A stretch of 64,000 nucleotides of DNA from Candidatus Cryptoclostridium obscurum (lineage in GTDB: Bacteria; Bacillota; Dehalobacteriia; UBA7702), in the NCBI GenBank assembly GCA_904420535.1, contig CAJFVQ010000027.1, positions 1 to 64,000 on the forward strand. Reading direction: 5' to 3'. Below the pieces are notes generated by a model. The model searched no databases. It was not told the origin of the DNA and saw nothing but the letters and a program-made list of their open reading frames with translations. Every line of letters begins with the position of its first letter. The first letter of the stretch is position 1. Below are positions 1 to 64,000 of the stretch, piece after piece. Both the position numbers and the translations under genes were made by a program.

Positions 1-741
1 ACAGATGCCATCAATAAAATAGGGTTGAGACACAGTAAGACCATAATGCTCCGCACCAATGAAAAGGGTGAATTGTTTGCTGTCATCAATGGCGGGACTT
101 GCCAAGATGCCACAAAGTTGTCAACCCAGTGTTCTCTAATCAAAGGAGTCGCCACCGCAGAGAACATTGACGGGAAAATGCCACTGATCACTTTAGGGAA
201 ATACTGCTATGAAGTAACGCCGGGCAGTTTTTTTCAAATCAATTTCACTGAAATGGAGGCATTGATTACTTTTGTTAAGGAACATATGCTTCTTCCGAAA
301 AAAGACGGAATCCTTCTCGATCTATACTGCGGCGTCGGCACTTTGGGTATCACCTTTTCTAAATATTTTCAAGAAATCTGGGGCATTGAATCTTATTCAG
401 AAGCCGTTCCCGTGGCTCAACGCAATGCCGCAAACAATGGGGTGTGCGGACACTATATCGCCGCAAAGACAGAGGATTCCCTGGAAACATTGATTCATCG
501 GATTCCAACGCCCCACACCGTGGTTGTGGACCCACCGCGGTCGGGATTGGCTCCTTCTGCGGCAAAGACACTATCCCAATGTGGTGCGCAGCAGATCATC
601 TATATCTCCTGCGATCCTGCAACGTTAAGCAGAGATCTAAAGATTCTCAAAGATAATTATAAAATCAACCTTGTAAAACCATTCAATCTTTTTCCTCGCA
701 CTTCCCATTTAGAAACAGTGGTACTACTTCAAAAAAAATGA
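1..741 (+). CDS. TrmA/RlmD-family rRNA (uracil-5-)-methyltransferase, 5' truncated by window edge
   Basis: Reading frame open from base 1; motifs LLDLYCGVGTLGI, VVDPPRSGL, IYISCDPATLSRDL typical of RumA/TrmA family. Confidence 0.9.
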   Translation, partial: TDAINKIGLRHSKTIMLRTNEKGELFAVINGGTCQDATKLSTQCSLIKGVATAENIDGKMPLITLGKYCYEVTPGSFFQINFTEMEALITFVKEHMLLPKKDGILLDLYCGVGTLGITFSKYFQEIWGIESYSEAVPVAQRNAANNGVCGHYIAAKTEDSLETLIHRIPTPHTVVVDPPRSGLAPSAAKTLSQCGAQQIIYISCDPATLSRDLKILKDNYKINLVKPFNLFPRTSHLETVVLLQKK

Positions 742-787
742 TCCGATGAATCGAAACAAAATTAATTGTATGGGTTAATAAAAAAAA

Positions 788-820
788 AGAAAAGGCAGAA
801 CCATATTTTCTGCCTTTTTT
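788..820. terminator. Bidirectional intrinsic terminator between convergent genes
   Basis: GAAAAGGCAGAA-loop-TTCTGCCTTTT inverted repeat flanked by A and T runs. Confidence 0.75.
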
Positions 821-822
821 AT

Positions 823-1149
823 TTATTTCTGTCTGTTTTTATAATCATTTCCCCATACTTCCATTGCTTTAATGATGGGACGCATAGATTCTCCTAGTTC
901 GCTAAGGGCGTATTCTACTTTAGGAGGCACTTCCGGATACACAGTACGGGTAATAATCCCATCTTTTTCCATGGAGCGAAGGCTGTCTGTCAATACTTTT
1001 TGGCTAATCCCTTCCAAATCCTTTCTCAATTCATTAAAACGCCAAGGGCGGCTAAGCAAATTGCGCATAATCAGCAATTTCCATTTACTTCCAATCAACG
1101 AAACGGTAGTCGCCACAGGGCAGGCGGGCATTTCTTCTTTAGTCAGCAT
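823..1149 (-). CDS. HxlR-family winged-helix transcriptional regulator
   Basis: CPVATTVSLIGSKWKLLIMRNLLSRPWRFNELRKDLEGISQKVLTDSLRSMEKDGIITRTVYPEVPPKVEYALSELG is a classic HxlR signature; start placed at MLTKEEMPACP (1149), not the longer ORF start. Confidence 0.92.
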   Translation of the reverse strand: MLTKEEMPACPVATTVSLIGSKWKLLIMRNLLSRPWRFNELRKDLEGISQKVLTDSLRSMEKDGIITRTVYPEVPPKVEYALSELGESMRPIIKAMEVWGNDYKNRQK

Positions 1150-1227
1150 TCTATCACTCCATTCCAATAGTTTCAATTTGACTGTTATATTCAAATTATA
1201 ATCCAAAAAGCACAAGGTTTCAAGATG

Positions 1228-1268
1228 GTCACAAAAAAGTGACTCAGTAATAAAAAAGTGCGTACTTG
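1228..1268. promoter_or_regulatory. Candidate operator in the HxlR / peptide divergent region
   Basis: GTCAC-A6-GTGAC inverted repeat (1228-1243) and repeated AAAAAAGTG (about 1233-1241 and 1252-1260), then AAGTGCGTACTT. Confidence 0.4.
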
Positions 1269-1346
1269 TATTAGGGGAAAAAGTTCGTAAAATAGTAAAT
1301 ACAGAGAGCAAAAAGCTCGCTGAATACGCCAATGGAGGTAATAAAC

Positions 1347-1487
1347 ATGGCACTTTCTAATCTGTTTGGATGGAAGAAAAAACTGGAGTCAGCCCCGTCT
1401 GCTTGCGGTTCCGCGTGCGGCGCTGGGGACAAACCTGAGGAAAAACCCACCGCTTGCGGTTCCGCATGCGGCGCTGGGGACAAATAA
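1347..1487 (+). CDS. ACGX-repeat RiPP precursor-like peptide (46 aa)
   Basis: RBS GGAGG at 1334-1338; ATG 1347; translation MALSNLFGWKKKLESAPSACGSACGAGDKPEEKPTACGSACGAGDK*; two identical ACGSACGAGDK repeats immediately upstream of a radical SAM/SPASM gene. Confidence 0.88.
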   Translation: MALSNLFGWKKKLESAPSACGSACGAGDKPEEKPTACGSACGAGDK

Positions 1488-1502
1488 TTCCATCTCCTGA
1501 AT

Positions 1503-1528
1503 GATCCCGGCGGGTTCCCGCCGGGATC
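1503..1528 (+). promoter_or_regulatory. Strong intra-operonic hairpin between peptide and radical SAM genes
   Basis: Perfect 12-bp inverted repeat GATCCCGGCGGG-TT-CCCGCCGGGATC; no poly-T tract; second small IR CCGAATT-C-AATTCGG at 1530-1544. Confidence 0.8.
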
Positions 1529-1576
1529 CCCGAATTCAATTCGGTCATACCGATTGTATAAAGTGAGGTCAAAATC

Positions 1577-2608
1577 ATGAAACAATATTTTGCCTTCCAG
1601 TGGCACATTACCGATGAGCGCGACCAGCGTTGCAAACACTGCTACATTTTTTCGGAAAATAACTGTAAAAAGCCAGATGCCATGAATTGGCGTCAAATGC
1701 AAGATACCTTTTATAACTGTCTGGATTTTTGTGAAGTATATCACCGTCTCCCCTACTTTTATATTACTGGCGGCGATCCGATTTTGCACCCTGATTTCTG
1801 GAAGCTCCTCAACTTAATGAAACAACACAATATCCCCTTCACCATTTTAGGCAATCCCTTTCACTTAAACGATGAAGTTTGTCACAAGCTAAAAGACTAC
1901 GGTTGCGAAAAATATCAACTTTCACTGGATGGAATGCGTAGAACTCATGACTGGTTCCGCAAACCCGGCAGCTTTGACATTACTTTAGAAAAAATCAAAT
2001 GTATTAATCGTGCCGGTATCCGCAGCGTTATCATGACCACCGTTTCTGGTACAAATATTGACGAAATACCGGATATCATAGATACTGTCGTCAAAGCGAA
2101 AGCCAATGTATTTGCTTTCGCCCGCTACTGTCCCACCAGTGAAGAAAAAGATGTCAATATCGATCCACTGCGCTATCGTAAACTGCTGGCCGATTGCGAT
2201 AAAAAATTTCAAGCATACGAAACGAAAGGTTGTCAGACCTATTTTAACAAAAAGGATCATCTTTGGACTTTATATGAATATGAAACCGGCGCTTTTAAGA
2301 TACCCGAAACAGTAGAGGAAGGCATGATTTATGGAGGCTGCAATTGCGGTAACTGCCACTTGACAATTCTACCCACCGGCGATATTTTTGCCTGTCGGCG
2401 GGTACAAAACAGCAATGTCGGAAACGTATTTGAGGATCGCTTGGCCGATATTTGGGTCTGCCAAATGGAGCAATACCGCAATTACCAAAAATTTGAGAAA
2501 TGCTCCAAATGCCAGCTGCTGGCATGGTGCCGTGGTTGCCCTGCGGTAGCTAGTGGAAGGGACGGCAATTTTTATGCAGCAGATCCCCAGTGCTGGAAGG
2601 AGGCTTGA
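1577..2608 (+). CDS. Radical SAM/SPASM peptide maturase-like protein with degenerate cluster motif (RDQRCKHC)
   Basis: WHITDERDQRCKHCYIF near the N-terminus, TGGDPILHPDF, and C-terminal SPASM cysteines (CGNCHLTILPTGDIFACRR...CSKCQLLAWCRGCPA). First Cys of CxxxCxxC is Arg (CGC at 1619-1621). Confidence 0.9.
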   Translation: MKQYFAFQWHITDERDQRCKHCYIFSENNCKKPDAMNWRQMQDTFYNCLDFCEVYHRLPYFYITGGDPILHPDFWKLLNLMKQHNIPFTILGNPFHLNDEVCHKLKDYGCEKYQLSLDGMRRTHDWFRKPGSFDITLEKIKCINRAGIRSVIMTTVSGTNIDEIPDIIDTVVKAKANVFAFARYCPTSEEKDVNIDPLRYRKLLADCDKKFQAYETKGCQTYFNKKDHLWTLYEYETGAFKIPETVEEGMIYGGCNCGNCHLTILPTGDIFACRRVQNSNVGNVFEDRLADIWVCQMEQYRNYQKFEKCSKCQLLAWCRGCPAVASGRDGNFYAADPQCWKEA

Positions 2609-3189
2609 TGATGGAGCTTTTGGAACTCATGAAATATCGTCGATCAATCCGCAAATATCAAAAGAAACAAATTGAACGTGACGCCTTGCAAAAAATCATT
2701 GAAGCAGGATTGTACGCCCCTAATGCCGGAGGTGGTCAGCGTACTTTCATCTGTGCCGTCCGCGATCAAAGTTTGTGTGAAAAGATTGGGAAACTTAATC
2801 TCGCCCGGTTTGACAGGTCGAGATTGGCAGGCTCTCATGTTTCGAACGATCAACCCAGCAATATTGATGATCCGGCAATCAAAAGCGGATTTTACGGTGC
2901 CCCTACGGTTTGTGCGATTTTTGCCCCGAAAAATTTCTTCTATAGCATTCCAGACGCTTTTTGCTGTGCTGAAAATATGGTGCTTGAAGCAACGGAACTC
3001 GGTATCTCTTCCTGCATCATTGCCAGGGGCGAAGAAACTTTTGACAATGAAATAGGCAGTCGGTTGTTAGAAACATGGAAAATCCCTCAAAACTATATTG
3101 CCAGATGCTTTGTACTGCTTGGTTACTGCAACGGTAACTATCCCCAGGCAAAGACTAGAAAAGAGGGCAGATATAGAATTATTGGCTAA
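2608..3189 (+). CDS. Nitroreductase family protein
   Basis: MELLKYRRSIRKYQKKQIERDALQKIIEAGLYAPNAGGGQ... FMN nitroreductase signature; ATGA overlap with the upstream gene. Confidence 0.9.
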   Translation: MMELLELMKYRRSIRKYQKKQIERDALQKIIEAGLYAPNAGGGQRTFICAVRDQSLCEKIGKLNLARFDRSRLAGSHVSNDQPSNIDDPAIKSGFYGAPTVCAIFAPKNFFYSIPDAFCCAENMVLEATELGISSCIIARGEETFDNEIGSRLLETWKIPQNYIARCFVLLGYCNGNYPQAKTRKEGRYRIIG

Positions 3190-3204
3190 GGAGGAAAAGA
3201 TACC

Positions 3205-4090
3205 ATGGGGGCAGAACAGAGCGCTCATTTTAAGGTTGATAAATCGAAATGTATTCAATGTGGAAAATGCATCGACAGCTGTTCCGGCATGGTAATTGCC
3301 TTTGGAAGCGATGCCTTCCCAAAGATCAAAGAATTTGAACGGTTTGGCTGGAGAGGTTGTTGGAGGTGTCAGCATTGTCTTTGCGTGTGCCCTACGGGCG
3401 CAATCTCTATCTTCCATAAACACCCGGAGGACTCTTTATCCCCTCCTCCTCTAGAAATGGGTGAATATATGGAACGGCTTATCGTGAACCGCCGTTCTTG
3501 TCGACGGTATTTGGATCAAAACGTAGAACCTTGGGTGGTCTCAAAAATTCTAAACGCCATGGCAGCGGCACCCACAGGAGGTAATGCCTGCAATGTAGAA
3601 TACACTGTCATTGACGATAAAAATAGGGTCAAGGACATTTGGCAAATTGCCTACGCCACAATGGAAGCAAAGGCAAAAAAAACACGTGTATACTCACAGT
3701 TTCAACGATTTTTATTATGGAAAAATGAAACAATCCGAAAAGACCGTGAGGAAAGACGATCTGCTATTTTGCGGCGCCCCCCATCTTTTTATCGCTCACG
3801 CAAAATCTACAGGACAATGGGCAGAGGATAACAAAACGAACTGCCACATCGCTACTACCTATTTTGAACTCCTTTGCAACGCCTACGGCCTTGGTACAAT
3901 CATCATGAGTTATCCGGCCGAGGTACTTAATGAACTTGCCCCCGAAGCCAGAAAAATGCTCGAAATTCCCGACGATCATTATACCGGACTGATCGTGGGC
4001 TTCGGCTATCCTGAAATCAAATACGTAAGAGGTGTCCAAAAAGACAGAAGCTCAAAAATACACCGCTATTCTAACAGAAACAGCACTTGA
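3205..4090 (+). pseudogene. Ferredoxin-nitroreductase fusion (2x 4Fe-4S + nitroreductase), frame disrupted
   Basis: ORF 3205..3831 carries CIQCGKCIDSC...CQHCLCVCP and the nitroreductase N-half; ORF 3611..4090 in the +1 frame carries the C-half (ATTYFELLCNAYGLGTIIMSYPAE...). Frames switch around the A8 tract at about 3675-3682. Confidence 0.8.
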
Positions 4091-4184
4091 AGTGAACCAC
4101 TGGATTTATGGATATTTCAAAAGGCAGAAAGCTGTGGATATCGATACACAGATACCACTGCAAAAAACATGGAGGTTGAAACCA

Positions 4185-4808
4185 ATGGATGTAAAAACAT
4201 GTTTGCAAAAATTACAGTATGTAGGCGTCCTGGCTTTTGCCACCGTAGATGAGCAGGGAACCCCCCAGGTACGCAATATCAGCGCTATTCATTATGAACC
4301 CGATGCTATCTATTTTTTTACCGCAAGGGGTAAAAATTTCTGCAAAGAACTTTTAGCAGACGGACGTGTTCAAATACTCGGATATACGAAATACAAGGAA
4401 ATGATCCGTCTATCGACAAAAGCTGTGCCTGCACCCCAGGATGAACAAAGAAAATGGATGGATACTATTTTTGCCGAACAACCGTATTTATCCAACGTGT
4501 ATAACGTGTATCCGGGAGAAACAAAAGAGATTGGCATTATTTTTGAAATTAAAGACGGAGAAATTGAATATTTTAATCTCGGAGTTCATCCTATTTTTCG
4601 GCAAAGCTACTCCATTGGGGAAGGGACCATCACGCCGAAAGGATATGAAATTACAGACGCATGTACAGGTTGTGAAATTTGCATCAATAACTGTCTACAA
4701 AACAGCATTGTTTCAGGGCAACCTTTCCAAATAAGACAGGAACATTGCCTGCATTGCGGAAACTGTTATGAAAATTGTCCAGCTGAGGCAATTATAAGGA
4801 GAGGATAA
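4185..4808 (+). CDS. Pyridoxamine 5'-phosphate oxidase-fold flavoprotein with C-terminal 2x[4Fe-4S] ferredoxin domain
   Basis: GVLAFATVDEQGTPQVRNISAIHYEPDAIYFFTARGKNF; C-terminal CTGCEICINNC and CLHCGNCYENCP; RBS GGAGG before ATG 4185. Confidence 0.85.
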   Translation: MDVKTCLQKLQYVGVLAFATVDEQGTPQVRNISAIHYEPDAIYFFTARGKNFCKELLADGRVQILGYTKYKEMIRLSTKAVPAPQDEQRKWMDTIFAEQPYLSNVYNVYPGETKEIGIIFEIKDGEIEYFNLGVHPIFRQSYSIGEGTITPKGYEITDACTGCEICINNCLQNSIVSGQPFQIRQEHCLHCGNCYENCPAEAIIRRG

Positions 4809-4809
4809 C

Positions 4810-5604
4810 ATGACACAGAAGGAAAGAAGGCTGTTTCTGATCCAATCATTGCTTCTCGAGCAGCAACATGATCGGGATATAGAGATTCCCAAAGAGGATG
4901 AAGCGCAAAAAAATCTGCTTCGCTCTCTATTTAACATCCGTATGCCCAATCCGGTCAGCAAAGAATTCCTGGCGATACAAGATGCTTATTTGCAGGAGGA
5001 AATCAGACGAAAGGGAATCACCGAATTTGCTGATCTGCAACCCATTCAAAATAATATTTATCTTTGGCAGGGCGATATCACCACCCTGCGCTGTGACGCG
5101 ATCGTAAATGCCGCCAACAGCCAAATGTTGGGATGCTTCGTCCCCTGCCACAGCTGTATTGATAACTGTATCCACACCTATGCCGGCGTGCAGCTGCGGT
5201 CGGTCTGTGCGGAACGAATGCGTAAACAAGGACATGAAGAAAAAATAGGAACAGCCAAACTAACACCGGCGTACAATTTGCCGTGTCAATACGTATTGCA
5301 TACCGTTGGCCCTGTCATTTACGGAAGGGTCACAAATAAGGATAAGGAATTACTTGCTTCTTGCTACCGTTCCTGCCTTGAACTTGCCGAACAAAATGGA
5401 ATTACCAGTATTGCGTTCTGTTGTATCTCCACGGGAGAATTCCATTTTCCCAACAACAAAGCAGCTGAAATTGCAGTGCAGACAGTAAAACATTTTAAAG
5501 AGCAGACAAGCAGCAAAATTGAGGTGATTTTTAATGTTTTCAAGGACACCGATTACAAAATCTACAGAGACTTACTGGCGACAAATAAAAAAGTTAAACA
5601 ATGA
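4810..5604 (+). CDS. Zn-type macrodomain protein (protein-ADP-ribose hydrolase, SirTM-associated class)
   Basis: CDAIVNAANSQMLGCFVPCHSCIDNCIHTYAGVQLR... macrodomain with the Cys/His metal-binding insertion. Confidence 0.92.
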   Translation: MTQKERRLFLIQSLLLEQQHDRDIEIPKEDEAQKNLLRSLFNIRMPNPVSKEFLAIQDAYLQEEIRRKGITEFADLQPIQNNIYLWQGDITTLRCDAIVNAANSQMLGCFVPCHSCIDNCIHTYAGVQLRSVCAERMRKQGHEEKIGTAKLTPAYNLPCQYVLHTVGPVIYGRVTNKDKELLASCYRSCLELAEQNGITSIAFCCISTGEFHFPNNKAAEIAVQTVKHFKEQTSSKIEVIFNVFKDTDYKIYRDLLATNKKVKQ

Positions 5605-6424
5605 ATTAGAAGCTGCAGATGCCGTAATTATAGGCGCCGGGGCCGGTCTTTCCACTTCGGCAGGCTTTGCTTACAACGGAGAGAGATTCCATCGATACTT
5701 TGGGGATTTTGAAGAAAAATATGAATTTCATGACATGTATACCGGCGGTTTTTATCCTTTTGCAACATTGGAGGAACACTGGGCATACTGGAGCCGTTTT
5801 ATCTATTACAATCGCTACGTTGATCCACCAAAATCTACTTATCAGGACTTGCTTTCACTGGTGAAAAATAAAGACTATTTCGTCATTACCACCAATGTTG
5901 ACCATTGCTTCCAAAAAGCAGGGTTTGATAAAAAGCGTTTATTTTATACCCAAGGCGATTATGGACTTTTTCAATGTAGCGAACCATGCTGCCATGAAAC
6001 TTTTGAAAATGAAACCATCATTCATCGTATGATGGCGCTGCAAAAAGATATGCGCGTACCTACTGAGTTGTTGCCACTGTGCCCACATTGCGGAAAGCCC
6101 TTGACCATGAATCTCCGCTCCGATGACAAATTTGTGGAAGATGAAGGATGGCACATTGCGGCGGAGCGTTATGGAAACTTTTTACGAACAAGAAAAAATC
6201 TAAGGATCTTATTATTAGAACTAGGCGTAGGGTACAACACCCCTATCATTATTAAATATCCCTTCTGGCAAATGACTATGGAGAATCATAAAGCGATCTA
6301 TGCTTGCATCAATTATAATCAGGCAGTCTGCCCAAATGAAATTAGACATCGCGCAATCTGCATCAATAGTGATATTGGAGAAGTGTTACAACAAATAAAA
6401 TCGCAAAATCAAATTAAAATATAA
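5534..6424 (+). CDS. Class M sirtuin (SirTM), Sir2-family putative ADP-ribosyltransferase
   Basis: VIIGAGAGLSTSAGFAYNGERFHRYFGDF, VITTNVDHCFQKAGF, FYTQGDYGLFQCS (Gln in place of the usual catalytic His-Gly); GAGGTGA RBS at 5521-5527; overlaps the macrodomain gene by 71 nt. Confidence 0.92.
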   Translation: MFSRTPITKSTETYWRQIKKLNNELEAADAVIIGAGAGLSTSAGFAYNGERFHRYFGDFEEKYEFHDMYTGGFYPFATLEEHWAYWSRFIYYNRYVDPPKSTYQDLLSLVKNKDYFVITTNVDHCFQKAGFDKKRLFYTQGDYGLFQCSEPCCHETFENETIIHRMMALQKDMRVPTELLPLCPHCGKPLTMNLRSDDKFVEDEGWHIAAERYGNFLRTRKNLRILLLELGVGYNTPIIIKYPFWQMTMENHKAIYACINYNQAVCPNEIRHRAICINSDIGEVLQQIKSQNQIKI

Positions 6425-6497
6425 ATATATTTGCAAGACCTTTGGCTGTAAATTTACGATCAATCACGCATTTATAATAAAATATTTTAGATAAAAA

Positions 6498-6535
6498 GTA
6501 AAAGCCCCTAAACACTAGTGTTTAGGGGCTTTTAC
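6498..6535. terminator. Perfect palindromic bidirectional terminator
   Basis: GTAAAAGCCCCTAAACACTAGTGTTTAGGGGCTTTTAC, 38-nt perfect palindrome next to the tRNA-Ser 3' end. Confidence 0.85.
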
Positions 6536-6537
6536 TG

Positions 6538-6627
6538 TGGCGGAGAGAACAGGATTCGAACCTGCGAGGCTGTTACACCAACACGATTTCCAGTCGTGCG
6601 CCATAGACCGGACTCGGCCATCTCTCC
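6538..6627 (-). tRNA. tRNA-Ser (anticodon GGA)
   Basis: RC: GGAGAGATGGCCGAGTCCGGTCTATGGCGCACGACTGGAAATCGTGTTGGTGTAACAGCCTCGCAGGTTCGAATCCTGTTCTCTCCGCCA; long variable arm, acceptor pairing, encoded CCA. Confidence 0.97.
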
Positions 6628-6821
6628 ATGATATGAACTTCAGCGAGATTTATTATACTAAAGAATTGATGAAAAAGCAAGTCTTTTTCAAAATTTATTT
6701 TTTCATCTTAAATTCTGTCATCAAAAGCCGTTTTCTGGATGCTTTTACCTATGGTCTAAAGAGAATAGAACCGCTAAGATCTCCAAAAAATAACCACAAA
6801 ATTTTAAAAGGTGGTGTTATT

Positions 6822-8048
6822 TTGGCCGATCAAATCAATGTCCATTCGGAAATCGGCAAATTAAAGCGAGTCATGCTGCACCGACCGGGAAAAGAGCTGG
6901 AAAACCTTATGCCGGAGTATCTCGACCGCCTGCTTTTTGACGATATTCCATATCTAAAAACTGCCCAAGAAGAGCATGATGCTTTTGCGGAGCTTCTTCG
7001 CGCACAGGGAGCAGAGGTGGTTTATCTTACCGACCTCGTTGCGGAATCTATCTTAGATGCCGATATCAAAGAACAGTTCATCTCCGACTTTATTCGAGAG
7101 ACCGAAGTGCGTTCCAGTTGGGAATTGGATTTTTTGACAGACTATTTTAAATCAAAACCTACCAAAGAAATGGTAGATGAGATGTGTGCCGGGGTGCGTA
7201 AATCTGCCGTCAAAGAACACGAGTCCAGTAGTTTAAGCAGCTTGCTTAAAATTCTCGATGATGATTATCCTTTCTTGATTGATCCCATGCCTAATCTTTA
7301 TTTTACAAGGGATCCTTTCGCTTCTGTGGGAAACGGCGTTACCATTCATAAAATGCGCACAAAAACGAGAACGAGGGAGTCTCTGTTTGCGAAATACATC
7401 TTTACTTACCATCCCATGTACAAAGATACCAGAATTTGGTACGACCGTACAGAAGATTCTTCCCTCGAAGGCGGCGATATTCTTATTTTAAATGAAAAAA
7501 CCATTGCCATCGGGATCTCGCAACGCACTCACGAAAACGCCATTGAGAAATTCGCCAATGAAATTTTAGGTGAAAAAACAACTTTTGAGAAAGTACTGGC
7601 TTTCAACATTCCCAAAGAGCGAAGTTTCATGCACCTCGATACGGTATTTACCATGGTGGATCACAACAAATTTACCATCCATCCCAATATCGTAGATCAG
7701 ATTATGGTATTTGTCATTCACCGTGACAGCAGTGGAAAAATCCGTATTCAACAGGAACAAAGCGATTTGGAAGATATTTTGAAAAAATATTTGGAGCTTG
7801 ATGAAATCACATTGCTCCGATGTGGCAGTGACAGTAAAGTTGACTCCTCTCGAGAACAATGGAGCGACGGCTCCAATACTCTGGCCATTGCCCCCGGCGA
7901 AGTAGTGGTTTATGCGCGCAATTATCTTACCAATGAGATTTTAGAGGAAAATGGAATTAAAACCCATGTCATTAAGTGTTCCGAATTGTCCCGTGGACGA
8001 GGCGGTCCCAGATGCATGAGCATGCCCTTGATTCGAGAACCAATGTAA
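6822..8048 (+). CDS. arcA: Arginine deiminase
   Basis: TTG start after an AAAGGTGGTG RBS; INVHSEIGKLKRVMLHRPGKELENLMPEYLDRLLFDDIP; FTRDPFASVG; C-terminal MSMPLIRE. Confidence 0.96.
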   Translation: MADQINVHSEIGKLKRVMLHRPGKELENLMPEYLDRLLFDDIPYLKTAQEEHDAFAELLRAQGAEVVYLTDLVAESILDADIKEQFISDFIRETEVRSSWELDFLTDYFKSKPTKEMVDEMCAGVRKSAVKEHESSSLSSLLKILDDDYPFLIDPMPNLYFTRDPFASVGNGVTIHKMRTKTRTRESLFAKYIFTYHPMYKDTRIWYDRTEDSSLEGGDILILNEKTIAIGISQRTHENAIEKFANEILGEKTTFEKVLAFNIPKERSFMHLDTVFTMVDHNKFTIHPNIVDQIMVFVIHRDSSGKIRIQQEQSDLEDILKKYLELDEITLLRCGSDSKVDSSREQWSDGSNTLAIAPGEVVVYARNYLTNEILEENGIKTHVIKCSELSRGRGGPRCMSMPLIREPM

Positions 8049-8058
8049 GGAGGAAATT

Positions 8059-9045
8059 ATGGCAATCAATTTAAAAGGAAAAAGTTTTCTTACCCTAAAA
8101 GATTTTACCGCACAGGAAATTCGTTATCTTTTGGATTTATCCCACGATTTAAAGGCAAAAAGACGCGCCGGTATTTGCGAACCGATGCTAAAAGGAAAAA
8201 ATATCGCGTTGCTTTTTGAAAAAACATCCACCAGAACTCGATGCGCATTTGAAGTCGCTGCTCATCAAGAAGGCGCCCACGTAACTTTTTTAGATTCCAA
8301 CAGTTCACAAATGGGAAAAAAGGAATCTTTGGAGGATACTGCCAAAGTTTTAGGACGTTTTTTTGATGGTATTGAATACCGAGGCTATGACCAATCCACC
8401 GTAGAAGCCTTGGCCAAATATTCCGGTGTGCCAGTATTTAATGGTCTGACGGATGCAGATCATCCCACTCAAATATTAGCCGATATGATGACCATGGAAG
8501 AACATATTCATAAACCTCTCAACAAAATGAAAGTGGTTTTTGTCGGCGATATTCGCAATAATATGTCTTATGCCTGGATGTACGGTTGCGCTAAAATGGG
8601 CATGAAATTTGCAGCTTACGGCCCTGCGGCATTGGAAGTTGATGAAAAAATCTGGCAGGAAGTGGCAATCATGGCTCAAAAAAGCGGTACCCAGCTTGTA
8701 ATATCCGATGAAGAGCGCTGCTTAAAAGATGCTGATGTGATTTATGGGGATATTTGGGCTTCGATGGGAGAAGAAAACCTTATGGAAGAACGTGTGAAAC
8801 TCCTATCCCCCTTCCGCATTACCATGGAGATGCTGAAAAAAACAGGCAATCCCAATGTACTATTTTTACATTGTCTTCCCTCATTCCACGATTTTGAAAC
8901 GAAACTCGCAAAAGAATGGAAAGAAAAAGGATTAGATATTCGTGAAGTCACCGACGAAGTATTCCGCAGCCGCCATTCTGTGGTGTTTGACGAAGCGGAA
9001 AATCGCATGCACACCATCAAAGCAGTGATGACCGCGACCATGTGA
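8059..9045 (+). CDS. arcB: Ornithine carbamoyltransferase
   Basis: FEKTSTRTRCAFEVAAHQEGAHVTFLDSNSSQMGKKES and FLHCLPSFHD. Confidence 0.97.
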   Translation: MAINLKGKSFLTLKDFTAQEIRYLLDLSHDLKAKRRAGICEPMLKGKNIALLFEKTSTRTRCAFEVAAHQEGAHVTFLDSNSSQMGKKESLEDTAKVLGRFFDGIEYRGYDQSTVEALAKYSGVPVFNGLTDADHPTQILADMMTMEEHIHKPLNKMKVVFVGDIRNNMSYAWMYGCAKMGMKFAAYGPAALEVDEKIWQEVAIMAQKSGTQLVISDEERCLKDADVIYGDIWASMGEENLMEERVKLLSPFRITMEMLKKTGNPNVLFLHCLPSFHDFETKLAKEWKEKGLDIREVTDEVFRSRHSVVFDEAENRMHTIKAVMTATM

Positions 9046-9057
9046 TGGGGTGATGAA

Positions 9058-10473
9058 TTGTCGAAATTCAAAGTACCAACAGCTTATACGATCTTACTCA
9101 TCATCGTCATTATTACCGCGGCCCTTACCTGGTTAATTCCTGCAGGGCAGTATGATCACCTTGCAGACGGTGAGCCGATTCCGGGAACATATCATTTAAC
9201 AGAAGCCAATGAACAGGGCATTGGAGATGTTTTACTGGCTTCTTTCGAAGGATTTTACGATGCTGTCGATATCGCGCTATTTATTTTAATTGTCGGTGGT
9301 TTTCTCGGCGTCGTTATGAAAACCGGTGCAATTCACGCGGGAATCAGCAATGTCATCCGGAAACTCAACGGCAGAGAAAAACGACTGATTCCCATATTGA
9401 TGATTTTGTTTGGACTTGGCGGCACTACTTTTGGCATGTGGGAAGAAACCATTGCCTTCTTCCCATTGTTGATCCCCATTTTTATCGCAGCAGGTTATGA
9501 TTCCCTGGTGGCTGTTGCCGTCATTTTATTGGGGGCAGGGATGGGCACTTTGGCCTCTACGGTGAACCCTTTTGCTACCGGAATTGCATCGGGCTTCGCC
9601 AATATTTCCATGGGCGACGGTATTTTGGTCCGCTTGGCAATGCTTGTTATTTTAGAGGCCATCGCCATTTGGTTTGTCATGGCCTATGCCGCGCGCATTA
9701 AAAAGGACCCCAGTCGTTCCTATGTCGCGGATACCATGGGAAAGCACCAAAAACTTCTTTTAGAATTAAATGACGATCAAAAAAGTGGAGAAGAGGTCAT
9801 TTTAACACGAAGTCAAAAATGGACGTTAACGCTGTTTGCTTTGACCTTTTTGATGATGATCTATGCAGTGATTCCCTTTGAAGAAATCGGCGTTCCTTTT
9901 TTACCGACTTTGGGATGGTGGTTCCCTGAACTTTCTGCTTTATTCTTCACAGCAGCAATTATCATTGGTTTATGCGCGCGTCTCAAAGAAGAGGAACTGA
10001 CAGACAGCTTCGTTAATGGCGCCGCCGACTTGTTGGGCGTAGCCTTTATCATTGCGATTTCTCGTGGCATCACCGTGATCATGAATCAAGGTCTTATCAC
10101 TGATACCATTCTCCATTGGGGAGAGAGTTTTCTCACTGGAGTTGGTTCCATCACATTTAGTTTTTTCATTTACTTGATTTATCTGGTGCTTTCTGTTTTC
10201 ATTCCTTCCACTTCCGGATTGGCTACCTTATCTATTCCGATTATGGCGCCTTTGGGAGATTTTGCCGGCGTGGGCAGAGATATCGTAATCACAGCCTTCC
10301 AATCGGCATCGGGATTGATTAATCTCATTACCCCCACCAGTGCAGTAATTATGGGAGCGTTAACATTGGGGCGGATTCCATACAATCAATGGTTTAAGTT
10401 TTCCTGGAAATTTTTAATCTACGTCTTTCTCATTTCCATAGGAATCATCATGCTTTTTACCATAATATTTTAA
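9058..10473 (+). CDS. YfcC/ArcD-like membrane transporter (probable arginine/ornithine exchange)
   Basis: Multi-TM protein, TTG start, third gene of the arc operon; YfcC-like N-terminus (LTWLIPAGQYDH). Confidence 0.85.
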   Translation: MSKFKVPTAYTILLIIVIITAALTWLIPAGQYDHLADGEPIPGTYHLTEANEQGIGDVLLASFEGFYDAVDIALFILIVGGFLGVVMKTGAIHAGISNVIRKLNGREKRLIPILMILFGLGGTTFGMWEETIAFFPLLIPIFIAAGYDSLVAVAVILLGAGMGTLASTVNPFATGIASGFANISMGDGILVRLAMLVILEAIAIWFVMAYAARIKKDPSRSYVADTMGKHQKLLLELNDDQKSGEEVILTRSQKWTLTLFALTFLMMIYAVIPFEEIGVPFLPTLGWWFPELSALFFTAAIIIGLCARLKEEELTDSFVNGAADLLGVAFIIAISRGITVIMNQGLITDTILHWGESFLTGVGSITFSFFIYLIYLVLSVFIPSTSGLATLSIPIMAPLGDFAGVGRDIVITAFQSASGLINLITPTSAVIMGALTLGRIPYNQWFKFSWKFLIYVFLISIGIIMLFTIIF

Positions 10474-10555
10474 CAAAATTTGGAATATTTTCCTTTAAGA
10501 AACATATATTAATTGTGAAGGAAAAGTTCCCATGAATTTACCCTTTACTGAGAAA

Positions 10556-10595
10556 AGGACCTTGCGGCAAGCCAACCGCAAGGTCCTACTTTTTA
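10556..10595 (+). terminator. Intrinsic terminator of arc operon
   Basis: AGGACCTTGCGG / CCGCAAGGTCCT 12-bp stem followed by a T run. Confidence 0.8.
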
Positions 10596-10597
10596 TA

Positions 10598-11194
10598 TTA
10601 TAACATGATATCCATGAGATCTTCCAGTTCTTCCAATGGAGGCTCTCCAAAAGCATAAAAGCGAAGTCCACATTGGACTGCCGCTTCTCGCGAAGGCGGC
10701 GCCCCCACATAACACCACTGCTCTTTGGAGATCTCCGGATATTTCTCCATAGCAAGCTCCAGACCAACGGTTCTGGAAGGATGGCCGACCCATTTTTCTC
10801 CCGGCACAATAAAATCGAAAAATTGTCGAATCCCGGCGTTTCCCAGAGCCTTCACAATGCCGTCTCCTCTGCTGCGACTTAGAACCACCAAACGATAGCG
10901 GAGAGAGAGCATTGACAAAACCCCTGTAGCAGAAGAATCACATTTTGCCTCCAGCATGACTTTACGTTCAAACTTACCGATCTCCTGTTCAAGGATCTCA
11001 CCATCATGCTCGTGCCAACAAGATAGCGAGGCCGCAAATTCCAAAGGCGTTTTTCCTTTTAAATCGTCAGGATGAAAAAGATATTTCCGTTCTCGCAAAA
11101 AATCATATACCAGACGATTTTTTGCGTTCTCATCAATGTCAATGGTGAGAAGAACATTTTCTAAATCAAAAATGATCCCTTGTTCCATCCGCAC
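10598..11194 (-). CDS. HAD-like hydrolase family protein
   Basis: GIIFDLENVLLTIDIDENAK... and WVGHPSRTVGLELAMEKYPE...WCYVGAPPSREAAVQCGLRFYAFG arrangement. Confidence 0.7.
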   Translation of the reverse strand: MRMEQGIIFDLENVLLTIDIDENAKNRLVYDFLRERKYLFHPDDLKGKTPLEFAASLSCWHEHDGEILEQEIGKFERKVMLEAKCDSSATGVLSMLSLRYRLVVLSRSRGDGIVKALGNAGIRQFFDFIVPGEKWVGHPSRTVGLELAMEKYPEISKEQWCYVGAPPSREAAVQCGLRFYAFGEPPLEELEDLMDIML

Positions 11195-11226
11195 TCATTC
11201 CCCTCTTTTCATGACAAGAAACAGTA

Positions 11227-11673
11227 TTACTGGAGGCGTTTCATGACCAATCCGTTGACAACACTGCCTTCAGCCTTGCCTTTCACTTGCGGCATCAACT
11301 TTTTCATAATTGCGCCTTTGTCCAAGGGTTTGGGTGCATCCAGCCCCAATTCTGCCAGAACCTGATCAATAACAGCATTGATCTCGTCTTCACTCATAAA
11401 GGAAGGCGCGAATTCCCGCAACACTGTCAAACGGTCTTGACTTTGTTTAATGATATCCTCGCGATCGGCAGGAGCACTTTCCAGCGTTTCCGTGGTTTGT
11501 TTGATCTCTTTCATAATAATGGCATTTTCTTCTTCTTCCGTTAAAGGGGCCTGTTTATCCTTGGCCTTAGCCTTTAACGCAGAAAGGAGCAATGTAAGGC
11601 TTTCCTTTCGTTCTTTATCCTTGTGTTTCATAGCGGCAATCATTTCTTTCTGCACAGCTTCTGTTTTAGTCAT
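11227..11673 (-). CDS. GatB/YqeY domain-containing protein
   Basis: MIAAMKHKDKERKESLTLLLSALKAKAKD... YqeY fold signature. Confidence 0.9.
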   Translation of the reverse strand: MTKTEAVQKEMIAAMKHKDKERKESLTLLLSALKAKAKDKQAPLTEEEENAIIMKEIKQTTETLESAPADREDIIKQSQDRLTVLREFAPSFMSEDEINAVIDQVLAELGLDAPKPLDKGAIMKKLMPQVKGKAEGSVVNGLVMKRLQ

Positions 11674-12466
11674 GCGATAACCTCCAGATCAAAAATTCTT
11701 GATATATTCCACGTAACCTCTCATCTAAACGGTCAAGGGCTTCTTTTTTTATAGCATCAGGGATTCCGTAATAAGCTTCGGCAATGCTCCCGGCAATGGC
11801 AGTAAGAGTGTCGCAATCTCCGCCCAACGAAACAGCTTTGCGGATGCAGTCTTCAAATCCATAGCTCTCCCAAAAAGCCGTCATCGCCTGAGGCACTGTC
11901 TCCTGACAACTCGCATTGTATTGATAGTCAAGACGAATTTCATCCAAAGTTTGTTGAAAGTGATAATGAAAAGTATCTTCAATATATGATCTTACTTCAT
12001 TTTTATCTTTTCCCGTCCGCAAAAGATAGATGGCGGCTGCTACCGAAGCGGCCCCTTTGATTCCTTCGGGATGATTGTGAGTGACTTTTGCCGTTAATTC
12101 CGCCACAAACAATGTTTTTTCTAACGATGGATAAAGCCATCCTACGGAAGATACCCGCATAGCGGAACCGTTGCCCCAACTGTTGTAAGGTTGCGGAGCC
12201 TTGGAATGAAGCCATTCTTGAAAGCCCTGTCCGTATCCGGCATGGGGATAAAGAGCGCCAAATTCCTGCATCCGCCGAATAAGTGAATGCTTCACTTCGC
12301 CCTCATCTGCGCCTCGACTTTCCATCAAAGCTTTGGCTACGGCTGCCGTCATCACCGTGTCATCGGTAAAAAAACAGCCTTTGCCCCAAAAAGGGAAATC
12401 CGTGGTTTTGATCGGATCAAATTCGTAGATACTGCCAACCATATCGCCGATCATGGCGCCGAGCAT
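11666..12466 (-). CDS. ADP-ribosylglycohydrolase (DraG/ARH family)
   Basis: MLGAMIGDMVGSIYEFDPIKTTDFPFW...FTDDTVMTAAVAKAL...GGDCDTLTAIAGSIAEAYYGIP; start moved to 12466 behind an AGGTGGGG RBS. Confidence 0.93.
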   Translation of the reverse strand: MLGAMIGDMVGSIYEFDPIKTTDFPFWGKGCFFTDDTVMTAAVAKALMESRGADEGEVKHSLIRRMQEFGALYPHAGYGQGFQEWLHSKAPQPYNSWGNGSAMRVSSVGWLYPSLEKTLFVAELTAKVTHNHPEGIKGAASVAAAIYLLRTGKDKNEVRSYIEDTFHYHFQQTLDEIRLDYQYNASCQETVPQAMTAFWESYGFEDCIRKAVSLGGDCDTLTAIAGSIAEAYYGIPDAIKKEALDRLDERLRGIYQEFLIWRLSHD

Positions 12467-12630
12467 ACTTATCCCCACCTTCCATGCTATTATATTATAA
12501 CATAAAGAGAAGGGTTTTACAAAATATAAAAAGCCGCGAAGCATCTCCGCGGTGTTATCTTTCAATCTTGATTGTCATTATTGCATTCACCAACTAAATC
12601 ATCGACGCCACCGAAAAAAGGGCAGAAAAA

Positions 12631-12707
12631 TGGTCGGAGTGAAAGGATTTGAACCTTCGGCCTCTGCGTCCCGAACGCAGCGCTCTACCAAGCTGAGCCA
12701 CACTCCG
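12631..12707 (-). tRNA. tRNA-Pro (anticodon CGG)
   Basis: RC: CGGAGTGTGGCTCAGCTTGGTAGAGCGCTGCGTTCGGGACGCAGAGGCCGAAGGTTCAAATCCTTTCACTCCGACCA. Confidence 0.96.
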
Positions 12708-12804
12708 ACTGAAACAATAAAACGTTAAAAAGCAAAAGATGGTGTGAAAATGAAAAAACTGCATTTATATTATATCCAAATCTTGCATCATTGTCAATAA
12801 TTAT

Positions 12805-13269
12805 TTATGTAAGATCTGGAAATCCCTGTTGACGCAAGGCCTCATAGGCGGCGATGGCCACAGAATTGGATAAATTCAACGAGCGAATCTCTCGTCCCAT
12901 GGGGATACGAACCGGCGTGCCAATGCCGCTTTGCTGTATTTCCACAGGAATGCCACGGGTCTCGGGCCCAAACATCAAAAAATCATCGGGACCGTATTGA
13001 CATTCTGCATAATTTTTCTTTGCCTTGGTAGAGAACATGAAGATTTTTGCCCCAGGATTTGCCTTGAGAAAATCATCCAAATTCTCATGAATATGGAGAT
13101 CTAATTTATCCCAGTAATCAAGGCCGGCTCGTTTCAAATAGCGATCCGCCAGAGAAAACCCCAAGGGTTTAATCAAGTGTAACGTCATACCGGTCACAGC
13201 GCAGGTACGGGAAATATTGCCGGTATTGGAGGGAATTTCAGGTTCATATAAAACAATATGCATCATCAA
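12805..13269 (-). CDS. trmL: tRNA (cytidine(34)-2'-O)-methyltransferase, TrmL family
   Basis: MHIVLYEPEIPSNTGNISRTCAVTGMTLHLIKPLGF...MGREIRSLNLSNSVAIAAYE. Confidence 0.95.
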   Translation of the reverse strand: MMMHIVLYEPEIPSNTGNISRTCAVTGMTLHLIKPLGFSLADRYLKRAGLDYWDKLDLHIHENLDDFLKANPGAKIFMFSTKAKKNYAECQYGPDDFLMFGPETRGIPVEIQQSGIGTPVRIPMGREIRSLNLSNSVAIAAYEALRQQGFPDLT

Positions 13270-13289
13270 GCCTTCTTTATCATTGAAAT

Positions 13290-13736
13290 TTAATCCGGCG
13301 GCAAATCAATATTCCGCCAGTGGTGAAGATCATACTCATAACGGAAATTTTCATAATCACCGGGTTCTACTTCCGTTGATTTCTCATAGTCCCCTTCTGG
13401 ATAATATTTACAGTAACCGCGATATACACCGTGTGAACGATCCTCCTCATTACCATAAATAGTAACAGTTAAAGCCGTAACATCATGTTCAGCAATATAA
13501 TCATTCACGACTTCTTCCAACATATCATGGACATCAAGCTGATGATTCGGCGTCCATGTTTCCTCAGTAACCTCTTCCTCCACAATCAAGTCAATCACAT
13601 GGCGTTCCTGATCGTCGGAGGAAATCTCCAATACGCGGTATTCTACCCCGCTTTCCGAAGTTTTCACATTATCTCCACAACCGCCAAAACACAAAATGAG
13701 AGAAAAAACCGCAAAAATCAAACATAATCTTTTCAT
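13290..13736 (-). CDS. Putative lipoprotein of unknown function
   Basis: Lipobox-like N-terminus MKRLCLIFAVFSLILCFGGCGDN. Confidence 0.7.
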   Translation of the reverse strand: MKRLCLIFAVFSLILCFGGCGDNVKTSESGVEYRVLEISSDDQERHVIDLIVEEEVTEETWTPNHQLDVHDMLEEVVNDYIAEHDVTALTVTIYGNEEDRSHGVYRGYCKYYPEGDYEKSTEVEPGDYENFRYEYDLHHWRNIDLPPD

Positions 13737-13763
13737 GTGTAATCCCCCTTTCTCATATCAAAT

Positions 13764-14510
13764 TTATGGTACGGTCTTTTGGGCTGCCACCAGCACACGA
13801 CGAGTATGCTCCGTCGGAGGATCCTGGGTAAACATGGCATAGACGGCATAAATTTTCATTCCGTGACGGCAAAAAGCTGATTCTACTTCCTTTAAATCAT
13901 GTTTTTTCTCTTCATGGATTTCTTCAAATTTACGGTACAGATCACCTTCCGGGAGGAATCCCGTCACTTTAATATGCCAAATGCGGCGATCTTCATCGTA
14001 ATGATTTTCATAAACCAAATAAATTTCATCTAGATCCACTACTGTAGTTTCTGAAGCAGAATACTGATCGACTAAATTGATGTCAAAGAGAAAAATACCG
14101 CCCTTTTTCAAAATGCGGCTGACATTTTCCGCCAGTTTTTCAAAATCCCCTTCACCGGTCAAGTAGTTGATGCCATCCTGAAAGGAGACTACCATATCAA
14201 AGGATTCCGAAAAATCCATGGAAAGCATATTTTGGCAATGATATGAGATGGAGACGCCAGCTTCTTTACTTTTTTCTTCGGCGATTTGCAGCATGGGGGA
14301 CGAGAGATCCAGCCCCGACATTTTCAAACCGCGACGTGCCAAAGGAATGGTAGTGCTCCCGGTGCCACAGGCCAAATCCAATGCAGTTTTGGGCGTTGCT
14401 CCCATGGATTTTGCGACATCTAAAATATAATCGGCCCAACCTTCATAATCTACGCCCAGCATCATCATATCGTAGATTTTAGAGATCCCTTCGTAATTTT
14501 CATTTTCCAT
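13764..14510 (-). CDS. Class I SAM-dependent methyltransferase
   Basis: TALDLACGTGSTTIPLARRGLKMSGLDLSSPML. Confidence 0.88.
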   Translation of the reverse strand: MENENYEGISKIYDMMMLGVDYEGWADYILDVAKSMGATPKTALDLACGTGSTTIPLARRGLKMSGLDLSSPMLQIAEEKSKEAGVSISYHCQNMLSMDFSESFDMVVSFQDGINYLTGEGDFEKLAENVSRILKKGGIFLFDINLVDQYSASETTVVDLDEIYLVYENHYDEDRRIWHIKVTGFLPEGDLYRKFEEIHEEKKHDLKEVESAFCRHGMKIYAVYAMFTQDPPTEHTRRVLVAAQKTVP

Positions 14511-15768
14511 GATGATCCTCCCGATATTCCGGCAATGTAGTGCCGCCAACTGTCATGGCATAGACTCCGGCATGATCGCCTTTTTCCGCCAGAGCAGTGG
14601 AAAAGGCCTCCTCCAGATTAGAAAATGGACGCATATAAAGGCGTTTGACCATTGCTTCCGGAAGAGAGGAGACCAGATAAACGCTGCATTTTTTCGTTAC
14701 CTTGGCGATGGCTGCGGCTTTATGCCCCCCCAAACGGAACTCTCTTCCAATGCGTTGGATCAGATCGTCGGGACAATGGGCTTCCTCCAACCATTGCTGA
14801 AAAGTAGTTTCACCATACCCCTCTTTACATTCCCCAACCAAAATGATAATACCGCCTTCTTTTACGGCCCATTGAGCATTATCCAAAGCTTTTTGTGTTT
14901 GGTAAACATTGAGGTCTTTGGGAAGGCCACCGGGGGAAGCGATCACAATATCGGCCAATGTTTCGATAGGTTGTTTATAGATCTCATCTAAAATGCGGCA
15001 TCCTTCCCGATGGGCATCAATGGGATGACCGGCCACTGCGGCAACGATCTCTTTTTTTTCATTCAGTACCACATTAAGGATGAAATCAATGGAGAGATGT
15101 TCTAAGATCTCCTCCATATCAGCACGAACCGGATTCCCTTCAATACAGCCGACTTTCGCTCCCTCTTCCAGCATCATAGCATGATTTGCCTCGATGGTGC
15201 GGCGAGTACACACCCCGGGAACCACGGCTTTGGCGCCACCGCTATATCCTGCAAAATAGTGATAATCAATATTTCCGATACAAATCCGAAGATCTGCCCG
15301 GAGGACGGGACCGTACACCTCAAAGGGCGTACCGCGGCGGCTTACCGCCACCTCTGTAAAATCATCGCCGGCAGAATCTTCTACAGTAACGCGACGAAAG
15401 ACTTCTTCGCCAACGAGACGCTGCCATTCCTCTTCGGTCTGGCGGCGATGACTTCCCAAACCGGAAACAATACGAATATCATCGTCATTCACCCCCGCAC
15501 GATTCAACTCGTCCAGGATATACGGGAGAATTTTGTAACTGGGACACGGCCGTGTGATATCACTGATGATGATCACGACTTTTTGCCCGGCTTGGGCAAT
15601 GTTTCCCAGGGTATCGGTGCCGATGGGTTGGGAAAGCGCTTCCCGGATCACGTCTTCTCCCACCACATTATGGGTCACGGATCTTGGACGCAAAGAGGCG
15701 ATCAGATTCTTTTCTGGGATATCTACTGTCATTTTCCCTTTTCCATAACCGAATTCAATTCTTGTCAT
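14500..15768 (-). CDS. larA: LarA-family (DUF2088) nickel-dependent lactate racemase-like protein
   Basis: IISDITRPCPSYKILPYILDELNRAGV; IGNIDYHYFAGYSGGAKAVVPGVC; SPGGLPKDLNVYQTQKALDNA. Confidence 0.85.
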   Translation of the reverse strand: MTRIEFGYGKGKMTVDIPEKNLIASLRPRSVTHNVVGEDVIREALSQPIGTDTLGNIAQAGQKVVIIISDITRPCPSYKILPYILDELNRAGVNDDDIRIVSGLGSHRRQTEEEWQRLVGEEVFRRVTVEDSAGDDFTEVAVSRRGTPFEVYGPVLRADLRICIGNIDYHYFAGYSGGAKAVVPGVCTRRTIEANHAMMLEEGAKVGCIEGNPVRADMEEILEHLSIDFILNVVLNEKKEIVAAVAGHPIDAHREGCRILDEIYKQPIETLADIVIASPGGLPKDLNVYQTQKALDNAQWAVKEGGIIILVGECKEGYGETTFQQWLEEAHCPDDLIQRIGREFRLGGHKAAAIAKVTKKCSVYLVSSLPEAMVKRLYMRPFSNLEEAFSTALAEKGDHAGVYAMTVGGTTLPEYREDHHGK

Positions 15769-16471
15769 ATTCTTCCTCCAGCCGTGGGAGCACTATGGGA
15801 ACCGACTGATCCAAAACGATGTGCTCCGGTGTTACTTTCGTATCGTAAGCCAAAACCTTAACGCCGTGAGATGCAGCAGCGGAAAGAGCCTCACTGAACT
15901 TCCGATCTCGTTCGGTAAAAGGAGTAAAGGCTTTGACGCCTTTCATTTGTATCACAAATAGAACATATGCACCGAAACCTTCGGAAGCGGCTTGTTGCAA
16001 TTCTGCGAGATGACGTGCTCCCCGTTCTGTGGGAGCATCGGGAAATTTCGCCACGCCGTCGATTTCCAAAGTGACGCCTTTGACTTCCATATAGCAAAGT
16101 TTTCCGTCCTGTTGAAACCGGAAATCAAAGCGGGAAGAACCATATGGTTTTTCTCGTACAATTTCAGCAGCGCCAATCAGCTCTTTCACTCTGCCTTTCA
16201 TCAACGCTTCTTCTGCCAAACGATTTGCTCCGGCGGAATCAATATGAATCAGCATATCGCCTTTGTACGCTTCGTAGAGAGTATAAGGATACTTTCTTCC
16301 CGATTTCTCGGAACGGCTTAAGTACACTCTTGTACCGGGAACAAAGATTTCACGGCAACGTCCCGTATTAGGAACATGAACCTTTTCTTCTTTACCATCG
16401 ATCTCCACGCGGGCAACAAAACGGTTGATACGCTCCAGGAAAACAGCTTCGATACGATTTTGGTATTCCAT
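15755..16471 (-). CDS. sfsA: DNA/RNA nuclease SfsA family
   Basis: AVFLERINRFVARVEIDGKEEKVHVPNTGRCREIFVPGTRVYL; FRFQQDGKLCYMEVKGVTLE; FPDAPTERGARHL. Confidence 0.95.
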   Translation of the reverse strand: MEYQNRIEAVFLERINRFVARVEIDGKEEKVHVPNTGRCREIFVPGTRVYLSRSEKSGRKYPYTLYEAYKGDMLIHIDSAGANRLAEEALMKGRVKELIGAAEIVREKPYGSSRFDFRFQQDGKLCYMEVKGVTLEIDGVAKFPDAPTERGARHLAELQQAASEGFGAYVLFVIQMKGVKAFTPFTERDRKFSEALSAAASHGVKVLAYDTKVTPEHIVLDQSVPIVLPRLEEEYDKN

Positions 16472-16528
16472 CTTATAATTTCATTCTTTCCTGTTTATAC
16501 TAACCTCACGAAGAAATGAGGTGATGTT

Positions 16529-17974
16529 GTGAAAATCAGCAATGACTTCGATAAAAACATGGCATTTTTAAAAGAAGCCGCTGCCGACTCTCCTGATTAT
16601 ATCATAATTGAGCGCAAACTGAAAGACGGAACACGATTTCTTCTTTGTTATATTGACAATATGATCAACAGCGACATCCTGAACATTCGGCTTCTTCCTG
16701 CGATTATGGGGTTTACCGGTGAAAATTTTGATTTTCGGCGCATCCCTGCTTCGCCGATTAGAGAGGTTTTATCCTTGGATGAAGGATTGACCGGCGTTGC
16801 CACCGGCGGCGTTTTCTTTCTTATAGAAGGTCATATGAAAGGATTTCAGGTCCGTATCGAACGGTGGGTCGGCAGGACACCGGATAAACCGGAAAATGAA
16901 AAGAGTGTCCAAGGGAGTCGTGACAGCTTTGTCGAAAACCTCCGCACCAACTTGGCAATCCTGCGTACCAAAATCGCCAATTACAATTTGCGATTTGAAC
17001 AACACGATATCGGAAGTACTACAAAACAACAGCTAATGATCACCTATATTCATGGTTTGGCCGATGAAGACATGTTGGAACGTCTGCGCAAACGCATCGA
17101 CGCATTGAATTTTGACGGTTTTCTCAGTAGCTCCTATGTCGCGCAAATGATCGCAGATCAGAAGCGTTCTCCCTTTCCCCAATGGATCATTACAGAGCGT
17201 ACCGATAAAGCTCAAGCCGCTTTATTAGAGGGACGAATCATTATACTACTTACGGGATCACCCAATGCGTTGATCCTTCCTGTTTCATTTTGGAGTTTTT
17301 TTCAAACCATGGACGACTTTACGTTTCACCCTTGGACCGGAAGCCTTTTAGGATTCTTTCGTTTTTTGGGAATGTTTTTATCTCTTTTTCTGCCGGCCCT
17401 TTATATTGCCGTATTATCATATCACTACTATATTGTGCCGCTCAATCTTTTGTCAACATTGGCGGCTTCTCGATCTATGGTAATCTTCTCTCCGCTGGTT
17501 GAAGCCATTATCATGGAATTTCTTTTCGAAATCATACGTGAAGCTTCGGTCCGTCTCCCCTCATTCATTGGTACTACCATCGGCATTGTCGGCGGTATTA
17601 TCATTGGACAAACCGCCGTGGAAGCGGGAATCGTCAGCAATCTCATGGTTATTGTCGTATCCATTACAGCCATCGCCGGATTCTTGATTCCCGACCAATA
17701 TATGGCACAGACACTGCGTTTTACTCGATATATTATGATGCTTTTTGCGGGATTCTTTGGATTTGCAGGCTTGATTATCGGCGCAAGCTTATTGTTCATC
17801 CATTTATTGAATCTTCGTTCACTGGATCGTCCTTATCTTTCACCTCTTTTCCCAACACACAGAAAAAATCTATCCAATACTGTTATCCGTATGCCATTTA
17901 AACTTCTCAGAACACGACCGAATCAGGCAAAACCCATCGATCAAGTGAGGGGGAAACGCAATGGGAAAAAATAA
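16529..17974 (+). CDS. Spore germination protein, GerA/GerKA family
   Basis: GTG start; GerA family core (GLADEDMLERLRKRID, PFPQWIITERTDKAQAALLEGRIIILLTGSPNALILPVSF). Confidence 0.93.
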   Translation: MKISNDFDKNMAFLKEAAADSPDYIIIERKLKDGTRFLLCYIDNMINSDILNIRLLPAIMGFTGENFDFRRIPASPIREVLSLDEGLTGVATGGVFFLIEGHMKGFQVRIERWVGRTPDKPENEKSVQGSRDSFVENLRTNLAILRTKIANYNLRFEQHDIGSTTKQQLMITYIHGLADEDMLERLRKRIDALNFDGFLSSSYVAQMIADQKRSPFPQWIITERTDKAQAALLEGRIIILLTGSPNALILPVSFWSFFQTMDDFTFHPWTGSLLGFFRFLGMFLSLFLPALYIAVLSYHYYIVPLNLLSTLAASRSMVIFSPLVEAIIMEFLFEIIREASVRLPSFIGTTIGIVGGIIIGQTAVEAGIVSNLMVIVVSITAIAGFLIPDQYMAQTLRFTRYIMMLFAGFFGFAGLIIGASLLFIHLLNLRSLDRPYLSPLFPTHRKNLSNTVIRMPFKLLRTRPNQAKPIDQVRGKRNGKK

Positions 17975-19043
17975 TTTAACACCGTCGCAACTTACTGCAT
18001 TTTTTCTCGCATCAATGGTTGCTCCAGCGCTCATTAATCTATCTGCCCTTTTCTTTGCCGCGATGGGACGCGGCAGTTGGATCGGGATTCTCGCCATATC
18101 GGTCGCATCCCTTTTCCTTCTACTGTTGTTTTATGCCATTATAAAAAAAGCTGGATTCCCATCGGTCCATATGGTTTGGCAAGAACTTTTGGGAAATCGC
18201 CTCGGCAAAGCTGTTTGTTTTCTGCTTTCTCTCTACTTATTATTTTTGGCGACAATCGTATTGAGATCTTTTATCTATGCCATCAATGTCTATTACTTAC
18301 CGCACACTCCAATGGTGATTGTGGCAGCATTGCTGATTCTTCCCCCCATCGCCATCGCCTATTTCGGCGCGAGATCCATGGGACATGCCTCCCAGTTCAT
18401 CTACTTTTTTATATTGATCTTTTTTGCTTTTTTAATTATCGCAAAGAAAAACTACCAAGTTAGTTCTATCTTCCCCCTACTGGAAGCGGATCCGCAAATC
18501 ATTGTTAAAAATCTGCTTCCCCTTTGTTTTACCTCCTGTACTCTATTTGGTTGTTTTTATCTTTTTCCGCTCACGACCAACAGGAAGCGGATTCCCCACA
18601 GTATTTTCGCTTATTCCGTCATAGGAGTTTTTGTGCTGTTGGCATCTTATTGTATCGGCCTCGCCTATTTCGGCGATATCTTTTCTAAAATGAGCTTGCC
18701 GTTTTATCATATCGACACAACTCATAAAGGCCGGATCTTGGAACGACTTGATATTCTTTATATGATGATTGTATTGCCATTATTTGGCCTGTACTTATCA
18801 TTCTGGTTTAGCCAACTCATAGAATCGCAACGTCAAATTTTTCCAACATTTGCAGAACAGCATAACGGCTGGATTACGGTAATTTGGGCTTTGGCTGTTG
18901 TCGTTCTTTCTGTTTATCCTTCCTTGGATCACGGTATTTGGCCCATTTACAGCATGAGTAATACCATCAATCTCATTGCTGCGGGAATTTTATCCATATC
19001 TTATCTGATTTACATCCTCAAAAGGAGGCGCAAATTTTCTTGA
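17961..19043 (+). CDS. Spore germination permease, GerB/GerKB family
   Basis: About 10 TM, overlaps the GerA-family gene; GerB topology and position. Confidence 0.88.
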   Translation: MGKNNLTPSQLTAFFLASMVAPALINLSALFFAAMGRGSWIGILAISVASLFLLLLFYAIIKKAGFPSVHMVWQELLGNRLGKAVCFLLSLYLLFLATIVLRSFIYAINVYYLPHTPMVIVAALLILPPIAIAYFGARSMGHASQFIYFFILIFFAFLIIAKKNYQVSSIFPLLEADPQIIVKNLLPLCFTSCTLFGCFYLFPLTTNRKRIPHSIFAYSVIGVFVLLASYCIGLAYFGDIFSKMSLPFYHIDTTHKGRILERLDILYMMIVLPLFGLYLSFWFSQLIESQRQIFPTFAEQHNGWITVIWALAVVVLSVYPSLDHGIWPIYSMSNTINLIAAGILSISYLIYILKRRRKFS

Positions 19044-20146
19044 AAAAATTTTTTGCCATTGCCATATTACCCGCGGTGATAATATCATTTTCAGGCTGCT
19101 GGGATCAGAACTTATTTGAAGGTACCGCCATGGTATTGAGTGCCGGAATTGATACAGTCGAAGGAAATGAAGGCAGTGAATATGAATTTACCTTTGCCTA
19201 CGGGCAACCACAGAATTCCCAAGGGGAACTCCTGACCACATCTGCAGAAAGTTCCGTAATGGAAGAGGCGCTCCAATCTGCCAATGATACCATGGAGCGA
19301 CCTCTTGTCATTGAAAAATTGCAAAATATTATAATCTCTGAAGATGCCGCAAAAGAAGGTGCCATTGGCAATGGAGGAACTTATTATCTCGGGGAAACCA
19401 GCCGTTTTCTAGCCGATTACGTTATTTCTGAAAGCGATGCATCCGCCGTATTTGAAGCTGTTATGGCCATGGAAATGGGAGATAGTGCATTTTCTTACAT
19501 CGACAATCTGTTAACCACCTCGTCACAAAAAGGCTATTGCCCCAATGTATCACTCCATGATTATAATTTGGACTACATCAAAAACGGTATTGATGCAATA
19601 TTTCCTCTCATTACAGTAGAAGAAGAAAAAGTCACTGTATCGGGTACGGCATTATTTCATGATGAAAAAATGGTAGGAAAATTCAATCAACAAGAAACAA
19701 TGTACTTACTCATGCTGCTGGCTATGAATGAAAACACTGATTATACTATCAATATTCCCATTACCAATGAAAACCAAGCAACCGAAGCAACACTGCATAT
19801 CAACAGAGTCAAAAGTAACCAAAAGCCATCCATTCACGATGGTCAACTCACCATAAAATATGATATCAAGCTTTACGGCTATTTTGATGAATTGGAAAGA
19901 ACCCGTCTCATCAATGATTTCTCCCAAAAAGAAATCGACAAGGCCGCGGAACAACATATTTCAGAAAATCTTGTATCAATAGCAAATACACTATCCCAAC
20001 TGCCATGTGATCCCTTTGCTATAGAAGATCAAATTCGCGGATATTATCCTGATTTCTACAAAACACATAATTTTGACGAAGTTTACGCAAATGCAGAATT
20101 TCAGATCACAGTGGAAGCTATCATTACGAACGAGGGCAAAACATAA
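19040..20146 (+). CDS. Spore germination lipoprotein, Ger(x)C family
   Basis: TTG start; lipobox FSGCWDQNLFEGTAMVLSAGID; third gene of gerABC. Confidence 0.9.
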   Translation: MKKFFAIAILPAVIISFSGCWDQNLFEGTAMVLSAGIDTVEGNEGSEYEFTFAYGQPQNSQGELLTTSAESSVMEEALQSANDTMERPLVIEKLQNIIISEDAAKEGAIGNGGTYYLGETSRFLADYVISESDASAVFEAVMAMEMGDSAFSYIDNLLTTSSQKGYCPNVSLHDYNLDYIKNGIDAIFPLITVEEEKVTVSGTALFHDEKMVGKFNQQETMYLLMLLAMNENTDYTINIPITNENQATEATLHINRVKSNQKPSIHDGQLTIKYDIKLYGYFDELERTRLINDFSQKEIDKAAEQHISENLVSIANTLSQLPCDPFAIEDQIRGYYPDFYKTHNFDEVYANAEFQITVEAIITNEGKT

Positions 20147-20184
20147 TCACATTTTCATTAACTCTTAAAAATACAAGTGCCAAT

Positions 20185-20213
20185 AAAAAAGAGCGAGTAC
20201 AACTCGCTCTTTT
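20185..20213. terminator. Bidirectional intrinsic terminator
   Basis: AAAGAGCGAGT-ACA-ACTCGCTCTTT between convergent genes. Confidence 0.8.
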
Positions 20214-20241
20214 CAACATATATTCCAATGATTTCGTCAGA

Positions 20242-21309
20242 TTAATCTCTTCTGCGTAAAAAAGCAGGAATGCTGAGATCCTCCATTTCAAAATCGCTGA
20301 AACTGGAAGATTTGGACTCTTCTTCTTTTTCTTCTTTTACCGATGTGTTGCCATCGAAACCGGTGGCAATTACAATCACGCGAACCTCGTCGTCAAGGGA
20401 TTCATCAACTGCAGCACCAAAAATAATATTAGCGTCTTTGTCAGCAGCTTGTTCCACAATCTTCGCAGCTTCGTTCACCTCAAAAAGGCTCATATTAGGT
20501 GAACCAGTAATATTCAAAATAACCCCTTGAGCACCATTAATGGAAGAAGATTCCAACAAAGGACTGGAAATTGCAGCATTGGCAGCATCCACCGAGCGAT
20601 TTTCCCCACGGGCAATGCCAATTCCCATGAGGGCGGAACCGGCATCTTTCATCACAGATTTTACATCGTTAAAGTCGAGATTGATTAAGGCAGGCATACC
20701 AATCAGATCTGTAATGCTCTGGATCCCTTGATGGAGAATGTCATTTACAATGCCAAAACTTTCCGTCATCGGCGTACGACTATCAATAATTTGCAGCAAT
20801 TTATCATTGGGAATGGTAATTAAGGCATCGACCTGATCTTTCAGTTCCGCAATCCCATATTCAGCCTGTTGGGCACGGCGTCTACCCTCAAAGCTAAAAG
20901 GACGAGTTACAACACCCACGGTAAGAGCGCCCAATTCTCTGGCAACGGAAGCGACGATGGGAGCCGCACCGGTACCAGTACCGCCGCCCATACCGGCAGT
21001 GACAAAAACCATATCAGAACCGGCCAAAATTTCTTTCAAATCTTCTCTGCTTTCTTCGGCGGATTTACGTCCCATTTCAGGATTGCCGCCGGAACCTAAC
21101 CCCCTGGTTAGTTTTGCACCGATTTGCAATTTCTCACCTGCCAGAGATTTTTTCAAAACCTGCAAGTCCGTGTTAATGGCAATAAACTCAACACCATTTA
21201 CATCGTTGTTAATCATGTGGTCAATTGCATTGTTACCGCCGCCGCCGACACCAACCACTCTGATCTTCGCGAACTGATCATATTCCATGTCTTCAAATTC
21301 CAATGCCAT
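20242..21309 (-). CDS. ftsZ: Cell division protein FtsZ
   Basis: [51 protein letters not shown]. Confidence 0.98.
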
Positions 21310-21469
21310 GCCATTTCCTCCCTTATATACTAACGTATGAATTTCGGTATTATCAAATAATTTAATCATCTTCTACAAAAAAATGTAGATACCTGCTTGA
21401 ATTATAACTTTTTTTTCAAAAAATGTCAATTCTTCCACAAGGTTTCATTGATGGTTTTTTCATCTTATT

Positions 21470-22405
21470 TCACATGCCGTCACCTGCCTCGGAAGTATCT
21501 TCTTTCGGTGCAACGTTGCTATTTCCATTATCTGTATTTTCTTGTGTATTCTCTTGATTTTGTTGTCCCGCAGAAGCTTCCAGATCATACCCTCCAATGA
21601 CAGGTTTCCGCAACGAAGAGACATCCATATATTCCACTTGCGGCAAATCCGCAGCCGGAATCTCGTCCAAAAGATCTTCAATCAAATGACGTTTCTTTAA
21701 TAAATCCTTCGCTTCGCCTAAACGCAATTCCATCGTATCCAGTGTCATCACAATGCCATGATCCGAGGAAACGGAAAGCTCTCGTGGCCGTTCTCGCATA
21801 AAATCGGCAAATACCGCGGCGGCGGCCAAAAGATCCGCAGCGTCTTGGGAATCAAGACGCATCCCCACACAAAGAAATCTCGGCAACTCAATGCTGCGAA
21901 TCAAAGGCAAGTAATCATTATATTCCTCCCGTTTCTCCATGAGATTTCCATTCTCATCCACGAGATAATACCCTTCGTCTTCTTGATACAACCACGCCAC
22001 TGCTTCTTTTTCTTCCACTTGAATTAAAATCTTGTGAAAAGGCCGCGTTTTTATATCAACAGATTTCACCATGGCATGAAGCGCTACTTTTTCTTCGGCT
22101 TTCTCTCGATCCACATCGAAAAGATTACCGCCGGTAGTAATTCCCGAAAGCGTGATGATATCTTCGTCGGATATTCTTTGATTTCCCTCCACTTCGATGT
22201 TTTCTACGGTAAAGGCGCTGCTATTGAGAAAAAAATAAACGCCAAGACAGAGAATTATCAGAAGAATTACTTTCCAGATCCAGCTGTTTTTTTTGCGCTT
22301 ATGCCTTTGTTTTCTTTTGCGCAATTCTCCCCGACTGCCATTGTTGCGGGAAGGAAGATTGTTTCTTCGCGTCCTCCCGCTGCGGGAGGATCTGCTCACA
22401 GCCAT
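21470..22405 (-). CDS. Cell division protein FtsQ/DivIB family (POTRA)
   Basis: Single TM then FTVENIEVEGNQRISDEDIITLSGI; located upstream of ftsZ. Confidence 0.9.
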   Translation of the reverse strand: MAVSRSSRSGRTRRNNLPSRNNGSRGELRKRKQRHKRKKNSWIWKVILLIILCLGVYFFLNSSAFTVENIEVEGNQRISDEDIITLSGITTGGNLFDVDREKAEEKVALHAMVKSVDIKTRPFHKILIQVEEKEAVAWLYQEDEGYYLVDENGNLMEKREEYNDYLPLIRSIELPRFLCVGMRLDSQDAADLLAAAAVFADFMRERPRELSVSSDHGIVMTLDTMELRLGEAKDLLKKRHLIEDLLDEIPAADLPQVEYMDVSSLRKPVIGGYDLEASAGQQNQENTQENTDNGNSNVAPKEDTSEAGDGM

Positions 22406-22620
22406 GCGTAACTTCTCCTTTCAACTCACTATCTGTATTATTATAGTTGTTTTAAGCGCCAAGGTAAAGAGAAAATTTGCTTTTTTCTCAAAAAAACAGA
22501 ATTCATCCAAAATAGCAACAAAAAAACAACGTAAATTACACAATAGAACTGAAAAATTATTTGGAAAATGAGAAATATCCTGTTATAATAAACAACATAA
22601 AATCAAGCGAGAGGAATCCA

Positions 22621-23106
22621 ATGGAAATATATTTGGCTGATAAAAATGATTATCCCCTTGTCAAACATATTGTATATCATACCATCGAAACAATTTATCC
22701 CAATTACTACCCTCAAGGGGCTGTCCAGTATTTTCTTGCGCTTCATCATGGCAATGCCCTCCGCCAAGCCCTGGCTCAAGGCGAAGTTTATCTTTTAAAG
22801 TTCCAGAAACAATGGGTGGCTACTGCCAGCATAAACGGGAATGCCATCAGTCGTCTTTTCGTTTTGCCTCAATTCCAGGGAATGGGATGCGGAACCCGCC
22901 TAATGGACGAGATGGAATCTTTCATTTTTTCGGAATATGATATGATTACCTTATCCTCTTCCTGGCCGGCCTATCAAATGTATTTGAATCGAGGCTATTC
23001 CCCCGTTTCCTATCACCAGATCATAACCGACAACGGCCATGTTCTTTGTTACCAACAAATGGAAAAATACGCTGACAAGGATCCACCAAAAAGTTGCGTT
23101 GATTGA
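22621..23106 (+). CDS. GNAT-family N-acetyltransferase
   Basis: ISRLFVLPQFQGMGCGTRLMDEMES motif; ATG 22621. Confidence 0.85.
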   Translation: MEIYLADKNDYPLVKHIVYHTIETIYPNYYPQGAVQYFLALHHGNALRQALAQGEVYLLKFQKQWVATASINGNAISRLFVLPQFQGMGCGTRLMDEMESFIFSEYDMITLSSSWPAYQMYLNRGYSPVSYHQIITDNGHVLCYQQMEKYADKDPPKSCVD

Positions 23107-23133
23107 TGGCTGTCCCTGTTCTTTGGCTACAAA

Positions 23134-23167
23134 AATAACGGTATATGGATTTCCATATACCGTTATT
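23134..23167. terminator. Intrinsic terminator
   Basis: AATAACGGTATATGG-AT-TTCCATATACCGTTATT-type inverted repeat. Confidence 0.7.
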
Positions 23168-23244
23168 CTTTCCGAATTTTTTGAGAAATGGTATTTCCCC
23201 GAGAAAGCCTGTGGAAAATCATCATAGGATTATCATTCTTCCAT

Positions 23245-23472
23245 TCAGGATTCGTCGGTCTTTTGACGTTTTTCTGCTGCCATCAAATCTTTTTTCTTCT
23301 TTGTCAGCAGGCCTCCCATACGACCGGTTTCTTTGGCGCTAAGGCCGGCCCACCCCACTTCGCGAACCTTATCCAGAAGTCCCAGCTCTTCCGCAATTTC
23401 CAATTTCATGGCTTCGACATCGTCAGGAGTTTTTTTCATTTTACTTTTTCTTGATTTAGATATTTTTTCCAT
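23245..23472 (-). CDS. Small acid-soluble spore protein, alpha/beta-type (SspF-like)
   Basis: VEAMKLEIAEELGLLDKVREVGWAGLSAKETGRMGGLLTKK matches the alpha/beta SASP core, including an EIA GPR-site-like motif. Confidence 0.75.
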   Translation of the reverse strand: MEKISKSRKSKMKKTPDDVEAMKLEIAEELGLLDKVREVGWAGLSAKETGRMGGLLTKKKKDLMAAEKRQKTDES

Positions 23473-23533
23473 TTCTGCACCTCCAACCATAATATGGCAC
23501 AAAAATGGCTAAAATATACGGGTATTCGTTTTC

Positions 23534-24103
23534 TTATTTCTTCATTTGTTTGGCAACCTTTAGAACATTGGCAGCAAATGATTTAAAATTCTCCACTCCT
23601 TCGATATCCTCGGCAACTTCTCCCGGAAGGCGACCAAAGCCCATGTTCCAATATTTGGCACCGGGCACAATCATGCCGTTGATGAAGAAAAACATCAGCA
23701 TTTCCGACAAGGTGGCCGTATGGCCACCACGGCGTGCAACAGCAATAGGACCGCCAACTTTTCCGTCAAGAAACCGCTGGTTGGATAGATTTATCATCCC
23801 AAGACGCTGTAAAAAATTCATACAATCACCGCGAGCCGTGCCGAAATAAACCGGGGCGCCGATGATCATACCGTCGGCATTTTTAATGATCTCTGCCATT
23901 TCATTGACGCCGTCGTCAATGGCGCATTTTCCCGTTTTGTTACAAGCATTACAAGCCCGACAGGAAGCAATGGTTTTCCCCGCCAGAGAGTAAATTTCCG
24001 ATTCACCGCCATTTTCCTGAATTGTTTTGGCCATCTCTTCCATGGCAAGCATAGTGTTTCCCTTTTTCCTCGGGCTGGTGGATATACATATGATTTTCGT
24101 CAT
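23534..24103 (-). CDS. Flavodoxin-like NADPH-dependent FMN reductase / iron-sulfur flavoprotein
   Basis: ICISTSPRKKGNTMLAMEEMA; CRACNACNKTGKCAIDDGVNEMAEIIKNADGMIIGAPVYFG. Confidence 0.9.
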   Translation of the reverse strand: MTKIICISTSPRKKGNTMLAMEEMAKTIQENGGESEIYSLAGKTIASCRACNACNKTGKCAIDDGVNEMAEIIKNADGMIIGAPVYFGTARGDCMNFLQRLGMINLSNQRFLDGKVGGPIAVARRGGHTATLSEMLMFFFINGMIVPGAKYWNMGFGRLPGEVAEDIEGVENFKSFAANVLKVAKQMKK

Positions 24104-24313
24104 GATAAAAGCCTCCTGTTTCCCATCGCTGTCATTTTCCGTTGTGAAAATCCGCGATTCTTAATTCTGCATTTTATTTAATATATATTGTAGCATAATG
24201 AAATACAGAAGTCCATTGATGCTGATAAGAATTGACTTTTACAGTCAAATTATATAAAATAGATAAGTATAATAACTTTTTAAATGATATTAATAATTCT
24301 TGAGGTGAATGGC

Positions 24314-25540
24314 ATGAGCGTCTATGATATTCTCGAAGAAAGAGGATACATCGAACAAAATACCCACGAAGAGGAACTCAGAGAGTTGCTCGATAAAGAA
24401 AAGGTTACTTTTTATATCGGATTTGACCCCACAGCAGACAGCCTCCATGTCGGCCATTTCATTCAGGTTATGGTCATGATGCATATGCAAAAAGAAGGGC
24501 ATCGTCCCATTGCCTTGTTGGGCGGCGGTACCGGTATGGTAGGGGATCCCTCGGGCCGTACGGATATGCGCCAAATGCTTACGGTGGAAACCATTGACCA
24601 AAACTGTGCCAATTTCAAAGAACAGTTCTCCCGTTTTCTTGATTTCAGCGACGACAGGGCCATTTGTGTCAACAATGCCGATTGGCTGCGGGATTTGAAA
24701 TATGTTGACTTTTTAAGAGAAGTGGGAAGCCAATTCTCTGTCAACCGCATGTTGACCTTTGAGTGTTTCAAAAGCCGTTTGGAACGGGGCCTCTCTTTCT
24801 TGGAATTCAATTATATGCTGATGCAGAGTTATGATTTCTTGGAACTTTATAGGAGATACGGTTGCCAGCTACAGCTAGGTGGAAATGACCAGTGGTCCAA
24901 TATTTTAGGCGGCGTAGAATTGGTGCGCCGTTTGGATCAAGGACAAGCCTTTGGAATGACTTTCAAGCTTTTAACCACATCCGAAGGGAAAAAAATGGGG
25001 AAAACAGCCAAGGGTGCTTTATGGATTGATGAAAAGAAAACGACACCTTATGAATTTTACCATTATTGGCGGAATGTGGACGATGCCGATGTAGAAAACT
25101 GTTTGGCCCTTTTGACCTTCCTTCCCATGGAGGAAGTGCGCCGTTTAGGCGCTTTGCAGGATTCCAAGATCAACGAAGCCAAAGAGATCTTGGCTTACGA
25201 AGTGACAAAACTGGTCCATGGTGAAGAAAAAGCGAGCAAAGCCCAGGAAGCAGAACGCGCTCTTTTCGCCAAAGGCGGCAGCGGCGACAACATTCCCACC
25301 ATCGATATGAAAGCAGATGATTTCAAAGATGGTATGAACATCCTGGATATTTATATGAAATGCGGTCTTATCCCCTCCAAGGGTGAAGGACGCCGTCTGA
25401 TGCAGCAAGGCGGTATCAAGATGAAAGGCGAAACAATCAATGATTTTAACCGCATGATCACTTTGGAAGATTTTGAAGACGGGAAACTTTTATTGCAAAA
25501 AGGGAAAAAAGCTTTTAAGCAGATTAAAATAGACCAATGA
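24314..25540 (+). CDS. tyrS: Tyrosyl-tRNA synthetase
   Basis: [30 protein letters not shown]-terminal S4 domain. Confidence 0.97.
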
Positions 25541-25839
25541 ACAAAAATTCTCTTTTATCCGATAACTATTTCGACAAGATTGAACCATATCTTTATGAGA
25601 TTATGGATAGTGATGTGGCTCACACAGTTCACGCTCTTTCTGTGGAACTCCGTACCGAGTATCCTCAGGAGTATGATCTCTTTAACAGAAAATTCAGCAA
25701 CGAATATTCGTTAAAAGGTTGCGGACAGCGCCACGCCTATGTCAACGGTTTGACCATTGTTCTGGAGAATCTGCGCCAAAAAGGGAAAGTAGAAAAAATC
25801 ACGAAAAACGGTGAGATCTGTTGGCGTAAAATTGATTGA
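25537..25839 (+). CDS. Hypothetical protein
   Basis: ORF coupled to tyrS (ATGA overlap); no recognised domain. Confidence 0.6.
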
Positions 25840-25862
25840 TCTTATTCCCGGGAGGTGATGGA

Positions 25863-26543
25863 TTGTCCAGAAAACGAAGTTGTCTCGGCCGTTTGCTGTT
25901 GATCATTATCATCGTCGGTTTACTTGCCGCCGGCATCCTCTTTTATTTTGGTTACCGCGATTATCGCGAAGCAGTGGAAGAGATCCCCCTTACGGAAAAA
26001 ATCGCTCAAATCCAAAGTAATCCTGAGTATGTGACCATCGATGAGATCAGCGGTGATTTTCAGAGGGCCATTGTTGCCGTAGAAGACAAACGATTTTATC
26101 GCCACGGAGCCTTGGACCCCATCGGCTTTGGCCGAGCAGTTGTCACCAATCTGAGAAATCAAGAATTCAGTGAAGGCGGTAGCACCATTACACAACAAGT
26201 TGCAAAAAATCTCTATTTTTCCAACGAAAAACGGCTGACCCGTAAAATTGCAGAAGCTTTGGTTGCTATGGATTTGGAAAAAGAATATTCCAAAGATGAG
26301 ATCTTGGAATTTTACTGCAATATTATTTTCTTTGGTCAAAGTTACTACGGGATTTCTGAAGCGAGCTACGGGTATTTCGGGAAATCTCCCGGCAATTTAA
26401 CCTTTGAGGAATCTGCCATGTTGGCGGGGATCCCTCAAGCCCCCAGCATTTATAACCCTGTTGACCACCCTGAAAATGCAAAAGCCAGACAAGCCGTGGT
26501 TTTAGAAATTCTGGAAGAAAACGGTATTACTACAGGGAAGTAA
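25863..26543 (+). CDS. Transglycosylase domain protein (monofunctional peptidoglycan glycosyltransferase, GT51)
   Basis: TTG start behind GGAGGTGATGGA; IVAVEDKRFYRHGALDPIGFGRAV, EGGSTITQQVAKNLYF. Confidence 0.92.
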   Translation: MSRKRSCLGRLLLIIIIVGLLAAGILFYFGYRDYREAVEEIPLTEKIAQIQSNPEYVTIDEISGDFQRAIVAVEDKRFYRHGALDPIGFGRAVVTNLRNQEFSEGGSTITQQVAKNLYFSNEKRLTRKIAEALVAMDLEKEYSKDEILEFYCNIIFFGQSYYGISEASYGYFGKSPGNLTFEESAMLAGIPQAPSIYNPVDHPENAKARQAVVLEILEENGITTGK

Positions 26544-26598
26544 AATTAACCATAGAAATATAGAGATAAATTTGTACCATTTTAACAACGAAGTACCC

Positions 26599-26630
26599 AA
26601 AAAGACACAGACAAAAGCCTGTGTCTTTTT
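26599..26630. terminator. Bidirectional intrinsic terminator
   Basis: AAAAAGACACAG-N8-CTGTGTCTTTTT. Confidence 0.8.
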
Positions 26631-26653
26631 CATATGCCTTTTCAAACAATACT

Positions 26654-27871
26654 TTAACCCATGGGCTCTTCGTCCTTGATGCGATGTGACCATAACAAAA
26701 AGCATATGGCGCAGACAATCGCAGTCCAATAGGGCAGATGTAGTACGCCGCTACCGACAAGGGACGTGACAAAAGATACAATCATGGGAGTAAGGAACTG
26801 AGCCAAATAAAGTGCTGCAGAAATCAGAGGGATTACCGTTGTCACCGCGGATAAACCCGCCTTTTTCGAGGCCGTGGAAATAATATAGGGAATTCCCATA
26901 CCGTTAGCAAAGCCAATGAAAACGGAGCCGGTAAGATTTCCTACCCAACCGCCCACAAGTGTCATCAGAAGATAACCGATCAGGAACAAAATTGGTGCCA
27001 CAAATCGCGTTTTCTTCTGAAACAATATCTTTACCTTGACAAAGAACAAACCACCAAGAAAAGCAACAAAATCCATAAAAGCCATGATGATCGCCACGTA
27101 TTGTTGAGGAATCACACCTTCGGAAGCAACTTCTATGGCAAAATTCGTGGGATAGATGTAAAAAGTAACCATCAGTAAAAACATCCCCACCACAAAGGAA
27201 GCATTATGATAAAATACTTTTCCAACATTGGTCTTCGTCCCTTCGCTGTCTTCATTTTCAATACGATCATTGGGAAGGAAAAAGAAGCAAGCTATCATAC
27301 TGATCAATCCCAAAAGGTACACCAAAAAGCTAGCTCGCCAGCTAATGACAGCCAGAAGTCCCGAAAGTAACGTGGCCACGACACCGCCCATCTGATTCAT
27401 CGCTGAAGAATACCCCATCAGCTTTTCCTGTTCCTCAGGGGCAAAATAGTAAGACAGGAGACCAGTAGAAAGGGGCATGATAATACCAACGCCGAAACCG
27501 ACCAAAGCGCGGGCCGCCAATACGAGAAAAATATTGCTGAATAAACCTGCGGAGCAGCCACCAAAGGTATATAAAATCAGTCCAAGCATCACAAGGGTTT
27601 TTGACCCCATACAACGGCAAAGCTTCGGGAAAAGAAAGTTTGTGAATACAATAAAAATCGCCGGCATACTAACGACCATCTGGATAAAAAGCGGATTTGT
27701 ATCACTAAAGTAGGCCTTCACTACCCCTAAAGCCGGTGCAACGGCAGCACCAGCCATGACGGTGAGCAAAGATAAGGATAGAATTGCCAACATAAGAAAT
27801 TTACTTTTTCTTTTTTCTTCACGCATCGTTTTCATCTCCAATTCTCGATTTGTCATAATAAAAAAGCGCAA
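26654..27871 (-). CDS. Major facilitator superfamily transporter
   Basis: 12-TM-like pattern; MFS loop motifs; exact start uncertain. Confidence 0.85.
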   Translation of the reverse strand: MRFFIMTNRELEMKTMREEKRKSKFLMLAILSLSLLTVMAGAAVAPALGVVKAYFSDTNPLFIQMVVSMPAIFIVFTNFLFPKLCRCMGSKTLVMLGLILYTFGGCSAGLFSNIFLVLAARALVGFGVGIIMPLSTGLLSYYFAPEEQEKLMGYSSAMNQMGGVVATLLSGLLAVISWRASFLVYLLGLISMIACFFFLPNDRIENEDSEGTKTNVGKVFYHNASFVVGMFLLMVTFYIYPTNFAIEVASEGVIPQQYVAIIMAFMDFVAFLGGLFFVKVKILFQKKTRFVAPILFLIGYLLMTLVGGWVGNLTGSVFIGFANGMGIPYIISTASKKAGLSAVTTVIPLISAALYLAQFLTPMIVSFVTSLVGSGVLHLPYWTAIVCAICFLLWSHRIKDEEPMG

Positions 27872-27944
27872 GTCTGTTTGGACTTACGCTTTTCGCTACA
27901 CAACATTTTATATATCTATTATATCATATTTTCCTCTGGATTTG

Positions 27945-28631
27945 TCAATTATTTTTTTCATTCACTTCAGCGATTTCTATCCCCAAAAATCCCGCCAACT
28001 CTACAGCCTGGGACGCAGTTACAATGGCGCCTCTTAATTCAGACAATTCCTCCGATACGGTAATATGTTGGAGCGTATTTCCAGTAAAGTCAACGCCCTT
28101 TAGCATTGTTTGAAAAAAGGTACAACCGCTGAAATTCGATTGCTCCAGGTCCATATCCTTAAAACGGCACTGAGAAAAGTAGGCTTCGGTAAAATCGCAT
28201 TGAACCATTGCAATATGTTCCCATTGACTTTGGCTAAAATTTCCAAGACGAAACACAGACTCTTCCCATAAAACATGATGAAAAGCACTATCAATCATCG
28301 ATGCTCCCATACCTTTGCATTGAAAGAAACAACAACGCTCGAAAAAACAATGACTCCACCCGGCATTGGAAAAATCACAGTTGCGAAAAATTACATCTCG
28401 GAAAGCGGCGCCATGACATCGACTACGCGCAAAAGAAAACTTTTCAAAAGCTACTCGTTGAAAACTGCTATAATCCAAGTCGATCATCTCCGCAAAGCCC
28501 TTTTGAAAGTAACCATTGACCAGGCGACCATCATCGGTTTTCAAAAGTTTAGGCAGTTCATCACCGCAAATTGCCGATAGATTTTGCACGAATGCAGGCT
28601 TGCGCAAAGAGATCTTTTCTTTTTCCCGCAT
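27945..28631 (-). CDS. Pentapeptide repeat protein (Qnr/McbG-like fold)
   Basis: Repeated A/C-x-F pentads (FARSRCHGAAFRDVIFRNCDFSNAGW...CDFTEAYFSQCRFKDMDLEQSNFSGCTF); C-terminal ELRGAIVTASQAVELAGFLGIEI; ATGA overlap with the AraC gene. Confidence 0.85.
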   Translation of the reverse strand: MREKEKISLRKPAFVQNLSAICGDELPKLLKTDDGRLVNGYFQKGFAEMIDLDYSSFQRVAFEKFSFARSRCHGAAFRDVIFRNCDFSNAGWSHCFFERCCFFQCKGMGASMIDSAFHHVLWEESVFRLGNFSQSQWEHIAMVQCDFTEAYFSQCRFKDMDLEQSNFSGCTFFQTMLKGVDFTGNTLQHITVSEELSELRGAIVTASQAVELAGFLGIEIAEVNEKNN

Positions 28632-30238
28632 CAGCGAATCCTCCCCGGCGTAGTCCCCTCGTGTTTTTTAAAGGCACGATTCATGGTCATAACGTTATTG
28701 TAGCCTACCTGTTCCGAAATTTCTTTGATGCTTAGATCCTTTCGGCGCATTAACTCTTTGGCAGATTCAATGCGAATCTTTTGCAGATACTCCGAAAGAC
28801 CGATGCCCATCTGCTTTTTAAACACACGGGATAAATAGGAAGGATTCAACTGAAATTTTTCTGCCAACAGCATGACGCTGAGGTCGGGATTATGATAGTT
28901 TTCTTTTAGATACTCTGCGATCTCTTTAATTCTATCATTGGTGGACGCTTTTTTATCCTCGCTCATATGGGTATTGATTGCCTCAAAAATACGGCGGGAA
29001 CGTCGTTGAAGCTGGGGAATGGATTTACACTCCATCAATAAATTATAGGGACTCAATTCTTTGAAAAAACTATCGTCGATGGACAATCGAATTTCCCCCA
29101 ATGCGTTCATTAAAGAATTAACCAAGCCCGACATACGATATTTTGCCACCTGCAAAGAGGGAGCGCTGCTAATGCAATTATTCACAAGGATCTTATTGAA
29201 AATCAGTTCAGCGTTGGTATAATCGCCCACATGAATACAATTCAAAAATTGGCGCTCCTTCTCAAACCAATAAGCCTCTTCCTGTTCTTTCTCAGGAGAC
29301 ACAGGCATGTCGTTATAAAACAGAACCTCATTCTCCTCGCCGACAAGCTGCTGGTATTGGCAAGCATCTACTGCCTGTGAAAAGGCTTTGGCAATTCCAG
29401 CGATCCCTGTATTCACACCACTGATACCAATTCGGAAAACACAAGGGAAGTCCCCTTCCACATTGCTAAGGCATTCTTCCGCAAATTGGTGAACTTCGCG
29501 AAAACCATTCTCTTTTCGCAACGATTCACCGTTTACAGGCATTAAAACACAGCCGATAAACGTATCGACCTCCACGGGATACACCAAGTATCGCCCCTCT
29601 GATTTCAACTGGAGGCATTGCTTCAAATTACGGTAAAGGCTATTCCATTGAGTCGCGGACAGCTCTGAAGTTTCCTCAATAGCAAAGATCATCACACGCA
29701 TCTCAACATGGTTCCAATCGATGCCAAAACGTTTGCCGACCTCGTAAGCACTGTCCACAGAACGCAAATTGCCTTTCATCAAACGAGCAAGATAGTGCTC
29801 CCGCAGAAGACTATCCTGGTAAGCAAGGCGCTCCTCGTCATCAATCGTTGTTTGGTACATTTTTTTTGCCAAATCCTCCAAGGTTTTAAAAGAACCCTGG
29901 GGATCGCTTTGCACCTCATTATCGCGGTCAAGCAAAGCAATGATCTTTCGTAGACGGCGCTTTCGGTTGCGGCTACATTTCCACCATATCACTGCGCTTA
30001 TTGTGGCTGTTATTAAAAAGGAAACCGCGACCACACCCAAAAGCATACCAAAATGGTTGGAAACAGAATTGCCCCAAATGGAGAAAATCACTATGATCAG
30101 GATTGCCAAAAAAAGTAGGGAACCGATCAAAAGCCACAGTTCCCAGGCAAATTCCGGATAGAGCCATTTTCTACCGCGATGTTGATTTATTTTCTCTATT
30201 TGATTGTTGCTTAATGAATTTTTCTGATCTATTTGCAT
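28631..30238 (-). CDS. AraC-family transcriptional regulator with N-terminal transmembrane segments
   Basis: Two hydrophobic segments near the N-terminus; C-terminal double HTH (LSVMLLAEKFQLNPSYLSRVFKKQMGIGLSEYLQKIRIESAKELMRRKDLSIKEISEQVGYNNVMTMNRAFKKHEGTTPG). Confidence 0.92.
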   Translation of the reverse strand: MQIDQKNSLSNNQIEKINQHRGRKWLYPEFAWELWLLIGSLLFLAILIIVIFSIWGNSVSNHFGMLLGVVAVSFLITATISAVIWWKCSRNRKRRLRKIIALLDRDNEVQSDPQGSFKTLEDLAKKMYQTTIDDEERLAYQDSLLREHYLARLMKGNLRSVDSAYEVGKRFGIDWNHVEMRVMIFAIEETSELSATQWNSLYRNLKQCLQLKSEGRYLVYPVEVDTFIGCVLMPVNGESLRKENGFREVHQFAEECLSNVEGDFPCVFRIGISGVNTGIAGIAKAFSQAVDACQYQQLVGEENEVLFYNDMPVSPEKEQEEAYWFEKERQFLNCIHVGDYTNAELIFNKILVNNCISSAPSLQVAKYRMSGLVNSLMNALGEIRLSIDDSFFKELSPYNLLMECKSIPQLQRRSRRIFEAINTHMSEDKKASTNDRIKEIAEYLKENYHNPDLSVMLLAEKFQLNPSYLSRVFKKQMGIGLSEYLQKIRIESAKELMRRKDLSIKEISEQVGYNNVMTMNRAFKKHEGTTPGRIR

Positions 30239-30411
30239 GTTTTTGATATCCTTCGGAGAGTCATCGTTACTCTACTAAAATTATACTACCTCAAACATGA
30301 TTGTCAATAGATTCTTGCTGTGATTTTTATGAAAAATTTACATTTAACCTCGTACTTTGTTAAATTTTCCGTTTCAAAATATCGTTTTATTTACCATAGA
30401 CAATTTTTGAC

Positions 30412-30456
30412 TTTTTTGTTTAGAGTAAAAAAAACGCTATCAATCTAAACAAAAAA
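30412..30456. promoter_or_regulatory. Inverted repeat in AraC / kinase divergent region
   Basis: TTTTTTGTTTAGA (30412-30424) and TCTAAACAAAAAA (30444-30456), perfect 13-bp IR with 19-nt spacer. Confidence 0.5.
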
Positions 30457-30550
30457 CCACTGGAAATCTTAACATTTATATTTTAGAATGGCAACTGTGA
30501 AAAGGGTGAAAAAAGCAAATTTTTCACTATAAGAAAGGGGATTAAAAACT

Positions 30551-31792
30551 ATGGGATTTTATGAAATGCACACTGAAGAAATGCAGAAATATCGTTATCT
30601 CGATTCTGCAAATACCTTGGATCTGTTCTATGAATTGGATGAAACTTCTAAAAAAATTGCCGAAACCAAAGCCATCGCAGAAGAAAGCTTCCTTTATAGC
30701 CAGATCAAAGAAATCGTAGAAAATTGTTACGATATTGGGAAAATCGAAGAAATCTACGAAATTTTCGGTGGCTATGTAAACCGCAGTTTCGGTCTTTATA
30801 CAGTAAAAGACGGAGAAAGACAAACCTGGTTCTTCCGCAAATATATGCGCCATAAAGACATGAACGAGTTAATGCTTGAACACAAACTGTTAACCTATGC
30901 AAAACAGCAAGGATTTACCAGAGGCGCAGTGCCGGAACCCGGGAAAGACGGCAACACCTTCTATTCTCTGGAACAAAAAATGGAAGACGGCTCAGTGGAA
31001 ACTTGGTATTTTGCCGTTTATAACTTCATCGAAGGCCGTGCCACTTACGACTGGATCAACAATATGATGCCCCAGTATACCTATGAAAGCGTTGCCGAAT
31101 TATTGGCGGAACTTCACAATGCCGTACGCGATTTCGACCCCGAAACTTATGAAAGAGCCGAATCCCGTTGCGACGGTCTGATGAAAGAATTCCCCGATGT
31201 TTTCAGAGGTTACAGCAAAACTTACGCAGATAACGGTTATGATAACTGCTATACGCAATTCTTCGCTTCCAAATTGGATTATATCGAAGAGATGTGTAAA
31301 AAAGCATATATTCCGGAAGAAGACTTAAAGCAAATGCCTGTTTGCCCCCTGCAGTGCGATTTCCATCCCGGTAACGTGAAGTATGACCGCAACGGTTATG
31401 TAACCGGTATTTATGACTTTGACTGGGCAAAAATGGACATTCGTCTTTTTGAATTCGGTCTCGGCATGGTTTACTTCTTCGCGTCTTGGGATGCCGATAA
31501 TGACGGCGAAATCTATCTGGATAGAATCGTAAACTTTGTAAACGTATACAACAAACGTTTGAGAGAACTTGGCGGTTTGGCTCCCATCGGAGAACTGGAA
31601 AAGAAATATTTCTATGAACTGCTCCTCATGGGCAATATGTATTTGGTACGTTGGTGCTCCGAAGCTTATTACAAAGATATGGAATTAAATCCCTACGAAT
31701 ATTTCTACTATATGCGCCATCAAGTTAAGAGCATCAAATGGATGGAAGACAACGAAGCGAAAATTCGCGAAGTTTTGGCAACCATCGAATAA
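30551..31792 (+). CDS. APH/choline-kinase-fold phosphotransferase
   Basis: CPLQCDFHPGNVKYDRNGYVTGIYDFDWAKMDIRLFEFG catalytic/Mg-binding motif. Confidence 0.88.
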   Translation: MGFYEMHTEEMQKYRYLDSANTLDLFYELDETSKKIAETKAIAEESFLYSQIKEIVENCYDIGKIEEIYEIFGGYVNRSFGLYTVKDGERQTWFFRKYMRHKDMNELMLEHKLLTYAKQQGFTRGAVPEPGKDGNTFYSLEQKMEDGSVETWYFAVYNFIEGRATYDWINNMMPQYTYESVAELLAELHNAVRDFDPETYERAESRCDGLMKEFPDVFRGYSKTYADNGYDNCYTQFFASKLDYIEEMCKKAYIPEEDLKQMPVCPLQCDFHPGNVKYDRNGYVTGIYDFDWAKMDIRLFEFGLGMVYFFASWDADNDGEIYLDRIVNFVNVYNKRLRELGGLAPIGELEKKYFYELLLMGNMYLVRWCSEAYYKDMELNPYEYFYYMRHQVKSIKWMEDNEAKIREVLATIE

Positions 31793-31872
31793 GATACACC
31801 AACAAATGTAAGCCACTATATATAACATAATAATATGTTATATTCCTTCCTATAACAGATAAGGGGTTTGGT

Positions 31873-33330
31873 ATGAGACTATTATCCAAGATCCAGGTTT
31901 TAACCGACGACGACATGGAAAAGGTGCATGAAAGCACATTAAAACTTCTTTGGGAAAAAGGCGTCAGCTTTCAAAGCAAAGAAGCGATATCACTGCTAAA
32001 ACACCATGGCGCCACCGTCAATGGAAATAATGTAAGGTTTCCCAATGACATGGTAATGCAGGCTTTGAGTCAGTGTCCCCAAACCTTTCATCTGGAAGCA
32101 TTGAACCCTCAACGCAGTGTTACGGTGGGTGACGGATTATTGATCCACCCTGCCGGCGGCGAGGTATTTATACAAGATTTTGAGGACGGACGAAGATCCC
32201 CCACCCTGGGGGACTTCGCCGATCTTCAAAAAATTTATCAGGCTTGCAGTGAATTGGATATTGCCGGCTACCAGCCCTTGAGTCCCATTGACGTTCCGGA
32301 TCGAACCAAAGGACTCCATTGCGTTCTGGAATCTATGAAGCATTCTGACAAGCCCATTTTAAGTCCCATGGAACTCGATACCGTCGTTCAAAAAGAGGAA
32401 TGCCTCAAACTGTTTGAAATTGCCTACGGAAAAGACGGTTATCTCGATAACCATTACGTTACCTGGCACGCTGTGTGCCCCAATTCTCCCCTGTTTTACT
32501 CAGATTTTGCCTGTGAAGGCATTAAAGTATATGCAGAACGAAATCAGCCCGTTTTGGTTGTCTCAGCGCCCATGACGGGAATTACATCTCCTATCTATCT
32601 TTATTCGACTGTCGTTTTGCAAATCGCAGAAATTTTGGCAGGACTCGTTCTGGCACAGCTGTATCGTCCTGGCGTACCTGTAATACCATCGGCCTCACTG
32701 ACCTACGGTAATATGCGTTACGCAAGCTGGGAATGCGCCTGTCCAGACACGGCTTTGATGCTGGTTGCCTCGGTTCAAATGTTTAAAGATTTCTATCATC
32801 TACCCTCACGGGCGCAAACCGGCGTAACAAGTTCGAAAATCATTGATTATCAGGCCGGAATGGAATCAATCCAAAGTTTTATGTTAACGGCTTTGGCTGG
32901 CGTTTCTCTTTGCAGCCAGTCGTTGGGAACGTTGGAAAACCTTATGACGACATCACTGGAAAAAACCATTATCGACAATGAAATGATTTCCAGAGTGCGT
33001 CATATTCTTGATGGAATGAATACCAGTGAAGAAGCATTAGGAATGGATATTTTAATGGAAGCCAGACCTTGTCAGGATTTCATGACCCATCCATCCACAC
33101 TGGATCATTTGAAAGACGGTTGGCAACCCCAGGTTTCCGATTGGCGTTCTTACGATGCCTGGCAAGCCCAGGGAGCGCCTGAAATTCTCGACGCGGCCCA
33201 TACTGAAGTGGAAAAAATCTTATCATCGGCACCGGAAAGCTTTTTACCTCCTGAAATGGAAGAAGCGCTTTCGGAATACATCAGACACGTTGAAGAAAAA
33301 GCGTCTGTTATATCTGCCCATAATAAATAA
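31873..33330 (+). CDS. Trimethylamine methyltransferase (MttB) family protein, non-pyrrolysine type
   Basis: MttB-family N-terminus (VHESTLKLLWEKGVSF) and GVTSSKIIDYQAGMESIQSFMLTALAGV...LGTLENLMTTSLEKTIIDNEM; no internal amber. Confidence 0.85.
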   Translation: MRLLSKIQVLTDDDMEKVHESTLKLLWEKGVSFQSKEAISLLKHHGATVNGNNVRFPNDMVMQALSQCPQTFHLEALNPQRSVTVGDGLLIHPAGGEVFIQDFEDGRRSPTLGDFADLQKIYQACSELDIAGYQPLSPIDVPDRTKGLHCVLESMKHSDKPILSPMELDTVVQKEECLKLFEIAYGKDGYLDNHYVTWHAVCPNSPLFYSDFACEGIKVYAERNQPVLVVSAPMTGITSPIYLYSTVVLQIAEILAGLVLAQLYRPGVPVIPSASLTYGNMRYASWECACPDTALMLVASVQMFKDFYHLPSRAQTGVTSSKIIDYQAGMESIQSFMLTALAGVSLCSQSLGTLENLMTTSLEKTIIDNEMISRVRHILDGMNTSEEALGMDILMEARPCQDFMTHPSTLDHLKDGWQPQVSDWRSYDAWQAQGAPEILDAAHTEVEKILSSAPESFLPPEMEEALSEYIRHVEEKASVISAHNK

Positions 33331-33340
33331 GTCCCTATAT

Positions 33341-33382
33341 AAAGAAAAGGCTCCTGTTGTCCCAAACAGGAGTCTTTTCTTT
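33341..33382. terminator. Intrinsic terminator
   Basis: AAAGAAAAGGCTCCTGTT / AACAGGAGTCTTTTCTTT. Confidence 0.8.
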
Positions 33383-33443
33383 CTGTCACTTTTTAGTGAT
33401 CCGAACTTAAAAGTGTAGATAAACTTGTAGAACAAAACGATCT

Positions 33444-34205
33444 CTATCTCCGTTGACGCAAAACTTCATAAATCATAACAGCAGCAGCAGCGGAAGCATT
33501 AAGAGAAGATATATGTCCTACCATGGGAATGGTTACTTTAAAATCACATTGTTCCATCAACAAACGGGGAATCCCGCGATCTTCGCCGCCAATAATCAGT
33601 AAGATGGGGCCTTTCATATCCTGATCCCACATAGGCGTACCTTCCATATCGGCACCGTAAACCCATAGCCCCTGATCCTGCAATTGTTTTGCCGTTTGTG
33701 TCAAATTTGCAACCCGCGCCACCGGGACATATTCGGCGGCGCCTGCCGCAACTTTGGCTACAGTGGCATTTAACCCCACGCTGTTATTTTTGGGAATGAT
33801 GATACCGTGAACACCGGCGATATCCGCTGTCCGCATAATGGCTCCCAAATTTTGAGGGCTTTCAATTTCCGCCAACATGAGCAGAAAAGGGTCTTCCCCT
33901 CGTTCTTTGGCCGCGTCAATCATCTCGTCAACTTCGGAGTACTCATAACCGGAGATCTCCGCGATTACCCCTTGGTGCTTTCCTGCGAACATTTCATCCA
34001 ATTTGCGGCGGGAAACAGTCGCGATGGGAATCTGAAATTCCTTAGCCTTGGCGACGATCTGGCGGGCAGATCCTTCCAATTTTCCTTCGGCAAAATAAAG
34101 TTTCAGGATGGGACGTCCGGCCTTTATTGCCTCCAACACACCGTTACGTCCTGGGATATAGCGGGTCCCCTCCCCTTTGGTTTCAGATTTTTTCCCCGAC
34201 TTCAT
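33444..34205 (-). CDS. rlmB: 23S rRNA (guanosine-2'-O)-methyltransferase, TrmH/RlmB family
   Basis: GRNGVLEAIKAGRPILKLYFAEG; LMLAEIESPQNLGAIMRTADIAGVHGIIIP; IIGGEDRGIPRLL. Confidence 0.95.
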   Translation of the reverse strand: MKSGKKSETKGEGTRYIPGRNGVLEAIKAGRPILKLYFAEGKLEGSARQIVAKAKEFQIPIATVSRRKLDEMFAGKHQGVIAEISGYEYSEVDEMIDAAKERGEDPFLLMLAEIESPQNLGAIMRTADIAGVHGIIIPKNNSVGLNATVAKVAAGAAEYVPVARVANLTQTAKQLQDQGLWVYGADMEGTPMWDQDMKGPILLIIGGEDRGIPRLLMEQCDFKVTIPMVGHISSLNASAAAAVMIYEVLRQRR

Positions 34206-34888
34206 GCTCGACTCCTTACGTCTTTACATCGTCCGCAACTGTATTGATCTTCAAAACAAATTCCCAGTGTTCGACAAGTGGGGCCAGCTTTTTTAAAAAG
34301 AACGGGAGCCACGTCGCGAACGAGAGAAAGCATTTTTTCCGCCAAATCGCGAATTTCCCACTGGGCTCGTTGACAGCATCGCAGTTCAAAGAAGTGCAAT
34401 AGACTTCTGGCATTCATCGTCACGACCAGGTTGGTCACATTGGCATTGGGTAAAATATAGCGCGCATCTTCTGCCGGGACTTCGGCCGCCAAGGCGTCGT
34501 AGACATCCATAATATCGGCACAAGCCTGTTCAAACTTAGCCTTCAACTCTGGGCGCTCCGCAATGGTAGGCGGGATCACGAATTGGGCATTGGCGCCTTT
34601 TTCTTTCACATAGCGCTGACTTTTCTGAGAGTAAGAAGCACCGATGCGATGGCGAACCAGTTGGTGCGATAATGCACGGCTAACGCCATCAATGGCAAAG
34701 GTAAAAGCAATATGTTCCAAAGGCGACTGATGCCCCATGGACATTAATTTTTTCACAAGGCTTTCCGCCTCTCCTTCTTTAAAGTTCTCCATGATTTCAT
34801 CTCCGCCCAAGGGAGAATAGCATACTCTTGCCGCTGCAGCGACCAAAGCATCGGGATTCGGCGTGTGAGCCAAAAGTTTCACTTGCAT
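34202..34888 (-). CDS. thyX: FAD-dependent thymidylate synthase
   Basis: RHRIGASYSQKSQRYV signature (RHRxxSxNxxSxRY-like). Confidence 0.95.
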   Translation of the reverse strand: MQVKLLAHTPNPDALVAAAARVCYSPLGGDEIMENFKEGEAESLVKKLMSMGHQSPLEHIAFTFAIDGVSRALSHQLVRHRIGASYSQKSQRYVKEKGANAQFVIPPTIAERPELKAKFEQACADIMDVYDALAAEVPAEDARYILPNANVTNLVVTMNARSLLHFFELRCCQRAQWEIRDLAEKMLSLVRDVAPVLFKKAGPTCRTLGICFEDQYSCGRCKDVRSRA

Positions 34889-35322
34889 GATTGATTCCTC
34901 TCTTCTCTTTCTATCAATGCGAACAAACGGGCAAATACTTCATTTAACCGTTCGGTTCTTCCTGCCAAATACAAAGCACCAACCAAGGCTTCCACCGCGG
35001 TGGATTTGCGATAATCCTGCACGTCGGCATGTTTGGGTTGATGACCTGATTTACTGTTTCTTCCCCGTTTTAGCACCGCTTCTTCCTCTTCTGAAAGATA
35101 AGGAAGAAGTTCATGGTAAAAACGGCTTTGGAACGTGGCCTTTACATATTCTACGGCTTTATGGTGGAGTTCTTCCGGCTTTCGAATTCCCTGTTTCAAT
35201 AAATAGCAGCGAATCGCCATTTCATAAACGCCGTCGCCAATATAAGCTAAAGTCAAAGAAGGAAAATTGATGGTGTCGATCCATGAATAGATGGGATTCA
35301 TATACCGCTCTCCTTCTTCCAA
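34879..35322 (-). CDS. mrnC: Mini-ribonuclease 3
   Basis: LAYIGDGVYEMAIRCYLLKQG; KRGRNSKSGHQPKHADVQDYRKSTAVEALVGALYLAGR. Confidence 0.95.
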   Translation of the reverse strand: MEEGERYMNPIYSWIDTINFPSLTLAYIGDGVYEMAIRCYLLKQGIRKPEELHHKAVEYVKATFQSRFYHELLPYLSEEEEAVLKRGRNSKSGHQPKHADVQDYRKSTAVEALVGALYLAGRTERLNEVFARLFALIEREERNQSCK

Positions 35323-36746
35323 CGCGGGCCATCAGGGGTATCCTCAATGACGATCCCGATCTTTTTCAATTCATCACGGATAAAATCTGCCGTAGTCCAA
35401 TCTTTTTGGCTGCGGGCACGGCTGCGGATTTCCATCAAGAGGTTCAGTAAATCGTTGCTCATGTCATCGGCCCCTTCCTCTTCTTGTGGGATAATGACAT
35501 TCATGACGCCGTTTATTTCGCAAAAAAATGCCAGAACTCCTTTGATTGCAGCCACAGTCTTTTCGCCTCCAACAAAGCCGCTAACGTTGATAATGCCGTT
35601 TACGTCACGGCACAAATCAAACATACAGGCCAAAGCCAGGGAGGTATTAAAATCATCGTCCATGGCAGCAATAAATTTCTCCCTCGTTTCCGCCACAAGA
35701 CGATCCAGCTGTTCCGGAGCGTCGCTGTCTTCTCCGGGATTTTTTCCCAACAATACCGCCTTTTCCTCGGCAATACGGTAAGTGTTCCAGATGCGATGGA
35801 GAGACTTTTCCGCTGCAATCAGTTTTTGATCATCAAAGTCAAGGGGACTTCTGTAATGGGTCGACATCAAATAAAAACGAACCACAGGGCCGGGGAATTT
35901 ATCAAGAATGTCCCGGAGAAGGAAAAAGTTCCCCAAAGATTTGGACATTTTTTCCGAATTGATGGTGATAAAACCGTTGTGAATCCAATAATGGACCGAT
36001 TCACAACCGTTACAGCCTTCACTTTGGGCGATCTCATTTTCGTGATGGGGAAAAATCAAATCCGCACCGCCACCGTGGATATCAAAGGTTTTGCCAAGAT
36101 ATTTTGTAGACATGGCAGAACATTCAATATGCCAACCGGGGCGGCCCTTCCCCCAGGGACTATCCCAAGCAGGTTCTCCGGGTTTTGCGGCTTTCCATAA
36201 GGCGAAGTCCAAAGGATCCCGTTTCTGCTCGCCCACAGCAATTCTGGCTCCCGCCTGCATCTCATCAAGAGAACGACCGGAAAGCTTGCCGTAAGGGGCA
36301 AATTTTCGCACTTCGAAATAGACATCCCCATTGACTTCATAAGCGAGACCGTTATCCATAATGGTCTGTACCATGTCAATGATGTCCTGCATGTGCTCGG
36401 TGACACGGGGATGGACGTCGGCCCGTTTGACACCCAGTCGATCAGCATCCTCGAAGTAAGCTTCAATATATTTCTCCGCCAACTTTTTGGGGTCCATATT
36501 TTCTTCATTGGCGCGGTTGATGATTTTGTCATCCACATCGGTAAAATTTTGCACATAAGTAACATCATAACCGCGATAAGCAAAATAGCGACGGATCACG
36601 TCGAAGGCCACGATAGGACGGGCATTGCCCAGATGGATGTAATTATAAGTCGTGGGACCACAGACGTACATTTTGACTTTGCCTTCTTCCACCGGAACAA
36701 ATTCCTCTTTGGCATTATGCAGGGTGTTATAAATTTTAATTGGCAT
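35298..36746 (-). CDS. cysS: Cysteinyl-tRNA synthetase
   Basis: [44 protein letters not shown]. Confidence 0.97.
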
Positions 36747-37383
36747 ACTCTTTCTCCTTTATGATGTTTTCCAGCAGCTCGACCTTTTCGGACAACTCAT
36801 TCAGCTTTTCAAAAACAGGGTCATCGCAGCGGCCGTCTTCCACTTCTTCCCCTTCGTTCACACGGCAACCGTCTTTGACTACGATACGGCCGGGCACCCC
36901 AACAACGGTGCAATTGTCGGGGACATCGGCCAAAACTACGGAACCCGCTCCGATTTTTACGTTATTGCCAATGGTAATGGAGCCGAGCACAATGGCGTTG
37001 GAACTCACGACTACATTATGGCCGATGGTGGGATGACGCTTCCCCTGTTCCTTTCCGGTCCCCCCCAAAACCACACCTTTGTAGAGGGTGACGTTTTTAC
37101 CAATTTCCGTCGTTTCCCCAATAACGATGCCCATACCGTGATCAATGAAGAAGCCTTCGGAAATCTTGGCACCGGGATGGATCTCTACCCCGGTAAAGAA
37201 ACGATTCCAATGGGCGATCCAACGGGCAATCACCGTCCGACCGTGACGAAAGAACCAATGGGCCAAACGATGGCCCCAAATGGCATGAAGGCCGGGAGAA
37301 CAGAGAAAGACCTCCCAGGCCGAAGTTGCGGCGGGATCGCGATCCATGACAGCTTTAATATCTCTTTTTGCACGGTCAAACAT
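36736..37383 (-). CDS. cysE: Serine O-acetyltransferase
   Basis: Left-handed beta-helix hexapeptide C-terminus; [43 protein letters not shown]. Confidence 0.95.
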
Positions 37384-37424
37384 CTTTCTTCCTCCTGTCT
37401 CAGCTGATTCGGAACCCTGACAAA

Positions 37425-37655
37425 ATAAAAAACCGCCCCGTTCCAGAGACAGGGGTCGGCTGTGGTTCCACTCTGATTTACGGCAAAGCCGCATCTCGAA
37501 TCCTTTAACGCAGGTGATACGTCGGCGCCTAAAGGTGAATGAAACCATTCAGCGCCACAGCTCCCAAGTGCACTTCAGAAAAGTCATTGCCAAAACCGCT
37601 TTCAGCCGACGACGGTCTCTCTCTGGGGCGCTTTCTTTCCCTACTTTCTTGTTCA
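37425..37655 (-). promoter_or_regulatory. T-box leader (cysteine, probable UGC specifier) upstream of cysE-cysS
   Basis: RC contains AAGTAGGG near the 5' end, AGAGTGGAACCAC (T-box sequence, 37462-37474), GAAGTGCACT specifier region, and a terminator hairpin AGCCGACCCCTG...CGGGGCGGTTTTTT. Confidence 0.88.
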
Positions 37656-37812
37656 AAGCCTTTTCTTGATTTGTACTTTAATTTACCAAATAACCAGACC
37701 ATTGTCAAGATATTTCCAATTAGAAAATATAGACGAAATCAAAAGCCGATGGTATAATAATGTTATGATTGAAACAAGGAAAAAATCATCAAAGTATTTG
37801 GGAGGTATGGCC

Positions 37813-38679
37813 ATGATAATGAAATTAAAACGCAAACTATTGCTCCTTACCATGATCTTGACTTGTCTCTGCTTTTTGGCCACAGGCTGCAATCAAGAAG
37901 AGAAAGATACGGCCGCCCCTACGGAAACAAAAGTGGAAGAACCGATTAACGAGGACACCGCCGACGCCGATATCACCAAAGAGGAAGCTCAGGCCTTTTT
38001 TGAAGAGATCACAGACAGTGTTTACTATCACTTGTTGGAAATACCCGTTGATGACCTTCAAACAGGGATCCAGCCTTATTATTGGATCTGGATCGCCGCA
38101 CCGGAGCAGGAAGCGGTTTTGGACGATTTCACGGAACCTTACATCACTCAGGAAGAGATCAATACATACCGCAGCGACGGCGGCCAGCTGTCCTACGCGG
38201 CATATTCCAAAAGCGATGTCCAGGAAGGCCTGGATCACATTTGGGGAACGGAAACCGTCACCTGGGAAGAAGCTGTGGGACAGCAAGAACCCCCCATGAT
38301 TATTGAAACCGATAAATATCTGCTGGTAGCGCAGGGATTCGGCGGGCCTTATGATATGCAGTTTTATCAAATCAAAGATGTCACTTGTGACGGCACAGCA
38401 GCAGTCGTCCATGTTTATGCCTTAGAGTGGGACGTAGACAATACAGTTGTAGATCTCTCCGACAGAGCCGTTTCCAGAACTACTGAGGAATCCGGTGCCC
38501 GTATGACATATTATGATTACGGCATCTTGGGGACATTGGCATACCAAGAAGGTGCCACAGTGGAAAGCCTTTTAAATAATTTGGGCGTTTCCCTCGATTC
38601 CCTCGGCACCGTTGATTTCCATCTGGAAAAAGACGAAAATGGTGATGTTTACCTCACAGAAATCCAATGCAGTCACTGA
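37813..38679 (+). CDS. Putative lipoprotein
   Basis: Signal/lipobox KLLLLTMILTCLCFLATGCNQEE; GGAGG RBS at 37801. Confidence 0.8.
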   Translation: MIMKLKRKLLLLTMILTCLCFLATGCNQEEKDTAAPTETKVEEPINEDTADADITKEEAQAFFEEITDSVYYHLLEIPVDDLQTGIQPYYWIWIAAPEQEAVLDDFTEPYITQEEINTYRSDGGQLSYAAYSKSDVQEGLDHIWGTETVTWEEAVGQQEPPMIIETDKYLLVAQGFGGPYDMQFYQIKDVTCDGTAAVVHVYALEWDVDNTVVDLSDRAVSRTTEESGARMTYYDYGILGTLAYQEGATVESLLNNLGVSLDSLGTVDFHLEKDENGDVYLTEIQCSH

Positions 38680-38690
38680 GTATTCCAACC

Positions 38691-38725
38691 AACCGCTATT
38701 TTCATTTGATAAAATAGCGGTTTTT
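38691..38725 (+). terminator. Intrinsic terminator
   Basis: AACCGCTATTTT-N8-AAAATAGCGGTT followed by a T run. Confidence 0.85.
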
Positions 38726-38959
38726 GTTTAAAAATCGTTTCATTAACCGCATGATATAGTAATTTCTGTCATCAAGGAGCAAATGAAATGTCTTGAACAA
38801 AATACGCCACCTCCAAAAAGGATTGCCTTATGATTAACAATCGCACTTATATATTATATAATTGATCTAATAGTAAGATTAATTTATAAATCATCAAGCA
38901 GTTCGGCAATGATAATCAAAGGAGTTATACACCGTAAAAATAAAAAGGAGGATGGAAAT

Positions 38960-39770
38960 ATGAAAAAGTACGTCGTATACTTCTTGCAATCGTATTTTGT
39001 CTCATATTTACAGTTGGGGTATGGGCAAAGAATGAAGTAGCAACGAATACCAAAAAGACGAAATCACAGATTTGGACACTTAATATGAAATGGCAAAAAC
39101 TAATCAGTTTACATCAACCAAGGTTATGGCCAATGCAGGCCATTAACATAACATCAAAGTAGAAAAATGCACGACATGAACAAGTCATAATAACACTCAA
39201 TCTCTTTTTTCCACAAACGAAGCGAACGCACTGGAAGAAATTTCTTCTTACGAAGTAACGCATCATTTAGAAACAAGGCAAAAAGTAGACGGAACGATTG
39301 AGGAAAGATATATAACCATGGTGATTTCCAAATTGACGCCTACGGATTTAAGGTGAAACGACAGTCAATCATCCCATTCCTCAAAGCGGTGCAGAAAGCA
39401 GGCAGGGCTATGATAGTTCATATTCGGTAAGAAGCCATGTAAGAATGGACTATCTTTATGTTTACACTTCAACATTCCATTATTTCCAAATAGAAAAAGC
39501 ACAAGGTTGTTGGAGGATTTTGGACGCAAACGTAACAACTCCCCTTCGCAGACTTTTTGTAACTACAGAAGATGCATTACAGAACGGCCAGCTTAAAACC
39601 CAAAGATTGGGGCCTTATTTTCCGTCACCGATGACAACGGGATATTCCTGCAACAAAATTTGGTGAATACAACGATCAAAGTGAATTCCGAAATGATCCA
39701 TGCAGGAAGATGCGCTACGATCACTGACGTAAAAAAGGATCAAACCAATGGTCCTTTACCGTTACAGTAG
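38960..39770 (+). pseudogene. Degraded secreted-protein gene with multiple frameshifts/stops
   Basis: RBS AGGAGG and a signal-peptide-like start that needs a frame change (MKK...VRRILLAIVFCLIFTVGVWAKNEVATNTKKTKSQIWTL); coding-like fragments continue in different frames (NEANALEEISSYEVTHHLETRQKVDGTIEERYITMVIS; YSVRSHVRMDYLYVYTSTFHYFQIEKAQGCWRILDANVTT; VTDDNGIFLQQNLVNTTIKVNSEMIHAGRCATITDVKK). Confidence 0.7.
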
Positions 39771-39821
39771 AGTAGGTATGGGAAATTACCGGGAGTTATA
39801 AATTAAGAGGGGGATGAAATT

Positions 39822-40421
39822 GTGACACGAAAAATTCAAACGATTCTCATCGTCATTGTGGTATCTCTATTCTGCATTGGCTGTAACCAGGACACCGGCA
39901 TAAACCATAAAAATTTGGAGCCTTACGAAGCGTTAATCGGCGCGACCGACGCAGAAGTGGTGGAAACTTTGGGAGAAGGAACGCCGGTGGACGCTCCTGA
40001 TTCAGAGAACCAGCCGGATACTGCCATCATGTGGCAGAGAGAATACCAGGGCTGTTTATTTGCAGAAGGCACCAAAGAAGATCAGGGAAAAACTGTCGTC
40101 CAATATTTTATGCCCGATTGGGATGTCATTATGGCCGATGAAGTCCAAAATGATCCCCGTGAAGTTTCCTGCGTTATTATGACGGCGACGCTTCCCCAAG
40201 AAGACAGTGTGGCGCTTTATGAATCAGTGGCAAGTCTGCTGGGGGAACCTTATTCTGAAGAAAGCTCATTTAAAGAGACAGAGCAATACAGCGGATATTG
40301 GCAAAAAGGAGAATTGGATTACCTGTTTTGGTATGACCCGCCCCAAAATGACGGCGAGGTTTGCGGCGTTATGTTGGTAATTCAAAGTCGGGAATACAGC
40401 AGAACCTCCACAGCGGAATAA
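39822..40421 (+). CDS. Putative lipoprotein
   Basis: GTG start behind GAGGGGG; ILIVIVVSLFCIGCNQD lipobox. Confidence 0.75.
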   Translation: MTRKIQTILIVIVVSLFCIGCNQDTGINHKNLEPYEALIGATDAEVVETLGEGTPVDAPDSENQPDTAIMWQREYQGCLFAEGTKEDQGKTVVQYFMPDWDVIMADEVQNDPREVSCVIMTATLPQEDSVALYESVASLLGEPYSEESSFKETEQYSGYWQKGELDYLFWYDPPQNDGEVCGVMLVIQSREYSRTSTAE

Positions 40422-40498
40422 CGGCCTCCCTCCTTCCACTGATCGCTCGGGAACAACGGGGGGAAACGGCAGGAACCGTTCGGCGCGACTATACCGTG

Positions 40499-40529
40499 AA
40501 AACGGCAGTCCCCAAAGGGCTGCCGTTTT
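40499..40529 (+). terminator. Intrinsic terminator
   Basis: AAAACGGCAG-N11-CTGCCGTTTT. Confidence 0.75.
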
Positions 40530-41210
40530 ATGTATCTCTTTTGCTATTTTTGCATATATAATAGGGCATCGCATTTTTCCTCCGTACCATGATTATTAAG
40601 GTAAGGATGCGCAAAGGCTTCTCACACCAATGGCGGCGAAGAGTCAGAGCATGTTCCGGTTCCCGATTTTGGGAGTATCATTGGTCGTGTGCTCGTAGAC
40701 GCTGCGGGCTGGGGTTCGCTTCCTCCACAGGGAATTCCTCGACCATAAACTGCCAATCTAGTCCAAAGTGACTCGGAAATTTCCCTTGGCGAAGGATCCA
40801 GAGGTACCGAGGCAGACCCAATCGGTGAGGTCCCCTGTTTCATCAGCGGGGTATCAAACAGTTCCGAAGCGCCCTCCTGCCTCATCGTCAGGAAATGTTG
40901 GAAGAGGAATTCTTTCGACCCCTCCTGGCCCCGGTGGAATGGAGGTAGATCTGACGTCAACATCCTTGAAGGCTTCGTTTTTCATAACTTAAAATTTGGG
41001 AAGAGTCTGTGAAAAATATTCGCCGCCGGGAGGAATAGCGGTTTCTTCCAGTTGGATTTTGATGTTCTCCGATGTGATGATGTTAGTGGCTTCAATCCAT
41101 GGATCTGTAGGCAAAAATGGCTAAGTAGGCAATGATCAACGGGCAGACTGTCCATTTCTTTTATTATTTCAGCTTCTTAAAGACTGATCTTGGTGTTCAC
41201 ATGTTTCATT

Positions 41211-41288
41211 GACATCCATAGGCATCCTGGCGGAACAAGGTGCCTATGGATGTCCTCATTCCCCACAAGGAGGACGGAGAATGAGGAC
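41211..41288. repeat. Overlapping, mutually exclusive inverted repeats
   Basis: GACATCCATAGGCA (41211-41224)/TGCCTATGGATGTC (41241-41254); GTCCTCATTC (41252-41261)/GAATGAGGAC (41279-41288); GTCCTC/GAGGAC (41252-41257/41270-41275). Confidence 0.85.
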
Positions 41289-41332
41289 TATTACACAAAC
41301 GATGCGGAATTATCGTTGTGTATCAAATCAAT

Positions 41333-41376
41333 TGCGGGAAGTTGGGGAAGAATCATTTCTTCCCCAACTTCCCGCA
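41333..41376. repeat. Perfect 20-bp inverted repeat with 4-nt loop
   Basis: TGCGGGAAGTTGGGGAAGAA-TCAT-TTCTTCCCCAACTTCCCGCA. Confidence 0.95.
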
Positions 41377-41635
41377 GCAAGGGACCTGCCAAATCCCATT
41401 GCCACACTGTCTGCAGACAGCGTTTGAGCCGAGAGCTACTTATATTTTCATGATGTGAAGTATTCACAACACAAAAAAAACAAATGAACTACATTCCCGC
41501 GTTCTAAGTCTCCTTTTCCACTTTTAATACTTTCAATTTATCCAAAAACCTAAGAAGAATGTGATAATCCCATTGTTTTTTGGGAAGCCTACAGATCAAA
41601 CGAGACTCAACAAAAACTAGTATTTGAAGAGCAAC

Positions 41636-41662
41636 TTTCGCAGAGTTGCACACTCCATGAAA
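41636..41662 (+). repeat. Left 27-bp inverted repeat bounding integrase unit
   Basis: TTTCGCAGAGTTGCACACTCCATGAAA; exact reverse complement present at 43082-43108. Confidence 0.97.
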
Positions 41663-41729
41663 CTATTTGAAAAATACCTGTTCAAAACGATTTTTCTCGC
41701 AGACACTATCCCAAATGACGGCTTGTCCG

Positions 41730-42872
41730 TTAAAACCCGATCTGAGACAATTTATCCATATTGTTCCGTTTCAGTTCCATAGAAGGATGCACATAGCGAT
41801 CCAGTGTAACTTTTACAGTGGAATGCCCCAATATTTCACTGAGAGATTTCATCTCAAATCCCACTTCCACACAGCGAGTAGCAAAGGTATGACGCAGCGT
41901 ATGAAAATGAACATCAGCAATACCACACTCCTTTGCGTATTTGGCAAATCGATATTGCAACGTCCTCGGCTCCATATACCGTTCCGTTTCCCCTGTTAAA
42001 ACAAAAGCTTGGGGAGACGGAATTTCCATTTTCTTACAAAAATCTACAATGAAATCTGTCAGAGGAATTACCCTGGCTGACATTGCGCTTTTGGGATCTC
42101 CAATCATTACCGCTGTTTTATTCTCAATCGGATTGTCGGGCAGTTGCAGTCGTTGCATGGTAAAATCAATACGAACCGTTTTTTTACGCAAAGAAATATC
42201 CTTCCAACGCAGCGCACAAATTTCACCGATCCTCAATCCTGTCAAAAGCGCGAAAAGCGTACCAAATTTGCAATGGTCTAAATCTGCCAGAAGGTACTGC
42301 ACCAATTTTGCCTGTTCTTCCTCGGTAAGAATTCGTATTTCCCTTTTTTTCTCTTTCGGGTAAGATATATCAATCTCAAATAAATCATTGCCAGGCTGTT
42401 GCTTTACATACTTAAAAATAGAACGTAAGATCATTAAAATATCTTTCACTGTTTTGGGAGCAAGGCCTCCAGATGACTTTTCGGTTCCCTCCGTAAGCAA
42501 CTTATGGCTGAAATCATTTACCGCTATGGCATTGAATTGTGATAAAATATAACCGCCAAATGTCGGTTTAATATGATTCTTTACAATATTGCGGTATTTT
42601 ACATAAGTGGAAGCCTTAACACGGTCGCGGTTACGTTCCAACCATTCATCACAAAAGCAGGAAAACTTTTTTTTACCATCGTACAGCGTCTCTGCCATCA
42701 TTTGTTTTACTTGTACTTCCAAAAGTTTTTCTTTTGTCTCTCGATAGCTTTTTCCGTAAACATAGCCCAGATGTCGCTTTCCGGACGATGTATATTCTTT
42801 GACATATCTTCCCTCCCAGCGATTATCTTTTCGTTTATAAATGTTTTCGCCTTTTTTTGCCAATTTATCCAC
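41730..42872 (-). CDS. Tyrosine-type site-specific recombinase/integrase
   Basis: N-terminal ENIYKRKDNRWEGRYV domain; ALLTGLRIGEICALRWKDI, HFHTLRHTFATRCVEVGFEMKSLSEILGHSTVKVTLDRYVHP (R..HxxR..H..Y catalytic set). Confidence 0.96.
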   Translation of the reverse strand: MDKLAKKGENIYKRKDNRWEGRYVKEYTSSGKRHLGYVYGKSYRETKEKLLEVQVKQMMAETLYDGKKKFSCFCDEWLERNRDRVKASTYVKYRNIVKNHIKPTFGGYILSQFNAIAVNDFSHKLLTEGTEKSSGGLAPKTVKDILMILRSIFKYVKQQPGNDLFEIDISYPKEKKREIRILTEEEQAKLVQYLLADLDHCKFGTLFALLTGLRIGEICALRWKDISLRKKTVRIDFTMQRLQLPDNPIENKTAVMIGDPKSAMSARVIPLTDFIVDFCKKMEIPSPQAFVLTGETERYMEPRTLQYRFAKYAKECGIADVHFHTLRHTFATRCVEVGFEMKSLSEILGHSTVKVTLDRYVHPSMELKRNNMDKLSQIGF

Positions 42873-43081
42873 CCTTTCTGTAAATTTTTCTGAAAATGAT
42901 CAAGGATATTGACGGTCATTGTGACGGTTTATTTCCATGGTCATTGGTACAAAACCGCAGAAAAAATAAAAAAACCAAACAACTTGCAAAAAAATTCAAA
43001 ATTCAAAGAAAAAACTATTGATTTTTACATCATTTTATGATAAAAATAGTACTGTAAAAGTTGCATTTTATTTATATTGTA

Positions 43082-43108
43082 TTTCATGGAGTGTGCAACT
43101 CTGCGAAA
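43082..43108 (-). repeat. Right 27-bp inverted repeat bounding integrase unit
   Basis: TTTCATGGAGTGTGCAACTCTGCGAAA. Confidence 0.97.
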
Positions 43109-43366
43109 ATATTGCAAATTTTATATCAATGTAAATCCTATTATATTTTAATTTTTATACTTTACTAAAATTTCGAGTAATCTTTTAGTTATTTTGTTAA
43201 TGTCAGAGCATACCTCTCAGTTTTTCATAAAAAATAATTTTAATAAATATTAATTCATAATTATTTTGACGTTTATTTTATCATTATAGAATATATATAA
43301 TCTACTTAAAATTGTTCGATACTTTTTTGAACCGCCATAGAGATTTTTTATAGAAATATTTTGAAT

Positions 43367-43405
43367 AAAAAAAAACAGTGAACATCAATGTTCACTGTTT
43401 TTTTT
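43367..43405. terminator. Bidirectional intrinsic terminator
   Basis: A-run CAGTGAACAT-CA-ATGTTCACTG T-run. Confidence 0.85.
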
Positions 43406-43532
43406 AAGACATTCCATTCTTTATTTTCTGATAATAGGCTTTTTGTTTATCTTTCTATTCCCAGAGAAGTATTATTCCGAAACTGATTTTCTGATTTTAA
43501 TCCAAGATTGGGCGATTTGGACAGCTCTTCTT

Positions 43533-44345
43533 TTACCTGATTGCGTACAAAAAGCGATCTTTCCCTTGATAATCTTTGCGAATTTCTACTTTTTGCCAAT
43601 CCCCTTTTTTCATTTGCTCCAAAATGGCTGCCCCCTGGGTTTCACCAAATTCCATAAGGAACAGGCCGGCTCGCTCCAAATAATTGGAAACTTGACCGAT
43701 GATACGACGGCACACCTCTAGGCCGTCGCTGCCGGCGACCAAAGCCATAGAAGGCTCGTAAGTCAACTCGATGGGGCAATGTGCCATTTCTTCTTCGCTG
43801 AGATAAGGCGGATTGGCAGTAATTAAATGAAACATTTTTCCCTCTACCGGAGCGAAAAGATCCCCCTGTTCCCAATGGACATCAACATCCAGCAGGATTC
43901 CATTTTCTCGCGCCACGGAAAGCGCATCGGCGGAGAGATCTACCGCCGTGAAATCCCCGCGCAGATGTTTCGCCAAAACAATGGCGATGCAGCCGGACCC
44001 GGTGCATAGATCCAGAGCGCGGAGCTCCCGTCCTTTTCCCCATTGGAGGGCGGCCTCTACCAATAATTCCGTTTCCGGACGGGGAACCAATACCCCTTCC
44101 CCCACTTTGAAGGAATATCCATAAAAATCCTGACTCCCCACAACGTATTGGAAAGGACGGCCGCGGAACAACTCCACCAGCGCTTTTTCGAAACGCGGCC
44201 GCGTCGCTTCCGCAAAGGGTTGTTCACGAATGGAATAGAAAGAAAGGCCCGTCACAGCCTCTATAAGCCAACGGGCCTCGTTGATTCCGTTTTCACGTTG
44301 TTTTAATCGGTCGGCAAGCCAAAGGTAAAACGCTCCCCAAGTCAC
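43533..44345 (-). CDS. prmC: Peptide chain release factor N5-glutamine methyltransferase
   Basis: [30 protein letters not shown]. Confidence 0.95.
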
Positions 44346-45415
44346 GATTCCACGCCCTCTTTCAGTTGTTTCATTTGATCATCACTGATAAGAGCGTCAA
44401 TGATTTCATCAAGATTCCCTTCTAAAATAGAGTCAAGACGATGAAGCGTTAAACCAATACGGTGATCTGTAACACGCCCTTGAGGGAAGTTGAAGGTGCG
44501 AATACGCTCTGAGCGGTCTCCACTTCCAATCATACTCTTCCGGGCGGAAGAAATATCCCCCTGAATTTCTGCCTGCATCGCTTCATAAATGCGAGCACGC
44601 AAAACCTTCATGGCCTTTTCCTTGTTGCGAAGCTGGCTTTTCTCATCCTGACAGGAGACGACGATGCCGGTGGGAATATGAGTCAATCGCACAGCGCTTT
44701 GGGTCGTATTGACGCATTGGCCACCGGGGCCACTAGCACAAAACACATCGGTTTTAATATCGTTGGGACCGATTTCTACTTCCACATCCTCAGCCTCCGG
44801 CATCACTGCAACGGTAGCAGCGGAAGTATGAACACGGCCGGAGGCTTCAGTATCAGGTACCCGCTGAACACGGTGAACGCCGCTTTCGTATTTCAAACGG
44901 CTATAGGCGTTCTTTCCTTCGATCAGGCAAACCACTTCTTTCACGCCGCCAATATCTGTAAAATTGCCATTCATAATTTCCATTTTCCAGCCCTGCTTTT
45001 CTACATAGCGGCTGTACATTTTAAAAAGATCATTGGCAAACAAAGCGGCCTCTTCGCCGCCGGTTCCCGCACGAATCTCCATAATGACGTTTTTACTGTC
45101 ATTGGGGTCTTTGGGCAAGAGTAGAACCTTTAGTTTTTGTTCCAAATCTTGAAGTTGCTTTTCCAATGTAGCAGCTTCAGCTCTGGCCATTTCTACCATT
45201 TCTTCATCGTCTTCCTCATTGATCAGCTCCAAAGCACCTTCCAGTTCCTCTTGCAACGATTTATATTTTCTGTAACAAACGACCACATCCTCAAGTTCTG
45301 CATGGGCTTTCACATGTTTCTGCCACTGTGCCTGGTCATTAATGACCTCGGGATCGCCGATCAATAAGGACAATTCCTCATATTTTTTTTCCAATTGATT
45401 TAGTTTTTCAAACAT
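44342..45415 (-). CDS. prfA: Peptide chain release factor 1
   Basis: [40 protein letters not shown]. Confidence 0.97.
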
Positions 45416-46341
45416 GAATCGCTTTCTTCCTCTGTTTCGTTCTCAAAATAGGGGCGTTTTTCATCGGGATGCTCGTCAAAGTAACCGGGAATCACTGCTT
45501 TTAATGACATCAAAGCGACTTCCAACTGATCCAGACTTGGTTCGCTGGTGGTGAGCTTTTGCAGCCACAGCCCAGGAGCCATCAAAATCCGTACAATGCG
45601 GTACTGACAATGCCCTGCAGACCAACGGGTAATTTCATAGGTGATACCCGCGATAAACGGCAGACAGATCAGTTTAATGATGATACGCCCCAAAGAGCCT
45701 TCGGTTTGTCCTACGAAAGTAAAAACAATAATCATAACGATCATCACCATTAACATGAAACTGGTGCCACAACGCAAATGCAGGGTCGTATACTTTTTTG
45801 CGGCTTCCGGCGTCAATACATCGCCATGTTCCCATGTCGCAATGGATTTATGCTCCGCACCATGATATTGAAAGACACGACGAATGTCTTCCAGACGGCG
45901 AATAGCCACGATATACAAAACAAAACCGGCAATGCGCAAAATTCCCTCGATGAAACTGCGACCAAAGTCCCCTACCGTCTGATGGGCCCAAGTGCCGATG
46001 AATACCGGTAGTGCGATGAATAACCCGACGACGATCACCACAGCCAGGGCAATGGATAGAAACATCCCCCAAAAACCCAGCTGTTCATCTTCCTCACCGG
46101 ACTGATTGGCCGACCAGGTAATATTTTTCATTCCTAGAACCATCATTTCAATAAGGTTCACAAAACCACGAAGAATCGGCCATTTTAATATGGGAAATTT
46201 ATTTTTAATGGTATCGACAGGTTCTTTCTTTGTGATAATGGAGCCATCAGGCTTCCGCACGGAAACGGCATATTCCTTGGGCCCCATCATCATCACGCCT
46301 TCAATAACAGCCTGACCGCCGTAATAAAATGGTTTTTTCAT
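45400..46341 (-). CDS. DUF1385 domain membrane protein
   Basis: [39 protein letters not shown]. Confidence 0.9.
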
Positions 46342-46394
46342 ATTGCTCCTTTATATCAATGATATCACTGCCGTAAAGCAGGTTTTGCAATAGC

Positions 46395-46420
46395 AAAAAA
46401 CGGAGCTCTATCGCTCCGTT
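46395..46420 (-). terminator. Intrinsic terminator downstream of rpmE
   Basis: AACGGAGC-N6-GCTCCGTT with an A run on the left (U run on the minus strand). Confidence 0.75.
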
Positions 46421-46430
46421 CATAGCATTT

Positions 46431-46634
46431 TTATTGAAGACCGTATTTTTTCTTAAATTTATCCACACGGCCGCCTTCTTCTACTAAGAAACGTCTGCTA
46501 CCAGTGTAGAAGGGATGGCATTGGGAACAAACTTCAACCCTAATATTCTTTTTGGTGGATTTTGTAGTAAATTTGTTGCCGCAAGCACAAGTAATTTCTA
46601 CTTCTTCATAAGCAGGATGAATACCTTTTTTCAT
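46431..46634 (-). CDS. rpmE: 50S ribosomal protein L31 (zinc-ribbon form)
   Basis: [50 protein letters not shown]. Confidence 0.97.
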
Positions 46635-46722
46635 ACCTAATGTCACCTCTCTTTCGGTATGGTGGATATTTTTCATGCAGAAGACATTATAACACAGAAT
46701 TCATAGGAATGCAAATACTTTT

Positions 46723-47958
46723 TTATGATTTTTTCGGACGACTGTAATTGCCCACAGCAATGCCGTTGTTTTCCAATGTTTGAATCAAAACATCCATACC
46801 GAGGCTGCTTTCTTTGGAAAAATCCAAAGCATCATAAAAGTAATCGCAATCGATATTCAAGTTGCGGATCTGTACCTTTTGCAAGCCTGTCCGTCGGATC
46901 AGTTCCAACAGCGCCGCGATTTCCTCCTCCCGATCGGTAAAGCCAGGAAACGCCAAAAGGTTTAAAGAAACATACACGCCATGGTCAACACCGTAAGCGA
47001 TGGATCGTTCCACATCAGCCAAAGTATAATTACGGGGGCGGTAATATCGTTGATAATGTTCCTCTTTTGCCGAAAAAAGGCTGACACGCATGGTGTCAAG
47101 GCCGCTGTCTACAATGGTACGGATATGATCGAAATTCCCGGCATTGGTGTTGATATTGATGGTTCCCTGTTGGGTATGATCGCGGATCACCTGAATAGAT
47201 TTGGCAATACGTTCCGCCTCCAACGACGGTTCTCCCTCGCAGCCCTGGCCGAAGCTGATGATATTATCCTTCCGCTTACCGCTGAGATGAAAAGCCCCCA
47301 CCTCGGCAATCTCTCTTACCTTGGGACGAAAGTCAATGCGCCCCTGGGGAGACGGGCAGCATTCGCTTTGTTGTTCTGAAATACAGCCCACACACTGGGC
47401 GTTACAGGCGGGCGAAACAGGCAGGCCGCCTTCCCAACGTCGATAAAAAAAGTTTTGCGCGGTAAAGCAGCCGTAATTCAGAGAACAATGAGCCAATTGG
47501 CTGACAATGCGGTTTTTCGGAAAGATATTGCGAACCCTTCGGATGCGTCGGGGCAAATCTTCCGTATTATAGTGATCGGGATGCCAGATACGGTGTTCAT
47601 CCGTTTGGATCGCAGCCACTTTCATAGTATCCCCATCCAATGCTACGGCCGTATACCCCAACAGCGGCAAGACATCGGGGCCATCTTCTCCTTTGACATA
47701 TGCGGGCAGCAGTGTTCTGGTAAAGCCTTGGGGCAGCAGTGCCGCTACAGGCCATCCCTTTTCCCCCAAAGGAACGAAATTACCGTTCTTGTCCTTTCCC
47801 AGAGGAACGCGGCCCGGCAGGGACGCAAGGGTAGCGCCGGCGGGCATGGGAATAAAGCTGTCGGCCGAGACAAATGAATCGCCTCGACCGCCTAATGCTT
47901 CCAGATCTTCGGCGACCAATAAATCGCCGTTTTCATTGGTATAAAGTAATTTCAACAT
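46723..47958 (-). CDS. Radical SAM protein of unassigned function
   Basis: CNAQCVGC (CxxxCxxC); SFGQGCEGEPSLE; about 190-aa N-terminal extension. Confidence 0.88.
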   Translation of the reverse strand: MLKLLYTNENGDLLVAEDLEALGGRGDSFVSADSFIPMPAGATLASLPGRVPLGKDKNGNFVPLGEKGWPVAALLPQGFTRTLLPAYVKGEDGPDVLPLLGYTAVALDGDTMKVAAIQTDEHRIWHPDHYNTEDLPRRIRRVRNIFPKNRIVSQLAHCSLNYGCFTAQNFFYRRWEGGLPVSPACNAQCVGCISEQQSECCPSPQGRIDFRPKVREIAEVGAFHLSGKRKDNIISFGQGCEGEPSLEAERIAKSIQVIRDHTQQGTININTNAGNFDHIRTIVDSGLDTMRVSLFSAKEEHYQRYYRPRNYTLADVERSIAYGVDHGVYVSLNLLAFPGFTDREEEIAALLELIRRTGLQKVQIRNLNIDCDYFYDALDFSKESSLGMDVLIQTLENNGIAVGNYSRPKKS

Positions 47959-47965
47959 ATTATAA

Positions 47966-48964
47966 TTATTTGCCGGCGTAACCGGGGTCATCTTTACGAA
48001 TCAAATTGGACAAGGGTTTTTTATTAAAATCATGGATGGTTTCAATAAAACGAACCGTACCGGTTTTTGCCCGCATAATCAGAGAATGGGTGGTGGCCTT
48101 TTCACCGGAATAAACAACGCCGCGAAGCAAAGAACCGCTGGTAATACCTGTGGCACAGAAAATGATGTCATCGGTGGCAGCCAAATCTTCCATAGTCAAA
48201 AGCTTATTGTCGTCAGCTACGCCCATTTTGGCCATTCTTTCTCGATCCTCATCGTCTTCCGGCCAGAGACGTCCCTGCATATCACCGCCCATACATTTCA
48301 AAGCAGCGGCAGCTAACACGCCTTCGGGAGCGCCACCAACGCCGATCATCATATCAATTCCGGAATTTGGGAAAGCCGTGGCAACTGCAGGAGCCACGTC
48401 GCCATCGGTAATCAGCTGAATCCGACAGCCGCACTGGCGCAACTCGTCAATAATCTTTTGATGACGTTCCCGATCCAGCACCACAACGGTGACGTCTTGG
48501 ACTTTTTTCCCAAGGGCTTCCGCAACATTGTTGACATTTTCCGTTACGGAAGCGTCAAGACTAATGCGGCCTTTGGCGGCAGGGCCAGCACAAATCTTAT
48601 CCATATACATATCAGGAGCATGAAGCAAACACTCCTTTTCCGCAGCTGCCAGCACTGCAATGGCTCCGGCCGCGCCTTTGGCTACCAAATTGGTGCCTTC
48701 TAAAGGATCTACAGCAATATCCACCAAAGGAGATTCTGCATTTCCTAGGCGTTCACCAATATAAAGCATGGGGGCTTCATCCATTTCTCCTTCCCCAATC
48801 ACAACGGTGCCGTGAATGGGAACAGTATCAAAAACAGCGCGCATCCCGCGAACTGCCGCATCATCAGCGGCAATTTTATTACCGCGTCCGCACCAATAAC
48901 CGGAGGCCAGTGCAGCAGCTTCAGTCACGCGTACAAAATCCAGTGTCAATCCTCGTTCTAACAT
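47966..48964 (-). CDS. glpX: Fructose-1,6-bisphosphatase class II
   Basis: GEGEMDEAPMLYIGE; DIAVDPLEGTNLVAKG. Confidence 0.97.
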   Translation of the reverse strand: MLERGLTLDFVRVTEAAALASGYWCGRGNKIAADDAAVRGMRAVFDTVPIHGTVVIGEGEMDEAPMLYIGERLGNAESPLVDIAVDPLEGTNLVAKGAAGAIAVLAAAEKECLLHAPDMYMDKICAGPAAKGRISLDASVTENVNNVAEALGKKVQDVTVVVLDRERHQKIIDELRQCGCRIQLITDGDVAPAVATAFPNSGIDMMIGVGGAPEGVLAAAALKCMGGDMQGRLWPEDDEDRERMAKMGVADDNKLLTMEDLAATDDIIFCATGITSGSLLRGVVYSGEKATTHSLIMRAKTGTVRFIETIHDFNKKPLSNLIRKDDPGYAGK

Positions 48965-48979
48965 GATAAATTCTCCTTA

Positions 48980-49633
48980 TCAGAGCCCTTGAATCCCGCT
49001 TTTGGCCCAGTCCGCTTTGAATTTTTCCAAGCCGACGTCGGTCAAAGGATGGGCTACCATCTTTTTAAAAATCCCATAAGGGATGGTTGCAATATCGGCG
49101 CCGGCCACAGCAGCGTCGGTTACATCCCGCGCCGAGCGAATACTGGCGGCGATGATTTTTGTTTTTAATTGATATTGCTGAAAAATCAGTTTGATCTCTT
49201 CCACCAAAGCCTTTCCTTCCGCGCCGATGTCGTCAACACGTCCCACAAATGGGCTAACGTAGGTAGCACCGGCTTTGGCCGCAAGTAATGCCTGGTTAGC
49301 GGAAAAAATCAACGTTAAATTCGTTTGAAATCCCTCTGCCGAAAGGACTTTCAATGCCTTTAGTCCCTCTTCCGTTAAAGGAAGTTTGATGACGACATTA
49401 TCGCCGTATTTTTTTAAATGACGGGCATCTTCAATCATGGAATCGGCAGTTTCACCGAGGACCTCAAGACTCAAAGGCCCTGTGACATAATTTTCTGCTT
49501 CCCTCATGAAAACCGCCACGGGAATTTTTTCTTTTGCCAGCAAAGATGGGTTAGTCGTGAGACCCGCCAAAACCCCCCAGGAGGCAATTTCCTTAATTTC
49601 CTCCAAATTTGCCGTATCTAAATACAGTTCCAT
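48980..49633 (-). CDS. fsa: Fructose-6-phosphate aldolase / small transaldolase
   Basis: LYLDTANLEEIKEIASWGVLAGLTTNPSL; ASIRSARDVTDAAVAGADIATIPYG. Confidence 0.95.
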   Translation of the reverse strand: MELYLDTANLEEIKEIASWGVLAGLTTNPSLLAKEKIPVAVFMREAENYVTGPLSLEVLGETADSMIEDARHLKKYGDNVVIKLPLTEEGLKALKVLSAEGFQTNLTLIFSANQALLAAKAGATYVSPFVGRVDDIGAEGKALVEEIKLIFQQYQLKTKIIAASIRSARDVTDAAVAGADIATIPYGIFKKMVAHPLTDVGLEKFKADWAKSGIQGL

Positions 49634-49657
49634 GAGATACCTCCGTATTGATAAAAA

Positions 49658-50593
49658 TTATGCTTTCCCGTCGCATCCCAAAACATGGATCAATTTATGT
49701 TTTACCAATTCCTTGATATTGGCACGAGCTGGTTTCAGATATTGACGAGGGTCAAAATGATCAGGATGTTCATTCATATATTGGCGAATGGTACCGGTCA
49801 TGGCGAGCCGCAGGTCCGAATCAATATTAATTTTGCAAACAGCCATTTTTGCAGCCTGACGCAGCATATCTTCGGGAACGCCAATGGCGTTGGGCATGGC
49901 ACCGCCGTTATCATTGATCATTTTCACATACTCGGGAATCACAGAAGAAGCGCCGTGAAGCACAATGGGGAATCCCGGCAAACGCTCTCCGACTTTTTCC
50001 AAAATATCAAAACGCAGCTGCGGTTTTTGGCCGGGTTTGAACTTATAAGCGCCATGGCTGGTGCCAATGGCGATTGCCAAGGAATCAACCCCTGTACGAG
50101 ACACAAATTCCTCCACTTCCTCGGGACGGGTATAAGAAGCGTCGGCATCGGAGACATTGACGTCATCCTCAATCCCCGCCAAGCGTCCCAATTCTCCTTC
50201 GACAACAACGCCGTGATCATGGGCATAATCGACAACCTCTTTGGTTAAATTGATATTATCCTCAAAACTCAATTTGCTGCCGTCGATCATCACAGAAGTG
50301 AAACCGCCGTCAATGCAGGATTTGCACAATTCAAAACTATCACCGTGATCCAGATGAAGACAGATAGGAAGTCCTGTTTCGATTTCCGCCGCCTCCACAA
50401 GTTTCATCAAATACGTATGGTTCGCATATTTCCGCGCACCGGCGGACACCTGCAAGATCAGGGGTGCATGAACTTCTTTGGCGGCTTCGGTGATTCCCTG
50501 GATAATTTCCATGTTATTCACATTAAAAGCACCGATTGCATAACCACCCTCATAAGCTTTTTGAAACATTTCCGTAGAAGTTACCAATGGCAT
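49658..50593 (-). CDS. fba: Class II fructose-1,6-bisphosphate aldolase
   Basis: GAFNVNNMEIIQGI; LHLDHGDSFELCKSCIDGGFTSVMIDGS. Confidence 0.96.
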   Translation of the reverse strand: MPLVTSTEMFQKAYEGGYAIGAFNVNNMEIIQGITEAAKEVHAPLILQVSAGARKYANHTYLMKLVEAAEIETGLPICLHLDHGDSFELCKSCIDGGFTSVMIDGSKLSFEDNINLTKEVVDYAHDHGVVVEGELGRLAGIEDDVNVSDADASYTRPEEVEEFVSRTGVDSLAIAIGTSHGAYKFKPGQKPQLRFDILEKVGERLPGFPIVLHGASSVIPEYVKMINDNGGAMPNAIGVPEDMLRQAAKMAVCKINIDSDLRLAMTGTIRQYMNEHPDHFDPRQYLKPARANIKELVKHKLIHVLGCDGKA

Positions 50594-50609
50594 AGTAATT
50601 TTCTCCCCT

Positions 50610-51728
50610 TTACATATAAATTTTTTTTACCGTTGGTGCCGTAGCCGTTCGGCGCAGAGGCACATCAACAATATCGCCGACTCCGGCGTCGGTATGTTCA
50701 AGGGAAACCACTGTGGTCTGCATGGCAATACGGCCGATGACAGGCAACGGTTTTTTCCCATAGTAAACTTGATGATTGGGTCGTTTTCGCAAAAAGCCGC
50801 GGAACAATCTCAGCCCTTGCTTTACAAAAACCTTGAAAGAAACGTTGTTCAACGGGGGCTGCACCCCAAACCCGTCATGATACCCTACGGGGATGACGCC
50901 AAGACGCATTTGGGAACGAACACGAAAATCCGCGCCATAACCCACGGTCTCTCCGGGAGCGACTTGGCGCGTTTCCAAAATTCTGGCCTTAGCCTGCCAT
51001 GTGGGACGCAGATCTATGGTTCCCTGCAAAAAAGCGGCGGGGAATTGGCCGTAAAGCAACGTACCCACCCGTACATAATCCCAACGCGCTTCCGGATGGG
51101 TGATGGCGCCGGCACTGTTGCAAAGATGAACATCAAAATCATAATCCACACAGGATCTGATTTTTTCCACCGCATCATGAAATTTCTTGATCTGCGCAGT
51201 CGTTTGTGGATGATCCTTTCGCAGTGCCGTAGGCAAATGGGAAAAGACGCCTGCCAAAAACAAATTGGGATACGATTGCAACGCAGCAAGGAGATCCTCA
51301 ATTTCATCACAGTCAACACCAAAGCGGTTCATTCCCGTATTGACTTTCAAATGAAAACCGACGCTCCGATCTCCTGCAGCCTGGGATAAAGCCTTCAAAT
51401 TCTCCATCCGATCCAATGATGGCATCAGATCCAAAGAAACGATCTCTTTATAATATTCCGGCAACGCCGGAGTCATTAACAATACCGGCATTTTTATGCC
51501 GTTTTCCCTCAAAAGTTTTCCCTCGCCAAAATGGCTCACAGCCAGATAATCAGCACCATGGGATTCCAAAGCCTTGGCCGTTTCCACCATACCGTGACCG
51601 TAAGCATCGGCCTTCACCACGGCCATGACGCCTTTTTTTCCGCCAACAGTTTTACGCACCGCATCATAATTGGCGCAGAGGTTTTCAAGATTTACTTCGA
51701 TCCAAAAATCTTCGTTGCGATAAGACAT
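50610..51728 (-). CDS. alr: Alanine racemase
   Basis: VNLENLCANYDAVRK; VVKADAYGHGMVETAK; YGADFRVRSQMRLGVIPVGYHDGF. Confidence 0.96.
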   Translation of the reverse strand: MSYRNEDFWIEVNLENLCANYDAVRKTVGGKKGVMAVVKADAYGHGMVETAKALESHGADYLAVSHFGEGKLLRENGIKMPVLLMTPALPEYYKEIVSLDLMPSLDRMENLKALSQAAGDRSVGFHLKVNTGMNRFGVDCDEIEDLLAALQSYPNLFLAGVFSHLPTALRKDHPQTTAQIKKFHDAVEKIRSCVDYDFDVHLCNSAGAITHPEARWDYVRVGTLLYGQFPAAFLQGTIDLRPTWQAKARILETRQVAPGETVGYGADFRVRSQMRLGVIPVGYHDGFGVQPPLNNVSFKVFVKQGLRLFRGFLRKRPNHQVYYGKKPLPVIGRIAMQTTVVSLEHTDAGVGDIVDVPLRRTATAPTVKKIYM

Positions 51729-52825
51729 TATTTTCCCTTTCCAAGGGCACCTTTCATTTTCTTTTTGGCGCGAATCAGTTTCCGTACACCACTATAATAC
51801 ATCGGTTCAAAAGTTTCGTAAAGTTTATAAAAGAGTTGATTATATACCAAATCATATTCACCGATGAATTCCACATAGTCCCCGTTAAATCCTTTTTTAA
51901 ATTTATAGAGTCCATACAAAGGATGTTCCGGCGGCACATGGCCGGGGACGCCACGGAAGTCATACATCACGCATCCACGTTCTTTGGACCAACGAATCAT
52001 TTCCCACTGGATCAAATAATTGGGCATGACGTTGCGGTGGGCATTGGAAGAAGCGCCATAAATATACCAAGAGCGGTTGCCAAATTTAAACAACAATGTT
52101 CCGGCGATCATCTCGCCTTCATAATAGGCGAGGAACAGATTGCCCAGTCCCTTGGGGACGAGATAGTCGTACATATCCTCAAAATAAGAATAGGGGCGGA
52201 TCAAAAACTTATCACGCTCTGCCGTAACTTTCATTAAATCATAAAATTCCGCCAGTTTGGAGCGGTCGGGATTCGTATCGATGGTCACACCTTTTCGCCC
52301 TGCCAAACGCAGATTGTAGCGGGTTTTCTGGTGCATATTTTTCATTAACGTCTCTTCGTCGGGGGTAATGTCGAGACGAAACACAAAACGTGGTTGAACT
52401 CCTTCAAATCCAGAGCCGCTTTTGGGCTTTTGGAATCCATAGTCTTTGAAAAAGGCCTGCCAATCTTCATTTTCAATGGGAATATCGGGATCAACCTTTA
52501 AATAAATGGCATTTCGTTCCTTGGCGATCCGTTTGATTTCAGACATCAAAAATGCCACGACTTTTTTCTCTTTGATGTGAACGACGGGGCCGCGAGGCGC
52601 ATAAAAAATTGTTTTTCCCATAGGGACACTGCGCTGTAAAATAGAAATGGCGGCAACGGGAGTTTCGTCGTCGAATACTAAGAGACGAATTGGAACCCAA
52701 GAGCCTTTTCCTTTGATCTCTCCCCATTCATAACTCTGGAGAATATGGCCCTTTTCTGTATGATTGGCCACAAAATCATTATATAATTCCCTGTCTTTTT
52801 CTTCAATGATTCGGGATGATAGCAA
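51728..52825 (-). CDS. FemA/FemB/FemX-type peptidoglycan bridge aminoacyltransferase
   Basis: ILQSYEWGEIKGKGSW; YIYGASSNAHRNVMPNYLIQWEMI; GVPGHVPPEHPLYGLYKFKKGFNGDYVEFIGEYDLV. Confidence 0.93.
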   Translation of the reverse strand: MLSSRIIEEKDRELYNDFVANHTEKGHILQSYEWGEIKGKGSWVPIRLLVFDDETPVAAISILQRSVPMGKTIFYAPRGPVVHIKEKKVVAFLMSEIKRIAKERNAIYLKVDPDIPIENEDWQAFFKDYGFQKPKSGSGFEGVQPRFVFRLDITPDEETLMKNMHQKTRYNLRLAGRKGVTIDTNPDRSKLAEFYDLMKVTAERDKFLIRPYSYFEDMYDYLVPKGLGNLFLAYYEGEMIAGTLLFKFGNRSWYIYGASSNAHRNVMPNYLIQWEMIRWSKERGCVMYDFRGVPGHVPPEHPLYGLYKFKKGFNGDYVEFIGEYDLVYNQLFYKLYETFEPMYYSGVRKLIRAKKKMKGALGKGK

Positions 52826-52861
52826 AACAGAACTCCTTTCTTGCGGTTCGCTTCATTTATT

Positions 52862-54523
<1,662 letters not shown>

Positions 54524-56257
54524 TTACATTTCATTGGGAGCATGAACGCCCAAGATCGTTAAAACATTTTTAATGGCAATGGCCGTCGCCTTGGATAATC
54601 CCAAACGGGCATTGCGCAGTTTTTCATCATCCGTATTGACTCTGCAGTGATTATAAAAGCTGTGAAACGTGGAGGCCAGATCATGAAGATACGTACAAAG
54701 ACGGTGGGGTTCCAGGGTCTGGGCAGCCGATGCAATTTCCTCGGGTAAGTCCGCCAGTTTTTTTAACAGAGCCAGTTCTTGATTTTCTATTAATACGCCG
54801 TAATCCACAGTTTGAAAATCGGGAAGCTGATACCCCTGGGCCTCCGCCTGCCGTAAAATACTGCAAATTCTGGCATGAGCATATTGCACATAAAACACAG
54901 GATTATCCGAAGACTGCGATTTTGCCAGATCTAAATCAAAGTCCATAGCACTGTCTGGATTACGCATCACGAAAAAATACCGAGCAGCGTCGTAGCCAAC
55001 TTCTTCCACCAGGTCCTCTAAAGTCACATACTGTCCCGAACGTTTGGACATTCGCACCAGTTCACCGTTGCGATACAATTTTACCAATTGCATTAAAATG
55101 ACGGTGAGCGATTGGGGATCATACCCGAATAGACTTACGGCACGCTTCATTCTGGCCACATGGCCGTGATGATCTGCCCCCCAAATATTGATCACACGAT
55201 CGAATCCGCGGTCGAATTTATCGCGATGGTAGGCAATATCTGCGGCAAAATAAGTAGGAATGCCGTTGGCCCGAACAAGCACATCATCTTTGTCCTCTAA
55301 ATTTACGTGCTCCCCATTTTTCGATGGTTTCTTCTTTCCGCTCTCTTCTCGGTGTTCTGCTTTCAGTAAAATGCTGCCATCTTCCCCCCGGTACGCATAG
55401 CCCTTTTCCAATAAATAATCGACGGCCGCCTGGACTTTTCCCGAGTCATGAAGAGATTGCTCAGAAAACCAAACATCAAAATGAACGCCGTACATGGCCA
55501 TAACATTTTGAATGGCTGCCAACTTCTCTTTCAAAGCGTATTTTGACAGGGTCTCCTCCCTCTCTTACTGGGATTTACCGCGAAGCTCGTCCCCATGTTC
55601 CGCACGGTAATGTTTCACCGTTTCGATGATATCATCGCCGTGGTACCCTTCCTCCGGGAAAAGGACATCTTCCCCCATCAATTGCAAAAAACGGGCATCC
55701 AGTGATTTCCCCAATAGTCGAATTTGGTTCCCGGCATCGTTGATGTAAAATTCTTTTTCCACATCGTAACCGGCGAATTGCAGCAAATTTCCCAGGGAAT
55801 CGCCGATGGCACCACCGCGAGCATTCCCCATGTGCAAAAGCCCTGTGGGATTCGCGCTAACAAATTCTACCTGTACTTTCATGCCTTTTCCCAATTCCAC
55901 GGAGCCGAATTTTTCACCCATTTCATGAACGACAGCAGGTACTCTGTAAAGCCAGTCATGATTGAGAAAAAAATTGATAAAGCCGGCCCCCGCCACTTCT
56001 GTTTTGGCAATATATGAGCCGGTAATATCCAATTCGGAGAGAATTGTCTCTGCTATTTTTCTCGGTGCCATCCGGGCTTCTTTGGCCATTGCCATGGCCA
56101 AATTGGTGGCAAAATCCCCGTGTTCTTTTTCCCGGGGAGTTTCAATGACGTAGGCAGGCAACACTTCATACGATAATGTACCTTTCTTTTTGGCCATCGC
56201 CAAAGCGGCCTCCAGCCGTTTGATCAAATCTTGTTTAATCTCTTCGATAAATCTCAT
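54524..56257 (-). pseudogene. argS: Arginyl-tRNA synthetase gene interrupted by an in-frame TAA (55565-55567)
   Basis: N-part 55565..56257 (VEFVSANPTGLLHMGNARGGAIGDSL) ends ...ELRGKSQ*; the same frame continues EREETLSKYALKEKLAAIQNVMAMYGVHFDVWFSEQSLH to 54524. Together they form one full-length ArgS. Confidence 0.9.
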
Positions 56258-56601
56258 GGTTCCTCCGTGTTTATTGATCGAATTCCATCAAAAATGGAAT
56301 CACCACATCTATTTTTCGCCAAAATAAAGGGGAAAATACAAAAGTGATTCTGATCTATAAAATTTTAACGTAAAAACTCACCATAATAATACAAGGCAAA
56401 TCTTTAATTATTATATCATAGAATCCACAATATTTCTCGGGTTTTTTTAAATTTTTTTATTTTTTTCAAATTAGTAAAAAGAGAACGCTCCGTAAAAATG
56501 ACGGAACAACTCAATAAGGGAGATCTATTGACATAAATATTCATCTATACTAAAATAAATTGATATGCGCACCTAATTAAAAACGATGGAGAACTGATAT
56601 T

Positions 56602-57843
56602 ATGAAAAAAACTCTTCCTTTTACTCGTGAGGAATTGCAAACAATGATAGATCAATACCCCACTCCTTTTTATATCTATGACGAACAAGCCATTCGGGCA
56701 AATGCTCGCGCTTTTAATGAGGCTTTTGCTGATTTCCCCGCGTTTCAAGAATATTTTGCGGTAAAAGCCGCTCCCACTCCCGGGCTTCTGGAGTTGTTCC
56801 GAGAGGAAGGTTGCGGCGTTGATTGTAGTTCTTTGGCGGAATTGATTTTAGCAGAGCAGTCGGGCTTTCGTGGGGATGATATCTTTTTGACGTCCAACGA
56901 TACCCCTGCGGAGGAATTCCAAAAAGCTATGGAATTAGGGGCCATCATCAATCTTGATGATATTTCTCACATTGACTATTTGGAAGAACATGTAGGGATC
57001 CCAGATACCATCTGTTTTCGCTATAATCCCGGCCCTCTCCGTACCGGCAATGACATCATCGGCAATCCCGTAGAGGCAAAATATGGGCTTACCCGTGAGC
57101 AGCTGATGGAAGGCTACCGTACGATGAAAGAAAAAGGCGTCAAACGTTTTCTGGTTCATACGATGGTCGCGTCCAATGAATTGAATATTGATTACTTTTT
57201 GGAAACTGCTAAAATGATGTTTGATCTGGTAGCAGAAATCAAAGCCAAAACCGGTGTAGAAATTGATGCCGTCAATCTAGGCGGCGGTCTTGGGATTCCT
57301 TACTTTCCTGAGGACAAGCCCATTGACTTACACACCTTAGCCCAGGGAATCAAAAACTTATATCAGGAAAAAATTATTGATCAGGGATTAAAACCGGCGA
57401 AAATCTGTTTTGAAAGCGGTCGCATGATGACAGGACCTTACGGATACTTGGTAACAAAAATGATTCATAAAAAAGAAACTTACAAAAACTATGCTTGTCT
57501 GGACGCCTGTATGGCTAATTTGATGCGCCCGGCGCTTTACGGCGCATACCACCATATCACGGTTTTGGGCAAAGAAAAATGTCCTCGGGATCATAAATAT
57601 GATGTGGTCGGCTCACTTTGCGAGAATAACGATAAATTTGCCATTGACCGCTATTTACCAAAATTAGAGATTGGGGATATTCTCGTTTTTCACGACGTCG
57701 GCGCTCATGGCCACGCTATGGGATTTAATTACAACGGAAAACTACGTTCCGCAGAAATCCTTTGGCAAGGAGGCAAACAAAGCAAAATGATCCGTCGGGC
57801 TGAGACCTTGGATGATTATTTTGCAACGCTTCGCTTTTCATGA
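56602..57843 (+). CDS. lysA: PLP-dependent (fold III) decarboxylase, diaminopimelate decarboxylase-like
   Basis: PTPFYIYDEQAIRANARAFNEAFADFPAFQEYFAVKAAPTPGLLELFREEGCGVDCSSLAEL; CFESGRMMTGPYGYLVTKMIHKK. Confidence 0.85.
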   Translation: MKKTLPFTREELQTMIDQYPTPFYIYDEQAIRANARAFNEAFADFPAFQEYFAVKAAPTPGLLELFREEGCGVDCSSLAELILAEQSGFRGDDIFLTSNDTPAEEFQKAMELGAIINLDDISHIDYLEEHVGIPDTICFRYNPGPLRTGNDIIGNPVEAKYGLTREQLMEGYRTMKEKGVKRFLVHTMVASNELNIDYFLETAKMMFDLVAEIKAKTGVEIDAVNLGGGLGIPYFPEDKPIDLHTLAQGIKNLYQEKIIDQGLKPAKICFESGRMMTGPYGYLVTKMIHKKETYKNYACLDACMANLMRPALYGAYHHITVLGKEKCPRDHKYDVVGSLCENNDKFAIDRYLPKLEIGDILVFHDVGAHGHAMGFNYNGKLRSAEILWQGGKQSKMIRRAETLDDYFATLRFS

Positions 57844-57981
57844 TCGTCTTTTTGCCCTAAGATGACTGTTTTCAAATAAAATTACGACACTGATTGAAAA
57901 ATTTTGCCTGAAAGTTATGAAAACCTTGTATTTTACTATGATTTATGGTATAAAGAATGCGGAAGAGAAAGGAGAATCGCT

Positions 57982-58728
57982 ATGTTAGAACTCAAAAATG
58001 TCAGCTGGCAAGTAGAAGACGAACAGGGGCAGACTGATATTATCAATGACATCAGCCTTACTCTGGAAGATAATAAATTATATGTAGTAACAGGTCCCAA
58101 CGGCGGAGGGAAAAGCACATTAGCCAAACTGATTATGGGGATCCTTGAGCCCACTTCCGGTCAAATCCTTTTCAACGGACAAGACATTACCCATATGGAC
58201 CTCACCGATCGCGCTCGTTTAAATATTGGTTACGCTTTTCAATCGCCACCTGTCTTTAAAGGTATCAAAGTCAAAGAATTGCTGGAGATCGCTGCCAACG
58301 GAAAAAAAATCGATGCTATGCAGCTTCTGTTCGATGTCGGTCTCTGCGCCGGAGAATATATTGACAGAGAAATGGACTCCGGTCTTTCCGGCGGGGAACT
58401 GAAACGTATCGAAATTGCCACCATTCTCGCCCGCAAATTAGACTTGGCCTTATTTGACGAGCCGGAAGCAGGCATTGACCTCTGGAGTTTCCAACGCTTG
58501 GCAGAAACCTTCGGCAAAATGCACCGCGATAGCGATATGACGTTGCTAATCATTTCCCACCAGGAACGGATCATGGAACTTGCTGATGAAATTATTGTAA
58601 TTGAAAACGGCAAGATCAAAGAAATTACCGACAAACGCGCATTTTTAAATGAAATCATGGCGCAATCGGCAGAATCTGGCTGCGCTTGTGGGGAAAGCTG
58701 CATTCCCTCGAAAGGAGGTTGTCGTTGA
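57982..58728 (+). CDS. sufC: SufC-like Fe-S assembly ATPase with Cys-rich C-terminal tail
   Basis: GPNGGGKSTLAKLIMG; SGGELKRIEIATILARKLDLALFDEPEAGIDLWS; C-terminus SGCACGESCIPSKGGCR. Confidence 0.9.
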   Translation: MLELKNVSWQVEDEQGQTDIINDISLTLEDNKLYVVTGPNGGGKSTLAKLIMGILEPTSGQILFNGQDITHMDLTDRARLNIGYAFQSPPVFKGIKVKELLEIAANGKKIDAMQLLFDVGLCAGEYIDREMDSGLSGGELKRIEIATILARKLDLALFDEPEAGIDLWSFQRLAETFGKMHRDSDMTLLIISHQERIMELADEIIVIENGKIKEITDKRAFLNEIMAQSAESGCACGESCIPSKGGCR

Positions 58729-59651
58729 TGCTCGATATTATTGACAAAGGACTGCTTCAAGCAGTGGCGGATCTCAGTGATATTCCCATTACTGGAGCAT
58801 ATAATATCAGAAAAAATGGACAAGGAGTCTCCCGCCGTTCCACAGAAAATATTCAGATCATTCCCAAAACCGATAAACCTGGCATTGATATCAATATCAA
58901 ATCCAACACCAAAGGAGAACAGGTTCACATTCCCGTCATCCTCAGCGCCGAAGGAATGCATGATACTGTCTACAATACTTTCAACATCGGTCACGATGCC
59001 GATGTTGTGATCGTGGCAGGATGCGGAATCCACAACGACTGCGACACTGAAGAAGGCCATAACGGTATCCATGAATTTTTCATTGGCAAAAACGCCAAAG
59101 TGAAATACGTAGAAAAGCACTACGGAGAGGGCAGCGGCAAGGGGAAACGAGTTTTAAACCCCACCACAAAACTGTATATCGGCGAAGGTGCTCAAGTAGA
59201 ATTGGAAATGGTACAAATTTCCGGTGTTGATAACACAATCCGTGATACGGAGATTGAATTAGAAAAAAATGCACGGCTGACCATTATCGAACGCCTTCTC
59301 ACCGAAGAAGAACAAAATGCCGATTCCATCATTAATGTAAAACTAATTGGGGAAGAATCCAGTGCCCGCATTATGTCACGTTCCGTGGCAAAAGGTGATT
59401 CTAAGCAGTTGTTCCATTTGAACCTTACCGGTGAAAACGCCTGCCGCGGTCATATCCAATGCGATTCTATCATCATGGACAACGCCAAGGTGGAATCCAT
59501 CCCCAAAATCACCGCCCATCACAGCGACGCCCAATTGATCCATGAAGCGGCCATCGGCAAGATTGCCGGCACTCAGCTTTTAAAATTGATGTCCCTAGGG
59601 CTTACCGCTGAAGAAGCAGAGGACACCATTTTACAGGGATTTTTAAAATAA
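58728..59651 (+). CDS. sufB: SufB/SufD-family Fe-S assembly protein (short form)
   Basis: Follows sufC with ATGA overlap; beta-helix SufBD core (VVIVAGCGIHNDCDTEEGHNGIHEFFIGKNAKVKYVEKHYGEG). Confidence 0.9.
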   Translation: MLDIIDKGLLQAVADLSDIPITGAYNIRKNGQGVSRRSTENIQIIPKTDKPGIDINIKSNTKGEQVHIPVILSAEGMHDTVYNTFNIGHDADVVIVAGCGIHNDCDTEEGHNGIHEFFIGKNAKVKYVEKHYGEGSGKGKRVLNPTTKLYIGEGAQVELEMVQISGVDNTIRDTEIELEKNARLTIIERLLTEEEQNADSIINVKLIGEESSARIMSRSVAKGDSKQLFHLNLTGENACRGHIQCDSIIMDNAKVESIPKITAHHSDAQLIHEAAIGKIAGTQLLKLMSLGLTAEEAEDTILQGFLK

Positions 59652-59661
59652 ATTTAAAATA

Positions 59662-59700
59662 GAAATGAAAACCACCGGCTAAGCCGGTGGTTTTCATTTC
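59662..59700. terminator. Intrinsic terminator, perfect 19-bp stem
   Basis: GAAATGAAAACCACCGGCT-A-AGCCGGTGGTTTTCATTTC. Confidence 0.85.
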
Positions 59701-59781
59701 CAAAAGTTATCTTTTTTTTCAAAAACCTGAATAAAAGCTCTGTACTTCGGTCATACTAAGGAAAAATTTAGGAGGAAAAAA

Positions 59782-60294
59782 ATGAAAAAAACTCGTCTTA
59801 CTTTTTTAATCCTGGCCTTTGCCATGGTTTTAAGCATCTTTGCTCTGGCAGGGTGCAGCAACAATGACACGACGGAAGAAAATAATACCCAAACAGAGGA
59901 AGACGCCAATATGGACGCCGATCGTGAAGACGGCACCAATGACCTCAGCAATGGAGACAGTGAAAGCAGTGATGCTAATAACGACATTACCTTGACCATT
60001 GACAGCCCCGGAGAAGAGGAAACTATCTCCGACAGCGTTACCGTCATTGGTAAAGCTGAAGGCGACGTCAAATCAGTTAAATGTGTGATTACATCCAACG
60101 GCACTCACATTGGTGAGGGAACTTCCTTAGTAGCCGACGTAAGCCATGAATACAGTGCAAAAGTTAACTGCACTCTACCCGATGACATGGAACGCGGTGA
60201 AGATGGTACCATTCAAGCCGAATTAAAAGTTACAGCATTGGACAGTTCTGATCAAGAACTAAAATCGGAAACACGCACCATTACCATGAAATAA
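59782..60294 (+). CDS. Putative lipoprotein with Ig-like (Gmad2-like) domain
   Basis: Lipobox SIFALAGCSNND; ITLTIDSPGEEETISDSVTVIGKAEG...; RBS AGGAGG. Confidence 0.75.
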   Translation: MKKTRLTFLILAFAMVLSIFALAGCSNNDTTEENNTQTEEDANMDADREDGTNDLSNGDSESSDANNDITLTIDSPGEEETISDSVTVIGKAEGDVKSVKCVITSNGTHIGEGTSLVADVSHEYSAKVNCTLPDDMERGEDGTIQAELKVTALDSSDQELKSETRTITMK

Positions 60295-60360
60295 AATACC
60301 TTTGCACCAAAGTCATCCTAAAAATGACAAGTTCAGTATAAAAGTAATGGTGCCAAAATC

Positions 60361-60405
60361 AAAAAATGTCCCTTCCCTAGTTTAACCTCTGAGGGAGGGA
60401 CATTT
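60361..60405. terminator. Intrinsic terminator
   Basis: AAATGTCCCTTCCCT / AGGGAGGGACATTTT. Confidence 0.75.
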
Positions 60406-60418
60406 TGCGTTATCAATA

Positions 60419-61090
60419 TCACATAAACTGCTTTTGTTCCAAAATTTGTCCTGGTTCCACAATAATGAAACGTTCATCCCATTCCCCCGATACCAGTGCC
60501 CGGAACAGATCCATGTTCCCTTGCAACTCTGTAAAATCCACCTGGAGAAAGTCCGCTACTTTTCTGCTGTAATCGATATCTCCCTGCTCCCGATCCATGG
60601 TATGGATATAAGCTACACGTTGATAATTGGCATAAAGCATTTGATTAAACTCCATTGCCATATCTTCTCCATAGCGCTCACAATTTCGTAAATAAGCGGA
60701 ATAGGGATCACCTTTTTGTTTGATTCAGCCCTCACTTAAATAAAATGTGGCAGGGACCTTGGAGAACTCTTTATCATACCTTTCTCGGGAACCCAAAAGC
60801 AAACTGATGCAGTCATGGACGCGCGGAATGACCAGACGATGTCGAGGGGAAGAAATCCCCAACACACTGTTGGAGCATAAACCGTATCCCATAAGAATCG
60901 TATTGTGGTCATGATCGGCGGCAAAGGCTTCGCACAACTTCTGTTTCAAAATCTCCGGCGTATCGTGGAGCGCGTAATCGAGGAATTCATAATCCATTTC
61001 CTCGGGGATCACAGATAAAAGTTCGTCCTCCAACGTGCGGCAAGCGATCAACTTGCAATGCTTCATATTTTTCAAAATATTTCCCTCCAA
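60419..61090 (-). pseudogene. DUF1638-like protein gene interrupted by an in-frame TGA (60725-60727)
   Basis: ILMGYGLCSNSVLGISSPRHRLVIPRVHDCISLLLGSRERYDKEFSKVPATFYLSEG*IKQKGDPYSAYLRNCERYGEDMAMEFNQMLYANYQRVAYIHTMDRE in a single frame across the TGA. Confidence 0.8.
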
Positions 61091-61146
61091 ATCTCATAAC
61101 AACAAAGCGGCCATGAAACACTTCACGACCGCTTTTCTTCACAAGC

Positions 61147-64000
61147 TTAAAGCTCAATCACACCGGAAAAATCCATTTTCGCATCGCCGGTCATGGTCAC
61201 ACCGTCGTCACTATAATGGATCACCAGGTCACCGCCTTTTAATTTCACGGTAATATCGCTGTCTTTTTTGCAATAACCGTTTAAGACTGCAGCCACCGCT
61301 GCGGCGCAAGCGCCGCTGCCACAAGACCAGGTTTCTCCGGTACCACGCTCCCAAACGCGCATCCGCAACGTATTGGGGCCTAGAACCGTTACAAATTCCG
61401 TGTTAACCCTTTGGGGGAAGATATCGGCCCGTTCAAATTTAGGGCCAATCTTCTCCAGATCCAAATTATAAATATTGTCCATAAACACTACGCAATGAGG
61501 ATTTCCCATAGAAAGGCAGGTTACTTGATAAGTATCTCCTCCAATCTCTACCGGACGGTCAACCACAGTATCCCCTTCCAACAAAACAGGGATTTTCATC
61601 GGCGCAAGTTCCGCTTTCCCCATATCCACCGTAACACTGTTAACCTCGCCATCTCGGGGATAAAGATGAGCTTTTCGCACGCCGCTGGCAGTTTCCACCA
61701 ACATTTCTTCTTTTTTGACGATTCCCTGTTCATAGAGGTATTTAGCGACGCAGCGTAAAGCGTTGCCACAAATATTGCCTTCGGTGCCGTCGGCATTATA
61801 CATGACCATTTTGGCGTCGGCAATTTCAGATTTCTCCATAAGAATGATACCATCGCTGCCAATGCCGGTATGTCGGTTAGACAGTGCCACGGCAATGGAA
61901 CCGGGGGCCGCGATTTCTTGATCAAAGCAATCGAAATAAATGTAGTCGTTATTGGTACTGCGCATTTTTACAAAGGGCAAACGCAGCTTCTCCGAACGAA
62001 GTTGGTTAATATCGACCAATTCCATGCTCTGCTGAGAATAGCGGCTGTTTAAGCTGTCGATCAAAGCATTGGCGGTGTCCATCGAAGTCAAGCAGGGAAT
62101 GGCCCGTTCCACCGCCTTTCTGCGAATTTTAACGCTATCACGAGCGGGAATGCGGCCTTTTTTCGAGGTGGAAATCACATAATTAATCTTTCCGCTTTCC
62201 AAAAGTTCCAAAAGACCAGGGCCCTCTGCAATTTTCGGCACGGTAGTCACGTCCATGCCGGCGTCAAATATTGCCTTGGCGGTGCCGCCGGTGGCGTAAA
62301 GAGAGAAGCCACTTTCATAGAATTTCCGTGCCACATCTACCATATCGGCTTTGTCGCTATCGCGAACCGTAAGGAATACGCCGCCGCCTTTTTCCATACG
62401 GTAACCTGCTGCCACCAACCCCTTATAAAGGGCTTCATTCAAAGAACGTCCGATGCCCAAAACTTCGCCGGTGGATTTCATTTCAGGCCCCAACTGAGTG
62501 TCAAGATCCGCCAGTTTTTCAAAAGAGAACACGGGAACTTTCACTGCGTAATAAGGAGCGGAGCGGTAAAGTCCCGTACCGTATCCCATATCCTTCAGAG
62601 ATTCTCCCAGCATGGCGCGGGTGGCGATATCCACTACCGGGAGTTCTGTCACTTTGGAAATATAAGGTACTGTTCTGGAAGAACGGGGATTAGCCTCGAT
62701 CACATAAATTTCATTGGCATAGATCACAAACTGGATATTAAGCAAACCTTTGGTCTGGAGTCCCAAGGCGATACGTTTCGAAGCTTCTATCAGTTTTTCA
62801 ATGATAGCTCCGTTCAAATTGAAGGCAGGATACACTGCAATGGAGTCTCCGGAATGAACCCCGGCCCGTTCAATATGTTCCATGATCCCGGGAACGAGGA
62901 TGTCTTTTCCGTCACAAATGATATCAACTTCCACTTCAATGCCCATGAGATAAGCATCGATAAGCACGGGATTTTCAATCCCCTGTTCCAAAATGATTCC
63001 CATGTATTCTTCGATATCGGCATCATTAAAGGCAATAATCATATTTTGGCCACCCAAAACATAAGAGGGGCGGAGCAACACAGGATACCCCAAACGCTTG
63101 GCAGCTTCCAACGCTTCCTCGGTCGTGGTCACCGTTTCCCCTTTGGGACGTTTTAAGTGGTACTGTTCTAAGATCTCATCAAACCGTTCACGGTCTTCTG
63201 CAATGTCAATGCTATCGGCTTGAGTACCTAAGATCGGCACACCTTTGGCCTGCAACGATTTCGTTAATTTAATGGCAGTTTGACCCCCAAAAGCCACAAC
63301 AACGCCGTAAGGTTGTTCCGTTTCTAAAATATCGAAGGCATCCTCCGGGGTCAAAGCCTCAAAGTAAAGACGATCTGCCGTATTAAAGTCCGTAGAAACT
63401 GTTTCCGGGTTATTATTGACGAGGACCACTTCATAACCGGCTTCTTTCAACGTCCATACACAGTGAACCGAAGCGTAATCGAACTCAATACCCTGACCGA
63501 TGCGGATAGGACCTGAACCAAAGACAACAACGCGTTTTTTATCAGTTCCATGTTCCTCCAAGAACTGTTGGGCTTCATTTTCATCGTCGTAAGTTGCGTA
63601 AAAATAAGGAGTTTCCGCGGCAAATTCCCCGGCACAGGTATCCACCATTTTATAAACGGCATGACGCGGATTTTGAATGGTCTGCCCGCTAAGTTCTTCG
63701 ATCACTTTATCAAGGAATCCCATTTTTTTCGCGGAAAGATACAATTCATCCGTTAACGTTTCCGTTTGGAGACGTTGCTCCATACTATGGATATTTACCA
63801 ATTTTTCCAGGAACCATTCGTCAATCATAGTCCATTCATGGATCTCTGCCACTGTCACACCGCGGCGAATGGATTCATAGATGGCAAAAAGTCGTTCATC
63901 CGTGGCAATGGTAGCTTTCTCCTGTAATTCCTCATCACTCAACTCCTGCATTTTGTGCATCTGCAAAGAATTGAGGCCAATTTCAGCACCGCGTACGGAT
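61147..64000 (-). CDS. Fused carbamoyl-phosphate synthase large subunit (CarB, N-terminus beyond window) - diaminopimelate epimerase (DapF)
   Basis: One uninterrupted frame: CarB second half (VVVFGSGPIRIGQGIEFDYASVHC, MGS domain GGVFLTVRDSDK...YATGGTAKAIFDAG) then DapF (FVKMRSTNNDYIYFDCF, GTEGNICGNALRCVAKYL, GTGETWSCGSGACAAAVAA). DapF-like Met at 61965. Confidence 0.93.
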   Translation of the reverse strand, partial: SVRGAEIGLNSLQMHKMQELSDEELQEKATIATDERLFAIYESIRRGVTVAEIHEWTMIDEWFLEKLVNIHSMEQRLQTETLTDELYLSAKKMGFLDKVIEELSGQTIQNPRHAVYKMVDTCAGEFAAETPYFYATYDDENEAQQFLEEHGTDKKRVVVFGSGPIRIGQGIEFDYASVHCVWTLKEAGYEVVLVNNNPETVSTDFNTADRLYFEALTPEDAFDILETEQPYGVVVAFGGQTAIKLTKSLQAKGVPILGTQADSIDIAEDRERFDEILEQYHLKRPKGETVTTTEEALEAAKRLGYPVLLRPSYVLGGQNMIIAFNDADIEEYMGIILEQGIENPVLIDAYLMGIEVEVDIICDGKDILVPGIMEHIERAGVHSGDSIAVYPAFNLNGAIIEKLIEASKRIALGLQTKGLLNIQFVIYANEIYVIEANPRSSRTVPYISKVTELPVVDIATRAMLGESLKDMGYGTGLYRSAPYYAVKVPVFSFEKLADLDTQLGPEMKSTGEVLGIGRSLNEALYKGLVAAGYRMEKGGGVFLTVRDSDKADMVDVARKFYESGFSLYATGGTAKAIFDAGMDVTTVPKIAEGPGLLELLESGKINYVISTSKKGRIPARDSVKIRRKAVERAIPCLTSMDTANALIDSLNSRYSQQSMELVDINQLRSEKLRLPFVKMRSTNNDYIYFDCFDQEIAAPGSIAVALSNRHTGIGSDGIILMEKSEIADAKMVMYNADGTEGNICGNALRCVAKYLYEQGIVKKEEMLVETASGVRKAHLYPRDGEVNSVTVDMGKAELAPMKIPVLLEGDTVVDRPVEIGGDTYQVTCLSMGNPHCVVFMDNIYNLDLEKIGPKFERADIFPQRVNTEFVTVLGPNTLRMRVWERGTGETWSCGSGACAAAVAAVLNGYCKKDSDITVKLKGGDLVIHYSDDGVTMTGDAKMDFSGVIEL

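Follow-up and report, generated by a model that had tools for sequence, protein, structure and literature searches.

A short open reading frame with internal repeats, lying directly upstream of a gene for a radical SAM/SPASM protein in Candidatus Cryptoclostridium obscurum, raises the question of whether it is a genuine gene and, if so, what its small cysteine-containing product does. The window, meaning the whole stretch of DNA analysed, covers 64,000 nt (assembly GCA_904420535.1, contig CAJFVQ010000027.1, positions 1-64,000), and the two genes at issue are the following.

1347..1487, plus strand: acgA, ACGX-repeat peptide of 46 aa (NCBIfam TIGR04341, 54.5 bits against a cut-off of 28).
1577..2608, plus strand: acgM, radical SAM/SPASM protein of the ACGX system, with Arg for the first Cys of CxxxCxxC (TIGR04340; alignment of 84 enzymes).

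Identity of the Peptide Gene

The gene acgA is genuine and of a kind already known and named in databases, as follows from the matches of both window proteins to TIGR04341 and TIGR04340, well above the curated cut-offs, and from the annotation of acgA and acgM in a plasmid record of Roseburia sp. 831b, where the operon has a gene order similar to that of the window cassette. The peptide aligns over its entire length with TIGR04341 ("ACGX-repeat peptide", E=1.4e-14), its TIGR04340 partner is encoded 89 nt downstream and scores 595.1 bits (cut-off 400), and the cassette is present in a single copy in the window genome; a Pfam search of the peptide returned no matching family. Since NCBIfam already curates the family and NCBI's pipeline PGAP gives the name acgA to an orthologue, the description of the frame as unannotated and missed, made in an earlier note on this DNA, does not hold for the family. 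The frame itself is borne out: the translation is confirmed exactly (MALSNLFGWKKKLESAPSACGSACGAGDKPEEKPTACGSACGAGDK, 46 aa and a stop), with a leader beginning MALSNLFGW followed by two exact 11-aa repeats (ACGSACGAGDK) and four Cys in total, and the ribosome binding site claimed for it is present as GGAGG at 1334-1338, 8 nt 5' of the ATG, with a similar site in 65 of 66 loci. A search of the accessible literature located no paper on the chemistry, role, expression, modification or phenotype of ACGX peptides, and the family, although curated and named, thus appears to be uncharacterised.

Conservation among Relatives

A single scan of species genomes yielded 427 relatives of AcgM, the best 80 of which are mostly 81-89% identical to it and carry titles mostly of Lachnospiraceae, Oscillospiraceae and other Clostridia. 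A readable upstream AcgA-like peptide having a start and a leader defined a set of 66 loci (window included), and their agreement, together with the TIGR04340 neighbour, supports the earlier proposal of a conserved precursor peptide partnered with a radical SAM enzyme; lack of conservation in related genomes, together with lack of translation, had been named there as grounds for abandoning the gene, and the small frame is in fact conserved upstream of the enzyme. Within this set, L3, L6 and W9 of the leader are invariant (L-x-x-L-x-x-W), while the number of Cys ranges from 2 to 15, which is the variation in repeat number that the earlier note had proposed to look for. The Cys context is nearly constant, with Gly following in 448 of 452 cases and Ala preceding in 421 of 452. 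Different codons encode the repeated Ala, Cys and Gly, and repeat units of a single gene that agree in every amino acid can disagree at as many as 7 of 24 nt; such silent variation between identical units implies that selection acts on the protein. The argument had originally been drawn from the window alone, where one silent difference in 33 nt makes no case against a recent duplication, but the purifying selection that it invoked is evident across the relatives.

In an even sample of the phylum, the enzyme was found in 6 of 299 genomes and a peptide above the TIGR04341 cut-off in 5 of 299, all five with the enzyme, the peptide of the sixth being readable by eye. In several loci a full peptide is missing simply because the contig stops at that point, and the repeat array may favour contig breaks at the peptide gene. 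The peptide genes of four loci (L066, L079, L093 and L095) appear to carry a frameshift or a truncation inside the repeats, suggesting that AcgA may be dispensable.

Regulator and Noncoding Elements

Three further features occupy the DNA around the peptide gene.

823..1149, minus strand: divergent HxlR/DUF24-type regulator with an N-terminal Cys, ACPVATTV (PF01638, 110 bits).
1239..1267, no strand assigned: conserved promoter/operator-like motif, GTGACTCAGTAAT...AAAAAGTGCGTACTT, 79 nt 5' of the peptide start.
1503..1528, plus strand: intercistronic hairpin, GATCCCGGCGGGTTCCCGCCGGGATC, conserved across loci in shape and not in sequence.

The divergent regulator is found in 48 of the 59 loci with enough DNA, and its relatives conserve the N-terminal Cys in a CPVATTV-type N-terminus, which would place it with the HypR/YodB type; against the model of the redox regulator RrpB (NF047364) it scores 118.4 bits and does not reach the cut-off of 175. 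For the HxlR relatives HypR, YodB and CatR, an N-terminal Cys is the means by which HOCl, quinones and diamide are sensed, and the nitroreductase YodC belongs to regulons of this type (PMC6943732). The likeness to these Bacillus regulons thus lies in the HxlR fold, the N-terminal Cys and the nitroreductase-type flavoenzymes under control; they differ in that the consulted passages of that source mention no ACGX peptide, and sensing and DNA binding by the window regulator are predicted. On the two strands of 1.38 Mb of DNA the sequence AAGTGCGTACTT was counted 22 times, in every case between regulator and peptide and approximately 80 nt before the peptide start, and a looser form is present in 59 of 66 loci, making the motif at 1239-1267 a candidate promoter/operator and a putative binding site of HxlR.

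The stem of the hairpin between acgA and acgM averages 13.2 bp, compared with 8.2 in shuffled controls, and 48 different stem arms are seen among 62 loci. A second small inverted repeat, TCGGTcataCCGA, lies at 1538-1555 of the window, before the AcgM start, and many relatives show comparable CTCGGT...ACCGA repeats.

Downstream Redox and ADP-Ribosylation Genes

Five further genes follow acgM.

2608..3189, plus strand: nitroreductase-family flavoenzyme (PF00881, 77.7 bits).
3205..4090, plus strand: ferredoxin-nitroreductase fusion, frameshifted near an A8 run at 3675-3682 (PF00881 and Fer4 in two frames).
4185..4808, plus strand: protein with a PNPOx-like flavin-binding domain and a 4Fe-4S ferredoxin (PF01243 and Fer4).
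4810..5604, plus strand: Zn-Macro ADP-ribosyl hydrolase (Zn-loop and D-x3-H motifs; 8rsi, E=7e-82).
5534..6424, plus strand: SirTM, class M sirtuin of the ADP-ribosyltransferase type with a QG motif (5a3a, E=2e-71).

The Zn-Macro protein carries its C-x4-H-x-C Zn-loop as CFVPCHSC and its D-x3-H motif as DNCIH, and the SirTM has QG in place of HG (TQGDYG) and is encoded by a gene overlapping that of the linked macrodomain. Of the 54 loci whose downstream DNA extends to 4 kb or more, a nitroreductase or zinc-type dehydrogenase is found in 51, the PNPOx-ferredoxin protein in 36, SirTM in 35 and the macrodomain in 20. None of the genes that recur in the cassette loci codes for an exporter, a leader peptidase or an immunity protein, and none of the common neighbours is a recurrent metal transporter or metalloregulator.

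SirTM and AcgM share genomes more often than chance would predict: SirTM is present in 4 of the 6 genomes that have the enzyme and in 13 of all 299 (hypergeometric p=3e-5, with phylogeny ignored). The strong claim that SirTM exists for AcgA is weakened by seven SirTM loci examined in genomes devoid of AcgM, six of which have a macro partner and none of which has an ACGX enzyme nearby. Since SirTM and macro are also found apart from ACGX genes, and are absent from an archaeal copy of the cassette (see below), they are accessories of it. In the plasmid cassette of Roseburia, SirTM is followed by a DUF1848 gene (L130, 11001-11942), with similar proteins in the same region of L044, L076, L088 and L096. 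In one genome lacking AcgM (G009; L138, 1390-4699), SirTM lies near an HxlR 69% identical to the cassette regulator, perhaps a cassette remnant.

Proposed Function

The cassette is read here as a cytoplasmic system for thiol and electrophile stress with a radical-SAM-modified peptide, and not as a bacteriocin locus. Taken whole, the reading of acgA as an ACGX precursor that is induced by stress, modified by AcgM and used as a cytoplasmic redox or metal thiol carrier for the neighbouring oxidoreductases is given somewhat better than an even chance. We infer the induction of the operon, the modification and chemistry of AcgA and its carrier role in the following terms. The thiol-switch regulator of HxlR type would induce the operon under thiol or electrophile stress, with the intercistronic hairpin setting the ratio of peptide to enzyme; AcgM would bind the AcgA leader and modify the ACG motifs repeat by repeat. 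The product would remain in the cytoplasm, where it is placed because the cassette holds no exporter or peptidase, and the mature peptide would act as a redox-active or metal-binding thiol carrier for the adjoining flavin/ferredoxin oxidoreductases. Where present, SirTM and Zn-macro may place this stress response under a further switch based on ADP-ribosylation.

SirTM/macro operons have been tied to oxidative stress in other systems (PMC4518038, PMC11490716), and the sole known target of SirTM/Zn-macro is lipoylated GcvH-L (PMC11490716). In the extended operon of Staphylococcus and Streptococcus (GcvH-L, LplA2, macro, SirTM, LLM and OYE), SirTM and Zn-macro stand beside flavin oxidoreductases, as they do in the cassette, and both operons contain a thiol-bearing element, whereas the cassette has, in place of GcvH-L/LplA2 and the lipoylated carrier, a Cys-repeat peptide and a radical SAM protein; the likeness is a functional analogy only. 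All genes between 1347 and 6424 have an assignment, and no lipoyl carrier or ligase (GcvH-L, LplA2) is among them; the GcvH domain PF01597 is absent from 5 of 9 cassette-bearing genomes searched, and in the window genome it matches only part of a 1160-aa frame located on a different contig. It may be, as a long shot, that the mature ACGX peptide replaces lipoyl-GcvH-L as redox carrier and that SirTM reversibly ADP-ribosylates it or the maturation machinery, the action of SirTM on AcgA being speculative; if true, the peptide would be a thiol cofactor of a new sort, made on ribosomes and controlled by ADP-ribose. The cassette would thereby offer a candidate answer to the question left open in PMC11490716 of what SirTM/Zn-macro target where there is no lipoylated GcvH-L.

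What is new here is the conserved context, comprising the HxlR with its Cys, the promoter motif, the hairpin, the flavin/iron-sulfur oxidoreductases and, often, SirTM/Zn-macro. As a peptide discovery the case is ordinary; the redox setting and the possible SirTM link lend it moderate interest, and the conserved setting opens ACGX peptides to testing as a redox-stress system of many gut Clostridia.

Horizontal Transfer and State of the Window Copy

The window AcgM is 83-88% identical to the enzymes of L033, L052, L066, L076 and L093, the RpoB of which is only 65-70% identical to that of the window genome, while two genomes of the same class with RpoB at 74-79% have enzymes at 72-73%; this discordance points to horizontal transfer. 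Copies are also found on large plasmids of Roseburia, Subdoligranulum and the archaeon Methanosphaera, and together these comparisons indicate that the cassette spreads horizontally, including on megaplasmids and into a methanogen. A search of AcgM for phage carriage gave no match. The archaeal copy (Methanosphaera sp. ISO3-F5, plasmid pNP174; L131, 6140-9024) retains HxlR, the ACG peptide, AcgM and a dehydrogenase, and SirTM/macro are absent; its peptide scores 12.9 bits, under the TIGR04341 cut-off, and has different spacers, and since what it keeps is limited to the ACG repeats and an L-x-SW leader, ACG appears to be the working unit. The radical SAM gene of this plasmid cassette is annotated in two pieces.

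In the window, residue 15 of AcgM (codon 1619-1621) is Arg where all 83 aligned relatives have the first Cys of CxxxCxxC, and it is the protein's sole departure from columns at least 95% conserved in the alignment of 84 enzymes. The [4Fe-4S] motif by which a functional radical SAM enzyme is recognised is thus broken; if this is no sequencing error, the window AcgM has probably lost its activity. Co-expression of the window pair, which had been suggested as a check, might yield no modification, as this AcgM copy has lost the catalytic Cys.

There is an even chance that the window cassette is a decaying, non-functional acquisition in which the peptide goes unmodified: besides the Cys15 change and the signs of acquisition, the ferredoxin-nitroreductase is frameshifted, the same fusion being intact in L052, L067, L076 and L083. 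The frames of the peptide, nitroreductase, PNPOx-ferredoxin protein, macro, SirTM and HxlR are nevertheless all intact, and both lesions may be errors of a draft assembly.

Alternative Assignments of the Peptide

The earlier note leaned towards AcgA being a secreted or surface RiPP of a radical SAM enzyme, namely a sactipeptide- or ranthipeptide-like antimicrobial or signal with Cys thioethers. A small Cys-rich precursor adjoining a radical SAM/SPASM enzyme is indeed the layout of sactipeptides such as ruminococcin C (PMC6779426), and the best solved relative of AcgM by sequence is the RiPP maturase SkfB. SkfB also comes first in a fold search, which says little, because the structure predicted from a shallow alignment is weak (pLDDT 62.9, C-terminal domain not resolved). 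The assignment is unlikely given the lack of any recurrent exporter, leader peptidase or immunity gene and given a conserved neighbourhood made up of redox enzymes and a regulator of thiol-switch type; for the former reason a bacteriocin is rejected.

A metal-binding or metal-buffering peptide, similar to metallothioneins or bufferins and with ACG modification tuning its metal affinity, is improbable as well. The regularly spaced Cys, up to 15 in number, would suit it, as would the next-best model of AcgM, SbtM (TIGR04082), labelled as thio(seleno)oxazole modification, since metal binding is described for thiooxazole peptides that other enzymes produce (PMC12668002). The SbtM model aligns over nearly the whole of AcgM, but at 153.9 bits the match is far under the cut-off of 350, and the common neighbours include no recurrent metal transporter or metalloregulator.

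The AcgM copies of L096 (6001-7116), L074, L083, L088 and L094 have in-frame insertions of roughly 25-38 residues.
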